64,000 nt of DNA from Sediminicoccus rosea (lineage in GTDB: Bacteria; Pseudomonadota; Alphaproteobacteria; Acetobacterales; Acetobacteraceae). The notes beneath the pieces are model-generated. The model had not been told where the DNA came from. It did not search any database and worked only from the letters and a program-made list of their open reading frames with translations. Each line of letters opens with the position of its first letter. The first letter of the stretch is position 1. The DNA lies in the NCBI RefSeq assembly GCF_033547095.1, contig NZ_CP137852.1, forward strand, positions 2,349,501 through 2,413,500. Reading direction: 5' to 3'. Shown here in pieces: positions 1 to 64,000 of this stretch. A program made the position numbers and the translations under genes.

Positions 1-163
1 GCTTGAATTCGTCGCGCGATAGGATAATTAGCCGGCGCGGCTTGGCGCGTTTGAGGGCGTTCATGACGAAGTGTCGCCCGAAAGATCCCGTCCCGCCGGT
101 GACCAGGATGGATTTGTCGTCCAGGTATTTGTATTGGCTGTCGATATCGTTGATCAGCTTCAT
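1..163 (-). CDS. pseB: PseB, UDP-GlcNAc 4,6-dehydratase (N-terminal part, cut by window edge)
   Basis: Only the first 54 residues lie in the window; the gene continues past the left edge. The visible part opens MKLINDIDSQYKYLDDKS and then carries the Rossmann NAD(P)-binding motif ILVTGGTGSFGRHF, which is typical of the PseB/FlaA1 short-chain dehydratases. PseB does the first step of pseudaminic acid synthesis, converting UDP-GlcNAc to a 4-keto-6-deoxy sugar with C5 inversion. The start ATG overlaps the stop of the upstream epimerase gene as ATGA, so it is translationally coupled to it. PseG, PseH and PseI in the same operon support the Pse reading. A capsule-type 4,6-dehydratase is the alternative, since the C-terminal part cannot be seen. 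Confidence 0.85.
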   Translation of the reverse strand, partial: MKLINDIDSQYKYLDDKSILVTGGTGSFGRHFVMNALKRAKPRRLIILSRDEFK

Positions 164-1044
164 GCGGCGTCTTCCATTCCTGTAGATTGGGTGGGTGGGC
201 CGCCGGCTGCCGTCGCCAGGGCGATGCGGATGCGTTCTGGCAGCGACCCGGGGGCAGGACCATAGGCTGCGTTAAGGCGCGACAGGTCCATCTCAAAAAC
301 TGGGTGTGCGACCTGGGTGGCGAGCGGGGCGCCGCTCGCCTGCGCGACTAGCGCGACGAGACGATTGATCGAATGCGGACCGGGATAGCCGACGTTCAGG
401 ATGCTCGTGGGCGCGGCTGGCCGGAGTGCGGCGCGTGCCACCACGCTGGCAGCATCCTCGACATGCATGGCCGCCCACATGACCGGCGCGGCGGGCAGAC
501 TGGGGGTCAAGCCGAGCGCTGCGGCGCGGCAAAGCTGTTGAACCAGGCCGCCCCGCCGCGGCGCGCCGAACAGGCCGGGCAGGCGGAGGATCGTGGCGGC
601 CAGCCCGCCGGCCGCCTCCAGAACGCGCTCCGCCTCACGCTTGCCGAGACCATAGGCAGATTGCGGATCGGTCGTCTCCTCGCGTGCCGGCATGGGCTGC
701 GTGGGCGCGTAGACGGTCATCGACGAGATGTGCACTAGGCGTTGCACCCCCGCCTCGGCCAGGTGGCGCGTCATCTGGACGCTCCTCGCCGCCGCCGCCG
801 TGTCATCATAGCTGCCCACGCGCTCGGCCGCGCAATGCACCACCACGGCCGGCCGCACCGCTGCCAGCAGGGCGCGCAGGGCCGACCGGTCCAGCAGATC
901 GCAGGCCAAGCCGACGCGCCCGTCGCGCGAGGCACCGGTCGCCGCGCCACCCGCCGCGTAGATCGCGTTCAGCACGTGGGCGCCGAGATAACCGGCCGCC
1001 CCCGTGACCAGAATGGGCCCTAGATGTGCTGCCATGTGATCCAC
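160..1044 (-). CDS. NAD(P)-dependent sugar epimerase/dehydratase, extended SDR
   Basis: A 294-residue extended short-chain dehydrogenase. The N-terminus has the glycine-rich nucleotide-binding motif VTGAAGYLGAH. Further in are HISSMTVYAP and YGLGKREAE, giving the SDR Ser and Tyr-x-x-x-Lys catalytic residues. It lies between pseI and pseB, so it probably acts on a nucleotide sugar, or reduces or epimerises an intermediate of the surface sugar; its substrate cannot be read from sequence. The GTG start at 1044 has GAGG seven bases upstream, better than the internal ATG at 1035. The gene overlaps the end of pseI by 25 bases. It is not one of the six canonical Pse enzymes, so it is an accessory step or a branch enzyme. 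Confidence 0.8.
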   Translation of the reverse strand: MDHMAAHLGPILVTGAAGYLGAHVLNAIYAAGGAATGASRDGRVGLACDLLDRSALRALLAAVRPAVVVHCAAERVGSYDDTAAAARSVQMTRHLAEAGVQRLVHISSMTVYAPTQPMPAREETTDPQSAYGLGKREAERVLEAAGGLAATILRLPGLFGAPRRGGLVQQLCRAAALGLTPSLPAAPVMWAAMHVEDAASVVARAALRPAAPTSILNVGYPGPHSINRLVALVAQASGAPLATQVAHPVFEMDLSRLNAAYGPAPGSLPERIRIALATAAGGPPTQSTGMEDAA

Positions 1045-2051
1045 TCATCCGCCTCAATGCGCGTCTTGGCGGAGCGGCCCAGGACATGATCCATCATATG
1101 CGGCGGGATGCCGAGACCAGGGCGTTTGGCCGTCAGCATCTCCCGCGACAGCACCTCGCCGGGCTCTATCGCGCGCGCGGCGTGCAGGCTGCGGCGGCAC
1201 TTCTCATACATGTCGGCCTCCTCGGGCCTGGGGCCGGCCTTCGCGCCGTCGCCGATTGCCTTCTCCACCTCGCGCACGTGCCGCACCATGGCGGCGAACT
1301 CGCCAGGTTCCATGGCGAAGCGGTGGTCGGGGCCAGCCATAGCGCGGTCGAGCGTGAAGTGCTTCTCGATCATGCAGCCGCCCAGCGCCACCGAGGCGAT
1401 TGGGATATGCTCGCCGATGGTGTGGTCGGAATAGCCGGTTAGCACGCCGAAAGCGTCGCGCATCACCCGCATCGCTGCGAGGTTGCTGAGTTCGCTCGGT
1501 GCCGGATAGAGCGAGGTGCATTGCAGGAGCACGATGTCGCGGTTACCGGCGGTGCGGCAGGTTTCCACCGCGCGTTGGATCTCCATCCAGTCCGCCATGC
1601 CGGTCGATAGGATCACCGGCTTGCAGGTCTCTGCACAAAGACGCACCAGGTCGAGGTCGGTAATGTCGAAGGAGGCCACTTTATTGGCCGCCATGCCCAG
1701 CGCGGCGAGTTCGGCGATAGCCTCTGGGTCGCAGGGCGAAGATAGGAACACGACGCCCCTTTGCTCGGCGTGCTCCTTCAGCGGCGCGTGCCAGCTGCGG
1801 TCGAGTTCGATGGACTCGATCAGCTCGTAGATGGATACGCCCTTCAGGTAGTTCACGTCGGGCGTGCGGCGCGAATAGTGGCTGGATGCCTTGAAAGTTT
1901 GGAACTTGACAGCGTCCGCGCCGCTTTCGGCGGCGGCGTCAATCAGGCGCAGTGCTAGGGCGAAGTCGCCGTTATGGTTCGAGCCAATCTCAGCGATGAT
2001 GAAGTTGGGCTGGCCGTCCCCGATGGCGCGGCCGTCGATCTCGATCTGCAT
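1020..2051 (-). CDS. pseI: Pseudaminic acid synthase PseI (NeuB family)
   Basis: 343 residues, the usual NeuB-family length. It condenses phosphoenolpyruvate with a 6-deoxy-diacetamido hexose to give the nine-carbon acid. The N-terminal TIM barrel starts with FIIAEIGSNHNGD and includes AVKFQTFKAS, LSSPCD, ILSTGMA and GYSDHT; EKHFT supplies a His of the metal site. From about residue 285 there is a SAF/antifreeze-like domain (RRSLHAARAIEPGEVL). An AAGGAGG lies about nine bases before the ATG. PseG and PseH in the same operon favour pseudaminic over legionaminic or sialic acid; the barrel alone would not decide this. Confidence 0.9.
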   Translation of the reverse strand: MQIEIDGRAIGDGQPNFIIAEIGSNHNGDFALALRLIDAAAESGADAVKFQTFKASSHYSRRTPDVNYLKGVSIYELIESIELDRSWHAPLKEHAEQRGVVFLSSPCDPEAIAELAALGMAANKVASFDITDLDLVRLCAETCKPVILSTGMADWMEIQRAVETCRTAGNRDIVLLQCTSLYPAPSELSNLAAMRVMRDAFGVLTGYSDHTIGEHIPIASVALGGCMIEKHFTLDRAMAGPDHRFAMEPGEFAAMVRHVREVEKAIGDGAKAGPRPEEADMYEKCRRSLHAARAIEPGEVLSREMLTAKRPGLGIPPHMMDHVLGRSAKTRIEADEWITWQHI

Positions 2052-2056
2052 GGTGC

Positions 2057-3019
2057 TCAGCCTCCTTCCATTGGAGTCATCTGGTTGTTCCAGTTGCGCT
2101 TGAGGCGCATCGGCCGCACCTCATGCCGCCGGGCGTACCCCAGCCAGTCGCCGATCGGGTCGGCCCCGGCGGCGATCGCTAGGCAGAGGGTGGTGGAGAC
2201 GCGTGGGTTTACCTCGAAGGGTGCCACCCGGCCGTCATCGCCCAGGATGAGTTGTACGTTGTAGGGGCCTTCCGGGCGAAGCGCCCTGTGCAGGGCTTCG
2301 CAATAGGCGACCACGCGAGACTCCATGTGGATCTCCGCCCGTATGGTGACACCACGCTTGGAGAGAACGCGGATCGGGATCAGGTCGCACAGACGCGCCT
2401 GGGCGTCGGCTGAAACATACACGGTATATTCCGTGCCGGGGAGCTTCTCCTGCAGCACGACTGCCGCAGCCTTCTGTCGGTAGAGGCCGAGGTAATGCGG
2501 CACCTGCGCCGGCGCCTCCAGCACCATCACGCCGCGCGACCCGCGGCCGGAGCGGGGCTTGGCGATGCAGGGAAAGCCGATCTCTTCGGGCCGGTCGGCC
2601 GTGACGGTGAAGGGCGCATCCAGCCCCGCCGCTAGCAGGCGACGCGCGCTCTCGAACTTGTCCTGCATGGCCAGTACGAACTCCGGCTGGGGCGCGAGGA
2701 CCCGCAGCGCCGGCAAATGTCTCAGTAGGTCACGAATCTGCGGCAATTCCTCATCCACGCCCGGCACCAGCACCTCGGCGCGGCAGGCCGCCAGCACAGC
2801 GGCCGTGCGAGGGATGAAATCCGCCGCGTCGGCATGCGGGATGGCGAGCTTACGCGCCGCTGGAATGGTGTCGGGGATTGAGGCGGGGTCGGCGTCGGCG
2901 AAGAACAGGTTGTAGCGGTCGTGCAGCAGGCGCTGCAGCGCCTCGCTCGCGGCACCGCCGCCGCCAGTGAAGACGACCACGGGCAGCTTCTTGTCGATCG
3001 CGCTGTCAGCGAGGGTCAT
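2057..3019 (-). CDS. ATP-grasp family ligase in the pseudaminic acid operon
   Basis: 320 residues from the ATG at 3019, four bases after the end of pseH; a longer open frame upstream only runs through pseH. The N-terminus PVVVFTGGGGAASEALQRLL looks like a pre-ATP-grasp Rossmann fold, as in CarB-like ligases. Mid-protein features typical of ATP-grasp are FPCIAKPRSGRGSRGVMVL (ATP-binding strand and loop), VLQEKLPGTEYTVYV and, near the end, APFEVNPRVSTT, where Glu and Asn would bind magnesium. Such enzymes join a carboxylate to an amine through an acyl phosphate. Its place between pseH and pseI suggests it modifies the sugar acid, for example by amidation or acylation with an amino acid, but the substrate is unknown. 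Confidence 0.8.
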   Translation of the reverse strand: MTLADSAIDKKLPVVVFTGGGGAASEALQRLLHDRYNLFFADADPASIPDTIPAARKLAIPHADAADFIPRTAAVLAACRAEVLVPGVDEELPQIRDLLRHLPALRVLAPQPEFVLAMQDKFESARRLLAAGLDAPFTVTADRPEEIGFPCIAKPRSGRGSRGVMVLEAPAQVPHYLGLYRQKAAAVVLQEKLPGTEYTVYVSADAQARLCDLIPIRVLSKRGVTIRAEIHMESRVVAYCEALHRALRPEGPYNVQLILGDDGRVAPFEVNPRVSTTLCLAIAAGADPIGDWLGYARRHEVRPMRLKRNWNNQMTPMEGG

Positions 3020-3023
3020 GCCG

Positions 3024-3584
3024 TCAACCTGGTTGGGCCGCACGAAAGGCGGCGTGGAATGCCGTGATGCGATGCGGCTTCCAAGCGGCCGCAGTGAGGG
3101 ACCAGATGCCGACGGGTTCCGCCGCGCTCGCCTCCGCCTCCGCCTCGCGGGTGAAGCCAAGGCGCACGTGCAGGCGCTGGCTGAGGGCGTTGCGCCTCAG
3201 AATGCGGGTTCGCAGCAGGGCGAAGCCGGGCCGCTCGAAAATCCGGTCGAGCGCAAGCACGCCGAGCGCGAAGCCCGAGCCGCGCGGCGCATCCATCTCG
3301 CCCAGATAGATCGTCCAGTCGCCCGTGCCAGCGTCTTCCGGGCTGAGCTTGAGCCCGACATGGCCGACCGGCCGCCCGCGATGCTCCAGGACATAAAGGG
3401 CATGCGTGTCGGAGCTGGCGAGGACGCCACGGAGGTAGCCGAGATGCGCCTCGAAGCTTGTCGGTCGCGGCTGCAGCATCATTTCAGCGATACGCGGTGC
3501 ACACCGCCAGGCGAAGAGCGTCGGCGCATCCGCCAGCGTCACGTCGCGCAGTAGGAACTCCGCGCGGATGAGCCCGAGCGTCAT
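3024..3584 (-). CDS. pseH: PseH-like GNAT N-acetyltransferase
   Basis: 186 residues from the ATG at 3584, which overlaps the pseG stop as ATGA; a GGAAGG lies about nine bases upstream. A second ATG two codons earlier (3590) is possible. The protein has the GNAT layout: N-terminal LRDVTLADAPTLFAWR, central VLEHRGRPVGHVGLKLS, YLGEMDAPRGSGFALGVLALD in the acetyl-CoA-binding area, and RILRRNALSQRLHVRLGF near the end, the common asparagine-Ser motif of RimJ/PseH-type enzymes. PseH acetylates the 4-amino group of the UDP-linked sugar. The assignment rests on the fold plus adjacency to pseG and pseI. Confidence 0.85.
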   Translation of the reverse strand: MTLGLIRAEFLLRDVTLADAPTLFAWRCAPRIAEMMLQPRPTSFEAHLGYLRGVLASSDTHALYVLEHRGRPVGHVGLKLSPEDAGTGDWTIYLGEMDAPRGSGFALGVLALDRIFERPGFALLRTRILRRNALSQRLHVRLGFTREAEAEASAAEPVGIWSLTAAAWKPHRITAFHAAFRAAQPG

Positions 3585-4615
3585 GCCCATCGGCCTTCCA
3601 GCAGACCATCTGCCACTCGATGGATACCGAGCGCGTCCACCGCGCGCATGCCGGCGAACGCGGCCCCCATGCGCCATTTCTCGTCGACTAGTGCGGTGTC
3701 TATTGCCGCTTCGATAGTAGCGTCGGATAGCGTGTCGGCCATTCCTAACACACGGGCCGCGCCAAGCCGCTCCACGCAAGCGCTGACGCCAATTTGGTTG
3801 TCGGCAAGAAGTACGATTAGTGAGGGCAGCCCCAGCGCGCAACGTTCCCATGTGGTAGTGCCAGCAGCTCCGAGCGCTAGGTCAGCGGCAACCATCAGGT
3901 AAGGTAGCCTATCGTTGAACGCCGCGTAGTCAATGTGTGCCACGTTGGCAACCGTGCGTGCCACCTCGGGTTCCAGAGGGTTGGAGACGCCGCCCAACAG
4001 GTCAACGTCGAGGGTCGCATATTTCGGTCGCGCAAGCAGACGTGCGACGCGCAGCGTGATGCCCAACGGGTCGTTTGCACCGAAGGTCACCAGTAGACGG
4101 CGCACCGGCCCCGGCCGCCTCGAAATAGCCTGGCGGATTTGCCGAAACGTGTCGTTCAACAGGGCCCAGCGCAGGCCAGTAAGCAGGCGCGTGCCTGCCG
4201 GCAGCAGTCCAGCGTAGCGCTCCGTAGGGTTCGTGAACTCCGTGGCATCAAGCAGAACGTCGCAGTCATGCGAACGGTCAGCAAGATCGTCGATGACCAT
4301 CAGGTGGCGTACCGCTGGGCGGATTGCGCGCTCATAGGCCCGGTCGCGACCGTAATGGTCTACCACCAGCCAATCGGCCCGCTCCGCACTAATGGCAGCG
4401 AGCGTAGCAACCGGATCGCCAGCCGGGTCGTCTGGGATCATCGTACATTCGAAGCCCTGCGCGCGAATAATGTGCGGGATTGCACCCGGCTGGTCGGCGC
4501 AGATGAATTGCACCGCTGCGCCGCGTCGACGAAGCTCCTGCGCCAGAGAAAGGCAGCGCATGACATGGCCCGAGCCAATGACTCGCGAGGCGTCGGCACG
4601 GAAAACAAGTTTCAT
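3581..4615 (-). CDS. pseG: PseG, UDP-2,4-diacetamido-trideoxy-altrose hydrolase
   Basis: 344 residues from the ATG at 4615, which overlaps the upstream TPR gene stop as ATGA. The N-terminus MKLVFRADASRVIGSGHVMR is diagnostic of PseG; His17 in GSGHVMR matches the catalytic histidine reported for Campylobacter PseG. The fold is GT-B-like (MurG-related), with LVTFGANDPLGITLRVA starting the second half and GAAGTTTWERCALGLPSLIVLLADNQ in the UDP-binding region. It removes UDP from the diacetamido sugar before PseI acts. All pathway partners nearby are co-directional. Confidence 0.93.
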   Translation of the reverse strand: MKLVFRADASRVIGSGHVMRCLSLAQELRRRGAAVQFICADQPGAIPHIIRAQGFECTMIPDDPAGDPVATLAAISAERADWLVVDHYGRDRAYERAIRPAVRHLMVIDDLADRSHDCDVLLDATEFTNPTERYAGLLPAGTRLLTGLRWALLNDTFRQIRQAISRRPGPVRRLLVTFGANDPLGITLRVARLLARPKYATLDVDLLGGVSNPLEPEVARTVANVAHIDYAAFNDRLPYLMVAADLALGAAGTTTWERCALGLPSLIVLLADNQIGVSACVERLGAARVLGMADTLSDATIEAAIDTALVDEKWRMGAAFAGMRAVDALGIHRVADGLLEGRWA

Positions 4616-7600
4616 GCCCGAGCGCCCCAACCGCGCCGTGACAGACCGGTGAGGTCGCGCGCTATGGCAGAGATGATGCCGGCGCGGCTGCCATAGGTAT
4701 GGAGATCATAGTGGATGATGCTGGGCTGCCAGACATCGACGCCATCGGGGCCGCTGCGCCATACATCGGCGGCGCCCGGCCAGGTGGTGAAGGACCAGAC
4801 TGGCACGCCCACTGCGCCCGCAGTGTCGCGCATTGAGACCCCGACGGAGATGACGAGGTCGAGTTCGGCAATGAGCGCTGCTGTGCCCTCGAAATCGTCG
4901 AACAGGTCGAGCCCCGGGATCACGGCGAGGTTACCCTGGAACACCTCCTGCTCCGCATGGGTCAGGTTCACCTGGAGGTTGACAAAGCGCGTGCCCTCAA
5001 CCGCCAGAAAGGGGCCGAGCTCCTCAGCCTGGAGGAAGCCACGCTGTCGGTAACCACTACTGTAGGAGCCACGCCAGCATAGGCCTACGCGCAGGCCGGC
5101 TGGCAAAGCGTCGAGTATCCGTCGCGCCTCAGCGCGGCGGCCCGGATCGGTCTTAATTAGTCGCCGCTCAATATCCTCGCCGTCGCGCAAACTACCCTCA
5201 AAATACACGCGATGGATCAGGGAGTCGCTGTTGCAGACGAAGCCACCGTCATCGACTAAATCATAAGGAATGGACATCTCCAGTACGCGCGGTGAAACGG
5301 ACGGCCACGCTGTCGAAATTAGAGTGACATCTCCATCGCGCCGACGCAAACGGCGATGCCCGGAATGTACTGGGATGAAGTCGATCTCTGGGAAAGTACG
5401 GGAGAGCAGTGTGGTTAGCCGCGGATCACAGGCGAAAGTGACTTGCGCGCCAGAGCGGATCAGCCATGGGCAGCAGACCATCGTCACTCGCAACTCATCG
5501 CCGGGGCCGCCGCGCATTCCGACGAGCAGTCGCTGCCCGTGCAGTGATTCACCGCGCCAGACCCTCATCGAGCCGGGGAAGGCTTGGTCGAACAACGTAC
5601 AGAGATCGGCATGTGCTGTGATAGCCTCCTGCCACTCGCTCCGCAGCATGTGGCACATGACGCTGTGCCAAAGCACGCGGGCGCCCGGATCTTTGCCGGT
5701 GCCGGCAGCCGCACGCCGCGCGACGCCGTAAGCCGCGAGCGCGGCGTCAATGTCGTCGCTCTCCTCTTCGAGTAGGCCTAGCTGCGCGTATAGCCGCACA
5801 TAACCCGGTGAGAGCATGCGCGCCGTAAACAGCGCTACCCGGGCGCCCTGCACGTCACCGGTCCGCTGCAGCGTGATGCCCAGAAGGAGATGCGCGTGCG
5901 CATTCAGCGGGTCGATCGCCACAGCACGCCGAATAAGGACAAGAAGCCCTTCATCCGTGCCGGCTTCGATCAACTGCTCGGCGAGCGCGAGAATCAGCGG
6001 CACGTTGGCAGGGTTCGCTGTGAGCGCGGTACGGAGTACGCTCTGCGCCTCAGCACGATCGGTAAGGCGCGCCATTAAGCCGGCGACGCTGCGGGCGACG
6101 TCGGGATTGCTACTGCGCCCGAGACCCGAGGCCTCGATCACCGTCCGCGCGCCCGCGTAATCCATGCGCAGCAGCCTCAGCATGACGTGCTGTTCGAGCA
6201 AAGCTATGCCGTAGCGAGGGTCGCCCACCAGTTGCGCCAAAACAGCGTCCGCTTCGGCAAGCCGCCCTGCCTCAAACAGCAGCAGGCCCAACTGGGTGCG
6301 GGTCTCGAAATCGTCCGGGAAGCGCTGCAGCACGGTGCCAAGCTTTGCGAGTTCGGCTTCCAGCCGGCCCGCTTTCATCAGCACGTCGCCGAGTGCGCGG
6401 ATGCGCCGAGGCAACAGTGGCGTGACGGTCAGCAGGCGGCGTAGCAGAGCCTCTGCAGCCGCATCCTGCCCGGCGAGGCGCAGCAACTCGCTTTGGCTTT
6501 CGAGCACGGTGTCGCGCTGGCGCTGCGCCTCGGGTAGTGAAGCGTATTGTGCCAGCGCCTCCTCCATCTGCCCAGCGACGCGAGCGAGGCGCGCCTTAGC
6601 CAGCAATCGGTCTGCCGTTTGTCCAGGCAGCGAATTGAGCACAGCGAGTGCGTCCCCATAGTAGCCCGCGCGCTCTAACGCGCCGGCCAGCAACGCTACG
6701 AGTGCCGAAGCGTCACGCTCGGCAAGCTCGATAGCACGGCGCAAAATTGGCAGAGGTTCATCTAATCCGCGGTAGCGCGTCGCGAAGCTAAGTAGGCTCG
6801 TCGCCGCCGGTGTCGCGCGTCCGGCTTCCGTTACTAGCTCCAGGGCCAGGGCGCTTACGTCAGTCAGGATGCGTTCGACGCGCAGTTGATTGTTCGTTCT
6901 CAGCAAGGAGCGGAGCCCCTCTGCCAACAGTTCGGCACAGTCACATGCGCCATCCGGGTCGCTGAGCTTCGAATTGCGAGCATAATCGCCGGCGCGCCCG
7001 CTCTCGCCATGTAGCAGTTCGACCGCGAGGGCGGCGGATAGGGCGGGCGTACTGGCTGGGTGCTCCACAATCATCGCGCGACTTGCCAGCACCGCCTCCT
7101 CCAGTTGGCCAAGTGCCACAAGCAGGCGAAGCCGCGCCAAATGCAAATGAACGATGCGCGACTCGGTCGCAATCCATGACGAAATCGTCGGCAGCAGCCG
7201 CTCCTGCTGCGCCGGAGTCAGCGACGACTTCGCCAGCCCGGGCAACGCCTTGTGGTCAGAAACCTGAGCAATTGCGGCGTCCAGACAACGCTCCGCAAGC
7301 GATTCATTCCCGGCGCGCCGGGCCACCTCGCCGATATGCCGCCATTGATCCGAAGTCAGCGCGTGAGCTGCTGGGTGCGCGGCAAGCGCTTCCACCCACG
7401 CGCAGGCGGCGGGGTAGATACCAGAACGGCGAAGCTGATCCAGCACTGTCAGCGCCGGCTCAACCTCGGGCCACTCAGCAAGCACGAGGCTCGGCAGCAT
7501 TGCGTCCGTCGCTGCGTCGGAGCAGGCTCGATGCAGGTTGAATAGGGCCTCGGTCAAGCGAGAGGCGCCACGGAACATTGGCGATTGCGCTATCCATTCA

Positions 7601-8910
7601 AGCGCGGCGGCGATCCCGTCGATTTTCGCCAACGCTATCCCGAAGTTTAGCGCCAGATGGAAGCGCGATGGATGCACCTTTAGGGCTTGCCGGCAGATTT
7701 GCAGAGCCTCTTCCGCCGCGCCGCGTGCCAGCAACAGGCGGGTGAGGCGAATCCCCGGCGTGCCGTCGCCCGGCTCGGTATGTGTGAGGAGTGCGAGCAG
7801 GCGTGCGGCGACGTGCCACTCGCGCTGAGCTTCGGCGCAGCGTGCTGCCAGCATCAGCGCTTCTGCGTGCAGGGGCTCTCGCGCTAGTACAATCCGCAGC
7901 AGGTCCCAGGCCCGCTTCGGGGCGTGCTTCGCTAGTTCGACCGAAGCCAAGCCGAGCAGGGCGCCCAGATGCTGGGGGTCAATCATCAACGCTGCCCGAA
8001 AGCTGACCTCGGCATCCTCAACCTGCTTGGCTGCAAGCTGGGCCTCGCCGCGCAGCGTGCCGACGAGGGCAGGCTCGTCGGCCACCAGAATTGTTGCCTC
8101 GTCTACGCGAGCCGTCGCGGCCAGAAGGCGGGCTAGGCTGCGTCGCGTGTCAGGTGCCGGGGCTGGTTGGAGCAGTCGCTTGCGCAGCAGCTCCTCGGCG
8201 CCTGCAGTGTCCTTTATCGCCCACAGCGCCTCAGCGAGCAGTGCGGACGCTTGGGGATGGTCTGGCGTGCGCGCTAGCAGGGCGGTCAGCACTTGCACGG
8301 CTGCTTTGGGATTAGGCACACGCAGCAAGGCTGCGGCGTGTTCCAGGGCTAGCCCGTCGTTGGTAGGCGCGTCGCGCACCAGCCCCGCCAGCAACTCGAC
8401 AGCGGCCCTTGGCTGGCCTAGCGCAAGACACTTCTGTGCGACTTCGCGGCGCTGCCTGTCATCAGTTGCTAGGCCACGCGCAACACGCAGGCTGGCGGTC
8501 GCAACGATGAATTCGCTCGCCAGCATTGCTGCGCGGGCAAGCCCGAGCCAAGCAACGAGGTTTGTCGCGTCCTCGGCAATCAGTGCGCGCCAGTGCGCGA
8601 CGGCTGTCGGCCAGTCCTCGTGCGCCTCGGCCCGCAAAGCCTCGCGCGCTGGGCCGAGCGACCAACCGGGTTCCGCAACCGCCAGAACGAACGTCTCGTC
8701 ATCGATCTCAGCCTGTACGCGCAATTCGGTGAGGGGAGCACCGCGCGCGAGCCGGAGCGTGAAGCTGCCATCCACCTCGGCCGCGCTCGCCAGAACTGCG
8801 TCGTCGAGATAGGCGCTGACGCGAACCGGTTGGTTGGAGGCGAGGTCGGCCGCCCAGCCAGCGATGTGGCCGGGCGCCACCCTCTCTATCTCGCCCTTCA
8901 AGCGTGGCAT
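4612..8910 (-). CDS. Giant TPR protein with C-terminal GT-B-like glycosyltransferase domain
   Basis: 1432 residues. Residues about 1-85 look like a small beta module (GHIAGWAADLASNQPVRVSAY) of a kind seen at the front of some glycosyltransferases. Residues about 90-1090 are made of degenerate TPR-like helical pairs (for example LVAWLGLARAAMLASEF, AHAHLLLGITLQRTGDVQGA). The last 330 residues form a GT9/GT41-like half: LVGMRGGPGDELRVTMVCCPWL, GLRVGLCWRGSYSSGYRQRG, FVNLQVNLTHAEQ and LDLVISVGVSMRDTAGAVGVPVWSF. TPR plus GT is the layout of Caulobacter FlmG, which transfers pseudaminic acid to flagellins, and the operon makes that sugar, so the acceptor may be flagellin. This is an inference: no flagellar gene is in the window. 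It is much longer than FlmG. Confidence 0.75.
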   Translation of the reverse strand: MPRLKGEIERVAPGHIAGWAADLASNQPVRVSAYLDDAVLASAAEVDGSFTLRLARGAPLTELRVQAEIDDETFVLAVAEPGWSLGPAREALRAEAHEDWPTAVAHWRALIAEDATNLVAWLGLARAAMLASEFIVATASLRVARGLATDDRQRREVAQKCLALGQPRAAVELLAGLVRDAPTNDGLALEHAAALLRVPNPKAAVQVLTALLARTPDHPQASALLAEALWAIKDTAGAEELLRKRLLQPAPAPDTRRSLARLLAATARVDEATILVADEPALVGTLRGEAQLAAKQVEDAEVSFRAALMIDPQHLGALLGLASVELAKHAPKRAWDLLRIVLAREPLHAEALMLAARCAEAQREWHVAARLLALLTHTEPGDGTPGIRLTRLLLARGAAEEALQICRQALKVHPSRFHLALNFGIALAKIDGIAAALEWIAQSPMFRGASRLTEALFNLHRACSDAATDAMLPSLVLAEWPEVEPALTVLDQLRRSGIYPAACAWVEALAAHPAAHALTSDQWRHIGEVARRAGNESLAERCLDAAIAQVSDHKALPGLAKSSLTPAQQERLLPTISSWIATESRIVHLHLARLRLLVALGQLEEAVLASRAMIVEHPASTPALSAALAVELLHGESGRAGDYARNSKLSDPDGACDCAELLAEGLRSLLRTNNQLRVERILTDVSALALELVTEAGRATPAATSLLSFATRYRGLDEPLPILRRAIELAERDASALVALLAGALERAGYYGDALAVLNSLPGQTADRLLAKARLARVAGQMEEALAQYASLPEAQRQRDTVLESQSELLRLAGQDAAAEALLRRLLTVTPLLPRRIRALGDVLMKAGRLEAELAKLGTVLQRFPDDFETRTQLGLLLFEAGRLAEADAVLAQLVGDPRYGIALLEQHVMLRLLRMDYAGARTVIEASGLGRSSNPDVARSVAGLMARLTDRAEAQSVLRTALTANPANVPLILALAEQLIEAGTDEGLLVLIRRAVAIDPLNAHAHLLLGITLQRTGDVQGARVALFTARMLSPGYVRLYAQLGLLEEESDDIDAALAAYGVARRAAAGTGKDPGARVLWHSVMCHMLRSEWQEAITAHADLCTLFDQAFPGSMRVWRGESLHGQRLLVGMRGGPGDELRVTMVCCPWLIRSGAQVTFACDPRLTTLLSRTFPEIDFIPVHSGHRRLRRRDGDVTLISTAWPSVSPRVLEMSIPYDLVDDGGFVCNSDSLIHRVYFEGSLRDGEDIERRLIKTDPGRRAEARRILDALPAGLRVGLCWRGSYSSGYRQRGFLQAEELGPFLAVEGTRFVNLQVNLTHAEQEVFQGNLAVIPGLDLFDDFEGTAALIAELDLVISVGVSMRDTAGAVGVPVWSFTTWPGAADVWRSGPDGVDVWQPSIIHYDLHTYGSRAGIISAIARDLTGLSRRGWGARA

Positions 8911-8941
8911 GGCTGTTGGCCTTGCTTCTGGATGCAGTTCG

Positions 8942-11893
8942 TCACCACGCCGAACGTCCCTCAGTTTGCTCCGAGCCGCGCCTGGGCTCAGCGGACTGCG
9001 GCACCCGCTTAGTCAGCGATTTGGGCTGTATGTGGGTCGCCGTGGGGTGGAGCAAATCGGTCCCCGCGGAGTTGGCGATCCTCCAGTCAAGTGCACGGGA
9101 GCGGTTCAGCAGCAGGGTGCGTGTACCCACCGCACCTGCTAGCTCGCCGGTACTGTTGATGATCGAGATGACAGCGTCGAGCGCGCCGAGTAGCGCCGCC
9201 GTGCCGTCGATGTCGTTACGCAAGTCGAGACCGGATAACCGGTGCACCGATAGATCTGCGCGCGCGGCCAGCTCAGACTCACCATCCACTTGCACTGACA
9301 CGAATTGCGCGCCCGGTAGGTCGAGCACGGCGCGCCAGTCGTCTAATTCCGTCATGTTGGCGCGACGCATGGGAGTGTCGAAGGAACTAGTCCATGCAAT
9401 ACCGATCTTGCGGTCCGGGCCAAGCGCGGCAAGCCGCTGCCGCCAGGCATGCACAGCAGCCTCGTCAGGGCGCAGGTAGGCCGGATGCTGCGGAAACGCA
9501 TCGCGATCAGCACGGAAGTCGGGTAGCAGGTCGGTCGCAAGGGCGATGCGGTCGAAGCCCTGTGCGCGGTGCCAGGTTGTCCCGTCTATGATCGAGGCCA
9601 GCGCCAGATCTGGTAGACCGGCATAAGCGGGTGCAGCGGAGACCGGCGGCGGCCCGTCCCGTCCGTGCCAACGAGCCACCGGAATGAACGACAGACCGGC
9701 GAAGGAGCGCTGGAGCAGCGGCAAGAGGCGTGGGTCGGCACCGAATACCGTGTCGGGGTGCCGTGCGGCAATTTGTGGGTAGATTGCGCACCAGTTCACC
9801 TCGTCCCCGATGCCCCAAGCCGGCAGTACCAGCAACCGCTCACCACGGCGCACTGCGTCCATCCGGCGGGTCACGCGCGCCTCGCCCAGACTGGCGCGCA
9901 GCGCCGCCGAGACGTCGCTGTGGCGGTACATCTCGAAGGCCTGCCGGTATTCGCCGAGAGCCAGATGCATCGGCGCCAATAGACCGATGCCACGCCGCAG
10001 CACCGCTGGCGAAGCAAAGTACCGCGCGTGCTGCGCGACATGCGCACGGGCAGCCGCGTAATCGCCATTGGCGCAGAGGATAATCAGCTTCTCTTCGCGT
10101 AGCCTGCTGTCGTCGGGGTCGATACCGATGGCGCGCTCGATCGCGGCGAGCGCGCCAGCCGAATTACCCGACGCTCGTTCGAGACTGGCCTGCAGGCGTA
10201 GTAGAGGGACATGGCGCGGCAGCGCCTGTAAGGCCGTCTCGAGTGCGACTCGCGCCCCCGCCATATCACCCGCTTCGAGCCGTGCCTCTGCGAGGAAATG
10301 CCGCTCGCGCGGGTTCGGCGCCACGCGAGCGGCGACCATTGCCAAGTGGCGAGCCCATTCCGCATCAGCGCTGCTACCCTCAAGGGCGCGAAGCCGTGAC
10401 CAGGCCCGGACGTGCCATGGGATCGTCTCGAGGCAGCGGGTGAAGGCCTCAATCGCATCTGTCTCCAACCCTAGTTTCTCGCAGACTAGGCCCAGCCGGT
10501 AGAGCGCATCGCCATCATCGGGTGCAATACGGAGCGCCTGTCCAAGTAGCGCGCGGGCGCGCTGGAGTCGTCCTGTGCGGGCCGCCAGCACTCCAAGTTC
10601 GCGCAATACCTCCGGCAGCAGGGGCTTGCATTGCATGCAATTCAACAGCGTCTGCTCCGCGGCCGCTAGCATACCCGCGTGTGCCTGCAGTTCGGCTAGT
10701 GCCAGCAGGTTCATGCTGTCCTGTGGCATCAGCGCCGTCAGTCGCTCGCGCGTGGTGATGGCGGCAGTCCAGTGGCCCTGTGCCGCCTGAACGCGCGCTA
10801 GGGCGATGAGTACACGCGGATTGTTGTGATTGTTTTGCGCGAGAGCCTCAGCCAGCGCTTCTGCTATGTCGGCGCGCTGGCGTTGCAGCATCAAGTCTAT
10901 TTCGTGCAACTCCTCCTCGACGTCCGGCACGGTCTCAAAGGTGAGGTTGCGCAACTCCAGTTCGAGGTCGGGCAGAGCTGCGCGCCGGGCGGCGCGTGCC
11001 ATCAGCCGAATATGCGGACGCAGCAGTGGGGCTAGAATGCTTACTGCGCCGCCGCGGATGCCCGGCTCGGCGTGTAGGGCGACAAGGCTGGCCCAAAGGC
11101 GGGCGCGTGCGGCGCGCGGCTCGGCAACGCGCATGGCGTCGCGCGTTGCCTGCGCCACCTGCGACCACTCACCGAGTCGCAGGGCGATTTCGACGCCAAG
11201 ATTGGCCCAGCGCTGGCTACTGACGGCATCCTTCGGCCGCTTACCGTGTACTGCCCGCGCCTCTGCAGGTGAGCCGGCCTCTAGCAGCAGTGACGCGAGA
11301 TCGAGTGAGGGGGCGGGTGGTTTCCCCTGATGCATCATGTACAAGCGGTAGGCGCGCAACGCCTCGGCTGCATCGCGCTCATGCAGGCTTTGCCGCAGTA
11401 GTGCTGGGCCGGTTTCCGCGTGGCTAGGGCTTAGGGCATCTGCATCGTCGAGATGGCGTCGCGCGGCAACAAAATCGCCGGCATCCTGATAGCTGCGGGC
11501 CAGCTTCAGGTGGGATTCGAAATGCCGAGGCCGGACTTCCAGGACGCGCTGCCACGCAATAATCTCGCTGGCGGGATCACTTTGACCGCCATGGGCGCGG
11601 GCATTAAACAATCGGAGCGGAAAGGACTGCGGCGCCAGCGATAAACCGTGCCCAAGAACCGCGCGCGCCGTGACGAAGTCCTTTCGTCGCAGAAGCGCCT
11701 CACCCAGTTTAGCGATGGCCTCGACGTCATCGGGCTCCGCCTCAAGAACACTGGTCCATCTGTCAACCGCTAGGATCCATTCCTGTTCGGCGCTGGCGGC
11801 CAGAGCCGCGTCGCGCATGCCTTGATGCTCAAAGGATCGGCTCCTCGACGTCTGCTCCGACACGTGACCCCTGGGCGAGATATTGCTGACCAT
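8942..11893 (-). CDS. Second large TPR protein with C-terminal GT-B-like domain
   Basis: About 983 residues; the start is uncertain. ATGs at 11920, 11893 and 11818 are all in frame and none has a convincing ribosome site. Most of the protein is TPR (VEAIAKLGEALLRRKDFVTARAV, DDGDALYRLGLVCEKLGLETDAIEAF). The last 300 residues match the end of the neighbouring giant protein in pattern: LPAWGIGDEVNWCAIYPQIA, KIGIAWTSSFDTPMRR, FVSVQVDGESELAARA, GLDLRNDIDGTAALLGALDAVISI. It is the first gene of the operon, 31 bases before the other TPR gene. The two are probably diverged paralogues acting on different acceptors or sugars. An IS66 end lies only about 50-75 bases upstream, so the native promoter may be altered. 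Confidence 0.75.
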   Translation of the reverse strand: MVSNISPRGHVSEQTSRSRSFEHQGMRDAALAASAEQEWILAVDRWTSVLEAEPDDVEAIAKLGEALLRRKDFVTARAVLGHGLSLAPQSFPLRLFNARAHGGQSDPASEIIAWQRVLEVRPRHFESHLKLARSYQDAGDFVAARRHLDDADALSPSHAETGPALLRQSLHERDAAEALRAYRLYMMHQGKPPAPSLDLASLLLEAGSPAEARAVHGKRPKDAVSSQRWANLGVEIALRLGEWSQVAQATRDAMRVAEPRAARARLWASLVALHAEPGIRGGAVSILAPLLRPHIRLMARAARRAALPDLELELRNLTFETVPDVEEELHEIDLMLQRQRADIAEALAEALAQNNHNNPRVLIALARVQAAQGHWTAAITTRERLTALMPQDSMNLLALAELQAHAGMLAAAEQTLLNCMQCKPLLPEVLRELGVLAARTGRLQRARALLGQALRIAPDDGDALYRLGLVCEKLGLETDAIEAFTRCLETIPWHVRAWSRLRALEGSSADAEWARHLAMVAARVAPNPRERHFLAEARLEAGDMAGARVALETALQALPRHVPLLRLQASLERASGNSAGALAAIERAIGIDPDDSRLREEKLIILCANGDYAAARAHVAQHARYFASPAVLRRGIGLLAPMHLALGEYRQAFEMYRHSDVSAALRASLGEARVTRRMDAVRRGERLLVLPAWGIGDEVNWCAIYPQIAARHPDTVFGADPRLLPLLQRSFAGLSFIPVARWHGRDGPPPVSAAPAYAGLPDLALASIIDGTTWHRAQGFDRIALATDLLPDFRADRDAFPQHPAYLRPDEAAVHAWRQRLAALGPDRKIGIAWTSSFDTPMRRANMTELDDWRAVLDLPGAQFVSVQVDGESELAARADLSVHRLSGLDLRNDIDGTAALLGALDAVISIINSTGELAGAVGTRTLLLNRSRALDWRIANSAGTDLLHPTATHIQPKSLTKRVPQSAEPRRGSEQTEGRSAW

Positions 11894-11966
11894 TGGAAGG
11901 TATAGTATCGCTCCTAACATCTACATGCACAGAATGCAGGGAGTTTGTAAACCTTGTGGAGCGGCT

Positions 11967-12258
11967 GTAAGCGCGCTGGCGGTTGCGGCGTGGGCGGCTT
12001 GATGGGGCTCAGGCGGCGTCGGGCCGGAGGTTCCTAGACGCGAGGTCGCCGATGCGGTTGGTTGGGTGGTCGGCGATGCGGTTGAGGAGACCGCAGAGGT
12101 GAGCCTGCGGTTCCCAGCCGTTGAGCTCCGCGGTGCCGACCAGGGTGTAGATGACCGCGGCCCGCCTGCCGCCCTCGTGCGACCCGGCGAACAGATAGTT
12201 CTTCCGACCCAGCGCGAGCGGGCGCATGCGCCGCTCGGCGGCGTTGTTGTGCAGGCAG
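11967..12258 (-). pseudogene. IS66-family transposase C-terminal remnant with one IS end
   Basis: Reading on the minus strand gives NNAAERRMRPLALGRKNYLFAGS, then RRAAVIYTLVGTAELNG, GLLNRIADHPTNRIGDL and a stop at 12009. This is the standard C-terminus of IS66 TnpC transposases. GTAAGCGCGC at 11967 fits the GTAAGC start of IS66 terminal repeats and marks the original insertion edge. Homology stops abruptly near 12258, where IS256-like sequence begins. No N-terminal part and no tnpA/tnpB are present, so the element is dead. Confidence 0.85.
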
Positions 12259-12284
12259 GCAGGTCAGGTCGCGGATCATCGGCG

Positions 12285-12341
12285 ATGACGGCGGCGATCC
12301 AGGAAGCCTACGTCCAAGGTATCTCGACGCGCTCCGTGGAC
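12285..12341 (+). pseudogene. IS256-family transposase fragment, piece A
   Basis: A 19-codon plus-strand piece reads MTAAIQEAYVQGISTRSVD, a well-known stretch near the N-terminal third of IS256 (mutator) transposases. In intact transposases it continues into DLVxAMGMxGISKSQVSRLC, which is not next to it here but occurs at 13528-13611 on the opposite strand. It is flanked by the IS66 remnant on the left and patatin sequence on the right. Confidence 0.75.
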
Positions 12342-13116
12342 CCTGGACAGTCCCGCGCTGCTCACAGGCTTTGCGGCCATGATCAAACGCATGGACACGG
12401 GCAGCCCCTGGGTGGTCTCCAACAACCCGCGCGGTCCGTATTGGGAGGGTCCGCCCGATGGAAGCTGGATGGGCACCCGCCACTACAACCTGCCTGCCAT
12501 CGTCCGCGCCAGCACCGCCGCACCGGGATATTTCCGGCCCGAGTTCCTGCGGATCGCGGCGGGCGCTCCGCCTGGATTATTCGTGGATGGCGGCGTCTCG
12601 CCTTACGACAATCCGAGCTTGCCGCTGCTGATGCTGGCCACCGCGCGCCCCTATCGGCTTCGCTGGAAGATGGGGCCCGAGTCCCTGATGATGGTATCCG
12701 TCGGTAGGGGCAGTTTTCGCGTCCGCATGGCGCCGGGCACGCGTGGCCCGGCCGTGGGCATGGTGGCGCGCGCCCTGCTCGGCATGATCGGCGATGGGCA
12801 GGCGTTGTCGCTCACACTGATGCAATGGATGTCCGTGACACCCGCTCCGCACAAGTTGAACAGCGAGATCGGCGACCTGGCCGACGAGTTCCTGGGCGGC
12901 GTGCCGCTCCTGCGCTTCCTGCGCTACGACCTCCCGCTGGAGGCGGAGTGGCTGGAGCAGGAGCTGGCGACCCGGACGGACGCGAGATCGCTGGCGGAGC
13001 ATCGCCGGATGGATCACCCGGGTGGTATGTCGGCGCTCCGTGACATCGCTGAGCGAGCGGCGGAGCGGCAGGTGCGACCCGAGCATTACCCCGCGTGTTT
13101 TGATCTTGATGGCTGA
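12342..13116 (+). pseudogene. Patatin-like phospholipase, N-terminally truncated
   Basis: An open frame runs through the IS junction to a stop at 13116. It encodes LDSPALLTGFAAMIKRMDTG, NNPRGPYW, LPAIVRASTAAPGYF and GLFVDGGVSPYDNPSLPLL. The DGG is the second half of the patatin Ser-Asp dyad. The N-terminal half with the oxyanion hole and GxSxG serine is missing, so the product cannot be an active lipase. The first ATG in frame is at 12379. It was probably a full-length lipid acyl hydrolase gene cut by IS256 insertion and rearrangement. Confidence 0.75.
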
Positions 13117-13527
13117 AATCACCGCCACGTCGCGGGCGGGGCTTCCAATGCATCCGTGGTCTCGGGGCAGGGGATCAACCCTCGCGGCAGGCGCATCGGC
13201 GTGGAAGCGTCGTCGTCCACGAGGAACCGTGAAGCGGCGGCGTCCCGCTTTGCCGTCCATCCAGGCCGGTGATGCGAGGCATGGCGTGAACTTGCAGAGG
13301 CAGCCGGCCCATGCGACCCAAATCGCGATGGGCCGCGATTCCCCCATCTCGCCGACGCCCTTTCCCACGGAGCGATAGCAATAGTCCGCAGCCATCTGGT
13401 CACGCGACGATCGGCCTCTGCCCTTCTCACCCTCGCCACCGTCGGTTGTGCCGGAAGTGACATACCTGACCGCGGCCTCTTGGCCGAGGGCCCGGAGCGC
13501 CTCATGTCCCGGCTGCGCCGGCTCGAG
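13117..13527. other. Non-coding or unassignable scar sequence
   Basis: About 410 bases between the patatin remnant and IS256 piece B. Long open frames cross it on the minus strand, but none shows a recognisable motif and their composition looks like chance reading of GC-rich DNA. I see no RNA gene or repeat in it. It may be debris of another mobile element. Confidence 0.5.
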
Positions 13528-13611
13528 GACGCGGTCGTCGATCTCGGCGCAGAGGCGCGAGACCTGGCTGCGGCTGATGCCCTCCATCCCCATGGCGCGC
13601 ACCAGATCGTC
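13528..13611 (-). pseudogene. IS256-family transposase fragment, piece B
   Basis: On the minus strand this reads DDLVRAMGMEGISRSQ then VSRLCAEIDDRV, which is the segment of IS256 transposases that directly follows the sequence in piece A (12285-12341). Piece B is in the opposite orientation, about 1.2 kb away. On its upstream side it joins, in an open frame, the degraded nuclease/TPR gene. Confidence 0.75.
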
Positions 13612-14692
13612 CGCGAAGCGCGGCGCTGTCTCTCGGCTACCCTCCATGAGCGACACGAGCGCCCGCAACCGCAGCGTTTCCGCGTGGTCCGCCTCGACCG
13701 CTTGATGGTCGGCCAGGACCGCCCCCGCTGCCGCGACTTTCCCCTGCTCGAGTAGGAGCGCGGCGCGGAGGTGCGCGCCGTCCTGGGACATAGGATCGCC
13801 GAGCACCTCAAGGGCGGCGGACGCACCGGCGCGGCGATAGGTAAGCACCGCCCGGAGACGGGGCGCTCCGTCTGTGGCTCGAGGGCGTCCGCCCCATCGG
13901 CAAGCGTCGAGGCGGCCGCGTCATCACCAGCGTGGAGAAAATGGACGCCTGGAGCCGAAGCACGCGAGCCTTCGTCCCCGCCTCCAGCGCATCCCACTCC
14001 GTCCCACCGCGGATCTCCTGGAGTGCAGCGGCCGTCGCGGAAACCTCCCCGGTCCGGAAGCGGCCCAGCAGATGATCGAGCCGGTGCCCCACCGACTGCG
14101 AGATCAATCTCCGCAGGTCGTCGAGGGCCGCCGCCGACGGGCCGGTCGGTACCGCGCTAGCCGCCGAGAGCATGTTAAACGGTGCGGAGACGACGCCGCA
14201 GACCCGCTCTAGGTGCTCCATGCCGAGGTGCTGGGCGACGATACCGGAATGTGGTCTGAGCTTCTCTTGAATCTGATGAGGGGCCCACACCTCGTACTCC
14301 ACCCCGATCTGCAGGAACCGCTCTCGTTCCTGCTGGACTTCCGCGTCACGTTGCGCCGAGTGGACGTTCGCCGCCACGACGAGAGTGAAGCGGCGAACCT
14401 TCTGGTCCTTCCAGTGCCCGTCCCAGTGCTTCAGGAAGTCGTCCGACCACTCCTTCAGCTCGCCCTTGTCCACGGCCGCGTAACACTTGCACGAGGCGAC
14501 CTCGATAGTGCCGTCTTGGCGACGTGCGAGGACATCGATACCGTATTGAAGCTGGCGAGATGTGCGATAAAGGGTGGCGCTGACGACCCCCGGCTCCTTG
14601 TCCAAGAGAGAGACCGTCATTGCCTCGAACCCGTCGGAGGGCATCTCGTGGAAGGGCACGGGAAAGTGCCGGTTTACGCGAATCGAGGCCAT
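13612..14692 (-). pseudogene. Frameshifted nuclease-like/TPR gene, possible defence relic
   Basis: From ATG 14692 the first 250 codons are open. Residues about 20-130 look like a PD-(D/E)XK nuclease-type domain (DGFEAMTVSLLDKEP, then YGIDVLARRQDGTIEVASCKCY, then FTLVVAANV). Asp53 and Lys69 fit the motif, but the usual Gln/Glu two residues before the Lys is Ser67. After about residue 250 (ARVLRLQAS) the sensible reading shifts frame twice, near 13935 and 13865: HAGDDAAASTLADGADAL, then VLTYRRAGASAALEVLGD and AALLLEQGKVAAAGAVLADH, which is TPR-like. The gene ends at IS256 piece B. Nuclease plus TPR/STAND layouts occur in anti-phage proteins; function here is inferred and the gene is broken. Confidence 0.6.
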
Positions 14693-15119
14693 CCAGACGA
14701 AACATACCGCCCCGGGGACGCGCGCGGAACATGCGGATAGGTGGTTAGTGCACGCGCGCAGACCTGTGTCGAAGCGGAAGCCTTAATCTGCAGCTGGCCG
14801 ATGACTAGATTAGCTTTTTGTGCCCTTAATTAGGGCGACCATTCGACGAGCGCCCACATCGGGGGAGATCGGTGCTAATGTTGGATCGGCATTCCGCGCG
14901 AGCACGACCATGATCCGAACGTCCCGGGCGACTTGACGCCATGGCCTTCGACGTTGCGGTTCAGCTTCGACCCTGGCCGTCCCGTTTACCGCTTGCGCCG
15001 ATGTCCCCCAGTATTGAGCGGTTGCCGACAGCCTTGCGGCAGCTTCTACGGCAGCGGAATCACGTAGAAGACTTTCGACTCTTGGCCAACTTTGGACAAT
15101 GTCGGGAAGGCGGCCTGAC
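14693..15119. other. Gene-free stretch
   Basis: About 430 bases between the broken nuclease gene and the zinc-ribbon ORF. It holds a weak 5-bp stem (GCCCT/AGGGC, 14822-14836) with an AT loop. A 79-codon plus-strand frame at 14941 shows no motif and overlaps the end of the opposite gene; I do not count it. Nothing else is recognisable. Confidence 0.5.
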
Positions 15120-15653
15120 TTATCCGCATTCGGAGCAAGTCATCAGCCCGCGTTTCTCCCGCCTTGTTTCGATCGCGTAGCCGCAGCGCAGGCAGTTGGC
15201 ACCGTCGTCGCCTGCGTCGAACGGGTCAGCAATGCGCCTCGTCAGCGTATAGGGCGTCTCTTGGTGAGGCCTCCCGCGTCCCTGGAGCGTTACACCGACA
15301 GGCCCCCCTACGCTCGGCAATTGGGCCCCTCCGGTCTCCACCGCTGGCAACTCCTCCTCGGCCACGATGTGTCGGACCGGCTTTGCCGATTCAGCAGCCG
15401 TCGCCTGGACCGGCATAGCACCCGCGGCGGTCTGCTTTGCGAGGAAGCCGCCGTCCCAGGGCGCAGCGCGAACACGCGTGTCGACGTGGCGTTGCCGGTC
15501 CTTCATCGTTGCGCTGGACCGAACGTACACAACCTCCACGACCCTGCTGCCCGAAGTCCCGGCGCGACCTGGTATCGTCAGTTGCTCGCGCCGGCATGAA
15601 GCCTCCGGCCTGTTGCCTTTGAAGCGGGCGAAGACGCGATCTTCTTCGTTCAT
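15120..15653 (-). CDS. Hypothetical protein with C-terminal zinc ribbon
   Basis: 177 residues, not recognised. The last 30 residues carry two CxxC knuckles 18 residues apart (NCLRCGYAIETRREKRG, then LMTCSECG at the very end), a compact zinc-ribbon or DksA/TraR-like finger that could bind nucleic acid or protein. The rest is polar and low in motif content. There is no clear ribosome site before the ATG. It stands alone in the IS-rich scar, so it may be cargo of a lost element. It could also be a fragment whose N-terminal part is out-of-frame filler; only the finger is convincing. Confidence 0.45.
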   Translation of the reverse strand: MNEEDRVFARFKGNRPEASCRREQLTIPGRAGTSGSRVVEVVYVRSSATMKDRQRHVDTRVRAAPWDGGFLAKQTAAGAMPVQATAAESAKPVRHIVAEEELPAVETGGAQLPSVGGPVGVTLQGRGRPHQETPYTLTRRIADPFDAGDDGANCLRCGYAIETRREKRGLMTCSECG

Positions 15654-16550
15654 GTGGGTTGTGTTCCGAGGGAAGGCGGCGCGCTGACGACGGTCGTCAC
15701 ACTTAGTCTGCGAGTACGGATTCGCCTCAATTGAAGTTCGCTACGGCGGTCCGATGTCTGCGCCTCACGGCGAGGTCCCCAACGCGAAGCATCGGCGCAA
15801 TACCTTGGGTGGAGAGCGCTGCTTTGCGGTCCCAGGCTCGACCGGTTGCCGGTCGCAATGCGCAACCGTCCCGCGTATCTCGACAAAAAATATCAATATT
15901 TCAGTGACTTAATGCTTGTAGACTCAATCGTCCAAGTTCCGAGCTTCGGCGAGAGAATGGCCCCGGGGGAGACGGAGACGCCAGTCGTTTCGTTCTCCAA
16001 CCCTCAAGCCACGACGCAAAAACCCCAGAGGAACTGCGGTTTACGGCGCCCTCTGATACGTGGTGAATGGTTGCTCGGGGAAATACTTGAGCAGGTAAGC
16101 GGATTCGAACCGTCGGCCCGGACTTTCCCAAGTTGATCGAGAGCGTTACATTTACCCTTGAGGTCTTCTATGGTGTCAATTCCCGATGGGTGATGTGGGG
16201 GGGGGGAGCTCAACGCCACGAGCGCTGCATTGGCATGTGTCACTGCCATGTCAGGCATGTTGGACTGCACCCCTAAGAGCGGCTACGGCCTGCCTAAGGC
16301 GCTGAACGGGATCGCGCTGCTGGCCGGCTGCGCTCTGGAACTTTGAGCGGCCGTGCCGGCGGGTGACGGAGTACCCGAAGCCAGTGCAGCTAGCGGCGGC
16401 GGAGGAAATCGAGGGGAGCCCCGCCATCACCCGCATGATGGATGCCATTGCCAGCGACCGGGCATTCAACCGGGCGATTTGCCGTTAATTTTTTCTGAGT
16501 GTCCCTTTCGCGTCCCAAATGCCCGGAAAGCGGCGGAAAACGTAGTGTGG
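15654..16550. other. About 900 bases without an intact gene
   Basis: This stretch joins the scar to tRNA-Leu. It contains an AT-rich patch at 15885-15930, a run of ten G at 16197-16206, and a tRNA T-loop-like GGTTCGAATCC (minus strand, near 16107) without the rest of a tRNA. A plus-strand reading ending at 16488 (TEYPKPVQLAAAEEIEGS, then a stop after NRAICR) looks protein-like and may be the C-terminus of a lost gene, but I cannot name it. Confidence 0.5.
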
Positions 16551-16637
<87 letters not shown>

Positions 16638-16763
16638 ATTTCAGCGGGGTGACGGCGAGATAGACGGGCCGTTGGGATGCGTCAACCCCGGCCCCCGCGC
16701 TTCCGTGTCATGCTTGGCGCGCTGCGCCGCACGCCATATGGAGAAGGGACACGGAGGATGGTG

Positions 16764-17699
16764 ATGATGCGCAAGGTGGCGACGGTTTTTGGCGGCGCGG
16801 GCTTCATCGGGCGCCAGGTGGTGCAGCGGCTGGCGCGCGAGGATTGGGTGGTGCGCGTCGCGACGCGCGACCCGATGGGCGGGCGGGGCATGCACACCAT
16901 GGGCCGCGTGGGCCAGATCGCCGCCCTGGCCGCCGATGTGACGGATGAGGCGGGCGTCGCCCGCGCCGTCGAGGGGGCGGGCGTCGTCGTCAATTGCGTG
17001 GGCATCCTGCATGGGCGATTCGAGGCGGTGCAGGCCGAGGGGCCGGCGCGAATCGGCCGGCTCGCGGCGGCGGCGGGCGTGGAGCGCGTGGTCCATATCT
17101 CGGCCATCGGCGCCGATGCGGCGAGCCAGAGCGCCTATGCCCGCAGCAAGGCGGCGGGCGAGGCGGGGCTGCTGGCGGCCTTCCCCAAGGCCACCATCCT
17201 GCGGCCCTCCATCGTCTTCGGCGAGGGCGACGCCTTCTTCAACCGCTTCGCCCAGCTCGGCACGCTGCTGCCCTTCATGCCGGTGATCTGCGGCGACACG
17301 AAGTTCCAGCCGGTCCATGTGAACGACGTGGCCGCCGCCGTCATGGCTGCCCTGCACGACCCCGCGACCGAGGGGCGGACCTATGAGCTGGGCGGGCCGC
17401 GCGCCTGGAGCTTCCGGGAGCTGCTGGCCTTCATCGTGCAGCAGACCCAGCGCAACCGCCGCCTGGTGGAGATTCCGCTCGGCCTCGCGCAGGTCCAGGC
17501 CCGCTTCGCCGAGCTCCTGCCCAACCCGCCCCTGACGCGGGACCAGCTGATCCTGTTGCAGCGCGACAATGTGGTGGCGCCGGGCGCGCTGACCCTGGCC
17601 GATCTCGGCATCCAGCCGGCGGCGGTGGAGGCGCTGGTGCCGGCCTACCTGGCGCGGTTCCAGCCAGGCGGGGCGCGGCGGGTGCGGCCGGCGGGGTAA
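16764..17699 (+). CDS. NAD(P)-binding protein of the complex I NDUFA9 type
   Basis: 311 residues from the ATG at 16764, six bases after GGAGG; ATGs at 16758 and 16767 are alternatives. The N-terminus KVATVFGGAGFIGRQVVQRL is a Rossmann motif. HISAIGADAASQSAYARSK lacks the classic SDR Tyr-x-x-x-Lys in the usual context, as in atypical SDRs related to the NDUFA9 subunit of mitochondrial complex I. ILRPSIVFGEGDAFFNRF and FQPVHVNDVA are family hallmarks. In alphaproteobacteria such proteins are thought to bind NADPH and assist complex I or quinone-linked functions rather than catalyse a known reaction. Confidence 0.82.
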   Translation: MMRKVATVFGGAGFIGRQVVQRLAREDWVVRVATRDPMGGRGMHTMGRVGQIAALAADVTDEAGVARAVEGAGVVVNCVGILHGRFEAVQAEGPARIGRLAAAAGVERVVHISAIGADAASQSAYARSKAAGEAGLLAAFPKATILRPSIVFGEGDAFFNRFAQLGTLLPFMPVICGDTKFQPVHVNDVAAAVMAALHDPATEGRTYELGGPRAWSFRELLAFIVQQTQRNRRLVEIPLGLAQVQARFAELLPNPPLTRDQLILLQRDNVVAPGALTLADLGIQPAAVEALVPAYLARFQPGGARRVRPAG

Positions 17700-17770
17700 G
17701 TCCATATCGGACCTAAAATCCCGGGGATGATTTCCTCAATATGACCGCTTCGTGGCGGCATGAAAAAATA

Positions 17771-17789
17771 AGGACAGCAAAACTGTCCT
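17771..17789 (+). promoter_or_regulatory. Hairpin upstream of gltD
   Basis: AGGACAG (17771-17777) and CTGTCCT (17783-17789) form a perfect 7-bp stem with loop CAAAA, about 95 bases before gltD; a short T run follows at 17797. It could be a terminator for the upstream gene, an attenuator, or an operator for a dimeric regulator of glutamate synthase. Confidence 0.45.
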
Positions 17790-17885
17790 GAATGCGCTTT
17801 TTCCTCTTTCGCCCGGCGAAAAGCTTGGGTAAGGGCATCGGGCGCCGCGCATCCTCGCGGCGAAATCCACTTCGAGGGTGCCCCG

Positions 17886-19322
17886 ATGGCCGAGCGCATG
17901 CTGCAATTCGTCCGCCTCCAACAGCAGACGCCGGAGAAACGCGCCGCCACCGCCCGTCGCGAGGATTTCAACGAGATCTACGCCCGTTTCGCGCCCGAAA
18001 AGGCCGCCGAGCAGGCCAGCCGTTGCAGCCAGTGCGGCGTGCCCTTCTGTCAGGTGCATTGCCCGCTGCAGAACAACATCCCCGACTGGCTGAAGCTGAC
18101 CGCCGAGGGGCGCATGGAGGAGGCCTATGAGGTCGCCTCCGCCACCAACACCTTCCCCGAGATCTGCGGCCGCGTCTGCCCGCAGGATCGCCTTTGCGAG
18201 GGGAATTGCGTGATCGAGAAGGGATTCGATTCCGTCACGATCGGCTCGGTCGAGAAATACATCGTGGACACCGCCTGGGAGAATGGCTGGATCAAGCCGC
18301 CCACCCCGACGCGGGAGCTGCCCTGGTCCGTCGGCATCATCGGCGCGGGCCCGGCCGGCCTCGCGGCGGCCGAGCGGCTGCGCGTGCGCGGCTTTCAGGT
18401 CCATGTCTATGACCGGTATGACCGCGTCGGCGGGCTGATGATCTATGGCATCCCGAACTTCAAGCTGGAGAAGGACGTCGTCCTCCGCCGCTGGGAGCAG
18501 TATGCGGCGGGCGGCATCCAGTTCCACCTGAACGTCGCGGTCGGCCAGGACATCACGCTCGAGCAGCTGCGCGAGCGGCATGACGCCGTCTTCATCGCGA
18601 CCGGCGTCTACAAGGCGCGCGACGTCGAGCTGCCGGGCAGTGACCTGAATGGCGTGGTGCCCGCGCTCGACTACCTCACCGCCTCCAACCGCAAGGGCCT
18701 GGGCGATGCGGTGCCGGAATTCGACGATGGCCGGCTGAACGCGGCGGGCAAGGATGTGGTCGTGATCGGCGGCGGCGACACCGCCATGGATTGCGTCCGC
18801 ACGGCCATCCGCCAGGGCGCCAAGTCGGTCTCCTGCCTCTATCGCCGCGACAAGGCGAACATGCCGGGCTCGATGCGCGAGGTGAACAATGCGGAGGAGG
18901 AGGGCGTGCAGTTCCTCTGGCTCTCCGCGCCCGAGGCGTTTCTCGGTGCGAAGGACGTCACCGGCGTGCGCGCCGTCAAGATGCATCTGGGCTTGCCCGA
19001 CGCGACCGGCCGCCAGCAGGTGGAGCCCATCGAGGGCAGCCATTTCGTGCAGCCGGCGAGCCTCGTCATCAAGGCGCTGGGCTTCGACCCCGAGGACCTG
19101 CCCACGGCCTTCAACGAGCCCGCGCTGCCGGTCTCGCGCTGGGGCACGCTGAAGGTGGACCACAAGACGATGATGACGTCTCTGCCGGGCGTCTTCGCGG
19201 GCGGCGACATCGTGCGCGGCGCCTCGCTGGTGGTCTGGGGCATTCGCGACGGCCGCGACGCGGCCGCGCAGATCGAGGCTTATGTGAAGGCAAAGGCCAA
19301 GTTGGCGGAAGCGGCGGAGTAA
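17886..19322 (+). CDS. gltD: Glutamate synthase (NADPH) small subunit GltD
   Basis: 478 residues, the usual GltD length. The subunit passes electrons from NADPH through FAD and two 4Fe-4S clusters to the large subunit. N-terminal cysteines Cys47, Cys50, Cys55 and Cys59 (RCSQCGVPFCQVHCP) and a second set in CGRVCPQDRLCEGNC fit the two clusters. The FAD site is GIIGAGPAGLAAAERL, the NADPH site VVVIGGGDTAMDCVRTA, and the C-terminal GVFAGGDIVRGAS closes the FAD fold. It lies five bases before gltB, so the two are co-translated. The order gltD-gltB is the reverse of E. coli. Confidence 0.96.
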   Translation: MAERMLQFVRLQQQTPEKRAATARREDFNEIYARFAPEKAAEQASRCSQCGVPFCQVHCPLQNNIPDWLKLTAEGRMEEAYEVASATNTFPEICGRVCPQDRLCEGNCVIEKGFDSVTIGSVEKYIVDTAWENGWIKPPTPTRELPWSVGIIGAGPAGLAAAERLRVRGFQVHVYDRYDRVGGLMIYGIPNFKLEKDVVLRRWEQYAAGGIQFHLNVAVGQDITLEQLRERHDAVFIATGVYKARDVELPGSDLNGVVPALDYLTASNRKGLGDAVPEFDDGRLNAAGKDVVVIGGGDTAMDCVRTAIRQGAKSVSCLYRRDKANMPGSMREVNNAEEEGVQFLWLSAPEAFLGAKDVTGVRAVKMHLGLPDATGRQQVEPIEGSHFVQPASLVIKALGFDPEDLPTAFNEPALPVSRWGTLKVDHKTMMTSLPGVFAGGDIVRGASLVVWGIRDGRDAAAQIEAYVKAKAKLAEAAE

Positions 19323-19327
19323 GAACG

Positions 19328-23845
<4,518 letters not shown>

Positions 23846-23866
23846 GGCGAACCCGGGATGCAAGGG

Positions 23867-23894
23867 GGCAGGGTGGCCGCGCGGCCGCCCTGCC
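23867..23894 (+). terminator. GC-rich hairpin after gltB
   Basis: Positions 23867-23880 pair with 23881-23894: a 14-bp stem of GGCAGGGTGGCCGC and its near-complement with one G-T wobble. It lies 22 bases after the gltB stop. There is almost no T run, as is common in very GC-rich genomes, so it is a probable but not certain intrinsic terminator. Confidence 0.6.
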
Positions 23895-23929
23895 TTCCCG
23901 CGCCGCGCCCCGGGTGGCATAAAACCCAG

Positions 23930-24598
23930 GTGAGAATCCTCCATCACCTGCCGCTGTCGCCTTATTCGCGGAAGATCCGCCTCGCCCTGGCGGAGAAGCG
24001 CATCCCTTTCGAGCTGCGCGTGGAAAAGGTGTGGGAGCGGCGGCCGGAATTCCTGGAGCTGAATCCGGCCGGCACCGTGCCCGTGCTGGTGGAGGAGAAC
24101 GGCCTCGTCATCGCCGACAGCTACGCCATCGCCGAATATCTCGACGAAGCCTATCCCGACATTCCCCTCTTTGGCCGGACGCTGGCCGAGCGCGCCGAGG
24201 TGCGGCGCCTGCTCTCCTGGTTCGACAACCTCTTCGGCCAGGAGGTCTCCCGCAACCTGATCTGGGAGCGGCACCTCAAGCGCCAGCTGGGCCACGGCCA
24301 TCCGGATGGCGCCGCGATCCGCCAGGGTTATGCAAATCTCAAGCATCACCTGGATGAGATCGGCTTCCTGGCCGAGCGCCGCACCTGGCTCGCCGGCGCG
24401 CAGATCAGCATGGCGGATTTCGCCGCCGCCGGGCATCTCTCGGCGCTGGACTACGCGAATGACGTGGATTGGAGCCACAACCAGTCGGCGCGCGACTGGT
24501 ACGCCCGGGTGAAGTCGCGCCCCTGCTTCCGCGCCCTGCTGGCGGATCGGATCAGCGGCCTGGAACCGCCGCCCCACTACGCCGACCTTGACTTCTAG
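23930..24598 (+). CDS. Glutathione S-transferase family protein
   Basis: 222 residues from the GTG at 23930, which puts the thioredoxin-fold strand (RILHHLPLSPYSRKIRLALAEK) right at the N-terminus as in other GSTs; an upstream ATG at 23858 would add unlikely sequence through the terminator hairpin. NPAGTVPVLVEENGLVIADSYAIAEYLDE carries the cis-Pro and the Glu/Asp-Ser pair that binds the gamma-glutamyl part of glutathione. The C-terminal helical domain has WLAGAQISMADFAAAGHLS, with the N-capping box Asp. The N-terminal Ser in SPYS may activate glutathione. The substrate is unknown. Confidence 0.85.
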   Translation: MRILHHLPLSPYSRKIRLALAEKRIPFELRVEKVWERRPEFLELNPAGTVPVLVEENGLVIADSYAIAEYLDEAYPDIPLFGRTLAERAEVRRLLSWFDNLFGQEVSRNLIWERHLKRQLGHGHPDGAAIRQGYANLKHHLDEIGFLAERRTWLAGAQISMADFAAAGHLSALDYANDVDWSHNQSARDWYARVKSRPCFRALLADRISGLEPPPHYADLDF

Positions 24599-25571
24599 CG
24601 AGCCCGCCTGGCCAAGGGCGCTGCGCAACGCGGTGATGCTGGCCCTGCTGGTGCTGGCCGCGCTGCTGCTGGTGAACAGCGGCGAATTGGCCAGCCTGCC
24701 GCAGGTGCTGGCGAGCCTGCCGCTCGCGCTCCTCGCCTCGGCGGGCGCCCATTTCCCGCAGATCCTCTTCACCGCCTGGGCCTGGCTGATCCTGCTGCCG
24801 CGGGAGGATCGCCCGGCGCTCTCCCGCATGCTGCGCCTGCGCTGGTATCGCGAGGGGGCGGATGCGCTCCTGCCGGCCGGCTCCGTCGTCGGCCAGGCGG
24901 GCATCACGCGCCTCATGGTGCGCGATGGCATGCCCGGTGACCTCGCCGCCGGCACCGCCACCATCGGCATCTCGCTCGAGGCGATGGGGCAGATGGTCTT
25001 CACCATCCTGGGCCTCGCCTTCTTCCTCGCGCTGCGCGAGGACGCCGAGGTCTCTGGCTTCCTCACCGGCATCGCGGTCGCGGGCGGCATGGTGGCGCTG
25101 CTGGTGGCGGCACAGCGGCCCACGGCGCTTGGCCTGCTCCGCCGCGTGCTGGAGCGCCTCGCGCGCCGCTGGCCGCGCCTGGAGCCGCTCTGGCTCGACC
25201 GCTTCCAGGCGGCCCTGCTGCGCCTGCACGCCGATCACGGGAAGCTCGCCCTCGCCTTGCTGCTGCATGTCGGCTGCTGGGTGATGGGTGCCATCGAGAT
25301 GATGCTGGTGCTCGCCCTCATCGGCCACCCCATCAGCTTCGCCGAGGCCATGGTGATCGAGGCCTTCGCCCAGGTGCTCCGCAATGCGGGCTTCCTGCTG
25401 CCCGGCGCGGCCGGCGTGCAGGAGGGGGCCATCATCGCGGGCGGCCTGCTGATGGGCGTGCCCGTCGCGCCCATGGCGACGGCCGCCCTGGTCCGCCGCA
25501 CGCGGGAGATCCTGGTCGGCAGCACGGCGCTGCTGGCCTGGCGGCGGGATGAGGTGCGCGGTCAGCCGTAG
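24588..25571 (+). CDS. HpnL-like / UPF0104 membrane protein
   Basis: 327 residues if the TTG at 24588 is used, overlapping the GST gene by 11 bases. About seven hydrophobic segments can be seen, including AVMLALLVLAALLLV, MVFTILGLAFFLAL, IAVAGGMVALLVAA and LALALLLHVGCWVMGAIEMML. The C-terminal LRNAGFLLPGAAGVQEGAII is typical of the lysylphosphatidylglycerol-synthase transmembrane family (UPF0104), which includes hopanoid-associated HpnL. With hpnJ 2.2 kb away a hopanoid or lipid-transport role is plausible but not shown. Confidence 0.7.
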   Translation: MTSSEPAWPRALRNAVMLALLVLAALLLVNSGELASLPQVLASLPLALLASAGAHFPQILFTAWAWLILLPREDRPALSRMLRLRWYREGADALLPAGSVVGQAGITRLMVRDGMPGDLAAGTATIGISLEAMGQMVFTILGLAFFLALREDAEVSGFLTGIAVAGGMVALLVAAQRPTALGLLRRVLERLARRWPRLEPLWLDRFQAALLRLHADHGKLALALLLHVGCWVMGAIEMMLVLALIGHPISFAEAMVIEAFAQVLRNAGFLLPGAAGVQEGAIIAGGLLMGVPVAPMATAALVRRTREILVGSTALLAWRRDEVRGQP

Positions 25572-27205
25572 GTCAGGGCATTGTCCGCCCGGCTGCCCGA
25601 GGCCCGAACCGGCCCGCCATCCGTCATCGCCAGCGCCACCGCCTCCGCGACGCGGATGCCATCCACACCGGCCGACATGATGCCCCCCGCATAGCCGGCA
25701 CCTTCACCCGCCGGATACAGGCCGGGCGTGTTCAGGCTCTGGCAATCCACCCCGCGCGGAATCCGCACGGGCGAGGAGGTCCGCGTCTCCACCCCCGTCA
25801 TCACCGCATCGGCCAGCGCGAAGCCCGGGATCTGCTTGTCGAAGGCGGGCAGCGCCTCACGCATCGCCGCCACCACGAAATCCGGCAGGCAGGTCGCGAG
25901 GTCCGTCGGCGTCACCCCCGGCCGGTAGGAGGGGATGACATCCCCCAGCGAGGTCGAAGGCCGCCCCGCCAGGAAATCCCCCACGCGCTGCGCCGGCGCC
26001 GCATAGGTGCCACCGCCGGCCGCGAAGGCCCGCTCCTCCCAATGCCGCTGGAATGCGATGCCGGCGAGCGGCCCGCCCGGGTAATCCACCTCCGGCGTGA
26101 TGCCGACGACGATCCCCGCATTGGCATTGCGCTCATTGCGCGAATACTGGCTCATCCCGTTCGTCACGAGGCGCCCCGGCTCGCTCGCCGCCGCCACCAC
26201 GGTCCCGCCCGGGCACATGCAGAAGCTGTAGACCGAGCGCCCATTGGCCGCGTGATGCACAAGCTTGTAGTCGGCCGCGCCCAGCAGTGGATGCCCCGCA
26301 TGCGGCCCGAAGCGCTGGCGGTCGATCAGCGACTGCGGATGCTCGATGCGCACGCCGATGGAGAAGGGCTTGGCCTGCATCGCCACCCCACGCTCCAGCA
26401 GCATGCCGAAGCTGTCCCGCGCCGAGTGCCCGATGGCCAGCACCACATGCCGCGCCGCGATCCGCTCGCCGCCCTCCAGCACCACGCCCCGCACGCGCCG
26501 CTGATCATCGAGGTCGAGATCCGTCACCCGGCAGCCGAAGCGGTATTCCCCGCCCAGCCCCTCGATGGTCTCGCGGATGGATTCCACCATCTGCACCAGG
26601 CGGAAGGTGCCGATATGCGGCTTGCTGACGTAGAGGATCTCCTCCGGCGCGCCGGCCTTCACGAACTCCTCCAGCACCTTGCGGCCGAAGTGGAAGGGGT
26701 CCTTGATCTGCGACCAGAGCTTCCCGTCCGAAAACGTGCCGGCCCCGCCCTCGCCGAACTGCACGTTGCTCTCTGGGTGCAGCGTGTTCCGCCGCCAGAG
26801 GTCCCAGGTGTCCTTGGTGCGCTGCCGCACCACCTTCCCACGCTCCAGGATGATCGGCCGGAAGCCCGACTGCGCGAGGATCAGCGCCGCCAGCAGCCCG
26901 CAGGGCCCGGTGCCGATCACCACCGGCCGCTCCGTCATCCCCGCCGGCGCCCGCGCCACGAAGCGATAGGCGGTGTCCGGCGCCACGCGCAGCGTCGCAT
27001 CGCGCGCCAGCAGCGCGGCCTCGCCCTCCACCTCCACGTCCAGCGTATAGGCCAGCATGATCCGCTTCGGGTTCCGCGCGTCATAGCCGCGGCGGAAGAT
27101 GGTGAAGCCCTGATGCGCCGCCCCGCCCAGCCGCGCGCGCACCGCGGCGTCCAGCGCCTCGGGCGGGTGGTCGAGCGGCAGGCGGATCTCGGTCAGGCGG
27201 AGCAT
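25562..27205 (-). CDS. FAD-dependent oxidoreductase, COG2509-type
   Basis: 547 residues. A small ferredoxin-like N-terminal domain (residues 1-90) comes before the FAD-binding motif VVIGTGPCGLLAALILAQSGFRPIILERG. Then come NTLHPESNVQFGEGGAGTFSDGKL, VLAIGHSARDSFGMLLERGV, YSFCMCPGGTVVAAASEPG and, near the end, TSSPVRIPRG and GLYPAGEGAGYAGGIMSAGVDG. This matches the widespread, poorly characterised flavoprotein family COG2509, whose substrate is not known. It converges with the HpnL-like gene, overlapping its end by 10 bases. Confidence 0.88.
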   Translation of the reverse strand: MLRLTEIRLPLDHPPEALDAAVRARLGGAAHQGFTIFRRGYDARNPKRIMLAYTLDVEVEGEAALLARDATLRVAPDTAYRFVARAPAGMTERPVVIGTGPCGLLAALILAQSGFRPIILERGKVVRQRTKDTWDLWRRNTLHPESNVQFGEGGAGTFSDGKLWSQIKDPFHFGRKVLEEFVKAGAPEEILYVSKPHIGTFRLVQMVESIRETIEGLGGEYRFGCRVTDLDLDDQRRVRGVVLEGGERIAARHVVLAIGHSARDSFGMLLERGVAMQAKPFSIGVRIEHPQSLIDRQRFGPHAGHPLLGAADYKLVHHAANGRSVYSFCMCPGGTVVAAASEPGRLVTNGMSQYSRNERNANAGIVVGITPEVDYPGGPLAGIAFQRHWEERAFAAGGGTYAAPAQRVGDFLAGRPSTSLGDVIPSYRPGVTPTDLATCLPDFVVAAMREALPAFDKQIPGFALADAVMTGVETRTSSPVRIPRGVDCQSLNTPGLYPAGEGAGYAGGIMSAGVDGIRVAEAVALAMTDGGPVRASGSRADNALTYG

Positions 27206-27298
27206 GGCGCTCCCTCAACCCCGATGGCCCGTGGCGTCAAGCCCGCCATGCGAGGGGGCCCGTATCGCCCGGCCCGCGCCTGGGCTACACAGGCCGTG

Positions 27299-27661
27299 AT
27301 GAGCTTCAAAGACACCCACGAAAATCGCGCGGCCAAGGCCGCCGAAGCCAAACGCAAGCTGATGGAGCGCTTCCGCGCCCAGCCCGGCCCCGATGACCCC
27401 GCCGTGATCGCACGCCTCGCCGAGCAGAAGGCCGCCGGCGAGGCCCGCGCCCAGCGCCAGGCCGAGGCCCGCGCCCGCGCCGAGGCCAAGGCCGCCGCCG
27501 CCGCCGCCGCCAAGGCCGAGGCCGAGGCCGCCAAGCAGCGCGAAGCCGAGGAGGCGACGCGCATCGCCGCTGAGGCCAAGCGCAAGGCGGCCGAGCTTCT
27601 CATCGAACAGAAGGCCGCGCGGGACGCGCGCTACGCCGCCCGGAAGGCGAAGAAGCGCTGA
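27299..27661 (+). CDS. DUF6481-type small charged coiled-coil protein
   Basis: 120 residues starting MSFKDTHENRAAKAAEAKRK. Almost the whole protein is Ala, Lys, Arg and Glu, with a predicted long helix or coiled coil (residues 45-105), ending in RYAARKAKKR. It matches what I know of the DUF6481 family of alphaproteobacteria; no function is known, and a nucleic-acid- or ribosome-associated role would fit the charge. A GTG one codon earlier is an alternative start. It is divergent from the flavoprotein gene. Confidence 0.75.
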   Translation: MSFKDTHENRAAKAAEAKRKLMERFRAQPGPDDPAVIARLAEQKAAGEARAQRQAEARARAEAKAAAAAAAKAEAEAAKQREAEEATRIAAEAKRKAAELLIEQKAARDARYAARKAKKR

Positions 27662-27683
27662 CGAGCCGCTGAAAGGCGGCGCG

Positions 27684-27699
27684 GGCCGGCCAGCCGGCC
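27684..27699 (+). terminator. Hairpin between convergent genes
   Basis: GGCCGGC (27684-27690) and GCCGGCC (27693-27699) form a GC-rich stem between the converging DUF6481 and hpnJ genes. There is no T run. It probably acts as a shared terminator. Confidence 0.45.
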
Positions 27700-27778
27700 G
27701 GTCCGGCCATCACCACCCATGCGGCGCCCCCCTGGAAGCCGGAGACCTCCGCCCGGCCGCCGGGGGATGCGAGGGCGA

Positions 27779-29212
27779 TCACGCGGCCTTGCTGGCCGCG
27801 CGCTCCTTCAGGAAGCGGAAGAACTCCACACCCTCACGCAGGCGGCGCACCATCATCTGCCGGTCGCGGATCATCTCGCCGCAGATGGACGCGATCTTCG
27901 GCGCCCGGAAGTAGAACTTCCGATAGAAGGTCTCGACGCTGTCGAAGATCTCGGTATGCGCCAGGTGCGGATAGGCCAGCGGCGCGATCTGCACGCCATG
28001 CGCGTCCACATATTCCGTATTCGCCGTATCGAGCCAGCCCTCGCGCGCCGCCTGGTCCCACAGGAAGGTCCCCGGATAGGGCGCCGCCAGGCTCACCTGG
28101 ATGGTGTGCGGGTTGGTCTCCACCGCGAAGCGGATCGTCTCCTGGATCGTCTCCGTCGTCTCGCCGGGCAGGCCGAGGATGAAGGTGCCGTGGATCTTGA
28201 TGCCGAGCTCATGGCAGTCCTTCGTGAACTGCCGCGCCACGTCGATCCGCATGCCCTTCTTGATGTTGTGCAGGATCTGCTGGTTGCCGCTCTCATAGCC
28301 CACCAGCAGCAGCCGCAACCCGTTCTCCGCCATCACCTTGAGCGAGGAGCGCGGCACGTTCGCCTTGGCGTTGCAGGACCACGTCACACCCAGTTTGCCC
28401 AGCTCCTTCGCGATGGCCTCGGCGCGCGGCAGGTCATCGGTGAAGGTGTCGTCATCGAAGAAGATCTCCCGGTTGCCCGGGAAATTCGCCTGGATGTACT
28501 TGATCTCCTGGATCACATGCTCGACCGAGCGCGTGCGGTAGCGATGCCCGCCCACCGTCTGCGGCCAGAGGCAGAAGGTGCAGCGGCTCTTGCAGCCGCG
28601 GCCGGTGTAGAAGCTGACATAGGGGTGCTTCAGATAGCCGATGAAGTACTTCTCGTATTGCAGGTCCCGCTTGTAGACCTCGCTCACGAAGGGCAGTTCA
28701 TCCATGTTTTCCAGCATGGCGCGGTCCTTGTTGTGGACGATCACGCCTTCGCCGTTGCGGTAGCTGATGCCGGGAATGGCGCCGAGATCCATGCCCGAGG
28801 CCACATCCTTCACCGTGAAGTCGAACTCATTGCGCGCGACCCAATCCACCACCGGCGCATCGCGCAGGCTCTCATTCGCCTGGACGGCGACCTTGGCGCC
28901 GATCAGCCCGATCTTGAGGTTCGGATTCTCGGCCTTCAGCCGCTCGGCCACCTTGATGTCCGACGCGAAGGAGGGCGTGGAGGTGTGCAGCACCGCGAGA
29001 TCATAATCCCGCGCCATGGGCGCGACATCGGCCAGCGTCTGGTTGTGCGGGGGCGCATCCACCAGCTTGGAGCCGGGAATCAGCGCCGCCGGCTGCGCGA
29101 GCCAGGTGGGGAACCAGAAGGACTTGATCTCCCGCCGCGCCTGGTAGCGCGAGCCGGCGCCGCCATCGAAGCCATCAAAGGAAGGAGCCTGGAGGAAGAG
29201 CGTGCGCATCAT
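27779..29212 (-). CDS. hpnJ: HpnJ, hopanoid-associated B12-binding radical SAM protein
   Basis: 477 residues. The N-terminal half is a B12-binding-like Rossmann domain (DYDLAVLHTSTPSFASDIKVAERL, KIGLIGAKVAV). The radical-SAM cluster cysteines are Cys207, Cys211 and Cys214 (GRGCKSRCTFCLWPQ), followed by EIFFDDDTFTDD and IHGTFILGLPGET. The opening MMRTLFLQAPSFDGFDGGAGSRYQARREI is characteristic of HpnJ. HpnJ is needed for the cyclitol-ether head group of bacteriohopanetetrol in other bacteria. No hpnI or hpnK lies beside it, so the hopanoid genes appear dispersed, or separated by insertions such as the adjacent reverse transcriptase. Confidence 0.9.
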   Translation of the reverse strand: MMRTLFLQAPSFDGFDGGAGSRYQARREIKSFWFPTWLAQPAALIPGSKLVDAPPHNQTLADVAPMARDYDLAVLHTSTPSFASDIKVAERLKAENPNLKIGLIGAKVAVQANESLRDAPVVDWVARNEFDFTVKDVASGMDLGAIPGISYRNGEGVIVHNKDRAMLENMDELPFVSEVYKRDLQYEKYFIGYLKHPYVSFYTGRGCKSRCTFCLWPQTVGGHRYRTRSVEHVIQEIKYIQANFPGNREIFFDDDTFTDDLPRAEAIAKELGKLGVTWSCNAKANVPRSSLKVMAENGLRLLLVGYESGNQQILHNIKKGMRIDVARQFTKDCHELGIKIHGTFILGLPGETTETIQETIRFAVETNPHTIQVSLAAPYPGTFLWDQAAREGWLDTANTEYVDAHGVQIAPLAYPHLAHTEIFDSVETFYRKFYFRAPKIASICGEMIRDRQMMVRRLREGVEFFRFLKERAASKAA

Positions 29213-29448
29213 GCCGGGAGCAAGCCTTTTGTCAGAGGCGACCCAGAGGCGCGAACCCCAGGGCCGGAGAGCGAACGGATGCCGGGTTTGCCCGCGGAAG
29301 TCCAGCGGCGGATGGAGTCGCGGCGGGTGCGCGGGCGAGGGCGGGGCGGCGCCTTACCATCTTACGGCCTTACGCCCTTAACCCGCGAAGTGATGTTTTC
29401 GGACAAATGCCGGAGGGGGCGCAGCGGGGGCGGGGCTGAGGTTTGGAC

Positions 29449-29467
29449 GGGGAGGGGGAGGGTGGGG
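29449..29467 (+). repeat. G-quadruplex motif
   Basis: GGGGAGGGGGAGGGTGGGG has four G tracts separated by single bases, a strong sequence motif for a parallel quadruplex; further G tracts lie at 29413-29436. It is on the coding strand of the RT, about 250 bases before its start. Confidence 0.7.
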
Positions 29468-29519
29468 CGCATGAATGCGAGTGTAGGAAAAAATACCGGA
29501 AAAGTCGAGGGGAAGTGAC

Positions 29520-29542
29520 TTGGGGAGCCACGGGCTCCCCAA
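29520..29542 (+). repeat. Perfect inverted repeat (10-bp stem, ACG loop)
   Basis: TTGGGGAGCC, loop ACG, GGCTCCCCAA. No T run follows. It may be a terminator, a structural element of a non-coding RNA, or a copy of a dispersed GGGGGCTCC-type hairpin; a related hairpin lies at 52805-52822. Confidence 0.7.
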
Positions 29543-29713
29543 ACCCCTGCGGCGACTTGGCGCGAATTCGGATGGACTCCGTGTTCTGGATGAGCGTTCA
29601 GCCTTTGGTGCATCTGCTGCTTATCCCAGCGGAGGCGACGAACGGCGACGAAATCTCGCTTTACCTTTCGCCAGATATCCCTAGCGTTGCTTCGAATAAG
29701 AGCGAGGCTCGCT

Positions 29714-31342
29714 TTGGCTAAAAGGGTGCGTCTAAACCGGTCTCAACGGCTTCGCCGCTTCCTTGAGGCTGGCTATTTAGCCGAGGAGCTACCGCCACCA
29801 TTTGTTTCCTACTCGTTTGCTCGGGTTCGGGGCGCGCTTCTGACTGAGTGGAAGGCGGCCACCGACTTTCCCAAGTTTCGTTCCAGACCAGAGCAGTTCA
29901 CGATCCCACGATACGCGTCTGCCCGTCGGCGAATTTCCATACCAAATCCAATAAATTTCTTCCGGCTTTCATCGGAAATCGCAAACGGATGGAATGAGAT
30001 CAGAGATTTTTTGGCAAGTTCAAAGATAACCGAATTCCGTCCGATCATCGATGCGGAAGGACCTCGATCAATATTCAAACTTGATTTTGATCTGGTGGGC
30101 CAGAGGCAAGCTCAAATACTTGCTGATTACGATTTTGTATTTAAGACAGATATTAGTAGGTTTTATCCGAGCATTTACACCCACTCCATTCCATGGGCTC
30201 TCTATGGTAAGATATGGGTCAAAGAAAATCACAAAACTAAGAAATTTAAGGACTCTTTAGGCGATAAACTCGATTTTGAATTACGTAAGGGGCAAGAAGA
30301 TCAGTCAATTGGTATTCCTATAGGTCCAGATACATCGCGCATATTGTCGGAGATCGTCGCTATTGGACTGGAGCGTGAACTTAAGCCATTGCTGTCTGAC
30401 TTAGATCGGAGATCTGTCCGATATGTTGATGATATATTGATCGGGTTTGACGAATTTGAAAGTGAGGATAAAATCTCTGCTGTGCTTGAGGGGGCGGTGG
30501 CGCACTTTGAGCTAGATATAAATATTAATAAGACTAAAATTCTCGGAAAAAGGGGCGTCGAAACATTCGAGTGGATTACTGAGCTACGCGCTTGTTCTGT
30601 TCGGAACGTAACTCCTAAGGCACAAAGAGACGACCTTGAGAGATTCTTTAAGCTTGCGCTGTTCTATGCTTCGACTAATGAGAAAGATGCGGTCCTCAAA
30701 TGGGCAATGAAGCGATCTAGATCGTTTGATGTCCTAAAAGACAATAGTAATTTTTATTGCGATTATATGTTAAGACTTTGTAGAAAATCTTTATCAACCC
30801 TACCCATATTATCGCAAATGTTGATCGAAGCGAAAAGCAACGGATGGCCAATACCGTCCGATCGAATAAATAAATTTATCAGTGATATTTTGATGATTCA
30901 TGCGCCGATTGGCCATGCATTTGAGGTTAGTTGGGCTTTATTCCTGGCAAAGGGGCTTAGAATAAAATTGTATAAAGAAAAAATGTCAGATGTATTTAAA
31001 ATAGAAAGTAGTCTTTGTGCGCTAATCTGCATGGATTTAAACGCTCGTGGACTAATTGATGGGGGAGTCGATGAAAGCTACTGGTTGCTTTACGCGAATG
31101 AACAAGGCCTTCGGTCTCCGATGTGGCTCCTTTCATACGAAGCGGCCCGAAAGAAATGGTGGTCTGACGGCCGATACAAATACGTGGAGAAGCATTCTCT
31201 CTTCGGGCCAATGTTAAAGAGGGGTGTGTTTTTCTACGATGAGAACCGCAACGTCCCACGTCTTCGGAGCGAGCTGCAACGCGCAAAGAGGCAGCGCATC
31301 AGAACGGCGAAGATCTTTAGAAATTGGGTGGACTACATGTAG
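29714..31342 (+). CDS. Stand-alone reverse transcriptase, candidate defence-associated RT
   Basis: 542 residues from the TTG at 29714 (GCGAGG about seven bases upstream); an in-frame TTG at 29687 is the alternative. The RT palm is clear: FVFKTDISRFYPSIY with Asp146, GIPIGPDTSRILSEIVAIGLE, and RSVRYVDDILIGF with the catalytic Tyr-Val-Asp-Asp at 237-240. INKTKILGKRGVETFEW follows. The N-terminus (RLRRFLEAGYLAEELPPPF) and the roughly 240-residue helical C-terminus have no maturase, integrase or HNH domain, and no intron structure or msr/msd is evident. This fits the Abi/UG/DRT group of phage-defence RTs, though the subclass is unclear. Codon use is strikingly AT-rich against about 70% GC around it, a sign of transfer. 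Confidence 0.88.
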   Translation: MAKRVRLNRSQRLRRFLEAGYLAEELPPPFVSYSFARVRGALLTEWKAATDFPKFRSRPEQFTIPRYASARRRISIPNPINFFRLSSEIANGWNEIRDFLASSKITEFRPIIDAEGPRSIFKLDFDLVGQRQAQILADYDFVFKTDISRFYPSIYTHSIPWALYGKIWVKENHKTKKFKDSLGDKLDFELRKGQEDQSIGIPIGPDTSRILSEIVAIGLERELKPLLSDLDRRSVRYVDDILIGFDEFESEDKISAVLEGAVAHFELDININKTKILGKRGVETFEWITELRACSVRNVTPKAQRDDLERFFKLALFYASTNEKDAVLKWAMKRSRSFDVLKDNSNFYCDYMLRLCRKSLSTLPILSQMLIEAKSNGWPIPSDRINKFISDILMIHAPIGHAFEVSWALFLAKGLRIKLYKEKMSDVFKIESSLCALICMDLNARGLIDGGVDESYWLLYANEQGLRSPMWLLSYEAARKKWWSDGRYKYVEKHSLFGPMLKRGVFFYDENRNVPRLRSELQRAKRQRIRTAKIFRNWVDYM

Positions 31343-31387
31343 ATTTAAATGGACGGATAATCCATCGGAGTTTGCTTAGCCTTTACC

Positions 31388-32497
31388 TTACCCCGCCCCC
31401 ATCAACCCCCTGATCCGCCGCCCATGATTGATCACCGCCCCCAGTGACCCCAGGTTCCGCTTATCCGCCAGCGCGGACAGCGCCGCGCCGATCTTCCCCT
31501 CGCGCAGCCGCGCAAAGCTATCCCCCAGCGCCACCGAGAAATGCAGCATGATGCTCGCATCGCGGTAGCAATCCGTGGTGCAGGCCTGGCAGCCGTCGCG
31601 CACCGCCATCTCCGGCCGGTAGTCCATGACCTTGGAGATCGGCTGGTTCCAATCCTCGCAGCGCCACAAATCGTAGTTCCAGTCGAGGTAGAAATACTTG
31701 TACCCCGCATGGCAGATGAAGCGCTCGCCCTGGCCGGTCAGGCGGCGCCGCATATCGGCGATGCCCTCCTTCGGGTTGAACACGGGGATCACCGCCCGCG
31801 TCTTCTCCACCCCGTCAAACGCCGCGATCAGCTCGGCGACGGACATGTCCACCAGCGCGCTATCCTCGGAATAGACGAGCGAGGAGGAGCCCAGCGCCGC
31901 CTTGCGCGGGTAGGAGAAGGTGACGGCGGCAAACCCCAGCTCCCTCAGGAAATGCCCGAGGGCCGCGTAATCCCGCACCAGCCGCGTCATGGCGACGGAG
32001 GCGATGGGCGTGATCCCCATCTCCTTCATCCGGCCCGTGCTTTCCTTGATCCGCTCGCACACGCCCTTCAGGCCGCGATTCTTCTCGTGCTCGCCCGCAT
32101 CCTCGCTGTCGATCGAGATGAAGATGGTGCTGATGCCGGTGCCCCGCAGGCTTTCCAACTGGCCGGGCAGCAGCCAGCCATTGGTCACCATGGTGGGCTG
32201 CACGCCCATCTCGCTGGCGGTCCGCGCCATCTCGGCGATTCGCTTGTGCAGCAGCGGCTCGCCGCCCATGAAGGTCACGAAGCGGACATTGGCCTTGAGG
32301 CGCATATGCGCCAGCGCATCGGCAAAGAGGTCGGCGTTCATGGTCCGCCGGTCGGTCACGAAACCCTTGTCATGCGCGAAATTGCAGAAATCGCAGGTCG
32401 CGTTGCACATATTGGTGACGGAGGCGTTCAAAATCGCCGGCCCGCCCTGCGGGACCAGCTTCAAAAGGTCCAAGAAACCGGAACGATTCGCCGCCAT
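31388..32497 (-). CDS. Radical SAM protein with SPASM-like C-terminal cysteines
   Basis: 369 residues from the ATG at 32497; GAGGGG six bases upstream decides this start over the ATG at 32503. The radical-SAM cluster cysteines are Cys31, Cys35 and Cys38 (TNMCNATCDFCNF). FMGGEPLLHKRI is the GGEP motif binding SAM. A cysteine-rich C-terminal part (FICHAGYKYFYLDWN, LWRCEDW, GCQACTTDCYRD) suggests a SPASM/Twitch auxiliary iron-sulfur cluster. Such enzymes modify peptides or small molecules. It follows the DUF1772 gene by 29 bases in the same direction. Not HpnH, whose motif context differs. The substrate is unknown. Confidence 0.85.
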   Translation of the reverse strand: MAANRSGFLDLLKLVPQGGPAILNASVTNMCNATCDFCNFAHDKGFVTDRRTMNADLFADALAHMRLKANVRFVTFMGGEPLLHKRIAEMARTASEMGVQPTMVTNGWLLPGQLESLRGTGISTIFISIDSEDAGEHEKNRGLKGVCERIKESTGRMKEMGITPIASVAMTRLVRDYAALGHFLRELGFAAVTFSYPRKAALGSSSLVYSEDSALVDMSVAELIAAFDGVEKTRAVIPVFNPKEGIADMRRRLTGQGERFICHAGYKYFYLDWNYDLWRCEDWNQPISKVMDYRPEMAVRDGCQACTTDCYRDASIMLHFSVALGDSFARLREGKIGAALSALADKRNLGSLGAVINHGRRIRGLMGAG

Positions 32498-32503
32498 AGT
32501 CAT

Positions 32504-32509
32504 CCCCTC
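32504..32509 (-). promoter_or_regulatory. Ribosome binding site of the radical SAM gene
   Basis: GAGGGG on the minus strand directly abuts the ATG at 32503 and is six bases from the ATG at 32497, so the second ATG is the likely start. Confidence 0.7.
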
Positions 32510-32526
32510 GAAGGTCGGGGCGATGC

Positions 32527-32946
32527 TTACCCCATGGCCCAGAGGTAAGCCAGAACAGCCGCGCACCCCAGGGCGCTGCGCCCCGCATGCAGCCACCCCC
32601 AGCGGCGGATCAGCGCCCGGCTCGCCGCATCACCCACCGGCATGGCGTTCAGCCGGTGGTTGGTCGGCATGATGCCGAGCAGCGTATAGGGCCAATTGGC
32701 CAGGATCAGCGCCGCCCCCAGCAGGAAGCGCGGATCGCCCGCCACCCAGGCGGCGCCGAGCCCCAGCAGCCCCGAAATCACCGCCAGGCTCGCCTGCATG
32801 GCGAAGCCGCGCGCATAGCTCGGCTTCCACTGCGCCAGGAGTGCGGCGTCATCCAGGCCAAGCCGCGCCGGCTGCTCGGCCAGGTTGATGTAGATGGCCG
32901 CCCCCGCGAAGAGCGCGGCACCCACCAGCGCCAGCTCCGCCAGCAT
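32527..32946 (-). CDS. DUF1772 (anthrone oxygenase-like) membrane protein
   Basis: 139 residues with four hydrophobic segments ([72 protein letters not shown]). The conserved [13 protein letters not shown] and [14 protein letters not shown] motifs belong to DUF1772, a family including fungal anthrone oxygenases; the bacterial members have no settled role. The start overlaps the aminotransferase stop by one base (TGATG), so it is coupled to that gene. Confidence 0.8.
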
Positions 32947-34154
32947 CACGCCGCCAGCGCCCGGAACCCGGCCTCCGCCGCATCCAGCACCAGGGCGATG
33001 TCCGCCTCGGTATGCGCGGCGCAGAGGAACATGTTGTGCCGCGGGTGCAAATAGGCGCCCGCCTTCAGCGCCGCCGCGCAGAAGGCCCGCCCCGCCCGGA
33101 ATTCCTGGTCGCCCTCGAACAGGAAGAGCGGCATGGAGACCGGCCCCGATTGCCGCAGGCCGATGTTGAAGCCCCGCGCCCGCTCGGCCAGGCCCTCCCG
33201 CAGCATCAGGCCCAGCCGTTCGAGCTGCCCCACCACGTCCCGCCGCTCCAGCTCCTCCAGCGTGGCCACGGCCGCGGCCATGGAGACGGCCGAGCACCAG
33301 AAGGAGCCGGTGACGAAGACGCTCGCCGCCGCCTCCCGCAGCGAATCCCGCCCGGTCACGGCGGCCAGCGCATGCCCGTTGGCGATGGCCTTGCTCCAGG
33401 CCGAGAGGTCGGGCCGGACGCCCAAGCCCTCCCAGGAGCCGCCCGGATGCAGCCGGAACCCGGCGCGCACGTCGTCCAGGATCAGCGCGGCGCCGCGCGT
33501 GTCGCAGATCCGCCGCGCGGCCTCGGCGAATTCCCGGCTGGGCAGTTCCTGGTCCACCACATTGTCGTGGCGGAAGGCGGTGATGATGATGCCGGCCAGG
33601 TCGCTCCCCGCCGCGTCGGCGGCCGCGGTGAGGCTCGCCACGTCATTGTAGTCGAAGCGGCCCTGGTTCGCCCGGTCCTCCGGCCGCGTGCCGGCGGGCA
33701 CCGGCGTGCACCAGGGCGCGGCCCCGTGATAGGAGCCGTTCGCCAGCAGGATGGTGCCCCGCCCCGTGGCGGCGCGGGCGATGGTGACGCAGGCGGTGGT
33801 GGCATCCGTCCCGTTCTTCATGAACATCGCCCAATCGGCGGCCGGGATGCGCTCCACCAGGCGTTCGGCGAGTTCGACCAGGACGGGGCCCGGCCCGTTC
33901 AGGCAATCGCCGAGATCCGCCTGGCGCCGCGCCGCCGCCTCGACCACCGGGTCGTGATGGCCGAGGATGATGGGCCCCCAGCTGCACATCAGGTCCACAT
34001 AGCGGTTGCCATCCACGTCCCAGACATGCCCGCCCTCGCCACGGGCGAAGAATTGCGGATAGCCCTCGGGCAGCTTCGCGGCGTTCAGGTGTCCCCACAT
34101 GCCGCCGGGGATGACCTTCGCAGCGCGCGCGCGGAGCGCGGCGTCGGTGCTCAA
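32946..34154 (-). CDS. Class III aminotransferase, glutamate-1-semialdehyde aminomutase-like
   Basis: 402 residues from the TTG at 34154, with GGGAGG seven bases upstream. It is a PLP enzyme of the GSA-aminomutase group: [73 protein letters not shown] (Asp binding the PLP nitrogen) and [19 protein letters not shown] with the PLP lysine. It sits between a peptide-type binding protein and DUF1772 in a tight operon, so it is probably catabolic, transferring the amino group of an imported amine or amino acid, rather than the haem enzyme HemL. Confidence 0.85.
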
Positions 34155-35701
34155 ATCCGGGCCTCCCAGAACATCGGATAGGCAGCGCGCGGCAGGTCGC
34201 GCACGCGGTCGCGATAGCCGGCGGGGATGGTGAACTGCCCCCACATCACCGAGGGCACATGCGCGACCGAGGCGGTCTGGATCTCGGCCGCGATGCGCCG
34301 CCGCGCCGCGCCATCGGTGGCGAGAGCGAATTCCGTCAGCAGGCGCTGCACGTCGCGGTCGCAATCCCAGCCCGGATAGTCGGCGCAGGTGTTGGAGACG
34401 TAGAAATTGGTGAGCGGCGAGAACATGTCCGTCCCGTTCGCGTAGACGGCGAAGATGTGCCACCCCTCGCGCCGCGCGCGCCGGGCCAGGAGGGTGCCCC
34501 AGTCCATCACCTGCTCGGTCACGTTGAAGCCGGCCTGCTGCATGGACTGGATCATCACCTGCGCCGCCGTCTGGCTGATGCCGCCCGCGGTGGTGAGGAA
34601 GGCCAGCGGCTGGCCGCGATAGCTGCTGGCGGCCAGCATGCGCCGCGCCTCGGCCGGGTCGAAGCTCGCCTGCGCGGCGCCGCCCGTGCTCGAGAGCGGC
34701 GCGTCGCAGAGGAAGAAGGAGGGGCAGGGGGGCGCCCGGAATTGCGGCGGCACGCCGATGGCGGTCAGGATGCTCGCCTGGTCGGCGCAGCGCCAGAGCA
34801 CGCGGCGCACGGCCGGGTCATCCATCGGCGCGGCCGCGTGGTTGATGCGGAAATTCCCCTGGAACTGATGGATGCCGCCGAGCCCCAGCGTGCGGACGCC
34901 GCGCGCCCGCTCGATGCGCGGCAGCAGGTCGAAGGGCAGGTACTGCATGTAGTCCACCTCGCCCGCGATGAGGGCGGAGGCGCCGGTCGCCTGGTCGGGC
35001 ATGACGCGCAGGTTGATGGAATCGAGGTGCACGCGCTTGCCGCCGGCCAGGAAATCGGCGGGTTCGGCGCGGGGGACGTAGTCCGCGAAGCGCTCCAGCA
35101 CCATGACATTGCCGGGGCGCCAATCGGCGGCGCGGAAGCGGAAGGGCCCGCTGCCGATGATCTCGCGGATGCGCTGCTCCACCGGCACGGCGGCGAGCCG
35201 CGCGGGCAGGATCACGGGCAGCGGCGCATTGGGCTTGCCCAGCACGTCCAGCACGAGCGGGAAGGGGCGGGAGAGGGTAAGGCGGAAGCTGCGCGGATCG
35301 GTCGCGACCAGCTCGGCCTTGGCGGCCCAGAGCATGCGGCCCAGGCTGTCGCGCGGCGCCCAGCGCTCCAGGCTGGCGACGACATCGGCGGAGGTGACGG
35401 GCTGGCCGTCGTGGAATTTCAGCCCCTCGCGCAGCCGGAAATTCCAGGTGAGGCCATCCGCGCTGGTCTCGTGCGCCTCCACCATCTGCGGCTTGATCAG
35501 GCCCTGGCCATCCATGGCGTAGAGCGTGTCGAACACATGCGTCGCGAAGGTGCGGGTGATGGCGGCGGTGGTGGAATGCGGGTCGAGGATGACGACCTCG
35601 CTCTCCAGCACCAGGTTCAGCGTGCCGGCCGACTGTGCCGATGGCGCCAGGAAGGGAAGGGCCAGGCCCGCCATGGTCGCGCGCCGCGTGATGGGGTTCA
35701 T
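34151..35701 (-). CDS. ABC transporter solute-binding protein, family 5 (peptide/nickel type)
   Basis: 516 residues. The N-terminus MNPITRRATMAGLALPFLAPSAQSAG is a signal peptide with a Tat-like RR start. Then LNLVLESEVVILDPHSTTAAITRTFATHVFDTLYAM and LTWNFRLREGLKFHDGQPVTSADVVASLERW are hallmarks of SBP family 5 (DppA/OppA). It should bind an oligopeptide or other bulky solute in the periplasm. No permease or ATPase of this type is in the window, so it is an orphan or served by distant genes. It is first in an operon with the aminotransferase. Confidence 0.9.
   Translation of the reverse strand: MNPITRRATMAGLALPFLAPSAQSAGTLNLVLESEVVILDPHSTTAAITRTFATHVFDTLYAMDGQGLIKPQMVEAHETSADGLTWNFRLREGLKFHDGQPVTSADVVASLERWAPRDSLGRMLWAAKAELVATDPRSFRLTLSRPFPLVLDVLGKPNAPLPVILPARLAAVPVEQRIREIIGSGPFRFRAADWRPGNVMVLERFADYVPRAEPADFLAGGKRVHLDSINLRVMPDQATGASALIAGEVDYMQYLPFDLLPRIERARGVRTLGLGGIHQFQGNFRINHAAAPMDDPAVRRVLWRCADQASILTAIGVPPQFRAPPCPSFFLCDAPLSSTGGAAQASFDPAEARRMLAASSYRGQPLAFLTTAGGISQTAAQVMIQSMQQAGFNVTEQVMDWGTLLARRARREGWHIFAVYANGTDMFSPLTNFYVSNTCADYPGWDCDRDVQRLLTEFALATDGAARRRIAAEIQTASVAHVPSVMWGQFTIPAGYRDRVRDLPRAAYPMFWEARI
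34162..34167 (-). promoter_or_regulatory. Ribosome binding site supporting a TTG start
   Basis: GGGAGG on the minus strand lies seven bases before the TTG at 34154, inside the 3' end of the preceding gene. No ATG or GTG is in a better position. Confidence 0.7.
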
Positions 35702-35780
35702 CGCCGTCTCTCCCTGTTCGTTTCCGCGGGAAGGGTATTTGCTATTCGCGCGGCGCGTCCAGCGCCGTCAGGGGGGATGC

Positions 35781-38066
35781 ATGGATTACGCGGAAATGGC
35801 ACGCGCGGCGGTGCCGCCACTGGACGGCACGCTGCGGCTCGCGGGGCTGGAAGCGCCGGTCGAGGTGCGGCGCGATGCACTGGGCATCGCGCATATCCGC
35901 GCGGGCAGCGTGCGGGATGCCTTCTTCGCCCAGGGCTTCTGCCACGCGCAGGACCGCCTCTTCCAGATGGAGCTGAACCTGCGCCGCGCGCTGGGGCGCA
36001 GCGCGGAATGGCTGGGCGCTTCCGCCTTCGCCGCGGATGCGCTGGCCCGCAGGCTCGACGTGGCCGGCGCCAGCCGGCGCGATGCCGCGGCGCTGGGCGC
36101 CGAGGCCCGCGCGATGATCGAGGCCTATGCCGCCGGCGTGAACGCCTTCCTCGCATCCGGTGCACCGCTCGCCATCGAATACCAGCTCCTGAACGCAACG
36201 CCGGAGCCCTGGGAGGGCTGGCACACCATCGCCGTGATGCGCCGCCTCGGCCTGCTCATGGGCTCGGTCTGGTTCAAGCTGTGGCGCGCGGCGGCGCTTC
36301 CCGTGGCGGGCGAGGCAGTGACCAGCCTGCGCTACGATGACGGCGGCGCGGACCTGCTGCTGCTGCCGCACGGCGCCGAGACCGAGCGCTGGCGCGCGGC
36401 GCTGAGCGACCTCGCCCCGGCCGTGGCCGCGCTGATGGAGGCCGCCGCGCCCGATGCGACCGGCGGCGGCAGCAACAATTGGGCGGTCTCGGCCGCGCGC
36501 AGCACCACCGGGCGGCCCGTGCTGGCGGGCGATCCACACCGCGTCTTCGAGTTGCCGAACATGTACGCCCAGGGCCACCTGGCCTGCCCGGAATTCGACG
36601 TGATCGGCCTGACCGTCCCCGGCGTGCCCGGCTTTCCGCATTTCGCGCAGAATGGCCGCGTCGCCTGGTGCGTCACGCACGGCTTCGCCGACATCCACGA
36701 TGTCTATGTGGAGCGCTTCGACGCAGGCGCGCGCCATGCGCTGTTCCAGGAGCAGTGGGAGCCGGTGCGCCGCCGCAGCGAGACCATCGCGATCCGTGGC
36801 GAAGCCCCGCGCGCGGTGGAGGTGATCGAGACCCGCCACGGCCCGGTCATCGCGGGCGATCCGGCGCGCGGTCACGCGCTCACCCTCAAATCCGTGCAAT
36901 TCGCCGAGACCGACCTCTCCTTCGACTGCCTGCCCCGCATGCTCCGCGCCGAGAGCGTGCCCACGCTCTTCGAAGCCACGCGCGGCTGGGGCCTGATCGA
37001 CCACAACCTTGTCGCGGCCGACACACGTCACGGCATCGGTTGGCTGCTCCGCGCCCGCGTGCCGCGGCGTGGCCGCGAGAATGGCTGGCTGCCCGTCCCC
37101 GGCTGGAGCGGCCAGCATGAATGGCAGGGCTGGATCGCGCATGAGGCGATGCCGGTGCTGCACGACCCGGAAGGCGGCCTCATCGTCACCGCCAACAACC
37201 GCATCGTGGCCGAGGATCACCCGGATTACCTGCTGACCGATTGCCACCCGCCCTATCGCGCCCGCCGCGTCTTGGCGCTGCTGGAGCAGGCGGCGCTGCG
37301 CAGCCCCGAAGGCGCCGCCACCATCCATGCCGATGTGCAATCCCAGCCCGCGCGCGACTTCATCGCCCGCCTCGCCGCGCTTCGCTGCGAGGGCGCGGCC
37401 GAGGCCCTGCGCGCCGAACTCGCCGGCTGGGATGCGCGGATGGAGGCGGGCTCCGTCACCGCCGCCCGCTATATCGCCTTCCGCCTGGCGCTGACCCGCC
37501 GCTTCGCCACGGCGAGCGGCCTCGGCGCGCTCGCGGGCCACCCCTGGCTCGCGCCCGCCCCCGGCGTCGCGCCGCTGACGCAGCTCTGGTGGGCGCTGCC
37601 CGCGCTGCTCCGCAGCGACGATGCCAGCCTGCTGCGCGGCGCCGACTGGAACACCCTGCTGCGCGAGGCCCTCGCCGAAGTGGCGGCCGACCTGCCCGGC
37701 CAGCCCTGGGGCGAGGCGCATCGCCCGCGCTTCACGCACCCGCTCTCCGCGCTCTTCCCCGCGGCCGCCCCCGTGCTCGACCCGCCGGCCGAGGCGATCG
37801 GCGGCGATGGCGACACGGTCTTCGCCAATGGTCTCATCGCGCCCCTCGGCGCGCGCGCGCAATATGGCGCGCTCTCCCGCTACGCCTTCGATGTCGGCGC
37901 CTGGGAGAACAGCCGCTGGTCCGTCTTCCTCGGCGCCTCCGGCCATCCCGGCAGCCCGCACTACGCCGACCAGCACACAACATGGGCCAATGCCCAAATG
38001 ACGCCCATGCGCTACGCCTGGGAGGGCATCGCGGCCACGCAGATCCAGCTTCTCCAGCCCGCGTGA
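35781..38066 (+). CDS. Penicillin acylase family protein (Ntn amidohydrolase)
   Basis: 761 residues from the ATG at 35781 with a G-rich ribosome site four bases upstream. The alpha part starts LRLAGLEAPVEVRRDALGIAHIRAGSVRDAFFAQGFCHAQDRLFQMEL. Ser231 in ATGGGSNNWAVSA is the nucleophile that becomes the N-terminus of the beta chain after self-cleavage; GRPVLAGDPHRVFELPNMY and FPHFAQNGRVAWCVTHGFADIHDVYVE follow. No signal peptide is evident, unlike most penicillin acylases, so it may act in the cytoplasm. It hydrolyses an amide such as an N-acyl amine or a quorum lactone; the real substrate is unknown. Confidence 0.9.
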   Translation: MDYAEMARAAVPPLDGTLRLAGLEAPVEVRRDALGIAHIRAGSVRDAFFAQGFCHAQDRLFQMELNLRRALGRSAEWLGASAFAADALARRLDVAGASRRDAAALGAEARAMIEAYAAGVNAFLASGAPLAIEYQLLNATPEPWEGWHTIAVMRRLGLLMGSVWFKLWRAAALPVAGEAVTSLRYDDGGADLLLLPHGAETERWRAALSDLAPAVAALMEAAAPDATGGGSNNWAVSAARSTTGRPVLAGDPHRVFELPNMYAQGHLACPEFDVIGLTVPGVPGFPHFAQNGRVAWCVTHGFADIHDVYVERFDAGARHALFQEQWEPVRRRSETIAIRGEAPRAVEVIETRHGPVIAGDPARGHALTLKSVQFAETDLSFDCLPRMLRAESVPTLFEATRGWGLIDHNLVAADTRHGIGWLLRARVPRRGRENGWLPVPGWSGQHEWQGWIAHEAMPVLHDPEGGLIVTANNRIVAEDHPDYLLTDCHPPYRARRVLALLEQAALRSPEGAATIHADVQSQPARDFIARLAALRCEGAAEALRAELAGWDARMEAGSVTAARYIAFRLALTRRFATASGLGALAGHPWLAPAPGVAPLTQLWWALPALLRSDDASLLRGADWNTLLREALAEVAADLPGQPWGEAHRPRFTHPLSALFPAAAPVLDPPAEAIGGDGDTVFANGLIAPLGARAQYGALSRYAFDVGAWENSRWSVFLGASGHPGSPHYADQHTTWANAQMTPMRYAWEGIAATQIQLLQPA

Positions 38067-38084
38067 TCCGGATAGCGTGGCCGC

Positions 38085-38738
38085 ATGACCTATTCGCTGA
38101 CCGCGCGCTGCGCCGTGACCGGGGCCTTCGGCACCATCGTCACCTCCTCCTCCATCGCGACCGCGGCGCGCTGCGCCTGGGCCGGGCCGCTCGGCGCCGT
38201 CGCGACGCAGAACCTCTCGGACCCGGCACTGGGTCCGCAGGGGCTCGCGCTTCTGCGCCAGGGCCTGGGCGCGCAGGCGGTGCTGGAGTTGCTCCTGAAA
38301 TCCACCCGCGGCGTGGAGCATCGCCAGGTCGCGGTGGTGGACCGCATGGGCGGCATCGCCTGGTTCTCCGGCGCCAAGGCCATGCCGGAGCACGCCGTCG
38401 CCACGGGCCGCGACTGCGTCGCCATGGGCAACCTGCTGGATAACACCGGCGTGCCCCAGGCCATGGTGGATGCCTTCACCGCCAGCGATGGCGCCCCACT
38501 CGCCGAGCGCCTGATGCAGGCGCTCGAAGCCGGCCTCGAAGCCGGCGGCGAATTCGACGATGAGCGCGGAGGCGGCATGCTGGTCGCCGATCGCTACGAC
38601 TGGCCGGTGGTGGACCTCCGCGTGGATTGGCACGAGGAGCCGGTGGCCGAGCTTCGCCGCCTCTGGACGCGCTATGCGCCCCAGCAGGCCGCCTATATCG
38701 CCCGCGCGCTGGATGCGGATTCCGCGCCGGGCTTCTAG
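38085..38738 (+). CDS. DUF1028 family protein (Ntn-hydrolase-like)
   Basis: 217 residues. TYSLTARCAVTGAFGTIVTSSSIATAARCAWAGPLGAVATQNLSDPALG at the N-terminus, QVAVVDRMGGIAWFSG and AMGNLLDNTGVPQAMVDAF are typical of DUF1028, a family with an Ntn-hydrolase fold and unproven function. It follows the penicillin-acylase gene by 18 bases on the same strand, so the two may act together on amides. Its stop overlaps the stop of the convergent isochorismatase gene. Confidence 0.85.
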   Translation: MTYSLTARCAVTGAFGTIVTSSSIATAARCAWAGPLGAVATQNLSDPALGPQGLALLRQGLGAQAVLELLLKSTRGVEHRQVAVVDRMGGIAWFSGAKAMPEHAVATGRDCVAMGNLLDNTGVPQAMVDAFTASDGAPLAERLMQALEAGLEAGGEFDDERGGGMLVADRYDWPVVDLRVDWHEEPVAELRRLWTRYAPQQAAYIARALDADSAPGF

Positions 38739-39370
38739 CCGCTGTTCCTGCCGCGCCAGGCGTTGATCGCCGCGATCATCTCATCCGCCGTGGTGATGTC
38801 GGCATAGCGGCGGCCCACATCCTTCAGGTTCTGGTCGTGCGCGGCCTGGTCGTGGTCGCCCACGCAATCCTCGGGCACCTGCACCCGAAAGCCGAGGGAG
38901 AAGGCGTCGATGACGCTGGCCCGCACGCAGCCCGAGGTGATGCAGCCGGTGACGATCACCGTGTCCACCCGCTCCCGCGTCAGGATCGCGCCCGCCGCCG
39001 TGCCGAAGAAGATGGAGGGCGCGGTCTTGGTCAGCACCACATCCGGCTCCTCCGCCGCGATGCGCGGATCGAGCGCGGTGGCGGGCGTGCCGGCCAGCAG
39101 GTCATGCACCGGGGCCACCTTCCAGCGTGGCGCGCCCTTGGGCCCGTCGAAGGCGACGACGCAGGCGATGACGGGCACGCCCGCCGCCTTGGCCGCCCGC
39201 ATCAGCCGCGCGGTGTTGCCTACGGCCCGGTCCACCATCGGCGCGCCGCCCATGGGGAAGCTCGGGTCGGTGAAGCCGGTCTGGAAATCCACGACGACGA
39301 GGCCCGGCTTCTCGCCGAAGCCGATGGGCAGCGCCCCGTAGCCGCGCGCCTCGAACACATCCCCGCTCAT
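38735..39370 (-). CDS. Isochorismatase-fold cysteine hydrolase, N-carbamoylsarcosine amidase-like
   Basis: 211 residues from the ATG at 39370, seven bases after GGAGG. The catalytic triad is visible: Asp28 in GLVVVDFQTGFTD, Lys116 in LTKTAPSIFFG and Cys149 in VTGCITSGCVRAS. That pattern is closest to N-carbamoylsarcosine amidohydrolase and related amidases that cleave carbamoyl or amide groups. It is divergent from the amidase gene at 39504 with about 130 bases between them, which may share control. Confidence 0.88.
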   Translation of the reverse strand: MSGDVFEARGYGALPIGFGEKPGLVVVDFQTGFTDPSFPMGGAPMVDRAVGNTARLMRAAKAAGVPVIACVVAFDGPKGAPRWKVAPVHDLLAGTPATALDPRIAAEEPDVVLTKTAPSIFFGTAAGAILTRERVDTVIVTGCITSGCVRASVIDAFSLGFRVQVPEDCVGDHDQAAHDQNLKDVGRRYADITTADEMIAAINAWRGRNSG

Positions 39371-39377
39371 GCCGACC

Positions 39378-39382
39378 CCTCC
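39378..39382 (-). promoter_or_regulatory. Ribosome binding site of the cysteine hydrolase gene
   Basis: GGAGG on the minus strand, seven bases before the ATG at 39370. It decides this start over a longer in-frame ATG at 39436. Confidence 0.65.
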
Positions 39383-39503
39383 GATCCGTTCCGGACGCAG
39401 GCTCGCAGATGCCACGCGAAAATCCAGCGGATTCACTGCGCGGTGTGGCCTGGACCGTGGCGCGCCATCGCGTCATCCTCCGGCGCCACAAGGAGTGGGC
39501 TGC

Positions 39504-40787
39504 ATGAGCCATGTACGTGATCCCGGTCGTATCCGTGACCTTTCGGCCGCCATCGCCAGCGGCGCGCTGACCGCCGAGGCGCTGGTCCGCCGCTGCCTCG
39601 ACCGCATCGCGGAGGTGGACGGCGCGGTGCAGGCCTGGATCGATGTGCTGGCGGGCGAGGCGCTGATCCAGGCCCGCGCCCTGGATGCCGAGCCGGTGAA
39701 GCGCGGCCCGCTGCACGGCATCCCCATCGCGGTGAAGGATGTGATCGACGTGCGCGGCCTGCAGACCCGTGCCTTCAGCCCCTCCCGCGCCGCCATCGCG
39801 CCGGCCAGCGCCGATGCGACGGCGATCGCGCATCTGCGCGCCGCGGGGGCCATCATCCTGGGCAAGGTCCATACGACGGAATACGCCTATTTCTCGCCCG
39901 CGCCGCCGACGCGCAACCCTTGGGACCTGACGCGCACGCCGGGCGGCTCCTCGGCCGGATCGGGCGCCGCGGTGGCCTCGGGCGCGGTGCCGCTGGCACT
40001 CGGCACGCAGACCGCGGGCTCGGTCAACCGGCCGGCGGCCTATACGGGGACGGGCGCCTTCAAGCCCTCCACCCTCTCCATCGGCGGCGTCGGCATCGTG
40101 CCGCTGGCACCCTCCTTCGACACGCTGGGCGCCTTCGGCCAGACCGCGCAGGACGCGGCCTGGCTCGCCGCCGGCTATGCGGCGGATCACCTGGGCCTCA
40201 GGCGCCCGCCCAGCGTCACGCCGCGCATCGTGGTGCTGCAGGACCCGATGATCGCGCGCCTCGTCCAACCCGGTACCGCCGCGCGGGTGGAGGCGCTGGC
40301 GCGTGGGCTGGAGGCGGCCGGCCTGCCGCTCGCCACCGCCGCCGCGCCGGTATCGCTGGAGGGCATCCTCGCCACCCATCGCCAGGTGCTGCTGGCCGAG
40401 GCCGGGCGCACCTATGCGACGCTGCCGCGCCACCAGGTCTCGCCGCGCCTCGCGGCCGACATTGACTCGGGCCTCGCCATCCCCGACCCCGTCTATCACG
40501 CGGCCCTGCGCGAGCTGGCGCGGGCGCGGGCCGCCTTCTGGGCCGGCTTCAGCCCGACCGACCTGCTGTTGCTGCCCGCCGCCCCCGATGTGGCGCCGGC
40601 CGATGGCACGACGGGCGATCCTTCCTTCGTCATCCCGATGACGGCGCTGGGCGGGCCCATCGCCACGCTGCGCGCGGGGCTCGATGGCGGGCTGCCGGTG
40701 GGCGCGCTGCTCTGCGCCGCCCCCGGCGCCGATGCGCGGCTCGCCGGCTTCCTCTTCTCCGAACTGGCGACCGAGCTGGACCTCTGA
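39504..40787 (+). CDS. Amidase (amidase-signature family)
   Basis: 427 residues from the ATG at 39504 with AAGGAG nine bases upstream. The Ser-cisSer-Lys triad is present: Lys78 in GIPIAVKDVID, the cis-Ser in TPGGSSAGSGAAVASG (148-160) and nucleophile Ser173 in GTQTAGSVNRPAA. It hydrolyses amides to acid and ammonia; the substrate range cannot be told from sequence. Members near this length are often annotated as glutamyl-tRNA amidotransferase A, but no gatB or gatC is here. Its end nearly touches the convergent transporter operon. Confidence 0.9.
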   Translation: MSHVRDPGRIRDLSAAIASGALTAEALVRRCLDRIAEVDGAVQAWIDVLAGEALIQARALDAEPVKRGPLHGIPIAVKDVIDVRGLQTRAFSPSRAAIAPASADATAIAHLRAAGAIILGKVHTTEYAYFSPAPPTRNPWDLTRTPGGSSAGSGAAVASGAVPLALGTQTAGSVNRPAAYTGTGAFKPSTLSIGGVGIVPLAPSFDTLGAFGQTAQDAAWLAAGYAADHLGLRRPPSVTPRIVVLQDPMIARLVQPGTAARVEALARGLEAAGLPLATAAAPVSLEGILATHRQVLLAEAGRTYATLPRHQVSPRLAADIDSGLAIPDPVYHAALRELARARAAFWAGFSPTDLLLLPAAPDVAPADGTTGDPSFVIPMTALGGPIATLRAGLDGGLPVGALLCAAPGADARLAGFLFSELATELDL

Positions 40788-40794
40788 CCGAGCG

Positions 40795-41868
40795 TCAGGC
40801 CGGGAAGGCCACCGGCCGCGCGCCGGCGAAACCCACCCGCAGGGGGGCGCCGACCGGCCAGCGCGCCATCGCCGCCTGGCCGGGCAGGCGCAGCATCAGC
40901 CGCCCGGCCGCGCCGCATTCCACCACCAGCTCCGCACGGTCTCCCAGATAGGCGCGGCTGATGACGGTGCCATCCAGCCCGGGACCGTCCTCGATCGGGT
41001 GCAGGTCCTCCGGCCGCAGATAGACCGAGAGGGCGGCGCCGGGTGGCGCATCGCCGAGCGTCTCGGCGGGCACGGTGAAGGCGAGGCCGGCCGCCTCCAC
41101 CTGAGCCTGCGCGCCATCGCGCGCGACCAGGCGGCCGGGCAGCACCGTCGCATCGCCGATGAAGCCCGCGACGAAGGGATGCGCGGGGCGGCCATAGATC
41201 ACCTCGGGCGTGTCGAGCTGGAGGATGCGCCCCTCGGACATGACGGCCACGCGGTCCGACATGGACATGGCCTCGCCCTGGTCATGCGTCACGAAGATAG
41301 TGGTGACGCCGAGACGGCGCTGGATCTCCTTCAGCTCGAGCTGCATCTCGGTGCGGAGATTGCGGTCGAGCGCGGAGAAGGGCTCGTCCAGCAGCAGGAG
41401 GCGCGGGCGGATGACCAGCGCGCGGGCCAGGGCCACGCGCTGCTGCTGCCCGCCCGAGAGCTGCTTCGGCCGCCGCGCCGCCATGGCGGAGAGGCGAACG
41501 AGGCCGAGCGCCTCGGTGACGCGCGCCGCTTCCTCGGTTCGGGGAATGCCGCGCGCGCGCAACCCGTAGCCGACATTGCGCGCCACATCCATGTGCGGGA
41601 ACAGCGCATAGGACTGGAACACCATGCCGAGGTCGCGTTCCCAGACCGGCAGGGTGGTGACGAGCTTGCCGCCGATGAAGATCTCGCCCGCATCGGCCTC
41701 CAGGAAGCCCGCGATGAGGTTGAGCAGCGTGGTCTTGCCGCAGCCCGAGGGGCCGAGCAGCGTGACGAACTCGCCATCCTGGACCTTCAGCCAGGCCTCG
41801 TGCAGCGCGGTGACGGCGCCGAAGCGCCTGGTGACGCCCTCCAGGCGCAGGGCATCAGTTGCGGCCAT
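40795..41868 (-). CDS. Spermidine/putrescine-type ABC transporter ATPase
   Basis: 357 residues from the ATG at 41868, overlapping the permease gene by 14 bases. Walker A GPSGCGKTT (39-47), signature LSGGQQQRVALARAL, Walker B LLLLDEPFSALD and the switch His in FVTHDQGEAMSMSD are all intact. The C-terminal TOBE domain (DATVLPGRLVARDG, VYLRPEDL) is typical of PotA/FbpC-type importers. It is last in the operon with the binding protein and two permeases. Confidence 0.92.
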   Translation of the reverse strand: MAATDALRLEGVTRRFGAVTALHEAWLKVQDGEFVTLLGPSGCGKTTLLNLIAGFLEADAGEIFIGGKLVTTLPVWERDLGMVFQSYALFPHMDVARNVGYGLRARGIPRTEEAARVTEALGLVRLSAMAARRPKQLSGGQQQRVALARALVIRPRLLLLDEPFSALDRNLRTEMQLELKEIQRRLGVTTIFVTHDQGEAMSMSDRVAVMSEGRILQLDTPEVIYGRPAHPFVAGFIGDATVLPGRLVARDGAQAQVEAAGLAFTVPAETLGDAPPGAALSVYLRPEDLHPIEDGPGLDGTVISRAYLGDRAELVVECGAAGRLMLRLPGQAAMARWPVGAPLRVGFAGARPVAFPA

Positions 41869-42649
41869 CTTCAGTCCCCAGGATGCGGCCAAGGCCAAGG
41901 AAGCGGTTGGCGATGACGAGCACGATGGTCGTCAGCAGGATGTAGAGCGCCGAGATCGCCGCCATGGAGGGGTCGGCATATTCGCGCACGTAGTTGTACA
42001 TCGCGACCGGCAGCGTCTGCGTACGCTGCGAGGTGACGAAGAGCGAGGCGGTGAATTCGTTGAAGGAGAGGATGGCGGCGAAGAGCCAGCCGCCAGCGAG
42101 GCCGGGCGCGAGGGCTGGCAGCGTCACCGTCCAGATCACCCGGCCGGGCCGGGCGCCGAGCGAGAGCGCGGCCTGCTCCAGCCTGGGATCGATGTTCTTC
42201 AGCGAGACATAGAGGCTGCGCAGCACGAAGGGCAGCACGAGGACGACATGCGCGAGGATGACCACCGGCCAGCCGCGCGACTGGCCGAGCTGGGCCGCGA
42301 GGATGAGCGCGCCGAGGCCGATGGTGAAATGCGGGATGGCGAGTGGGGCCAGCAGCAGCGCCTCCAGCGTTGCCTTGCCGCGGAACTGGTAGCGGTCCAT
42401 CGCATAGGCGGCCATGCTGCCGATGATCACCGACAGCGTGGAGGCGATGGCGGCGACGAAGACGCTGTGCGCGAAGCCCGTGCGGAAATCCTCGTAGTTC
42501 AGCGCGCGCTCGAACCAGCGCCAGGAGAAGCCCTGGGGCGGGAAAGCGATGATGGCCCGGGCCTCGAAGGCCGCGATGATGGCGACCAGGGCTGGCATCA
42601 GCACGAAGGCCAGCAGCAGCAGGACGAGCAGGCGGAAGGCCAGGATCAC
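41855..42649 (-). CDS. ABC transporter permease, PotC-like
   Basis: 264 residues from a GTG that overlaps the previous stop as GTGA. About six membrane segments are seen (FRLLVLLLLAFVLMPALVAIIAAF, GFAHSVFVAAIASTLSVIIGSMAAYAM, MAAISALYILLTTIVLVIANRFLG). The EAA loop, EQAALSLGARPGRVIWTVTLPALAPG, docks to the ATPase. It is the second permease of a polyamine-type importer. Confidence 0.9.
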   Translation of the reverse strand: MILAFRLLVLLLLAFVLMPALVAIIAAFEARAIIAFPPQGFSWRWFERALNYEDFRTGFAHSVFVAAIASTLSVIIGSMAAYAMDRYQFRGKATLEALLLAPLAIPHFTIGLGALILAAQLGQSRGWPVVILAHVVLVLPFVLRSLYVSLKNIDPRLEQAALSLGARPGRVIWTVTLPALAPGLAGGWLFAAILSFNEFTASLFVTSQRTQTLPVAMYNYVREYADPSMAAISALYILLTTIVLVIANRFLGLGRILGTEDGRN

Positions 42650-43494
42650 GTGAGCCCCACCTTGTGCAGCGGCCGCAGCAGCAGCCGGAAGCCCGCGAGC
42701 GCGACGGCCGTCAGCACCAGCCCGGCGACCGAGAGGGCGGCCGCGAAGGGAAAGTTGAAGGAGGCGAAGCCCAGCGAATAGACGAGGTTGGAGACCATGT
42801 TCACCCGCCCGCCGCCGATCAGCTGCGGGGTCGCGAAGGCCGAGAAGGTCCAGGCGAAGCCGGTGGTCAGCCCCGCGATGATGCCGGGCATGGAGAGCGG
42901 CAGCGTGACCGTCCAGAAGACGCGCAGGGGCCGGGCGCCAAGTGCCGCGGCCGCGCGTTCGAGGTCGCGATCAATATGCGCGATGGCGGCGGCCAGCATG
43001 ATGACCACCACGGGCAGGGTGACATGCACCAGCGCCACCACGACGCCAAGCCGCGTGAAGAGCAGCGGGATGGGCGCGTCGATCAGGCCGAGCGCCATGA
43101 GCGAGCCGTTCACGAAGCCGCGATTGCCGAGCACGATGATCCAGGCATAGGTGCGGATCACCTCGCCCAGGAAGAGCGGTGTCACCGAGATGATGAGGAT
43201 GGCGGACTTCACATAGGGGTTGCGCGCCCGCACCAGCGCGAGCGCCAAGGGATAGCCCGCGAGAAGGGCGAGGACCGCCGTCAGGAAGCAGAGCTTCACC
43301 GTGTCGAAGAAGACGCCCGCATAGAGCGGCTTCATCATCTCGCGGAAGTTCTGGAGTGTGAATCCGCCCGGCTGCAATTCGCCCGGGATGAAGGCCAGGA
43401 AGGCGTATTGCAGCACCGCCGCCATGGCGAGCAGGAAGCCCGCCGCGACCAGCGCGGCGGGGGAGATGAACCAGAAGAGGAAAGGGCGCCGCAC
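42646..43494 (-). CDS. ABC transporter permease, PotB-like
   Basis: 282 residues from the GTG at 43494, four bases after the binding-protein stop; an alternative start at 43542 would overlap that gene by 44 bases. Six membrane helices (FLFWFISPAALVAAGFLLAMAAV, TVKLCFLTAVLALLAGYPLALAL, LGVVVALVHVTLPVVVIMLAAAI). The EAA loop is DRDLERAAAALGARPLRVFWTVTLPLSMPG. A PLFLGEVIRTYAW motif near the middle is common in PotB-type permeases. Confidence 0.88.
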   Translation of the reverse strand: MRRPFLFWFISPAALVAAGFLLAMAAVLQYAFLAFIPGELQPGGFTLQNFREMMKPLYAGVFFDTVKLCFLTAVLALLAGYPLALALVRARNPYVKSAILIISVTPLFLGEVIRTYAWIIVLGNRGFVNGSLMALGLIDAPIPLLFTRLGVVVALVHVTLPVVVIMLAAAIAHIDRDLERAAAALGARPLRVFWTVTLPLSMPGIIAGLTTGFAWTFSAFATPQLIGGGRVNMVSNLVYSLGFASFNFPFAAALSVAGLVLTAVALAGFRLLLRPLHKVGLT

Positions 43495-43498
43495 CGCT

Positions 43499-44539
43499 TC
43501 AGCGCGCGATGATGTTCTCCTGGAACCAGCGGCGCCATTCATTGGTCTTCTCGGCGCGGAGGCGGTGATCGATGATCAGCGCCTGGGTGCGCCACTGCTC
43601 GGGCGTGGTGAAGACGCCCGGCAGTGCGGCCACCGCCGGGTCCAGCACCGCATTCGTCACCGTCGGGCTGCCCTTCTTGTCGGCGGCGATCGCGGCCTGG
43701 ACCTGCGGGTCGAGGCAGGTGTTCACGAACTGATAGGCCAGCTCCTGCCGGCGGCTGCCGCGCATGATGGAGACGCAGTCCACGCCCAGCACCGCGCCCT
43801 CGCGCGGGATGGCGAGGCGCACATTCACGCCCTGGGACGCCATGTGGTGCGCGTTCATCGAGAGGATGACCTGCACCGGCGTCTCGCCACTCGCGATCAG
43901 CTGCTGGCTGTTCGCGTCATTCGTGTAGAAGGCGCGGAAATTCGGGCGCAGCGCGCGCAGCCGGGCCTGGCCGCGCTCCCAGGTGGAGGCATCGCCGCCT
44001 TCCAGGATCGCGGCGACGACGATGATGTGCGAGGGGTCGAAATCGGGCGCGGCCAGCTTGTTGGCGAGCGCGGGCGACCAGAGATCGGCCCAGGAGCCGA
44101 AGCTGACGCCCGGCAGCAGGTCCGGCCGGTAGCCGATGGTGTAGACATAGGCCCAGGTGCCGATATGGCCGGGGCTGATCCGCGCCTGGTCCACCAGGTT
44201 GCGCGCATTGGGGATGCGCGACATGTCCAGCGTCTCGAACAGATTGTCGTTCTGGTAGAGCCAGCCGATATGCGAGGTGGTGAAGTTCAGGTCGCTCTCG
44301 GGATTGCCGCGGGCGAGGCGGGCGCGGTTCAGCCGGTCGATCGTGCCGCCGGTCTGGAACTCGACGGTCGCGCCGGTATCGGCGGTGAATTTCCGCGCGA
44401 TGATGTTCTGCACCATGTCCCGCCAGGAACCGCCCCAGACGGAGACGGAGATGCGGTTGGCCTGGGCATTGGCGATGGCGGGGGCCGCAAGCAGTCCGGT
44501 GCCCAAAAGGGCAGCTTGGCGGCGGGAAACCTGAACCAT
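43499..44539 (-). CDS. ABC transporter solute-binding protein, PotD-like
   Basis: 346 residues from the ATG at 44539 with AAGGAG seven bases upstream. The signal peptide MVQVSRRQAALLGTGLLAAPAIANA has a Tat-like RR. NRISVSVWGGSWRDMVQNIIARKFTADTGATVEFQ and GWLYQNDNLFETLDMSRIPNARNLVDQAR are as in family-1/PotD-type binding proteins. It should deliver a small amine, amino acid or aromatic compound to the permeases downstream. The upstream monooxygenase and RidA genes suggest an aromatic or heterocyclic substrate. Confidence 0.9.
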   Translation of the reverse strand: MVQVSRRQAALLGTGLLAAPAIANAQANRISVSVWGGSWRDMVQNIIARKFTADTGATVEFQTGGTIDRLNRARLARGNPESDLNFTTSHIGWLYQNDNLFETLDMSRIPNARNLVDQARISPGHIGTWAYVYTIGYRPDLLPGVSFGSWADLWSPALANKLAAPDFDPSHIIVVAAILEGGDASTWERGQARLRALRPNFRAFYTNDANSQQLIASGETPVQVILSMNAHHMASQGVNVRLAIPREGAVLGVDCVSIMRGSRRQELAYQFVNTCLDPQVQAAIAADKKGSPTVTNAVLDPAVAALPGVFTTPEQWRTQALIIDHRLRAEKTNEWRRWFQENIIAR

Positions 44540-44626
44540 GATCCGTCTCCTTCTCCGATTGTGAGGTGGGTTAAGCAAGTGCCATGCCGCGCGACTGCGG
44601 CAGGGCCAGGTCTCAACGCCATCCCG

Positions 44627-45043
44627 TCACGGGGAGGCGGGAATCTCCGCGATGATGTCGATCTCCATCATGTACTCGGGCTTGGCCAACCCGTTCACGA
44701 TGATGCCGGTGCTGACGGGAAAGACGCCCTTCAGCCACTTGCCGATCACGCGATAGACAGGCTCGCGATAGGCGCGGTCGGTGATGTAGATCACGATCTT
44801 GCACACATGGCTGAGGTCGGAGCCTGCCTCCTTCAGCAGGATTTCCGCGCAGCGCATGGCGTTCTCGGCCTGGGCCGCGGGGTCGCCGATGCCGACGATC
44901 CTGCCCTCCAGGTCCATCGCGGTCTGGCCGCGCAGATAGACGGTGTTGCCCGCGCGCACCGCCATGCACACGTCATTGTCGAGCGACTGCTCGGGGTAGG
45001 CGTCCTTCGTGTTGAAGGGGCGGATGCGGGTGTGTGTCGGCAT
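44627..45043 (-). CDS. RidA/YjgF family protein
   Basis: 138 residues. NTKDAYPEQSLDNDVCMAVRAGNTVYLRGQTAMDLEGRIVGIGDPAAQAENAMRC is unmistakable RidA-family sequence; VFPVSTGIIVNGLAKPEYMMEIDIIAEI is the C-terminal half. RidA proteins hydrolyse reactive enamine/imine intermediates or, in catabolic operons such as rut, aminoacrylate-like products. The start overlaps the monooxygenase stop as TGATG. The catalytic Arg of true RidA is not clearly placed, so it may be a catabolic subfamily member. Confidence 0.9.
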   Translation of the reverse strand: MPTHTRIRPFNTKDAYPEQSLDNDVCMAVRAGNTVYLRGQTAMDLEGRIVGIGDPAAQAENAMRCAEILLKEAGSDLSHVCKIVIYITDRAYREPVYRVIGKWLKGVFPVSTGIIVNGLAKPEYMMEIDIIAEIPASP

Positions 45044-46497
45044 CAGTGCTTCTTCCCGCCCAGAACGCGCTCGGACAGGCCCGCGCTGTTGCGCACGAAG
45101 TCGAGCGGGCCGGAGAAGTCGAAGCTCTTGTACACGGCAGCCAGGTGGTTGAAGTGCGGCGCCTGCGCGAATTGCACGAAAGCGAGGCGATGGCCTGCAT
45201 AATCGCTGTTCAGCAGGTCCCGCGCGAAGGCCAGCAGCTTGCGGCGATCCTCGGCCCCCCATTCCTTGTTCAGCGTGTAGAATTTCTGCAGCCAGTTGCC
45301 GGCGCCGCCCTCGAACTGCACGGAATCCGGCGTCACGCAGATCTGCCCGCCGATCAGCTCGCGCGCCGCATGCATCATCACCGGCAGCTGCGAGCAGGCG
45401 AGCACGCGCCCGGCATAGAGGATGGACTGGTTGGGCATGAGCAGCCCCGCCGGCGAACGCTCGGCGAGCGCGATCGCCGCCGTCAGATGCGCGCGGATGC
45501 CCTCGCGGTAGCAGACGAGGTCGGCCAGCTTCTCCTGCACCGATTGCAGCTTCTCGAGGCCGGTCTGCTTCGCGTTCCACATGGCCGCGCCGATCATCAT
45601 GTCGGCCACGTAGAGCACGCGCAGCACATAGGGGAAGGCGCTGTAGCGGTGCAGCGTGGCGCGCACCTGCTGGGCGGCGGCGGTGTGGCGGTAGAAGAAC
45701 ACATCCTCCCAAGGGATCAGCACGTCGTCGAAGACGCAGAGCGCCTCCACCTCGTCGAAGCGAGAGGCGAGGGGGATGTCGGCCGCGGTGCCCTTGGTGG
45801 CGAAGGGCGCGCGGCAGATGTGCTTCACGCCCGGCGCGCCCATCTTCACGATGCAGCCGACGGCGTGGATGCTCTCCTTCTCATCGGTCCAGGCGCCGAC
45901 GGTCGGCTTGAGATAGGCCTGGTCCGCATAGGCCGAGGCCGTCTCGAACTTGGCGCCGCGGATGATGATGCCGGCATCCGTCTCGCGCACCACGCGGATC
46001 ATCATGTCCGGGTCGCGCTGGTCGATCGGCAGCGAGCGATCGCCCTTGGGGTCGGTGTTGGCGGAGACGTGGAAGATGTCCTTCTCCACGACGCGGCGGA
46101 TGTGGCGGTCGATGTTGTCGGCGAAGCGCGGGTCGATCTGCGCGAGCACGTCCCGGCCATCCTGCAGCGACCACATCTCGCCCACCGTCTCGTCGCCGAG
46201 GCGCGTCGCGACGCCGCCGATATCCTTCATCAGCAGGTCCACGCTGGCCCATTTGCGGTGCCAGTCCTCCTGCGTGGTGGGGGGCTGCTGGAAGACGCTG
46301 TGGCGCTCGTTGTTCTCGACGTAGGTCAGCGCGTCCTGGTGCTGTTCCTCATGCGCCATGTCGTACATGCGCGCCTTCACATCCACGATGGGCTTGAGGG
46401 CCGGGTGCGTCGTCACGTCCTTGACGCGCTCGCCATCGATCCAGACCTCACGGCCGTCGCGCAGCCCCTCGCGATACTGGTTGCCGGTACGGATCAT
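45043..46497 (-). CDS. HpaB-type FADH2-dependent monooxygenase
   Basis: 484 residues, family length. RTGNQYREGLRDGREVWIDGERVKDVTTHPALKPIVDVKARMYD at the start and PFATKGTAADIPLASRFDEVEALCVFDDVLIPWEDVFFYR in the middle are typical of the 4-hydroxyphenylacetate 3-hydroxylase large component. It hydroxylates a phenol or similar ring using reduced flavin supplied by a separate reductase (HpaC type), which is not in the window. It heads the operon RidA-PotD-PotB-PotC-PotA, so the imported compound is probably its substrate. A divergent LysR gene starts 90 bases away. Confidence 0.9.
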   Translation of the reverse strand: MIRTGNQYREGLRDGREVWIDGERVKDVTTHPALKPIVDVKARMYDMAHEEQHQDALTYVENNERHSVFQQPPTTQEDWHRKWASVDLLMKDIGGVATRLGDETVGEMWSLQDGRDVLAQIDPRFADNIDRHIRRVVEKDIFHVSANTDPKGDRSLPIDQRDPDMMIRVVRETDAGIIIRGAKFETASAYADQAYLKPTVGAWTDEKESIHAVGCIVKMGAPGVKHICRAPFATKGTAADIPLASRFDEVEALCVFDDVLIPWEDVFFYRHTAAAQQVRATLHRYSAFPYVLRVLYVADMMIGAAMWNAKQTGLEKLQSVQEKLADLVCYREGIRAHLTAAIALAERSPAGLLMPNQSILYAGRVLACSQLPVMMHAARELIGGQICVTPDSVQFEGGAGNWLQKFYTLNKEWGAEDRRKLLAFARDLLNSDYAGHRLAFVQFAQAPHFNHLAAVYKSFDFSGPLDFVRNSAGLSERVLGGKKH

Positions 46498-46587
46498 GGG
46501 TCAGCTCCCCTGTTGGCGCACGCACCTTGCGGGAAAGGGAAGCATCGGGGAAATATCTTGTTCCGAGCTTTGGCATAGGAAAAGCCG

Positions 46588-47535
46588 ATGCAGATCGCCA
46601 GCCTCTCGCTGCGCTCCCTGCGCTACCTCGTGGCGGTGGCCGATGCCGGCTCGGTCACCGGGGCGGCGCGGCGGCTGCATGTCTCCCAGCCCTCGATCTC
46701 CGAGGCCGTGGCGGCGCTGGAGGCGGAACTCGGCGTGGCCCTGCTGCTGCGCCACCACGCGCGCGGCGTGACGCTGACGCCCGCCGGCAGCCGCGTGGTG
46801 GCGGAGGCGCGCCTGCTGCTGCGCCATGCCGAGGATTTCGTCCATGCCGCCGCCTCGCTCGGCGCGGAAGCGGTGGGCGAGGTCTCCATGGGCTGCTTCC
46901 TGACGCTGGCACCGCGCTACCTGCCCGCGCTGCTGGCCGGTCTCGGCCGCGACATCCCGGGCCTCTCGGTGCGCGTGGAGGAGGGGGACCATGGCGAGAT
47001 GCTCGCGGGGCTGGAAGCCGGCCGCACCGAGATCGCGCTCACCTATGACTTCGACATGCCGCCGGGGCTGACCGTCACCCCCATCGCGCAGCTCGCCCCC
47101 GTCGCGGTGCTCCCGGCGCGGCATCGGCTCGCGCGGGGCGCCCGGGTGCGCCTCGCCGACCTCGTGGAGGAACCCTTCCTCCTGCTCGACCTGCCGCATT
47201 CGCGCGACTACTTCGCCGGGATCTTCCGCGCCGCCGGCCTCACGCCCCGCATCGCCTTCCGCTCGCGCAGCCAGGAATTGCTCCGCGGCCTGGTCGGCAA
47301 CGGCCTGGGCTGGACCATCCAGAATGTGCAGCCCGAGAGCCCCTACGCGATTGACGGCACGCGCATCACCTCACTGCCGCTCGATGCCGGCCTGCCCGCC
47401 GTGCGCCTCGTCCTGGCCGCCGCCCCGGGCCCGGCCAGCCGCCCGGCCGTGCGGGCGCTGGCGCGCTACATCGAGGCCGCCTTCCAGAAGGGTGGCGTCT
47501 TCGATGCTCAGTATCCCCGCGCCGGGTCCACCTGA
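46588..47535 (+). CDS. LysR-type transcriptional regulator
   Basis: 315 residues. The winged HTH is at residues about 8-65 (LRSLRYLVAVADAGSVTGAARRLHVSQPSISEAVAALEAELGVALLLRH), followed by a periplasmic-binding-like effector domain (VGEVSMGCFLTLAPRYLPALLAGL, GLTVTPIAQLAPVAVLPARHRLA). It is transcribed away from the hpaB-ridA-transporter operon with 90 bases between, the classic layout for a LysR regulator of that operon; the effector is probably the imported aromatic or a product. I could not pick out a clear T-N11-A box. Confidence 0.92.
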   Translation: MQIASLSLRSLRYLVAVADAGSVTGAARRLHVSQPSISEAVAALEAELGVALLLRHHARGVTLTPAGSRVVAEARLLLRHAEDFVHAAASLGAEAVGEVSMGCFLTLAPRYLPALLAGLGRDIPGLSVRVEEGDHGEMLAGLEAGRTEIALTYDFDMPPGLTVTPIAQLAPVAVLPARHRLARGARVRLADLVEEPFLLLDLPHSRDYFAGIFRAAGLTPRIAFRSRSQELLRGLVGNGLGWTIQNVQPESPYAIDGTRITSLPLDAGLPAVRLVLAAAPGPASRPAVRALARYIEAAFQKGGVFDAQYPRAGST

Positions 47536-48437
47536 TGCAGTGGCGCCTCGCCGCGCAGCACGCGGCGAATGCTCTCGGCCACATCGGCCGCCGCCGCCTC
47601 GGGGATGGTGATGGAGGCGAGATGCGGCGTCAGCCGCACATTTTCCATCGCCCAGAAGGGATGGCCGGCGGGAAGGGGGCTCTGCTGGAACACATCCAGC
47701 GTCGCCTCCGCGATGTGTCCTGAGCGCAGCGCGTCGAGCAGCGCATCCTCATCCAGCAGCGCGCCGCGCGCGACGTTGATCAGGTTCGCCCCGCGCGGCA
47801 TCTGCGCGAGTTGCGCGGCCCCGATCAAGCCGCGCGTCGCCGGCGTCAGCGGCAGCAGCATCACCAGCGTATCGGCCTCGGCCAGCGCGGTGGCGAAGCC
47901 CGCCTCGCCATGCAGGCAGCGCACGCCCGGGATGGTCTTGGGTGTCCGCGCCCAGCCGGTCACGGCATAGCCCATCCCGGCCAGCGCGGCCGCGGCGGCG
48001 CCGCCCAGCTCGCCCAGCCCCAGCACCGAGACGCGATGCGTGTGCAGCGCGCGCGGATGGATGTAGCGCCATTCCCCCGCCCGCTGCGCGCGCTCGAACA
48101 GGTGGAAATCCCGCGCATAGCGCGTCACGGCATAGGTGACGTAGCTGCACATCAGCCGCACCATGCCGGGGTCGTTCAGCCGGCTGATGGGCAGCGGTGG
48201 CAGGTCATCCCGTGCCACCAGCGCATCCACCCCCGCGCCGAGATTCACCACCAGCTTCAGGTCGCGGAAGCCCGCGAAGTATCCAGGCGGCGGCTTCCAG
48301 GCGAGCGCGGCCACCACGCCCTCGGGCGGCCCGCCCACGCGCAATTCCAGCTCGGGCAGATGCGCCCGCAGCGCACGCTCCCACGCCACCGGGTCGTCAT
48401 GCTCGGAATGGAAGGCGACAGGGATCACGTGCGGCAT
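47508..48437 (-). CDS. D-2-hydroxyacid dehydrogenase, glyoxylate/hydroxypyruvate reductase A-like
   Basis: 309 residues. The NAD(P) site is VSVLGLGELGGAAAAALAGMGYAVTGWAR; the catalytic Arg is in INVARGALLDEDALLDAL, followed by the Glu/His pair (AEATLDVFQQSPLPAGHPFW, then LTPHLAS). The lack of a long N-terminus and the GW-R pattern fit GhrA. It reduces glyoxylate, hydroxypyruvate or a similar 2-oxoacid. Its start overlaps the end of the aroQ gene by 13 bases, and its end overlaps the convergent LysR gene by 28 bases. Confidence 0.88.
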   Translation of the reverse strand: MPHVIPVAFHSEHDDPVAWERALRAHLPELELRVGGPPEGVVAALAWKPPPGYFAGFRDLKLVVNLGAGVDALVARDDLPPLPISRLNDPGMVRLMCSYVTYAVTRYARDFHLFERAQRAGEWRYIHPRALHTHRVSVLGLGELGGAAAAALAGMGYAVTGWARTPKTIPGVRCLHGEAGFATALAEADTLVMLLPLTPATRGLIGAAQLAQMPRGANLINVARGALLDEDALLDALRSGHIAEATLDVFQQSPLPAGHPFWAMENVRLTPHLASITIPEAAAADVAESIRRVLRGEAPLHQVDPARGY

Positions 48438-48859
48438 AGGTCCACCATCGCCTGGATCGCGAGCTCGTAGCCGAGCGGCCCCAGCCCGCAGATGCTGCCC
48501 ACCGCCGCCTTGGACGTATAGGTCTTGTTCCGGAACGGCTCGCGCCGGTGGATGTTGGACATGTGCACCTCGATGACTGGCCCGTCGAAGGTCAGCAGCG
48601 CGTCCATCACGGCGATGGAGGTGTAGGAGAGGCCCGCCGCATTGATGATGACGCCCTGCATCACGCCGCGCGCCTGCTGGATCCAGGTGATGATCTCGCC
48701 CTCATCCTGGCTCTGGCGAAAATCCAGCTCCGCATCGAGGCTTGCCGCCTTGCGCTGGCAGCGCGCCGCGATGTCGCCGAAGGTCTCGCGCCCATAGGTC
48801 CCGGAGGGATCGAGCCCGTAGAGATTGGCGTTCGGCCCGTTGATGAAGAGCAACCTCAC
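48425..48859 (-). CDS. aroQ: 3-dehydroquinate dehydratase, type II
   Basis: 144 residues from a GTG that overlaps the upstream stop as GTGA. FINGPNANLYGLDPSGTYGRETFGDIAARCQ carries the active-site Tyr loop; GVIINAAGLSYTSIAVMDAL and the His of EVHMSNIHRREPFR, with its Arg, complete the site. It interconverts 3-dehydroquinate and 3-dehydroshikimate. Sitting among an amidohydrolase and a hydroxyacid dehydrogenase rather than with accBC or other aro genes, it may be a second, catabolic copy for quinate/shikimate use. Confidence 0.9.
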   Translation of the reverse strand: MRLLFINGPNANLYGLDPSGTYGRETFGDIAARCQRKAASLDAELDFRQSQDEGEIITWIQQARGVMQGVIINAAGLSYTSIAVMDALLTFDGPVIEVHMSNIHRREPFRNKTYTSKAAVGSICGLGPLGYELAIQAMVDLCRT

Positions 48860-50082
48860 GGCAGCTGATTCTTCACAAAGCGCCCGCCCTGCATGATCGC
48901 CGGCAGATGCGCGCCCTGTTCGGTCAGCAGGGCCAGGTCCGCCAGCGGGTCGCCCTCCACCACGACCAGGTCGGCCAGCGCGCCCGGCGCGATCACGCCG
49001 AGCCGCCCCTCCTGCCGCAACAGCTTCGCCGCATGGCTGGTGGCGCTGCGCAGGATCTCGGCCGCCGGCAGCACCTCGCGCCGGATCAGGAATTCCTCGG
49101 ACTGGCGGCGATGCATGGGGCCCAGCAGGTCGGTCCCGAAGGCCATCATCAGCCCGGCCTTCTGCATCCGCTCCAGCGATTCCAGCCCAGCGAGGCGCAC
49201 ATCGTCGATCTTCGCGACACTTTCGGGCCCGAGGCCGAGGGAGGCGCCCTCCTCCTTCAGCGCCTGGTAGGTGACGAGCGTCGGGCAGGCGATGGCGCCC
49301 GCCGCCGCGGCCTCGCGCGCCGTGGCCTCGGTGATCAGGTTGCAATGCTCCAGGCTCAGCACGCCGCAGCGCACCGCGCGGGCGATGGCCGCATCCGTGT
49401 AGAGATGCGCGGCCACATAGGTCTGCGCCATCTCGGCCTCTTCGACCGCGGCGCGCAATTCGCTCTCGGAGAAGCCAAAGAAGGCGATGGGATCGGACGG
49501 CGAGGCCACGCCGCCATTGGCCATCAGCTTGATGTAGTCGGCGCCGCCCTTGATCTCCTCTCGGGCCGCGCGGCGCACCTCGTCCACCCCGTCCACGAGG
49601 CGCCCGAGCGAGCCGAGCCGCGCCGCGAAGAAGCCGAAATCCCGCGTATCCGCCCGGCCGCGGAAGTCGCAATGCCCGCCCGTCTGCGACAGCGCCTTGC
49701 CGCAGAGCGACAGGCGCGAGCCGGTGAACAGCCCTTCCTCCCAGGCCATCCGCAGCCCGAGCGTGGCGCCGCCCAGGTCGCGCACCGTGGTGAAGCCGCG
49801 CATCAGCATCTCATGCATCAGCTTGCCGGCGCGATAGGCCACCACCGCATCCGGCAGCATGGCATTGGCCGCGATATTGGCGAGCGAGGCGACGACATGG
49901 ACGTGGCAATCGATCAGCCCCGGCATCAGCGTCCGACCGGCCAGGTCCAGCCGCGTGGCGGCGGAGGCGATCGGCCGGTCGGAGACCTCGCGGATCACCT
50001 CGCCCTCCACCAGCACCGACATGCCGGGCATGGCCGCCTCGGCGAAGCCGTCCCACAGGCGCGCATTCTCGAACAGGATCAT
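48856..50082 (-). CDS. Metal-dependent amidohydrolase (imidazolonepropionase-like)
   Basis: 408 residues. The metal-binding His-x-His is in LMPGLIDCHVHVVASLANIA; ADYIKLMANGGVASP holds the bridging lysine; further metal ligands are in VAAHLYTDAAIARAVRCGVLSLEHCNLI, and MMAFGTDLLG gives the catalytic Asp. The closing LGVIAPGALADLVVVEGDPLADL is typical of the AAA-type amidohydrolases (imidazolonepropionase/Xaa-Pro dipeptidase group). It is first in the operon with aroQ and the dehydrogenase. The substrate is unknown, likely a cyclic amide or dipeptide-like compound. Confidence 0.88.
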   Translation of the reverse strand: MILFENARLWDGFAEAAMPGMSVLVEGEVIREVSDRPIASAATRLDLAGRTLMPGLIDCHVHVVASLANIAANAMLPDAVVAYRAGKLMHEMLMRGFTTVRDLGGATLGLRMAWEEGLFTGSRLSLCGKALSQTGGHCDFRGRADTRDFGFFAARLGSLGRLVDGVDEVRRAAREEIKGGADYIKLMANGGVASPSDPIAFFGFSESELRAAVEEAEMAQTYVAAHLYTDAAIARAVRCGVLSLEHCNLITEATAREAAAAGAIACPTLVTYQALKEEGASLGLGPESVAKIDDVRLAGLESLERMQKAGLMMAFGTDLLGPMHRRQSEEFLIRREVLPAAEILRSATSHAAKLLRQEGRLGVIAPGALADLVVVEGDPLADLALLTEQGAHLPAIMQGGRFVKNQLP

Positions 50083-50202
50083 CAGGGGCCCTCCAGCCCG
50101 GCACTCAAGACGCTTCGCGGGCCGGTGTGAAGCGGGAACGCCCTTGCATCGCCCCCCGCATTGTGATGCATGACGGTCCGTTCATGATTTGGAGAGCTTC
50201 CC

Positions 50203-51168
50203 ATGCTGACCCGCCGCGCCGCCCTGGTCGCCGCCCCCGTGCTGGCGACCCCCGCCTTGGCGCAGGGCAGCTTCCCGGACCGGCCGGTCCGCATGCTGGT
50301 GGGCTTCGCCGCCGGCGGCCTGACCGACGTGACGGCCCGCGCGCTCGCCCAGGGCATGAGCGAGGCGGTGGGGCAGCCCGTCGTGGTCGAGAATCGCCCG
50401 GGCGCCGCCGGCAACCTCGCCAGCGAGCAGGCGGCCCGCGCACCGGCCGATGGCTACACCCTCCTCATGGCCTATTGCGGCCAGGTCACGATCAACCCGC
50501 ACACCTATGGCAACCTCTCCTTCGACCCGCTGCGCGACCTGACCGGCATCACCCGCGTCTCCCGCACCGATGTGGCGCTGGTGGCGCATCCCTCGTTCCC
50601 GGCCAATGACCTGCAGGGCGTGATCGCCGAGGCGCGCCGCCAGCCCGGCGTGCTGAACTACGCGACGGCCGGCAATGGCAGCCTGCTGCACGTGATCGGG
50701 GAATTGCTGCAGCGCCGCACCAACACGCAGATGCAGGGCGTGCATTTCCGTGGTTCCGCCGCCGCCATCCCCGAGGTGCTGGCCGGCCGCATCCCGCTGC
50801 TGATTGATCCGGTGCCGACCGTGGCCGAGCATGTCCGCGCCGGCCGCCTCAAGGCGCTGACCGTCTTCGCCGAGGCGCGCAGCCCGCTGCTGCCCAACGT
50901 GCCGACGGCGGCCGAGAGCGGCCTGCCCGATTTCGCCTTCGACAATTGGTTCGGCCTGCTGGCCCCCTCGGCCACGCCGCCCGCCCTGGTCGAGCGCCTC
51001 TCCGCCGTGGCCGGCCAGGTGCTGCGCCAGCCGGCCATGGTGGAGCGCATGACGGGGCAGGGCATCATTCCGGCGCCGACCACGCCGGCCGAGGTGCAGC
51101 GCCTGCTGTCGAACGAATCCCGCGTCTTCGGCGAGGTGATCCGCGCCGCCAACATCCGGGCCGACTGA
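50203..51168 (+). CDS. Bug/TctC-family periplasmic binding protein
   Basis: 321 residues. Signal peptide MLTRRAALVAAPVLATPALAQ, then FPDRPVRMLVGFAAGGLTDVTARALAQGMSEAVGQPVVVENRPGAAG, the standard Bug opening. YTLLMAYCGQVTINPHTY and LPDFAFDNWFGLLAP also fit. These proteins bind carboxylates for tripartite tricarboxylate transporters or serve as sensors. No TctA/TctB membrane proteins are nearby. It is divergent from the amidohydrolase operon, so it may import that operon's substrate. GGAGAG lies about ten bases before the ATG. Confidence 0.92.
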   Translation: MLTRRAALVAAPVLATPALAQGSFPDRPVRMLVGFAAGGLTDVTARALAQGMSEAVGQPVVVENRPGAAGNLASEQAARAPADGYTLLMAYCGQVTINPHTYGNLSFDPLRDLTGITRVSRTDVALVAHPSFPANDLQGVIAEARRQPGVLNYATAGNGSLLHVIGELLQRRTNTQMQGVHFRGSAAAIPEVLAGRIPLLIDPVPTVAEHVRAGRLKALTVFAEARSPLLPNVPTAAESGLPDFAFDNWFGLLAPSATPPALVERLSAVAGQVLRQPAMVERMTGQGIIPAPTTPAEVQRLLSNESRVFGEVIRAANIRAD

Positions 51169-51234
51169 TCCCGCTGGACAGGCCGCGGCCTGACCAGCAT
51201 CTTGCCCAACCGTCATTTCCTGGGAGAAACCCTC

Positions 51235-52797
51235 ATGCGCAAGTTCTCGTGGCGCGCGGCCCTGCTCGGCGGCGCCCTCGCCCTCGCCACCTTGTCGCCC
51301 GCTTCGGCCACCACCTTCACCTGGGCGACCGCGAACGACATCCTGGGCCTCGACCCGCATGCCAACAATCATGGCGTCACCAACGCCATGAAGAGCAACA
51401 TGTATGAGCCGCTGGTCCGGCGCGAGGCCGATGGCTCGCTGCGCCCGGCACTCGCCGAGCGCTGGGAGACGCCGAGCCCCACGACCTGGCGCTTCCACCT
51501 CGTGCGCGGCGTGCGCTTCCATGGCGGCCAGCCCTTCACCGCGGCCGATGTGCTCTACAGCCTGGACCGCGTCCGCCAGAACGACATGGCCTATACCGTC
51601 GCCTCCATCACGGCGGCGCGTGCCATTGACGACCACACGGTCGAGTTCGACACGCGCGGGCCGAACCCGATCCTGCTGCAGGACCTCACGCTGTTCTTCA
51701 TCATGAACCGCGCCTGGGTCGAGCAGAACAACGCCTTCGCCGTCGCCCGCGCCGGCCAGGCGGGCGCGACCAACAGCTTCGTCCAGCTCAACGCCAATGG
51801 CACCGGCCCCTTCCGGCTGGTGGAGCGCCTGGCCGATGAGCGCACGGTGCTGGTGCCCAACCCCGACTACCGCGAGCGGCTGGAGCACGGCATCACCCGC
51901 GCCGTCTTCCGCCCCGTGGCCAGCGCGCCGACCCGCGTCGCCGCCCTGCTGAGCCGCGAGCTCGACCTCATGTACCACGTGCCGCTGCAGGACATCCCGC
52001 GCGTGCAGAACGCGCCCGGCATCCGCCTGATCCAGGGGCCGACGGCGCGCACCATCTACCTCGCCATGGACGTGACGCGCCCCGAGAGCCTGGAGGCCCC
52101 CGGCACGCCGAACCACATGCGCGACGTGCGGGTGCGCCGCGCCATGTACCAGGCGATCGACATGGAGACGATCCGCCGCGTCGTGCTGCGCAACTCCACC
52201 ACCGCGGCGGGCCTGCCCATCGCACCGCCCGTCGGCGGCTTCGACGCCGAGGCCAACCAGCGCTTCCCCTTCGACGTGGAGGCTTCGCGCCGCCTGCTGG
52301 CCGAAGCGGGTGCGACCAACTTCCGCGTGGCGCTGGGCTGCCCCAACAACCGCTACGTGAATGACGAGGCGATCTGCCAGTCGGTCGTCGCCATGCTGCA
52401 GCGCGCCGGCATCCAGGCGCGGCTCGATGCCATGCCCTTCGGCCGCTTCCTGCAGCGCGGCGCCAACCGGGAGTTCCAGTTCTGGCTGCTGGGCTGGACG
52501 CCGGGCAATTTCGACATCACGAACCCGGGGCGTGAGCTGCTGGGCGAGGGTAGCTTCAACTGGGGCGGCTTCCAGGATGCCGAAATGGCGCGGCTGCTGG
52601 GTGAGATCGGCGTCGAGTCCAACCAGGCCCGCCGCCAGGAACTGGCCCGCGCCTATTGGGCCCGCTTCCGCGAGCTGGTGCCGATGATCCCGCTGCACCA
52701 GGAGCCGCAGATGTTCGGCGTGCGCGAGACGGTGGCCGACTTCCAGATGCGCGTCTCCGAGGATCTGGAGCTGCGCGGCGTCCGCATGCGGCGCTGA
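51235..52797 (+). CDS. ABC transporter solute-binding protein, family 5
   Basis: 520 residues from the ATG at 51235 with GGAG upstream. Signal peptide MRKFSWRAALLGGALALATLSPASA, then TFTWATANDILGLDPHANNHGVTNAMKSNMYEPLVRR and WRFHLVRGVRFHGGQPFTAADVLYSLDRV, the family-5 hallmark. It resembles the binding protein at 34151-35701 but is clearly diverged. It follows the Bug gene on the same strand after 66 bases. The cognate permease genes are not in the window. Confidence 0.92.
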   Translation: MRKFSWRAALLGGALALATLSPASATTFTWATANDILGLDPHANNHGVTNAMKSNMYEPLVRREADGSLRPALAERWETPSPTTWRFHLVRGVRFHGGQPFTAADVLYSLDRVRQNDMAYTVASITAARAIDDHTVEFDTRGPNPILLQDLTLFFIMNRAWVEQNNAFAVARAGQAGATNSFVQLNANGTGPFRLVERLADERTVLVPNPDYRERLEHGITRAVFRPVASAPTRVAALLSRELDLMYHVPLQDIPRVQNAPGIRLIQGPTARTIYLAMDVTRPESLEAPGTPNHMRDVRVRRAMYQAIDMETIRRVVLRNSTTAAGLPIAPPVGGFDAEANQRFPFDVEASRRLLAEAGATNFRVALGCPNNRYVNDEAICQSVVAMLQRAGIQARLDAMPFGRFLQRGANREFQFWLLGWTPGNFDITNPGRELLGEGSFNWGGFQDAEMARLLGEIGVESNQARRQELARAYWARFRELVPMIPLHQEPQMFGVRETVADFQMRVSEDLELRGVRMRR

Positions 52798-52804
52798 TCC
52801 GGGC

Positions 52805-52822
52805 GGGGGGCTCCGGCCCCCC
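52805..52822 (+). terminator. GC-rich hairpin between convergent genes
   Basis: GGGGGGC, loop TCCG, GCCCCCC: a perfect 7-bp stem just after the binding-protein stop and before the end of the convergent AraC gene. It is a probable bidirectional terminator despite lacking a T run. Confidence 0.65.
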
Positions 52823-52824
52823 CC

Positions 52825-53757
52825 TCAAGACCCTCGCGCCCGGCGCCAGGCGCCGGGCGTCATCCCCATCCGCCGGCCGAAGAGCGCGGTGAAATGGGAC
52901 TGGTCGGCGAAGCCGCAAAGCTGCGCGATCTCGGCCAGCGGCAGGTCGCGATCCTCCAGATATTCCTTCGCCCTCTCGATCCGGCGCGCGGTGACATGCG
53001 CGCGTGGCGTCTCGCCCATCGCCGCCTTGAAGGCGCGGCTGAAATGATGCGGCGACAGGCAGGCGACCGCCGCCAGCTCCGTCAGTCCGAAGGATTCCGC
53101 GAGATGCGCCTCGATCCAGTCGAGCACGGCCCTAAGGCGCGGGGGCGCCAGCGGCCGGATCTCGGGTGGGGAGGGCGCCTCGGGGCGGCGCAGGCGCAAC
53201 AGCGTCGCGACCAGCGCGAGCGCCGCGCCCTCGCTGAAGAGGCGCCCATGCGGATTGTCCTCCGCCGCCTCCAGCCAGATCAGATCGAGCAGCCGGGCGA
53301 TGCTGGGCGAGCGGAAGCTGCCCTGGTGCAGGGGGCCGAAATCCGCCGCCGCACCGGCTGCGATACCAGCTGACCGCATGAGTTCGGCCATGGCGGGTGC
53401 GGGCAGGGAGAGGAAGCTCTTCTGGTGCGGGCCATCCATCGCGAAATGCGTGGCGACACCGGGCGGCTTGAGCACGAGGTCACCCACGCGGAAGGGCAGG
53501 CTGTGCCGCCCTGTGCCGATGTCGAAGACCATCCGCCCCCGGCCGCGCTCATTGATGGCGAGGGTGTAGTCGGCGGTCGGCGGGTCAGGGAAGGCGCCGG
53601 CCGGCTGGCGGAAGCGCACCAGCGCGAAGGGCGCCATGCCGATGCGCCGCTGGGCGCGCAGGAAGCGCGCATAGCAGCCCCGGCCATAGACATCGGCGAG
53701 GCTGGCAAGTCCGGCTTCGGGCGCCTCTGGGGCAGGGCGGGAGGGCGGCGCGGCCAT
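52825..53757 (-). CDS. AraC-family transcriptional regulator
   Basis: 310 residues. The N-terminal 200 residues form an effector domain (YTLAINERGRGRMVFDIG, FRVGDLVLKPPGVATHF). The C-terminal double HTH spans about 215-310: LDWIEAHLAESFGLTELAAVACLSPHHFSRAFKAAMGETPRAHV and PLAEIAQLCGFADQSHFTALFGRRMGMTPGAWRR. The target is unknown; the nearest transport gene is the convergent binding protein at 51235. Confidence 0.92.
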   Translation of the reverse strand: MAAPPSRPAPEAPEAGLASLADVYGRGCYARFLRAQRRIGMAPFALVRFRQPAGAFPDPPTADYTLAINERGRGRMVFDIGTGRHSLPFRVGDLVLKPPGVATHFAMDGPHQKSFLSLPAPAMAELMRSAGIAAGAAADFGPLHQGSFRSPSIARLLDLIWLEAAEDNPHGRLFSEGAALALVATLLRLRRPEAPSPPEIRPLAPPRLRAVLDWIEAHLAESFGLTELAAVACLSPHHFSRAFKAAMGETPRAHVTARRIERAKEYLEDRDLPLAEIAQLCGFADQSHFTALFGRRMGMTPGAWRRARGS

Positions 53758-53937
53758 GCTTGCGCTTCGGCCGAGAGGGCGCCCGGGTTACTCCGGAGGC
53801 CGCGGGTGTTTTCCGCATGCCGCCAACATGGTTCCGCGCGAATCTCCAAGAAGGCGCCGGGCGGGGGCGAGCAGTCTTCGCCCCAGGGGCCCTCCGGCCC
53901 CCCTCGGTTGAGGAAGAACAAGGCAGGAGCCAACGAC

Positions 53938-54249
53938 ATGACCAGCCCATCCAACCTCCGGCGCGCGATGCTCTCCACGGGCCTCGCCCTTCTCGCCCTC
54001 GGCCTCGCGCACGCCGCCCGCGCCGAGGGCGAGGGCACCGCCAACTACATGCCCGACCGCGTGGCCGAGATCCTCATGGAGCAGGCCCGCGCCGCCGGGA
54101 TGACCACCTGCGAGGCGGTGCTGGTGCCGATCGGCAATGACGGCACCTTCCGCCTGACCTATCGCGTGGTGCGTCCGGGCCAGCCGGCCGTGCCGCGGCC
54201 CATCAACGCGATGAGCGCCGTGGTGCAGAGCAGCGCCTGCCCGCGCTGA
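53938..54249 (+). CDS. Small exported hypothetical protein
   Basis: 103 residues from the ATG at 53938, nine bases after CAGGAG. The first 29 residues are a clear signal peptide (RRAMLSTGLALLALGLAHAARA). The mature part, about 74 residues, reads MPDRVAEILMEQARAAGMTTCEAVLVPIGNDGTFRLTYRVV and ends in SSACPR; the two cysteines may form a disulfide. I do not recognise the family. It stands alone between the divergent AraC gene and the giant glycosidase gene. Confidence 0.75.
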   Translation: MTSPSNLRRAMLSTGLALLALGLAHAARAEGEGTANYMPDRVAEILMEQARAAGMTTCEAVLVPIGNDGTFRLTYRVVRPGQPAVPRPINAMSAVVQSSACPR

Positions 54250-54258
54250 GCGCGGCCC

Positions 54259-54287
54259 GGGCCGGGGCGCGACCTGCGCCCCGGCCC
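54259..54287 (+). terminator. Strong GC hairpin between convergent genes
   Basis: Positions 54259-54270 pair perfectly with 54276-54287 (12 bp, core GGCCGGGGCGC) around the loop GACCT. It lies between the stop of the small exported protein and the stop of the giant glycosidase, and should terminate both. Confidence 0.7.
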
Positions 54288-54293
54288 ATCGCC

Positions 54294-57200
54294 TCAGCCG
54301 AACAGGAAGTCGCTCGCCGAGAGCTGGCTCGCGGTGGTGAGGCCGGTGAGCGCGATGGTGATCTCGGCCGTGCCGTCGCCATTCACATCCACCAGCACCT
54401 GGCCGGACTGCAGGCGCGCCTCGCTGTTGTCGCTGCCGCCGGTGAAGGAGCCGGTGCCGAGCCAGGCGAAGCGGCCCACCGCCGGCGCCTGGATGACCAG
54501 CAGGTCGCCCTCGGCCGCGCCGCCATCCAGCGCGTTGAAATCCGTGATGCGGTCGGTGCCTGCGAGGCCGGTCGAGAAGTAGAAGCGATCCGCCCCGGCG
54601 CCGCCGGTCAGCACATCGGCGCCCGCGCCGCCGGTGAGCCAATCCGCCCCATCGCCGCCCGAAAGGCTGTCCGCCCCCGCGCCGCCGGTCAGCGTATCCG
54701 CCCCCGCCGTTCCGGCCAGGACCAGGCGGCCATTGGCGCCGGCTGCCGGATCGTCGTCGATGATGGTGCCCGCCCCCGTGCCATCGGCGATGGTGGCGCG
54801 CTGCGGGTTGCTCAGCACCAGGCTGAAGCCCTCATTCGCCTCGTCCAGCGCATCGCCGCGGATCGCGACCTTCACGGTCTTGCTCTGCTCGCCGGGCGCG
54901 AAGGTGAGCGTGCCCGAGGCCGCGACGAAGTCGGCATCGGTGGCCGTGCCGGCGACGGTCGCGTAGTCCACCGTGACGGCGGTGGTGGCGGGGGCGGAGA
55001 GCCGCACCTCGAAGCTCGCCATGGCGCCGCCCGCCGCATCCTCCAGCAGCTCGAAGGCGATGGGGCGCAGGTAATCCATCTTGTTCTCGTGCACGCTGCG
55101 CCAGTCATCCTTCAGGATGCCGCCCGTGTCACCCGAATTCGGGTTCCAGGACCAATAGGTCCAGCTGATGCCCTGCTGGCCGGGCGCCAGGTCATTCGTG
55201 CCGTTGTTGTCGAAATCACCCGAGAGGTAGGAGGTGATGGCCTCGAACCAGGGGGCGTCCTTCGGATCCTGCAGCTTCGTGCCGAATTCGCCGATATAGA
55301 CGGGCGCGATCCCCTCCTTGAAGATGTAGCCCCACATCTGGTCGAACTTGGCGGGCAGGTTGGCCGGGAAATCCGGCCCCTGGAACCAGGGCTGCTCGTA
55401 GATCGAGTTCGGGTAGTCATGCGCCGAATAGACAAGCTTGCCCGGGACATCGAGCTCAATCGGCCGGTCGCGCACGCCCATCAGGTTGCCGCCCCACCAA
55501 TAGGGCGTGCCCTGGTAGCTGCCGACACCCTCCACGAAGATGAGCCAGTTCGGGTTCACCTCGCCGATCGAATTGCCCGCGCGCTCGGCCGCCGCAGCCC
55601 AGTCGCGCGCGCCGCCGCCGCCCCAGGTGCCGTTATGCGGCTCATTGTGCAGGTCGGCGCCGATCACGGTCGGGTCATCGGCGTAGCGGGCGGCGAGCAT
55701 TTTCCAGTCGGAGATCCAGTCCGCCTCGCTGTAGCGGGAATTGTACCAGAGCCCGTTCTCCGTCGCGCCATTGCCGGCATTGTTGCGGTGATGGTCCAGG
55801 ATGATCCGCAGGCCGATCTCGCCGGCATGTTCGACGATCTTGTCCATCACCTGCAGCGGCGTCAGGCCGCGCAGGTCGGGGTTCTGGCTGTAGTCGATGC
55901 CGAGCGCCTGGCCGGTCGCGTCCAGCATCTCGCTCGAAAAGGGCAGGCGGATGGTGTTGAAGCCCAGATCCACCATCTGCTGCATCATCTCCTTGTAGGA
56001 GCGTGTCCACAGCCCGTTGGCGGACATGTTCGTGCCCTCGAAGCCGAACCAGTTCACGCCGCTGATCAGCACGGTGTTGCCGGCCGAATCCACGATCTGG
56101 TTGCCGCGCGTGCTGAGCCAGCCCGTGGTGGCGATGAGGTCGCCCTCCTGGATGGATGCGTCGCTCACCGTGATGCGCGGCAGGTCGTCATTCTGGATGG
56201 TGCCGGTGCCCGTGCCATTGCGGATGGTGGCGCCGCTGGGCGCGGAGAGGATGAGGCTCAGCGTCTCATCCGCTTCCATCGCCGTATCGCCATTGACCGT
56301 GACGGTGACGGTCTTGCTCGTCTCGCCCGCCGCGAAGGTCAGCGTGCCGCTGCGCGCCGCATAATCCGAACCGGCCGTCGCGGTGCCATTGGCGGTCGCG
56401 AAATTCACGCTGACCGGCGTGGCGCTGGCCTGGGAGAGCGTGACGGTAAAGGTGAGGCTGCCCGTCCCGCTCGCGCCCTCCGCGACCGAGGCATTGCCGA
56501 CCGAGAGCGCGGGGACGCTCGGCGCCGCGTCGTCATTGCGGATGGTGCCGATGGCCGTGCCATCGCCGATCGTCGCCCCCTGCGCGCCGGAGAGGGTGAG
56601 GTTCAGCGTCTCATTGCCCTCCACCGCCGTATCGCCGCGCACCGCAACGGTGACGGTCTTGCTCGTCTCGCCCGCCGCGAAGGTCAGGCTGCCGGTCCTG
56701 GCGGTGTAGTCCGAGCCCGCCGTCGCCGTGCCGTCCGAGGTCGCGAAATTGACCGTGACCGGCGTGGCGCTGGCCTCGGAGAGCGTGACGGTGAAGCTCA
56801 TGTTGCTGGTGCCGCTCGCGCCCTCGGCGAGGCTCGCATCGGCGACCGAGAGGCTCGGCGTGGTGGGCGTCGCGGCGCCGTTCAGGATAAGCCCGCTCAC
56901 CGAACCGCTCGGCCCGCCCGAGGCCTGGAAGCCGAAGCTTGTCTCCCCGCCGGCCGCGAGCTTGCCGTTGTAGCTCTGGTTGCGGATCACATAGTGGTTG
57001 CCGACATGGCTGACGATCACGGCATTCCAGATGTTCGTGATGGTGAAGGGCGCGTCGAATTCCGCCGTCCAGCCGTTCAGCGCCGCCGGGCCGGCGGTGA
57101 CGGTCATGGCGGCGGTGAAGCCCGCCCCCCAGTCGCTGTTGACCTTGTAGGCCAGGCTGGAGCCGCCCGGCGTGGGCGCCGTGTCGTCATTGGTGATGGT

Positions 57201-60185
57201 GGCCGTGGCGTTGCCATCGGCGATGGTGGCGCCCGTGGCATTGCTCAGGTTCACCGTGAAGGCTTCGTTGCCCTCGACCGTGGTGTCGCCCTGGATGGTG
57301 ACCTGGATGGTCTTGGAGGTCTCGCCCGCCGCGAAGGTCAGGGTGCCGGTCCTGGCGGTATAGTCGGAGCCGGCCGTCGCCGTGCCATTCGCCGTGGCGA
57401 AGCCCACCGTGACCGGGCCGCTCGCGGCCTCGGAGAGCGTGACGGTCAGGTTCAGCAGCTTGGTGCCCGAATTGCCCTCGGTGATGGTGGCATCCGCGAT
57501 GGCGAGGCTGGGCAGCCGCGGCGCCACATCGTCATTGGTGATGGTGGCCGTGGCGTTGCCATCGGCGATGGTGGCGCCCGTGGCATTGCTCAGGTTCACC
57601 GTGAAGGCTTCGTTGCCCTCGACCGTGGTGTCGCCCTGGATGGTGACCTGGATGGTCTTGGAGGTCTCGCCCGCCGCGAAGGTCAGGGTGCCGGTCCTGG
57701 CGGTATAGTCGGAGCCGGCCGTCGCCGTGCCATTCGCCGTGGCGAAGCCCACCGTGACCGGGCCGCTCGCGGCCTCGGAGAGCGTGACGGTCAGGTTCAG
57801 CAGCTTGGTGCCGGAATTGCCCTCGGTGATGGTGGCATCCGCGATGGCGAGGCTGGGCAGCCGCGGCGCCACATCGTCATTGGTGATGGTGGCGGTCGCC
57901 GTGCCATCGGCGATGGTGGCGCCTGTCGCATTGCTCAGGTTCACCGTGAAGGCTTCGTTGCCCTCGACCGTGGTGTCGCCCTGGATGGTGACCTGGATGG
58001 TCTTGGAGGTCTCGCCCGCCGCGAAGGTCAGGGTGCCGGTCCTGGCGGTATAGTCGGAGCCGGCCGTCGCCGTGCCATTCGCCGTGGCGAAGCCCACCGT
58101 GACCGGGCCGCTCGCGGCCTCGGAGAGCGTGACGGTCAGGTTCAGCAGCTTGGTGCCGGAATTGCCCTCGGTGATGGTGGCATCCGCGATGGCGAGGCTG
58201 GGCAGCCGCGGCGCCACATCGTCATTGGTGATGGTGGCGGTCGCCGTGCCATCGGCGATGGTGGCGCCCGTGGCATTGCTCAGGTTCACCGTGAAGGCCT
58301 CGTTGCCCTCGACCGTGGTGTCGCCCTGGATGGTGACCTGGATGGTCTTGGAGGTCTCGCCCGCCGCGAAGGTCAGGGTGCCGGTCCTGGCGTTATAGTC
58401 GGAGCCGGCCGTCGCCGTGCCGTTCGCCGTGGCGAAGCCCACCGTGACCGGGCCGCTCGCCGCGGCGGAGAGCGTGACGGTCAGGTTCAGCAGCTTGGTG
58501 CCCGAATTGCCCTCGGTGATCGTCGCATCCGCGATGGCAAGGCTGGGCAGCGCCGGCGCCGTGTCGTCATTCACGATGGTGACGATGCCCGTGCCATCCG
58601 CGATGGTCGCATTGACCGGATTGGAGAGCAGGATGCGGTAGGTCTCCGTCCCCTCCACCAGCCGGTCGCCATTGATATGGGCGTGGATGGTCTGCCGCGT
58701 CTCGCCCGGCGCGAAGGTCACGATGCCATCCAGCACCTCGTAATCCACATCGCCCACCGCCGTGACATCCTCGGTCCGATACCGGACCGTGACCGTCTCG
58801 GTGGACGCCTTGGAGAGCGTCAGCACGATCCGCATATGCGTGAGGTCGGCATCGCCCTCCGTCGTGCTGTAGTCGGTGATGGTGATGCTGGGCGGCGTGG
58901 CGGGGGAGGGATCCACGTCATTGTCGCGGATGGTGCCGGTGGCGGTGCCGTCCAGGATCGTCGCGCCACGCGCGCCGGAAAGCTGGACGGTCATCGTCTC
59001 CGTCAGTTCGGAGACGCGGTCGGCCAGGATCTGCACGCTGAAGGTCTTGCTGCGCTCGCCCGGCGCGAAGGTCACGGTGCCGACGGCGGAGGTGAAATCC
59101 TCGCCCGCCCGCGCGCTGCCGGCCAGGGTGGTGTAGCTGACGCTCACCTCGCTCGTCGCCACCTGGGAAAGCGTCACGGTGAAGACCAGGTTCGCCGTGC
59201 CGGCATCGCCCTCCGTCACCGTGGCATCGCCGATGGAGATGGTGGGCGGCGAGGGGGCGGCATCCAGCGCCGCCTGCCATTCGGCGCGCAGGGCCGGGTC
59301 GCGCGCCACGATGTTCGTCATCTCGAGCGCGCCCAGGCTCACGCCGGTGAGCGTGTAGCTTTGCCGGTTGCCGACGATGGTGATGACGGTGGAGCCAGCC
59401 ACCTCGCCGATCTCGATCTCATGCGCCTTGAACCAGCCGAAATCGAGCTTGTCCGCCGCCGGGTCGAAGTCGAGCCGCGCGGCCACGTTGTAGTCCCAGT
59501 CGAGGGTGAAGGTCTCGCCCTCCTGGCCGCTGGGCGGGCTGCCATTGCCGACGCCGGTGGGCCAGGCATTGGTGCCGGCCACCGGCAAGCCCTGCGGCAC
59601 CACCTGGCTGTCCGGCACGATGGTGAGGCCGAGCTGGAGATGCACGCGGTCCTCCCGCACCTCCGCCGGATAGAAGATGAAGTTGGTGGCGCTGAGCTGC
59701 GCCTTGGTCACGCCCAGCAGGATCAGCGCCTGGCCGGTGCCGGCATTGGCGATGATGACGCCCTCCGCGCCATCGGTCATCGAGATCTGCTCGCGCGAGC
59801 CGTAGAAGCGGAAATCCACCTTGTCGGTGGCCGGGTTGAAGGCGACCTTGTCGATCTGCCCGAGCTCGTGCGAGCGCGCATAGACGGTGTTGGGGGCCGG
59901 CGTCACGCCCTGCTCCCAGGCGAGCGCGCCGCTGAGGCATTGGCGCAGGTGGTCGTTCTCGATCGGCGTGAAGCTGTCGATCGTGAGCTGGCCGAGCGAG
60001 ACCCCCTGGATGATGATCGTCTCGCCCGACCAGGGGTCCATGAAGCCAACGCCGGTGGCCGTGTCCACGACGATGAAGTTGTGTACGGAGACGCCGCCGA
60101 AATCGAGCTTGTCGCGCGCCGGGTCGAAACCGGTGATGTCGGCGCCGCTGGTGGTGACGGCGAAGATGCGTCCTTCGGTGGCCAT
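54294..60185 (-). CDS. Giant secreted GH5 glycosidase (cellulase-like) with Calx-beta, CBM2 and RTX domains
   Basis: 1963 residues from the ATG at 60185, seven bases after AGGAG. In order: three copies of a module opening F(D/N)PAxDK(L/V)DF (about 19-110, 116-200, 239-310); two Calx-beta domains (312-541); four near-identical Calx-beta repeats of 115 residues (about 542-1004); a CBM2-type cellulose-binding module (SLAYKVNSDWGAGFTAAMTV, about 1005-1101); two more Calx-beta domains; a GH5 catalytic domain (about 1352-1708) with acid/base Glu in DLHNEPHNG and nucleophile Glu in VYIGEFGTK; the rest of a Calx-beta domain; five RTX repeats (GGAGADSLS type, about 1820-1865); and a C-terminal secretion signal region. 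There is no N-terminal signal peptide, so export by a type I secretion system is expected. It probably cuts cellulose or a beta-glucan outside the cell. Confidence 0.92.
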   Translation of the reverse strand: MATEGRIFAVTTSGADITGFDPARDKLDFGGVSVHNFIVVDTATGVGFMDPWSGETIIIQGVSLGQLTIDSFTPIENDHLRQCLSGALAWEQGVTPAPNTVYARSHELGQIDKVAFNPATDKVDFRFYGSREQISMTDGAEGVIIANAGTGQALILLGVTKAQLSATNFIFYPAEVREDRVHLQLGLTIVPDSQVVPQGLPVAGTNAWPTGVGNGSPPSGQEGETFTLDWDYNVAARLDFDPAADKLDFGWFKAHEIEIGEVAGSTVITIVGNRQSYTLTGVSLGALEMTNIVARDPALRAEWQAALDAAPSPPTISIGDATVTEGDAGTANLVFTVTLSQVATSEVSVSYTTLAGSARAGEDFTSAVGTVTFAPGERSKTFSVQILADRVSELTETMTVQLSGARGATILDGTATGTIRDNDVDPSPATPPSITITDYSTTEGDADLTHMRIVLTLSKASTETVTVRYRTEDVTAVGDVDYEVLDGIVTFAPGETRQTIHAHINGDRLVEGTETYRILLSNPVNATIADGTGIVTIVNDDTAPALPSLAIADATITEGNSGTKLLNLTVTLSAAASGPVTVGFATANGTATAGSDYNARTGTLTFAAGETSKTIQVTIQGDTTVEGNEAFTVNLSNATGATIADGTATATITNDDVAPRLPSLAIADATITEGNSGTKLLNLTVTLSEAASGPVTVGFATANGTATAGSDYTARTGTLTFAAGETSKTIQVTIQGDTTVEGNEAFTVNLSNATGATIADGTATATITNDDVAPRLPSLAIADATITEGNSGTKLLNLTVTLSEAASGPVTVGFATANGTATAGSDYTARTGTLTFAAGETSKTIQVTIQGDTTVEGNEAFTVNLSNATGATIADGNATATITNDDVAPRLPSLAIADATITEGNSGTKLLNLTVTLSEAASGPVTVGFATANGTATAGSDYTARTGTLTFAAGETSKTIQVTIQGDTTVEGNEAFTVNLSNATGATIADGNATATITNDDTAPTPGGSSLAYKVNSDWGAGFTAAMTVTAGPAALNGWTAEFDAPFTITNIWNAVIVSHVGNHYVIRNQSYNGKLAAGGETSFGFQASGGPSGSVSGLILNGAATPTTPSLSVADASLAEGASGTSNMSFTVTLSEASATPVTVNFATSDGTATAGSDYTARTGSLTFAAGETSKTVTVAVRGDTAVEGNETLNLTLSGAQGATIGDGTAIGTIRNDDAAPSVPALSVGNASVAEGASGTGSLTFTVTLSQASATPVSVNFATANGTATAGSDYAARSGTLTFAAGETSKTVTVTVNGDTAMEADETLSLILSAPSGATIRNGTGTGTIQNDDLPRITVSDASIQEGDLIATTGWLSTRGNQIVDSAGNTVLISGVNWFGFEGTNMSANGLWTRSYKEMMQQMVDLGFNTIRLPFSSEMLDATGQALGIDYSQNPDLRGLTPLQVMDKIVEHAGEIGLRIILDHHRNNAGNGATENGLWYNSRYSEADWISDWKMLAARYADDPTVIGADLHNEPHNGTWGGGGARDWAAAAERAGNSIGEVNPNWLIFVEGVGSYQGTPYWWGGNLMGVRDRPIELDVPGKLVYSAHDYPNSIYEQPWFQGPDFPANLPAKFDQMWGYIFKEGIAPVYIGEFGTKLQDPKDAPWFEAITSYLSGDFDNNGTNDLAPGQQGISWTYWSWNPNSGDTGGILKDDWRSVHENKMDYLRPIAFELLEDAAGGAMASFEVRLSAPATTAVTVDYATVAGTATDADFVAASGTLTFAPGEQSKTVKVAIRGDALDEANEGFSLVLSNPQRATIADGTGAGTIIDDDPAAGANGRLVLAGTAGADTLTGGAGADSLSGGDGADWLTGGAGADVLTGGAGADRFYFSTGLAGTDRITDFNALDGGAAEGDLLVIQAPAVGRFAWLGTGSFTGGSDNSEARLQSGQVLVDVNGDGTAEITIALTGLTTASQLSASDFLFG
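57172..58565 (-). repeat. Four tandem 345-bp repeats coding Calx-beta domains
   Basis: Within the glycosidase gene a unit of 345 bp (115 residues, starting LPSLAIADATITEGNSGTK and ending in TITNDD) recurs about four times with only a few base changes. The near-identity at DNA level, including silent sites, points to recent duplication or gene conversion. Confidence 0.9.
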
Positions 60186-60420
60186 GGTCGAGCTCCTATG
60201 CAGGCTATGTCGCGGGCGGTTAGCACCGGTATCGCCCCATGCCGCCGCCGGGCGGGCCGCCAATCGGCGAAGCGGGCAGGAAACTCGGCGAGGCGGACAG
60301 CGCCGGCACGACCCGGCCGGGGGAGGGAATCGCGGAGCTGGTGATTCCACCCGCCCGGATCATGCTCTAATGCGGAGGTCGTCCCGGGCGCCCGGGCCCG
60401 AGACCCTGAGGAGAGGCGCG
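60186..60420. other. Intergenic region between divergent glycosidase and LytS genes
   Basis: 235 bases holding the divergent start regions. An AGGAG precedes the glycosidase ATG and GGAGAGG precedes the kinase ATG. I see no clear operator repeat, but LytTR regulators often bind paired direct repeats that are hard to see by eye. Confidence 0.5.
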
Positions 60421-61503
60421 ATGCCGGACCAGTCGTCACGCGACATGCCCCAGGGGAGCTGGGTGCGCCGCCCTGGTCTCTGGCGCGTGGTCGCCGCGGG
60501 CTGGGGCGTCTTCGCCTTCCTCGACGTCATGACCCGGCTGCGCGTCTATGATGACCCGTGGATCGCCATCGGCGTCTCGCTGGTGATCGATCCGCTGATC
60601 CTCCCGCTCGCGGGCGGGCTCTTCCTCGCCTATGACCGGCTGGGCTTCGAGGGGCGCATCACCTGGCGCGCGCTGCCCTGGATCCTGGGCCTCAGCCTCG
60701 CCGCCGCCAGCGTCGTGGCGGCCGTCGGCTCCCAGATCCGGGACCTGCTCGATGTCGGCATGGCCGACTGGGCGCCGCGGGAAGCGGTGCTCATCGTCCT
60801 GGTCCATTTCTTCCTGATCTTCACGATCTGGAGCCTGCTCTGCTTCTGGATCAAGGCGGAGATCGCCCGCCAGGCCGAGGCGGAGCGCGCCATCGAGGCC
60901 GAGGCCCAGGCGCTGCGGACGGAATTGCAGCGCCTGCGCCTGCAGCTCGACCCGCATTTCCTGTTCAACGCCCTGAACGGCATCGGCGAGGAGATCCCCG
61001 AGCACCCCGCGGCCGCCCTCGCCATGCTGCGCGACCTCTCGACCTTCCTGCGGCAATCATTGACCGGGATGGACGTCACCATCGCCACCGTGGCGGATGA
61101 GGCCGGGGCGCTCGCTTCCTATCTGCGCGTGCAGGAGGCGCGCTTCGGCGCGCGGCTCACGGCGCAGGTCGCCTTCGACGCGGCGGCCGGCCAGCGCCCC
61201 ATCCCGAGCTTCCTGCTCCAGCCCCTGGCGGAGAACGCCTTCAAGCACGGCACGCGCGAACCGCGGCTCGAGGTCGCGGTCGAGATCCGCGCCGCGGGGG
61301 AGGCGCTGGAGATCCGCGTCGCGAATACGGGCACGCTGGCCGCCGCCACGCCGGCCGGCAGCCGCACCGGCATCGGGCTCGCGAATATCCGCCGCCGCCT
61401 CGCGCTGCACTACCCCGGCCGCCACCGCTTCGACCTCGCGCAGGAGGGGGGCGAGGTGGTGGCGCGCCTGACGCTGGAGGGGGCGCCATGCTCCGCGCCG
61501 TGA
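60421..61503 (+). CDS. LytS/YehU-type sensor histidine kinase
   Basis: 360 residues. Four membrane helices (residues about 20-150: VVAAGWGVFAFLDV, IDPLILPLAGGLFLAY, LGLSLAAASVVAAV, LIVLVHFFLIFTIWSLLCFWI) lead to a short coiled coil (AEAERAIEAEAQALRTELQRLRLQ). The phosphoacceptor His is in LQLDPHFLFNALNGI, the signature of the His_kinase (LytS) family; the ATPase domain has FLLQPLAENAFKHG and TGIGLANIRRRLALHY. No separate sensor domain is seen, so the membrane part senses. It overlaps its response regulator gene by 16 bases. Confidence 0.93.
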   Translation: MPDQSSRDMPQGSWVRRPGLWRVVAAGWGVFAFLDVMTRLRVYDDPWIAIGVSLVIDPLILPLAGGLFLAYDRLGFEGRITWRALPWILGLSLAAASVVAAVGSQIRDLLDVGMADWAPREAVLIVLVHFFLIFTIWSLLCFWIKAEIARQAEAERAIEAEAQALRTELQRLRLQLDPHFLFNALNGIGEEIPEHPAAALAMLRDLSTFLRQSLTGMDVTIATVADEAGALASYLRVQEARFGARLTAQVAFDAAAGQRPIPSFLLQPLAENAFKHGTREPRLEVAVEIRAAGEALEIRVANTGTLAAATPAGSRTGIGLANIRRRLALHYPGRHRFDLAQEGGEVVARLTLEGAPCSAP

Positions 61504-62201
61504 TCGTGGATGACGAGCCGCTGGCGATCCGCGCCCTGCGGCGCCTGCTGCTCGCCCATCCCGAGGTGGAGGTGGTGGCGACGGCCGACAGCCTCGCCAC
61601 CGCCGTGGAGGCCATCGCCCGCACGCGGCCCGACCTCGTGCTGCTCGACATCGAACTGGGCGCGGGGGACGGCTTCGACGTGCTGGCCCGCGTCACCCCG
61701 GCGCCGCGCGTGATCTTCGTGACCGCCCATCCGCAGCATGCGGTGCAGGCCTTCGCGGTGGAGGCGGCGGACTACCTTCTGAAGCCGGTGCTGCCCGAGC
61801 GCCTGGCCGCGGCGCTGGCCCGTGTTGCACGCCAGATCGCCCCGGCCCCGGCGCCGCTCGGCCCCGCCGTGGAATTGCGGATGCCGAGCCGCACCATCTT
61901 CGCCGACCCCGGCGAATTGGTGGCGCTCTCGGCCGAGGGGGATTTCACGCGCGTCCACCTCGCCGATCAGCCGGCGCTGCTGATCCTGCGCACGCTCAGC
62001 CATTTCGAGACGCTGCTGCCCGCGCCGCCCTTCCTGCGCGCCGGGCGGTCCCTGCTGCTCAACCTCCAGCGCGTGCGGCGGGTGGAGGCCGAGGGGCGCA
62101 ACCTCGCGCATGTGACAATGGAGGGGCTGGAGGCGCGGCTGCCGCTGGGCCGCGTCGCCGCCGCACGGCTGCGAGGCGCGCTCGCCGGGCGCGCGGGGTG
62201 A
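61488..62201 (+). CDS. LytTR-family response regulator
   Basis: 237 residues. Receiver domain: RAVIVDDEPLAIRALRRLL, with the phosphoacceptor Asp in LVLLDIELGAGDGFDVL, the switch Thr in VIFVTAHPQHAVQAF and Lys in DYLLKPV. The LytTR DNA-binding domain is at about 130-230 (ELVALSAEGDFTRVHLADQ, PFLRAGRSLLLNLQRVRRVE). It pairs with the kinase encoded just upstream. Target genes are unknown; the divergent giant glycosidase gene is the obvious candidate. Confidence 0.94.
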   Translation: MLRAVIVDDEPLAIRALRRLLLAHPEVEVVATADSLATAVEAIARTRPDLVLLDIELGAGDGFDVLARVTPAPRVIFVTAHPQHAVQAFAVEAADYLLKPVLPERLAAALARVARQIAPAPAPLGPAVELRMPSRTIFADPGELVALSAEGDFTRVHLADQPALLILRTLSHFETLLPAPPFLRAGRSLLLNLQRVRRVEAEGRNLAHVTMEGLEARLPLGRVAAARLRGALAGRAG

Positions 62202-62225
62202 GGCGCGCCGGGTGAGGCGGGGCGC

Positions 62226-63191
62226 TCAGCCCGGGCGGATGTCGTTCTCGCGCACCACCTGGCTCCATTTCTCCCAGTCGGACGCATAGACGCGTGCGAA
62301 GGCGGCGCGGCCACCGCTGGCGGGCTCGGCGCCGAAGCCGCGGATGCGGGTGATCACGTCGGGCTGCGCGAGGATCGCGCCCACCTCCTCGGCCAGGCGG
62401 TCCAGGATCGGGTCGGGCGTGCCGCGCGGTGCCAGCAGCCCGCCCCAGAAGCCGACATCATAGCCGGGCAGCGTCTCGGCGAAGGCCGGCACGTCGGGAT
62501 AGAGCGGCGAGCGCTGGGCGGTGGTGACCGCGATGGCGCGCAGCGTGCCCTCCTGCAATTGCGCGCGCGGCGTGAAGAGCCCGTCATGCGCGAGATCCAC
62601 CTCGCCGCGGATCAGCGCGGTGATGGAGGGCTGGTTGCCCGAATAGGGCACGAGCGTTGGCTCGATGCCGGTGCGCCGCATGAGCAGCGCCATGGCGAGG
62701 TGGTTCACCGCCCCCGTGCCGGGGTTGGAGATGGTCAGCCGTGCCCCGCGCTCGCGGGCGAGGGCCAGGAATTCCGGCACGGTGCGCGCCGGGAAATCCG
62801 GGCGCGAGACGAGGGCGAGCGGCGCCGACTGCGCCATCACCACCGGGAGCAGCGCCTGCATGGGGTCGAGCGTCGTGGTGCGGTTCACCAGGATCGCGAT
62901 CTGCGTGGAGGGCGAGGTGTAGAAGAAGGTGGTGCCGTCGGGCGCGGAGCGCGCCACGTGGTCGGCCGCCACCACCGTGCTGGCACCCGGCCGGTTCTCC
63001 ACGATGAAGCTGCTGCCGGGGATCCGCTCGGCCAGCTTCTGCGCCAGCAGGCGCGCGACGATGTCATTGGCCCCGCCGGCCGCGAAGCCGACGACGAAGC
63101 GAACCGGGCGCGCGGGCCAGGCTTGCGCCCGGGCGAGGCCGCCGGTGAGCGCGAGCGTGGGTGCGGCCAGCATGAGGGCGCGGCGTTGCAT
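62226..63191 (-). CDS. Bug/TctC-family periplasmic binding protein
   Basis: 321 residues from the ATG at 63191, six bases after GGGAGG. Signal peptide MQRRALMLAAPTLALTGGLARA, then WPARPVRFVVGFAAGGANDIVARLLAQKLAERIPGSSFIVENRPGAST and YPDVPAFAETLPGYDVGFWGGLLAPRGTP. A carboxylate-binding receptor without transporter genes next to it. The gene upstream on the same strand encodes another Bug protein, so they may be co-transcribed or a duplicated pair. Confidence 0.92.
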   Translation of the reverse strand: MQRRALMLAAPTLALTGGLARAQAWPARPVRFVVGFAAGGANDIVARLLAQKLAERIPGSSFIVENRPGASTVVAADHVARSAPDGTTFFYTSPSTQIAILVNRTTTLDPMQALLPVVMAQSAPLALVSRPDFPARTVPEFLALARERGARLTISNPGTGAVNHLAMALLMRRTGIEPTLVPYSGNQPSITALIRGEVDLAHDGLFTPRAQLQEGTLRAIAVTTAQRSPLYPDVPAFAETLPGYDVGFWGGLLAPRGTPDPILDRLAEEVGAILAQPDVITRIRGFGAEPASGGRAAFARVYASDWEKWSQVVRENDIRPG

Positions 63192-63197
63192 GATCAT

Positions 63198-63203
63198 CCT
63201 CCC
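63198..63203 (-). promoter_or_regulatory. Ribosome binding site of the Bug gene
   Basis: GGGAGG on the minus strand directly abuts the ATG at 63197 and is six bases from the ATG at 63191, which makes the latter the likely start. Confidence 0.65.
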
Positions 63204-63251
63204 GAATATTGCCGGAAGGCTGTCACGCACCGGCCGCGCCTGTCCACCGCG

Positions 63252-64000
63252 CTATTCGAGGCGGATGTTCAGGTCGCGCACCACGAGGTTCCAGCGCTCC
63301 CGGTCGGCGGCGATGAAGCGGCCGGTCTCCTCGGGCGTCATCATCACCGGGATCGCGGCCTGGGTGCGGAAGATCTCCTGCACGGCCGGTTGGCGCACCG
63401 CCTCGCCCGCCACGGCGGAGAGGCGCTGGGCGGCGGCGGCGGGCATGCGCGCGGGGCCGAGCAGGCCGAACCAATTGGCCGCCTCCACCGGCGTGCCGAG
63501 CTCGGCCATGGTCGGCACATTGGGCAGCAGGGCCAGCCGCTCGGTGGCGCCCAGGCCCAGGATGCGCGCGCGGCCATCGCGCGCGATGGCCTCGGCCGGG
63601 CCGGCGTTCAGGAACATCACATCCACCTGGCCGCCCAGGATGGCGGTGGAGGCGGGGGCGGCGCCGGTGAAGGGCACATGCAGCAGCTCGATCCCGGTCG
63701 AGCGCATCAGGCGCTCCATCGCGAGATGCGAGGTGGAGCCGATGCCCCAGGAGGCGAAGGTGAGCTGGCCGCGCCGCGCCCGCGCCATGGCGAGGAAGGC
63801 GTTGAGGTCCGTTGCACCCAGGCCCGGGCGGGTGATCAGCACGAAGGGGCCGCGCGCGAAGATGGTGACCGGCGTGAAGTCGGCCACCGGGTCATAGGCG
63901 AGGCGCGGATAGACCAGCGGGTTGATCGCATGCGTCTCGGCATTGGCCAGGATGAGCGTGTGCCCGTCGCCGCGCGCCTGCGCCACCGCCTGGGTGCCGA
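63252..64000 (-). CDS. Bug/TctC-family binding protein, cut by window edge
   Basis: The C-terminal 249 or so residues are visible; the signal peptide and first lobe lie beyond the right edge. HTLILANAETHAINPLVYPRLAYDPVADFTPVTIFARGPFVLITRPG, LTFASWGIGSTSHLAMERLM, LLHVPFTGAAPASTAILGGQVDVMF and LLPNVPTMAELGTPVEAANWFGLLGPA are standard Bug-family blocks. The stop is at 63252. It is clearly diverged from the downstream Bug protein. Confidence 0.9.
   Translation of the reverse strand, partial: GTQAVAQARGDGHTLILANAETHAINPLVYPRLAYDPVADFTPVTIFARGPFVLITRPGLGATDLNAFLAMARARRGQLTFASWGIGSTSHLAMERLMRSTGIELLHVPFTGAAPASTAILGGQVDVMFLNAGPAEAIARDGRARILGLGATERLALLPNVPTMAELGTPVEAANWFGLLGPARMPAAAAQRLSAVAGEAVRQPAVQEIFRTQAAIPVMMTPEETGRFIAADRERWNLVVRDLNIRLE

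Follow-up and report, generated by a model that had tools for sequence, protein, structure and literature searches.

DRT4 (UG15) has been reported to make random single-stranded DNA without a template (PMC13213688), with a conserved tyrosine of the enzyme priming the synthesis (PMC13314766). The phage protein ORF55 is described as shielding the DRT4 product, letting toxic levels build, and as also activating DRT6, for which the chemistry of the product is less well resolved (PMC13213688). AbiK and Abi-P2 (7r06, 7r08) likewise consist of an RT and a helical domain and are reported to carry out untemplated, protein-primed synthesis (PMC9508834). In E. coli and Pseudomonas, chromosomal sites with interchangeable defence cargo have been presented as defence hotspots (PMC10121019; PMC12629846).

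The reverse transcriptase (RT) gene analysed here (29714..31342, + strand) codes for a protein of 542 aa, is a single-gene system of DRT6 type, and lies in the window, i.e., the whole 64-kb stretch of DNA that was analysed. Its architecture is like that of DRT4/UG15 (9vdo, 9l9s), and with the hexameric DRT6 (PDB 9wy8; PADLOC PDLC03748) it has in common the whole-length fold, the single gene, the catalytic box and the helical C-terminal region, at 34% identity. A short tail ending in DYM is a point of difference between the two, and the RT analysed here lies at a hotspot of a genome with high G+C. This hotspot, unlike those of E. coli and Pseudomonas, is a slot of about 1.7–4 kb that is flanked by hpnJ and a radical-SAM gene and bordered on one side by a DUF4096-type ORF or what is presumably its remnant, and no recombinase was recognised among the cargo proteins scanned there. 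Taking the explanation as a whole, it is highly probable that the gene codes for an antiviral reverse transcriptase of DRT6 type, a DRT4-like polymerase encoded by a single gene, and that it arrived by horizontal transfer as the lone cargo of an intergenic site.

The reverse transcriptase gene and its family

The RT ORF (29687/29714–31342, + strand, stop codon TAG) has 551 aa at its longest, from a TTG at 29687. A second TTG, at 29714, has GAGG six bases upstream, and it is at this codon that the nearest homologue begins to match (residue 10 of the longer ORF), so that the start at 29714, as given in the initial annotation, is reasonable. That annotation had described an intact RT on the opposite strand between hpnJ and a radical-SAM gene, far more AT-rich than its surroundings, and in this it was correct. 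The left flank (27779..29212, - strand) scores 808.5 bits against the hpnJ model TIGR03471 (cut-off 577.6), and the stop codon of the radical-SAM gene on the right (31388..32596, - strand) abuts the cargo. G+C content is 0.443 in the RT gene vs. 0.688 in the remainder of the window, the corresponding third-position values are 0.45 for the RT, 0.90 for hpnJ and 0.89 for the radical-SAM gene, and the 1-kb window with the lowest G+C in all 64 kb (30001–31000, 0.398) falls within the RT gene.

The catalytic residues are intact, as had been claimed. Asp146 (codon 30149..30151, + strand) and Asp239 do not vary among the 54 aligned homologues, at least 90% of which also keep Asp240, and the YVDD box occupies residues 237–240 (30422..30433, + strand). 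The C-terminal region (about residues 300–510; 30611..31243, + strand), where an alpha-repeat had been suspected, is almost wholly helical in the AlphaFold2 model, with block pLDDT of 92–98. The solved DRT6 superposes on the model with 1.7 A over 493 residues, and the alignment takes in model residues 7..512, helical region included. Pfam at E up to 10 returned RVT_1 as sole match, with 28.1 bits vs. a cut-off of 29.6. The best PADLOC profile is Drt6, covering residues 20–536 of the 551-aa ORF with an E-value of 2.9e-157 and leading the runner-up by 65 bits. Best full-length profile, fold of the solved protomer and intact catalytic aspartates thus place the enzyme in DRT6, which we take to be UG12.

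In keeping with a single gene acting alone, no RNA partner was detected around the gene. An Rfam search of 27000–34000 at E up to 1 was negative, and blastn at E up to 1 found no similarity over 500 bases upstream and 300 downstream between the query and the locus of Xanthobacter oligotrophicus, which codes for a 69% identical protein. Together, the lack of an Rfam match and the unconserved flank speak against the RNA-templated DRT types, with the reservation that a fast-changing RNA could be missed. Two results that the initial annotation had named as refuting its reading did not occur: RNA parts of group II introns, retrons or DGRs were not found nearby by Rfam, and the gene is not common to all relatives, 20 same-genus genomes holding no close copy.

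The alternatives differ in how much of this evidence they can accommodate. Membership in DRT4 (UG15), which would imply the same type of mechanism, draws on the overlap between the PADLOC DRT4 and DRT6 models. Full-length PADLOC Drt4 models score 458 and 424 bits on the RT, DRT4/UG15 structures are the next-best folds after DRT6, and over the 54 aligned homologues Drt4 reaches a stronger best value (7.7e-230) than Drt6 does (9.7e-185). However, the NCBIfam Drt4 equivalog yields 188.7 bits and misses its cut-off of 450, and the sequence match to solved DRT4 is far weaker than that to DRT6, its best stretch spanning residues 33–304 only, and we consider this assignment quite unlikely. The initial annotation had suggested a possibly undescribed UG class. 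An undescribed UG/Abi class of defence RT would fit the identity of only 21–25% to six aligned homologues, most of which have acidic tails whereas the C-terminus of the RT is basic, but closer homologues exist at 67–69%, and the lead of the Drt6 profile and the near-superposition on the solved structure speak against such a class. Judged by sequence and predicted fold it is already refuted, and little credence can be given to it. What stands of the earlier proposal is that the RT is foreign, of defence type, encoded by a single gene and helical in its C-terminal region, points on which sequence, fold and site agree.

A decayed or silent gene without function would be compatible with the foreign composition and the TTG start, and the nearest relative, that of Xanthobacter oligotrophicus, looks broken, with an in-frame stop at residue 177 of the matching stretch. 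Against this, the ORF in the window is intact, keeps the catalytic and other invariant residues and is predicted to fold confidently, which makes loss of function very unlikely. Least probable of all is templating by an unrecognised RNA, in a DRT2/DRT9/DRT10-like system, a retron or a DGR; escape of a poorly conserved RNA from detection leaves it as a residual possibility, opposed not only by the flank comparison and Rfam but also by the model itself, whose fold is nearest to DRT6, DRT4 and AbiK and far from DRT2, DRT9 and retrons. The group II intron maturase model TIGR04416 gave 31.2 bits where 300 is the cut-off. That the enzyme is one further DRT6 in a widespread known family is well supported.

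The RT protein has one match in its own genome. Within the genus, a remote DRT6-like RT, 28% identical, lies elsewhere in the genome of G011 (C1:903839-905239), and weak matches occur in G013 and G003. At E up to 0.001 the Drt6 model matches 64 of 385 same-class genomes, only six of which, its own included, exceed 400 bits. A single-protein search of genome contigs found no relative; an alignment-based search found 197 loci, and the 80 kept span Pseudomonadota, Bacteroidota, Chloroflexota, Acidobacteriota, Bacillota and one member of the Cyanobacteriota. Most of the query is matched by seven of 30 viral-contig loci. Matches were found in 205 of 72,556 plasmid records, seven covering at least 80% of the query (best of these 28.8% identity), and in six of 50,697 phage records, none covering over 80%. 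The homologue of Xanthobacter oligotrophicus is followed by one from Phenylobacterium (68% identity, residues 121–551) and then by Bradyrhizobium (48%), and a quick tree groups the query with the first two (SH-aLRT 100). Sufficient flank was available for 85 of 87 loci, and the RT is below its flank in G+C in 82 of these 85, by more than 0.05 in 63. Among eight loci viewed together with their ORFs, three (L035, which is that of Xanthobacter oligotrophicus, L043, and L086) show a G+C dip of at most about 2 kb at the RT, and in the other five the dip is wider, cut or unclear. The spread and the local dips suggest wide mobility of DRT6-like genes, which in some cases at least move as one AT-rich gene on its own.

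Candidate priming tyrosines and proposed mode of action

Priming residues have been placed at either end of related enzymes. In AbiK the primer is Tyr44, within the N-terminal part (PMC9508834), whereas DRT3b starts from Tyr666 in the C-terminal tail, as DRT9 probably does from two tyrosines of its own C-terminal tail (PMC13174585 and PMC12483538, cited for DRT3b/DRT9); for DRT10 a C-terminal serine, or probably tyrosine, is reported (PMC12632851). No report on the priming residue of DRT6 was found in the literature searched; the primary DRT6 paper may describe priming.

By analogy with DRT3b and DRT9 the candidate here is Tyr541 (31334..31336, + strand), one residue before the end of the query; close kin end in DYL, EYI, RYF, and DYL. 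Terminal tyrosines were counted in 77 homologues, nine of 88 rows having been left out for internal stops and two as identical. A tyrosine lies within the last six residues in 51 of the 77, where body composition predicts 14.2, in 29 of 42 (7.9 expected) after thinning at 50% identity, and in 17 of 25 (4.8 expected) after thinning at 40%. Thirteen of the 42 non-redundant homologues have none there. The next eight six-residue windows inward hold a tyrosine in 7 to 11 of the 42 and the ninth, over conserved sequence, in 19. Tyrosine is the most enriched residue of the last six, followed by Asp.

Tyr21 (29774..29776, + strand), with an N-terminal position as in AbiK, is a real rival. It is present in 43 of 54 homologues, with Phe in seven, and the idea that the N-terminal tyrosines are unconserved was ruled out for it by this count. 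Tyr155 and Tyr475 are kept in 54 of 54 and Tyr508 in 52, so that with this many tyrosines widely kept conservation alone does not single out Tyr541. Tyr541 is preferred because the terminal tyrosine persists in a tail of otherwise variable length and sequence. The pattern reduces the priming question for DRT6 to two single residues.

Judging from the reports on DRT4 and AbiK, the enzyme most likely assembles as a hexamer and needs no nucleic-acid template for making single-stranded DNA. Synthesis would most likely begin on a tyrosine of the enzyme itself, with Tyr541 as candidate and Tyr21 as rival. A phage protein that shields the DNA would then let it build up until the infected cell is stopped, so that both this trigger and a resistance of the cell to phage are proposals.

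Defence cargos between hpnJ and the radical-SAM gene

Among 21 genomes searched, seven congeners, including the one studied here, have both flanks on one contig, and the gap between hpnJ and the radical-SAM gene holds a different cargo in all seven. The cargos are DRT6, a fused AriAB (PARIS), DRT8 plus a nuclease, restriction-modification-like genes, a kinase plus a phosphatase, and two unmatched sets. Matches to defence models are strong in four of the seven (DRT6, AriAB, DRT8, and the restriction-modification-like genes), moderate in one (kinase plus PP2C) and absent in two. Apart from the edges, no similarity between cargos was found among the seven loci at E up to 1e-4. With common flanks, differing cargo and cargo that fits known defence models, the gap is, judged by sequence comparison, a defence hotspot. 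The reading of the RT as one of defence type, made in the initial annotation, is supported by the agreement of sequence, fold and the different defence cargos of the congeners. Seven congeners hold seven unrelated cargos here, and at least four of these can be recognised as defence systems; the site therefore matters more than the enzyme. The hotspot and the C-terminal tyrosine are useful additions to what had been noticed before. No report of an hpnJ/radical-SAM hotspot was found in the literature searched.

The DRT8 RT and its RT-associated PD-(D/E)xK nuclease, which fill the identical hotspot in G013 (L169, G013:C5:1021000-1028000, at 2555-4925), make up a two-gene system whose RT is of another class than the RT of this locus. 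The unmatched cargos lie in G006 (L167, 942-2416) and G008 (L168, 1843-3256); four of their ORFs were scanned with no PADLOC match, and three of these were run on Pfam, also with none. As they occupy the one spot where at least four cargos are recognisable defence systems, they are good candidates for undescribed defence genes, and the hotspot is worth mining for more.

An empty site was not found, and stretches beside only one flank show no AT-rich insert. Of 200 genomes searched across the family, 15 have a match to the radical-SAM protein, and in 12 of these, among them its own genome and G008, identity is at least 69%. Eight of the other ten were examined; their radical-SAM loci lack hpnJ within some 6.5 kb, and G+C nowhere drops below 0.63 over 500 bases.

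Eight neighbouring genes of the window were compared with the defence models. Six had no match, and the best values were 2.8e-18 for the radical-SAM gene, to pVip, and 9.5e-7 for hpnJ. The right-flank radical-SAM protein reached no NCBIfam cut-off among the best 25 of 56 matches listed, and its weak similarity to the viperin (pVip) models, which is under the NCBIfam viperin cut-off, most likely reflects just the common radical-SAM fold.

Borders of the cargo and DUF4096-type units

Pairwise comparison of the seven congeneric loci delimits the foreign cargo to 29554..31386. Similarity ends at about 29553–29561 on the left and resumes at about 31386 on the right, at the radical-SAM stop codon. 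At the left border lies a palindrome, GGGGAGCC-ACG-GGCTCCCC (29522..29540), for which 0.14 chance matches are expected in the window. It occurs at the same place in G009 and G019, and in G008 upstream of a DUF4096-type ORF. Left similarity stops just after the palindrome and AAACCCCTGCGGC in G000, G009, and G019, and slightly earlier, ahead of the palindrome, in G006. The palindrome was rejected as a genome-wide repeat, the own genome holding only three copies with up to three mismatches.

In G007, G008, and G013, hpnJ and the cargo are separated by a related stretch of 0.8 kb that carries a DUF4096-type ORF. The Pfam search covered the ORF of G013 alone and gave PF13340 (6.3e-19). The window has a possible remnant of such a DUF4096 (IS4/5-like) single-ORF unit (29362..29553, - strand), with the upstream element kept and the ORF lost. 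The element was likened by eye to those ahead of DUF4096-type ORFs, both in G008 and in the own genome, where the gene copy near C1:599200 has a similar one. On this resemblance, the window may have kept it from a DUF4096 unit that has since been lost. A tblastn search gave no significant match to a DUF4096 coding remnant in the window.

It is conceivable, although rather unlikely, that all of the following hold together: that the gap serves for the obligate exchange of compact defence cargo, being never empty and changing its content by replacement, that a single-ORF DUF4096 (IS4/5-like) unit marks it and has an upstream end that acts as insertion border at more than one place in these genomes, that the unmatched cargos (G006, G008, and C1:1042000-1044000, see below) are undescribed defence systems, and that the C-terminal tyrosine is the DRT6 primer. 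The conservation of Tyr21 made this combination slightly less likely than it had seemed.

The DUF4096-type (IS4/5-like) single-ORF genes form a small family scattered over the own genome, with seven matches to the protein, two of them remote, and with a palindrome upstream of at least one copy. The flanks of six copies were inspected; one has a 2-kb stretch of 41–50% G+C directly upstream of the DUF4096-type ORF and the other five have none. This second AT-rich insert (L206, 2000-4000; C1:1042000-1044000), whose proteins have no convincing PADLOC or NCBIfam match, codes for one protein of 348 aa and a membrane-like one of 189 aa.
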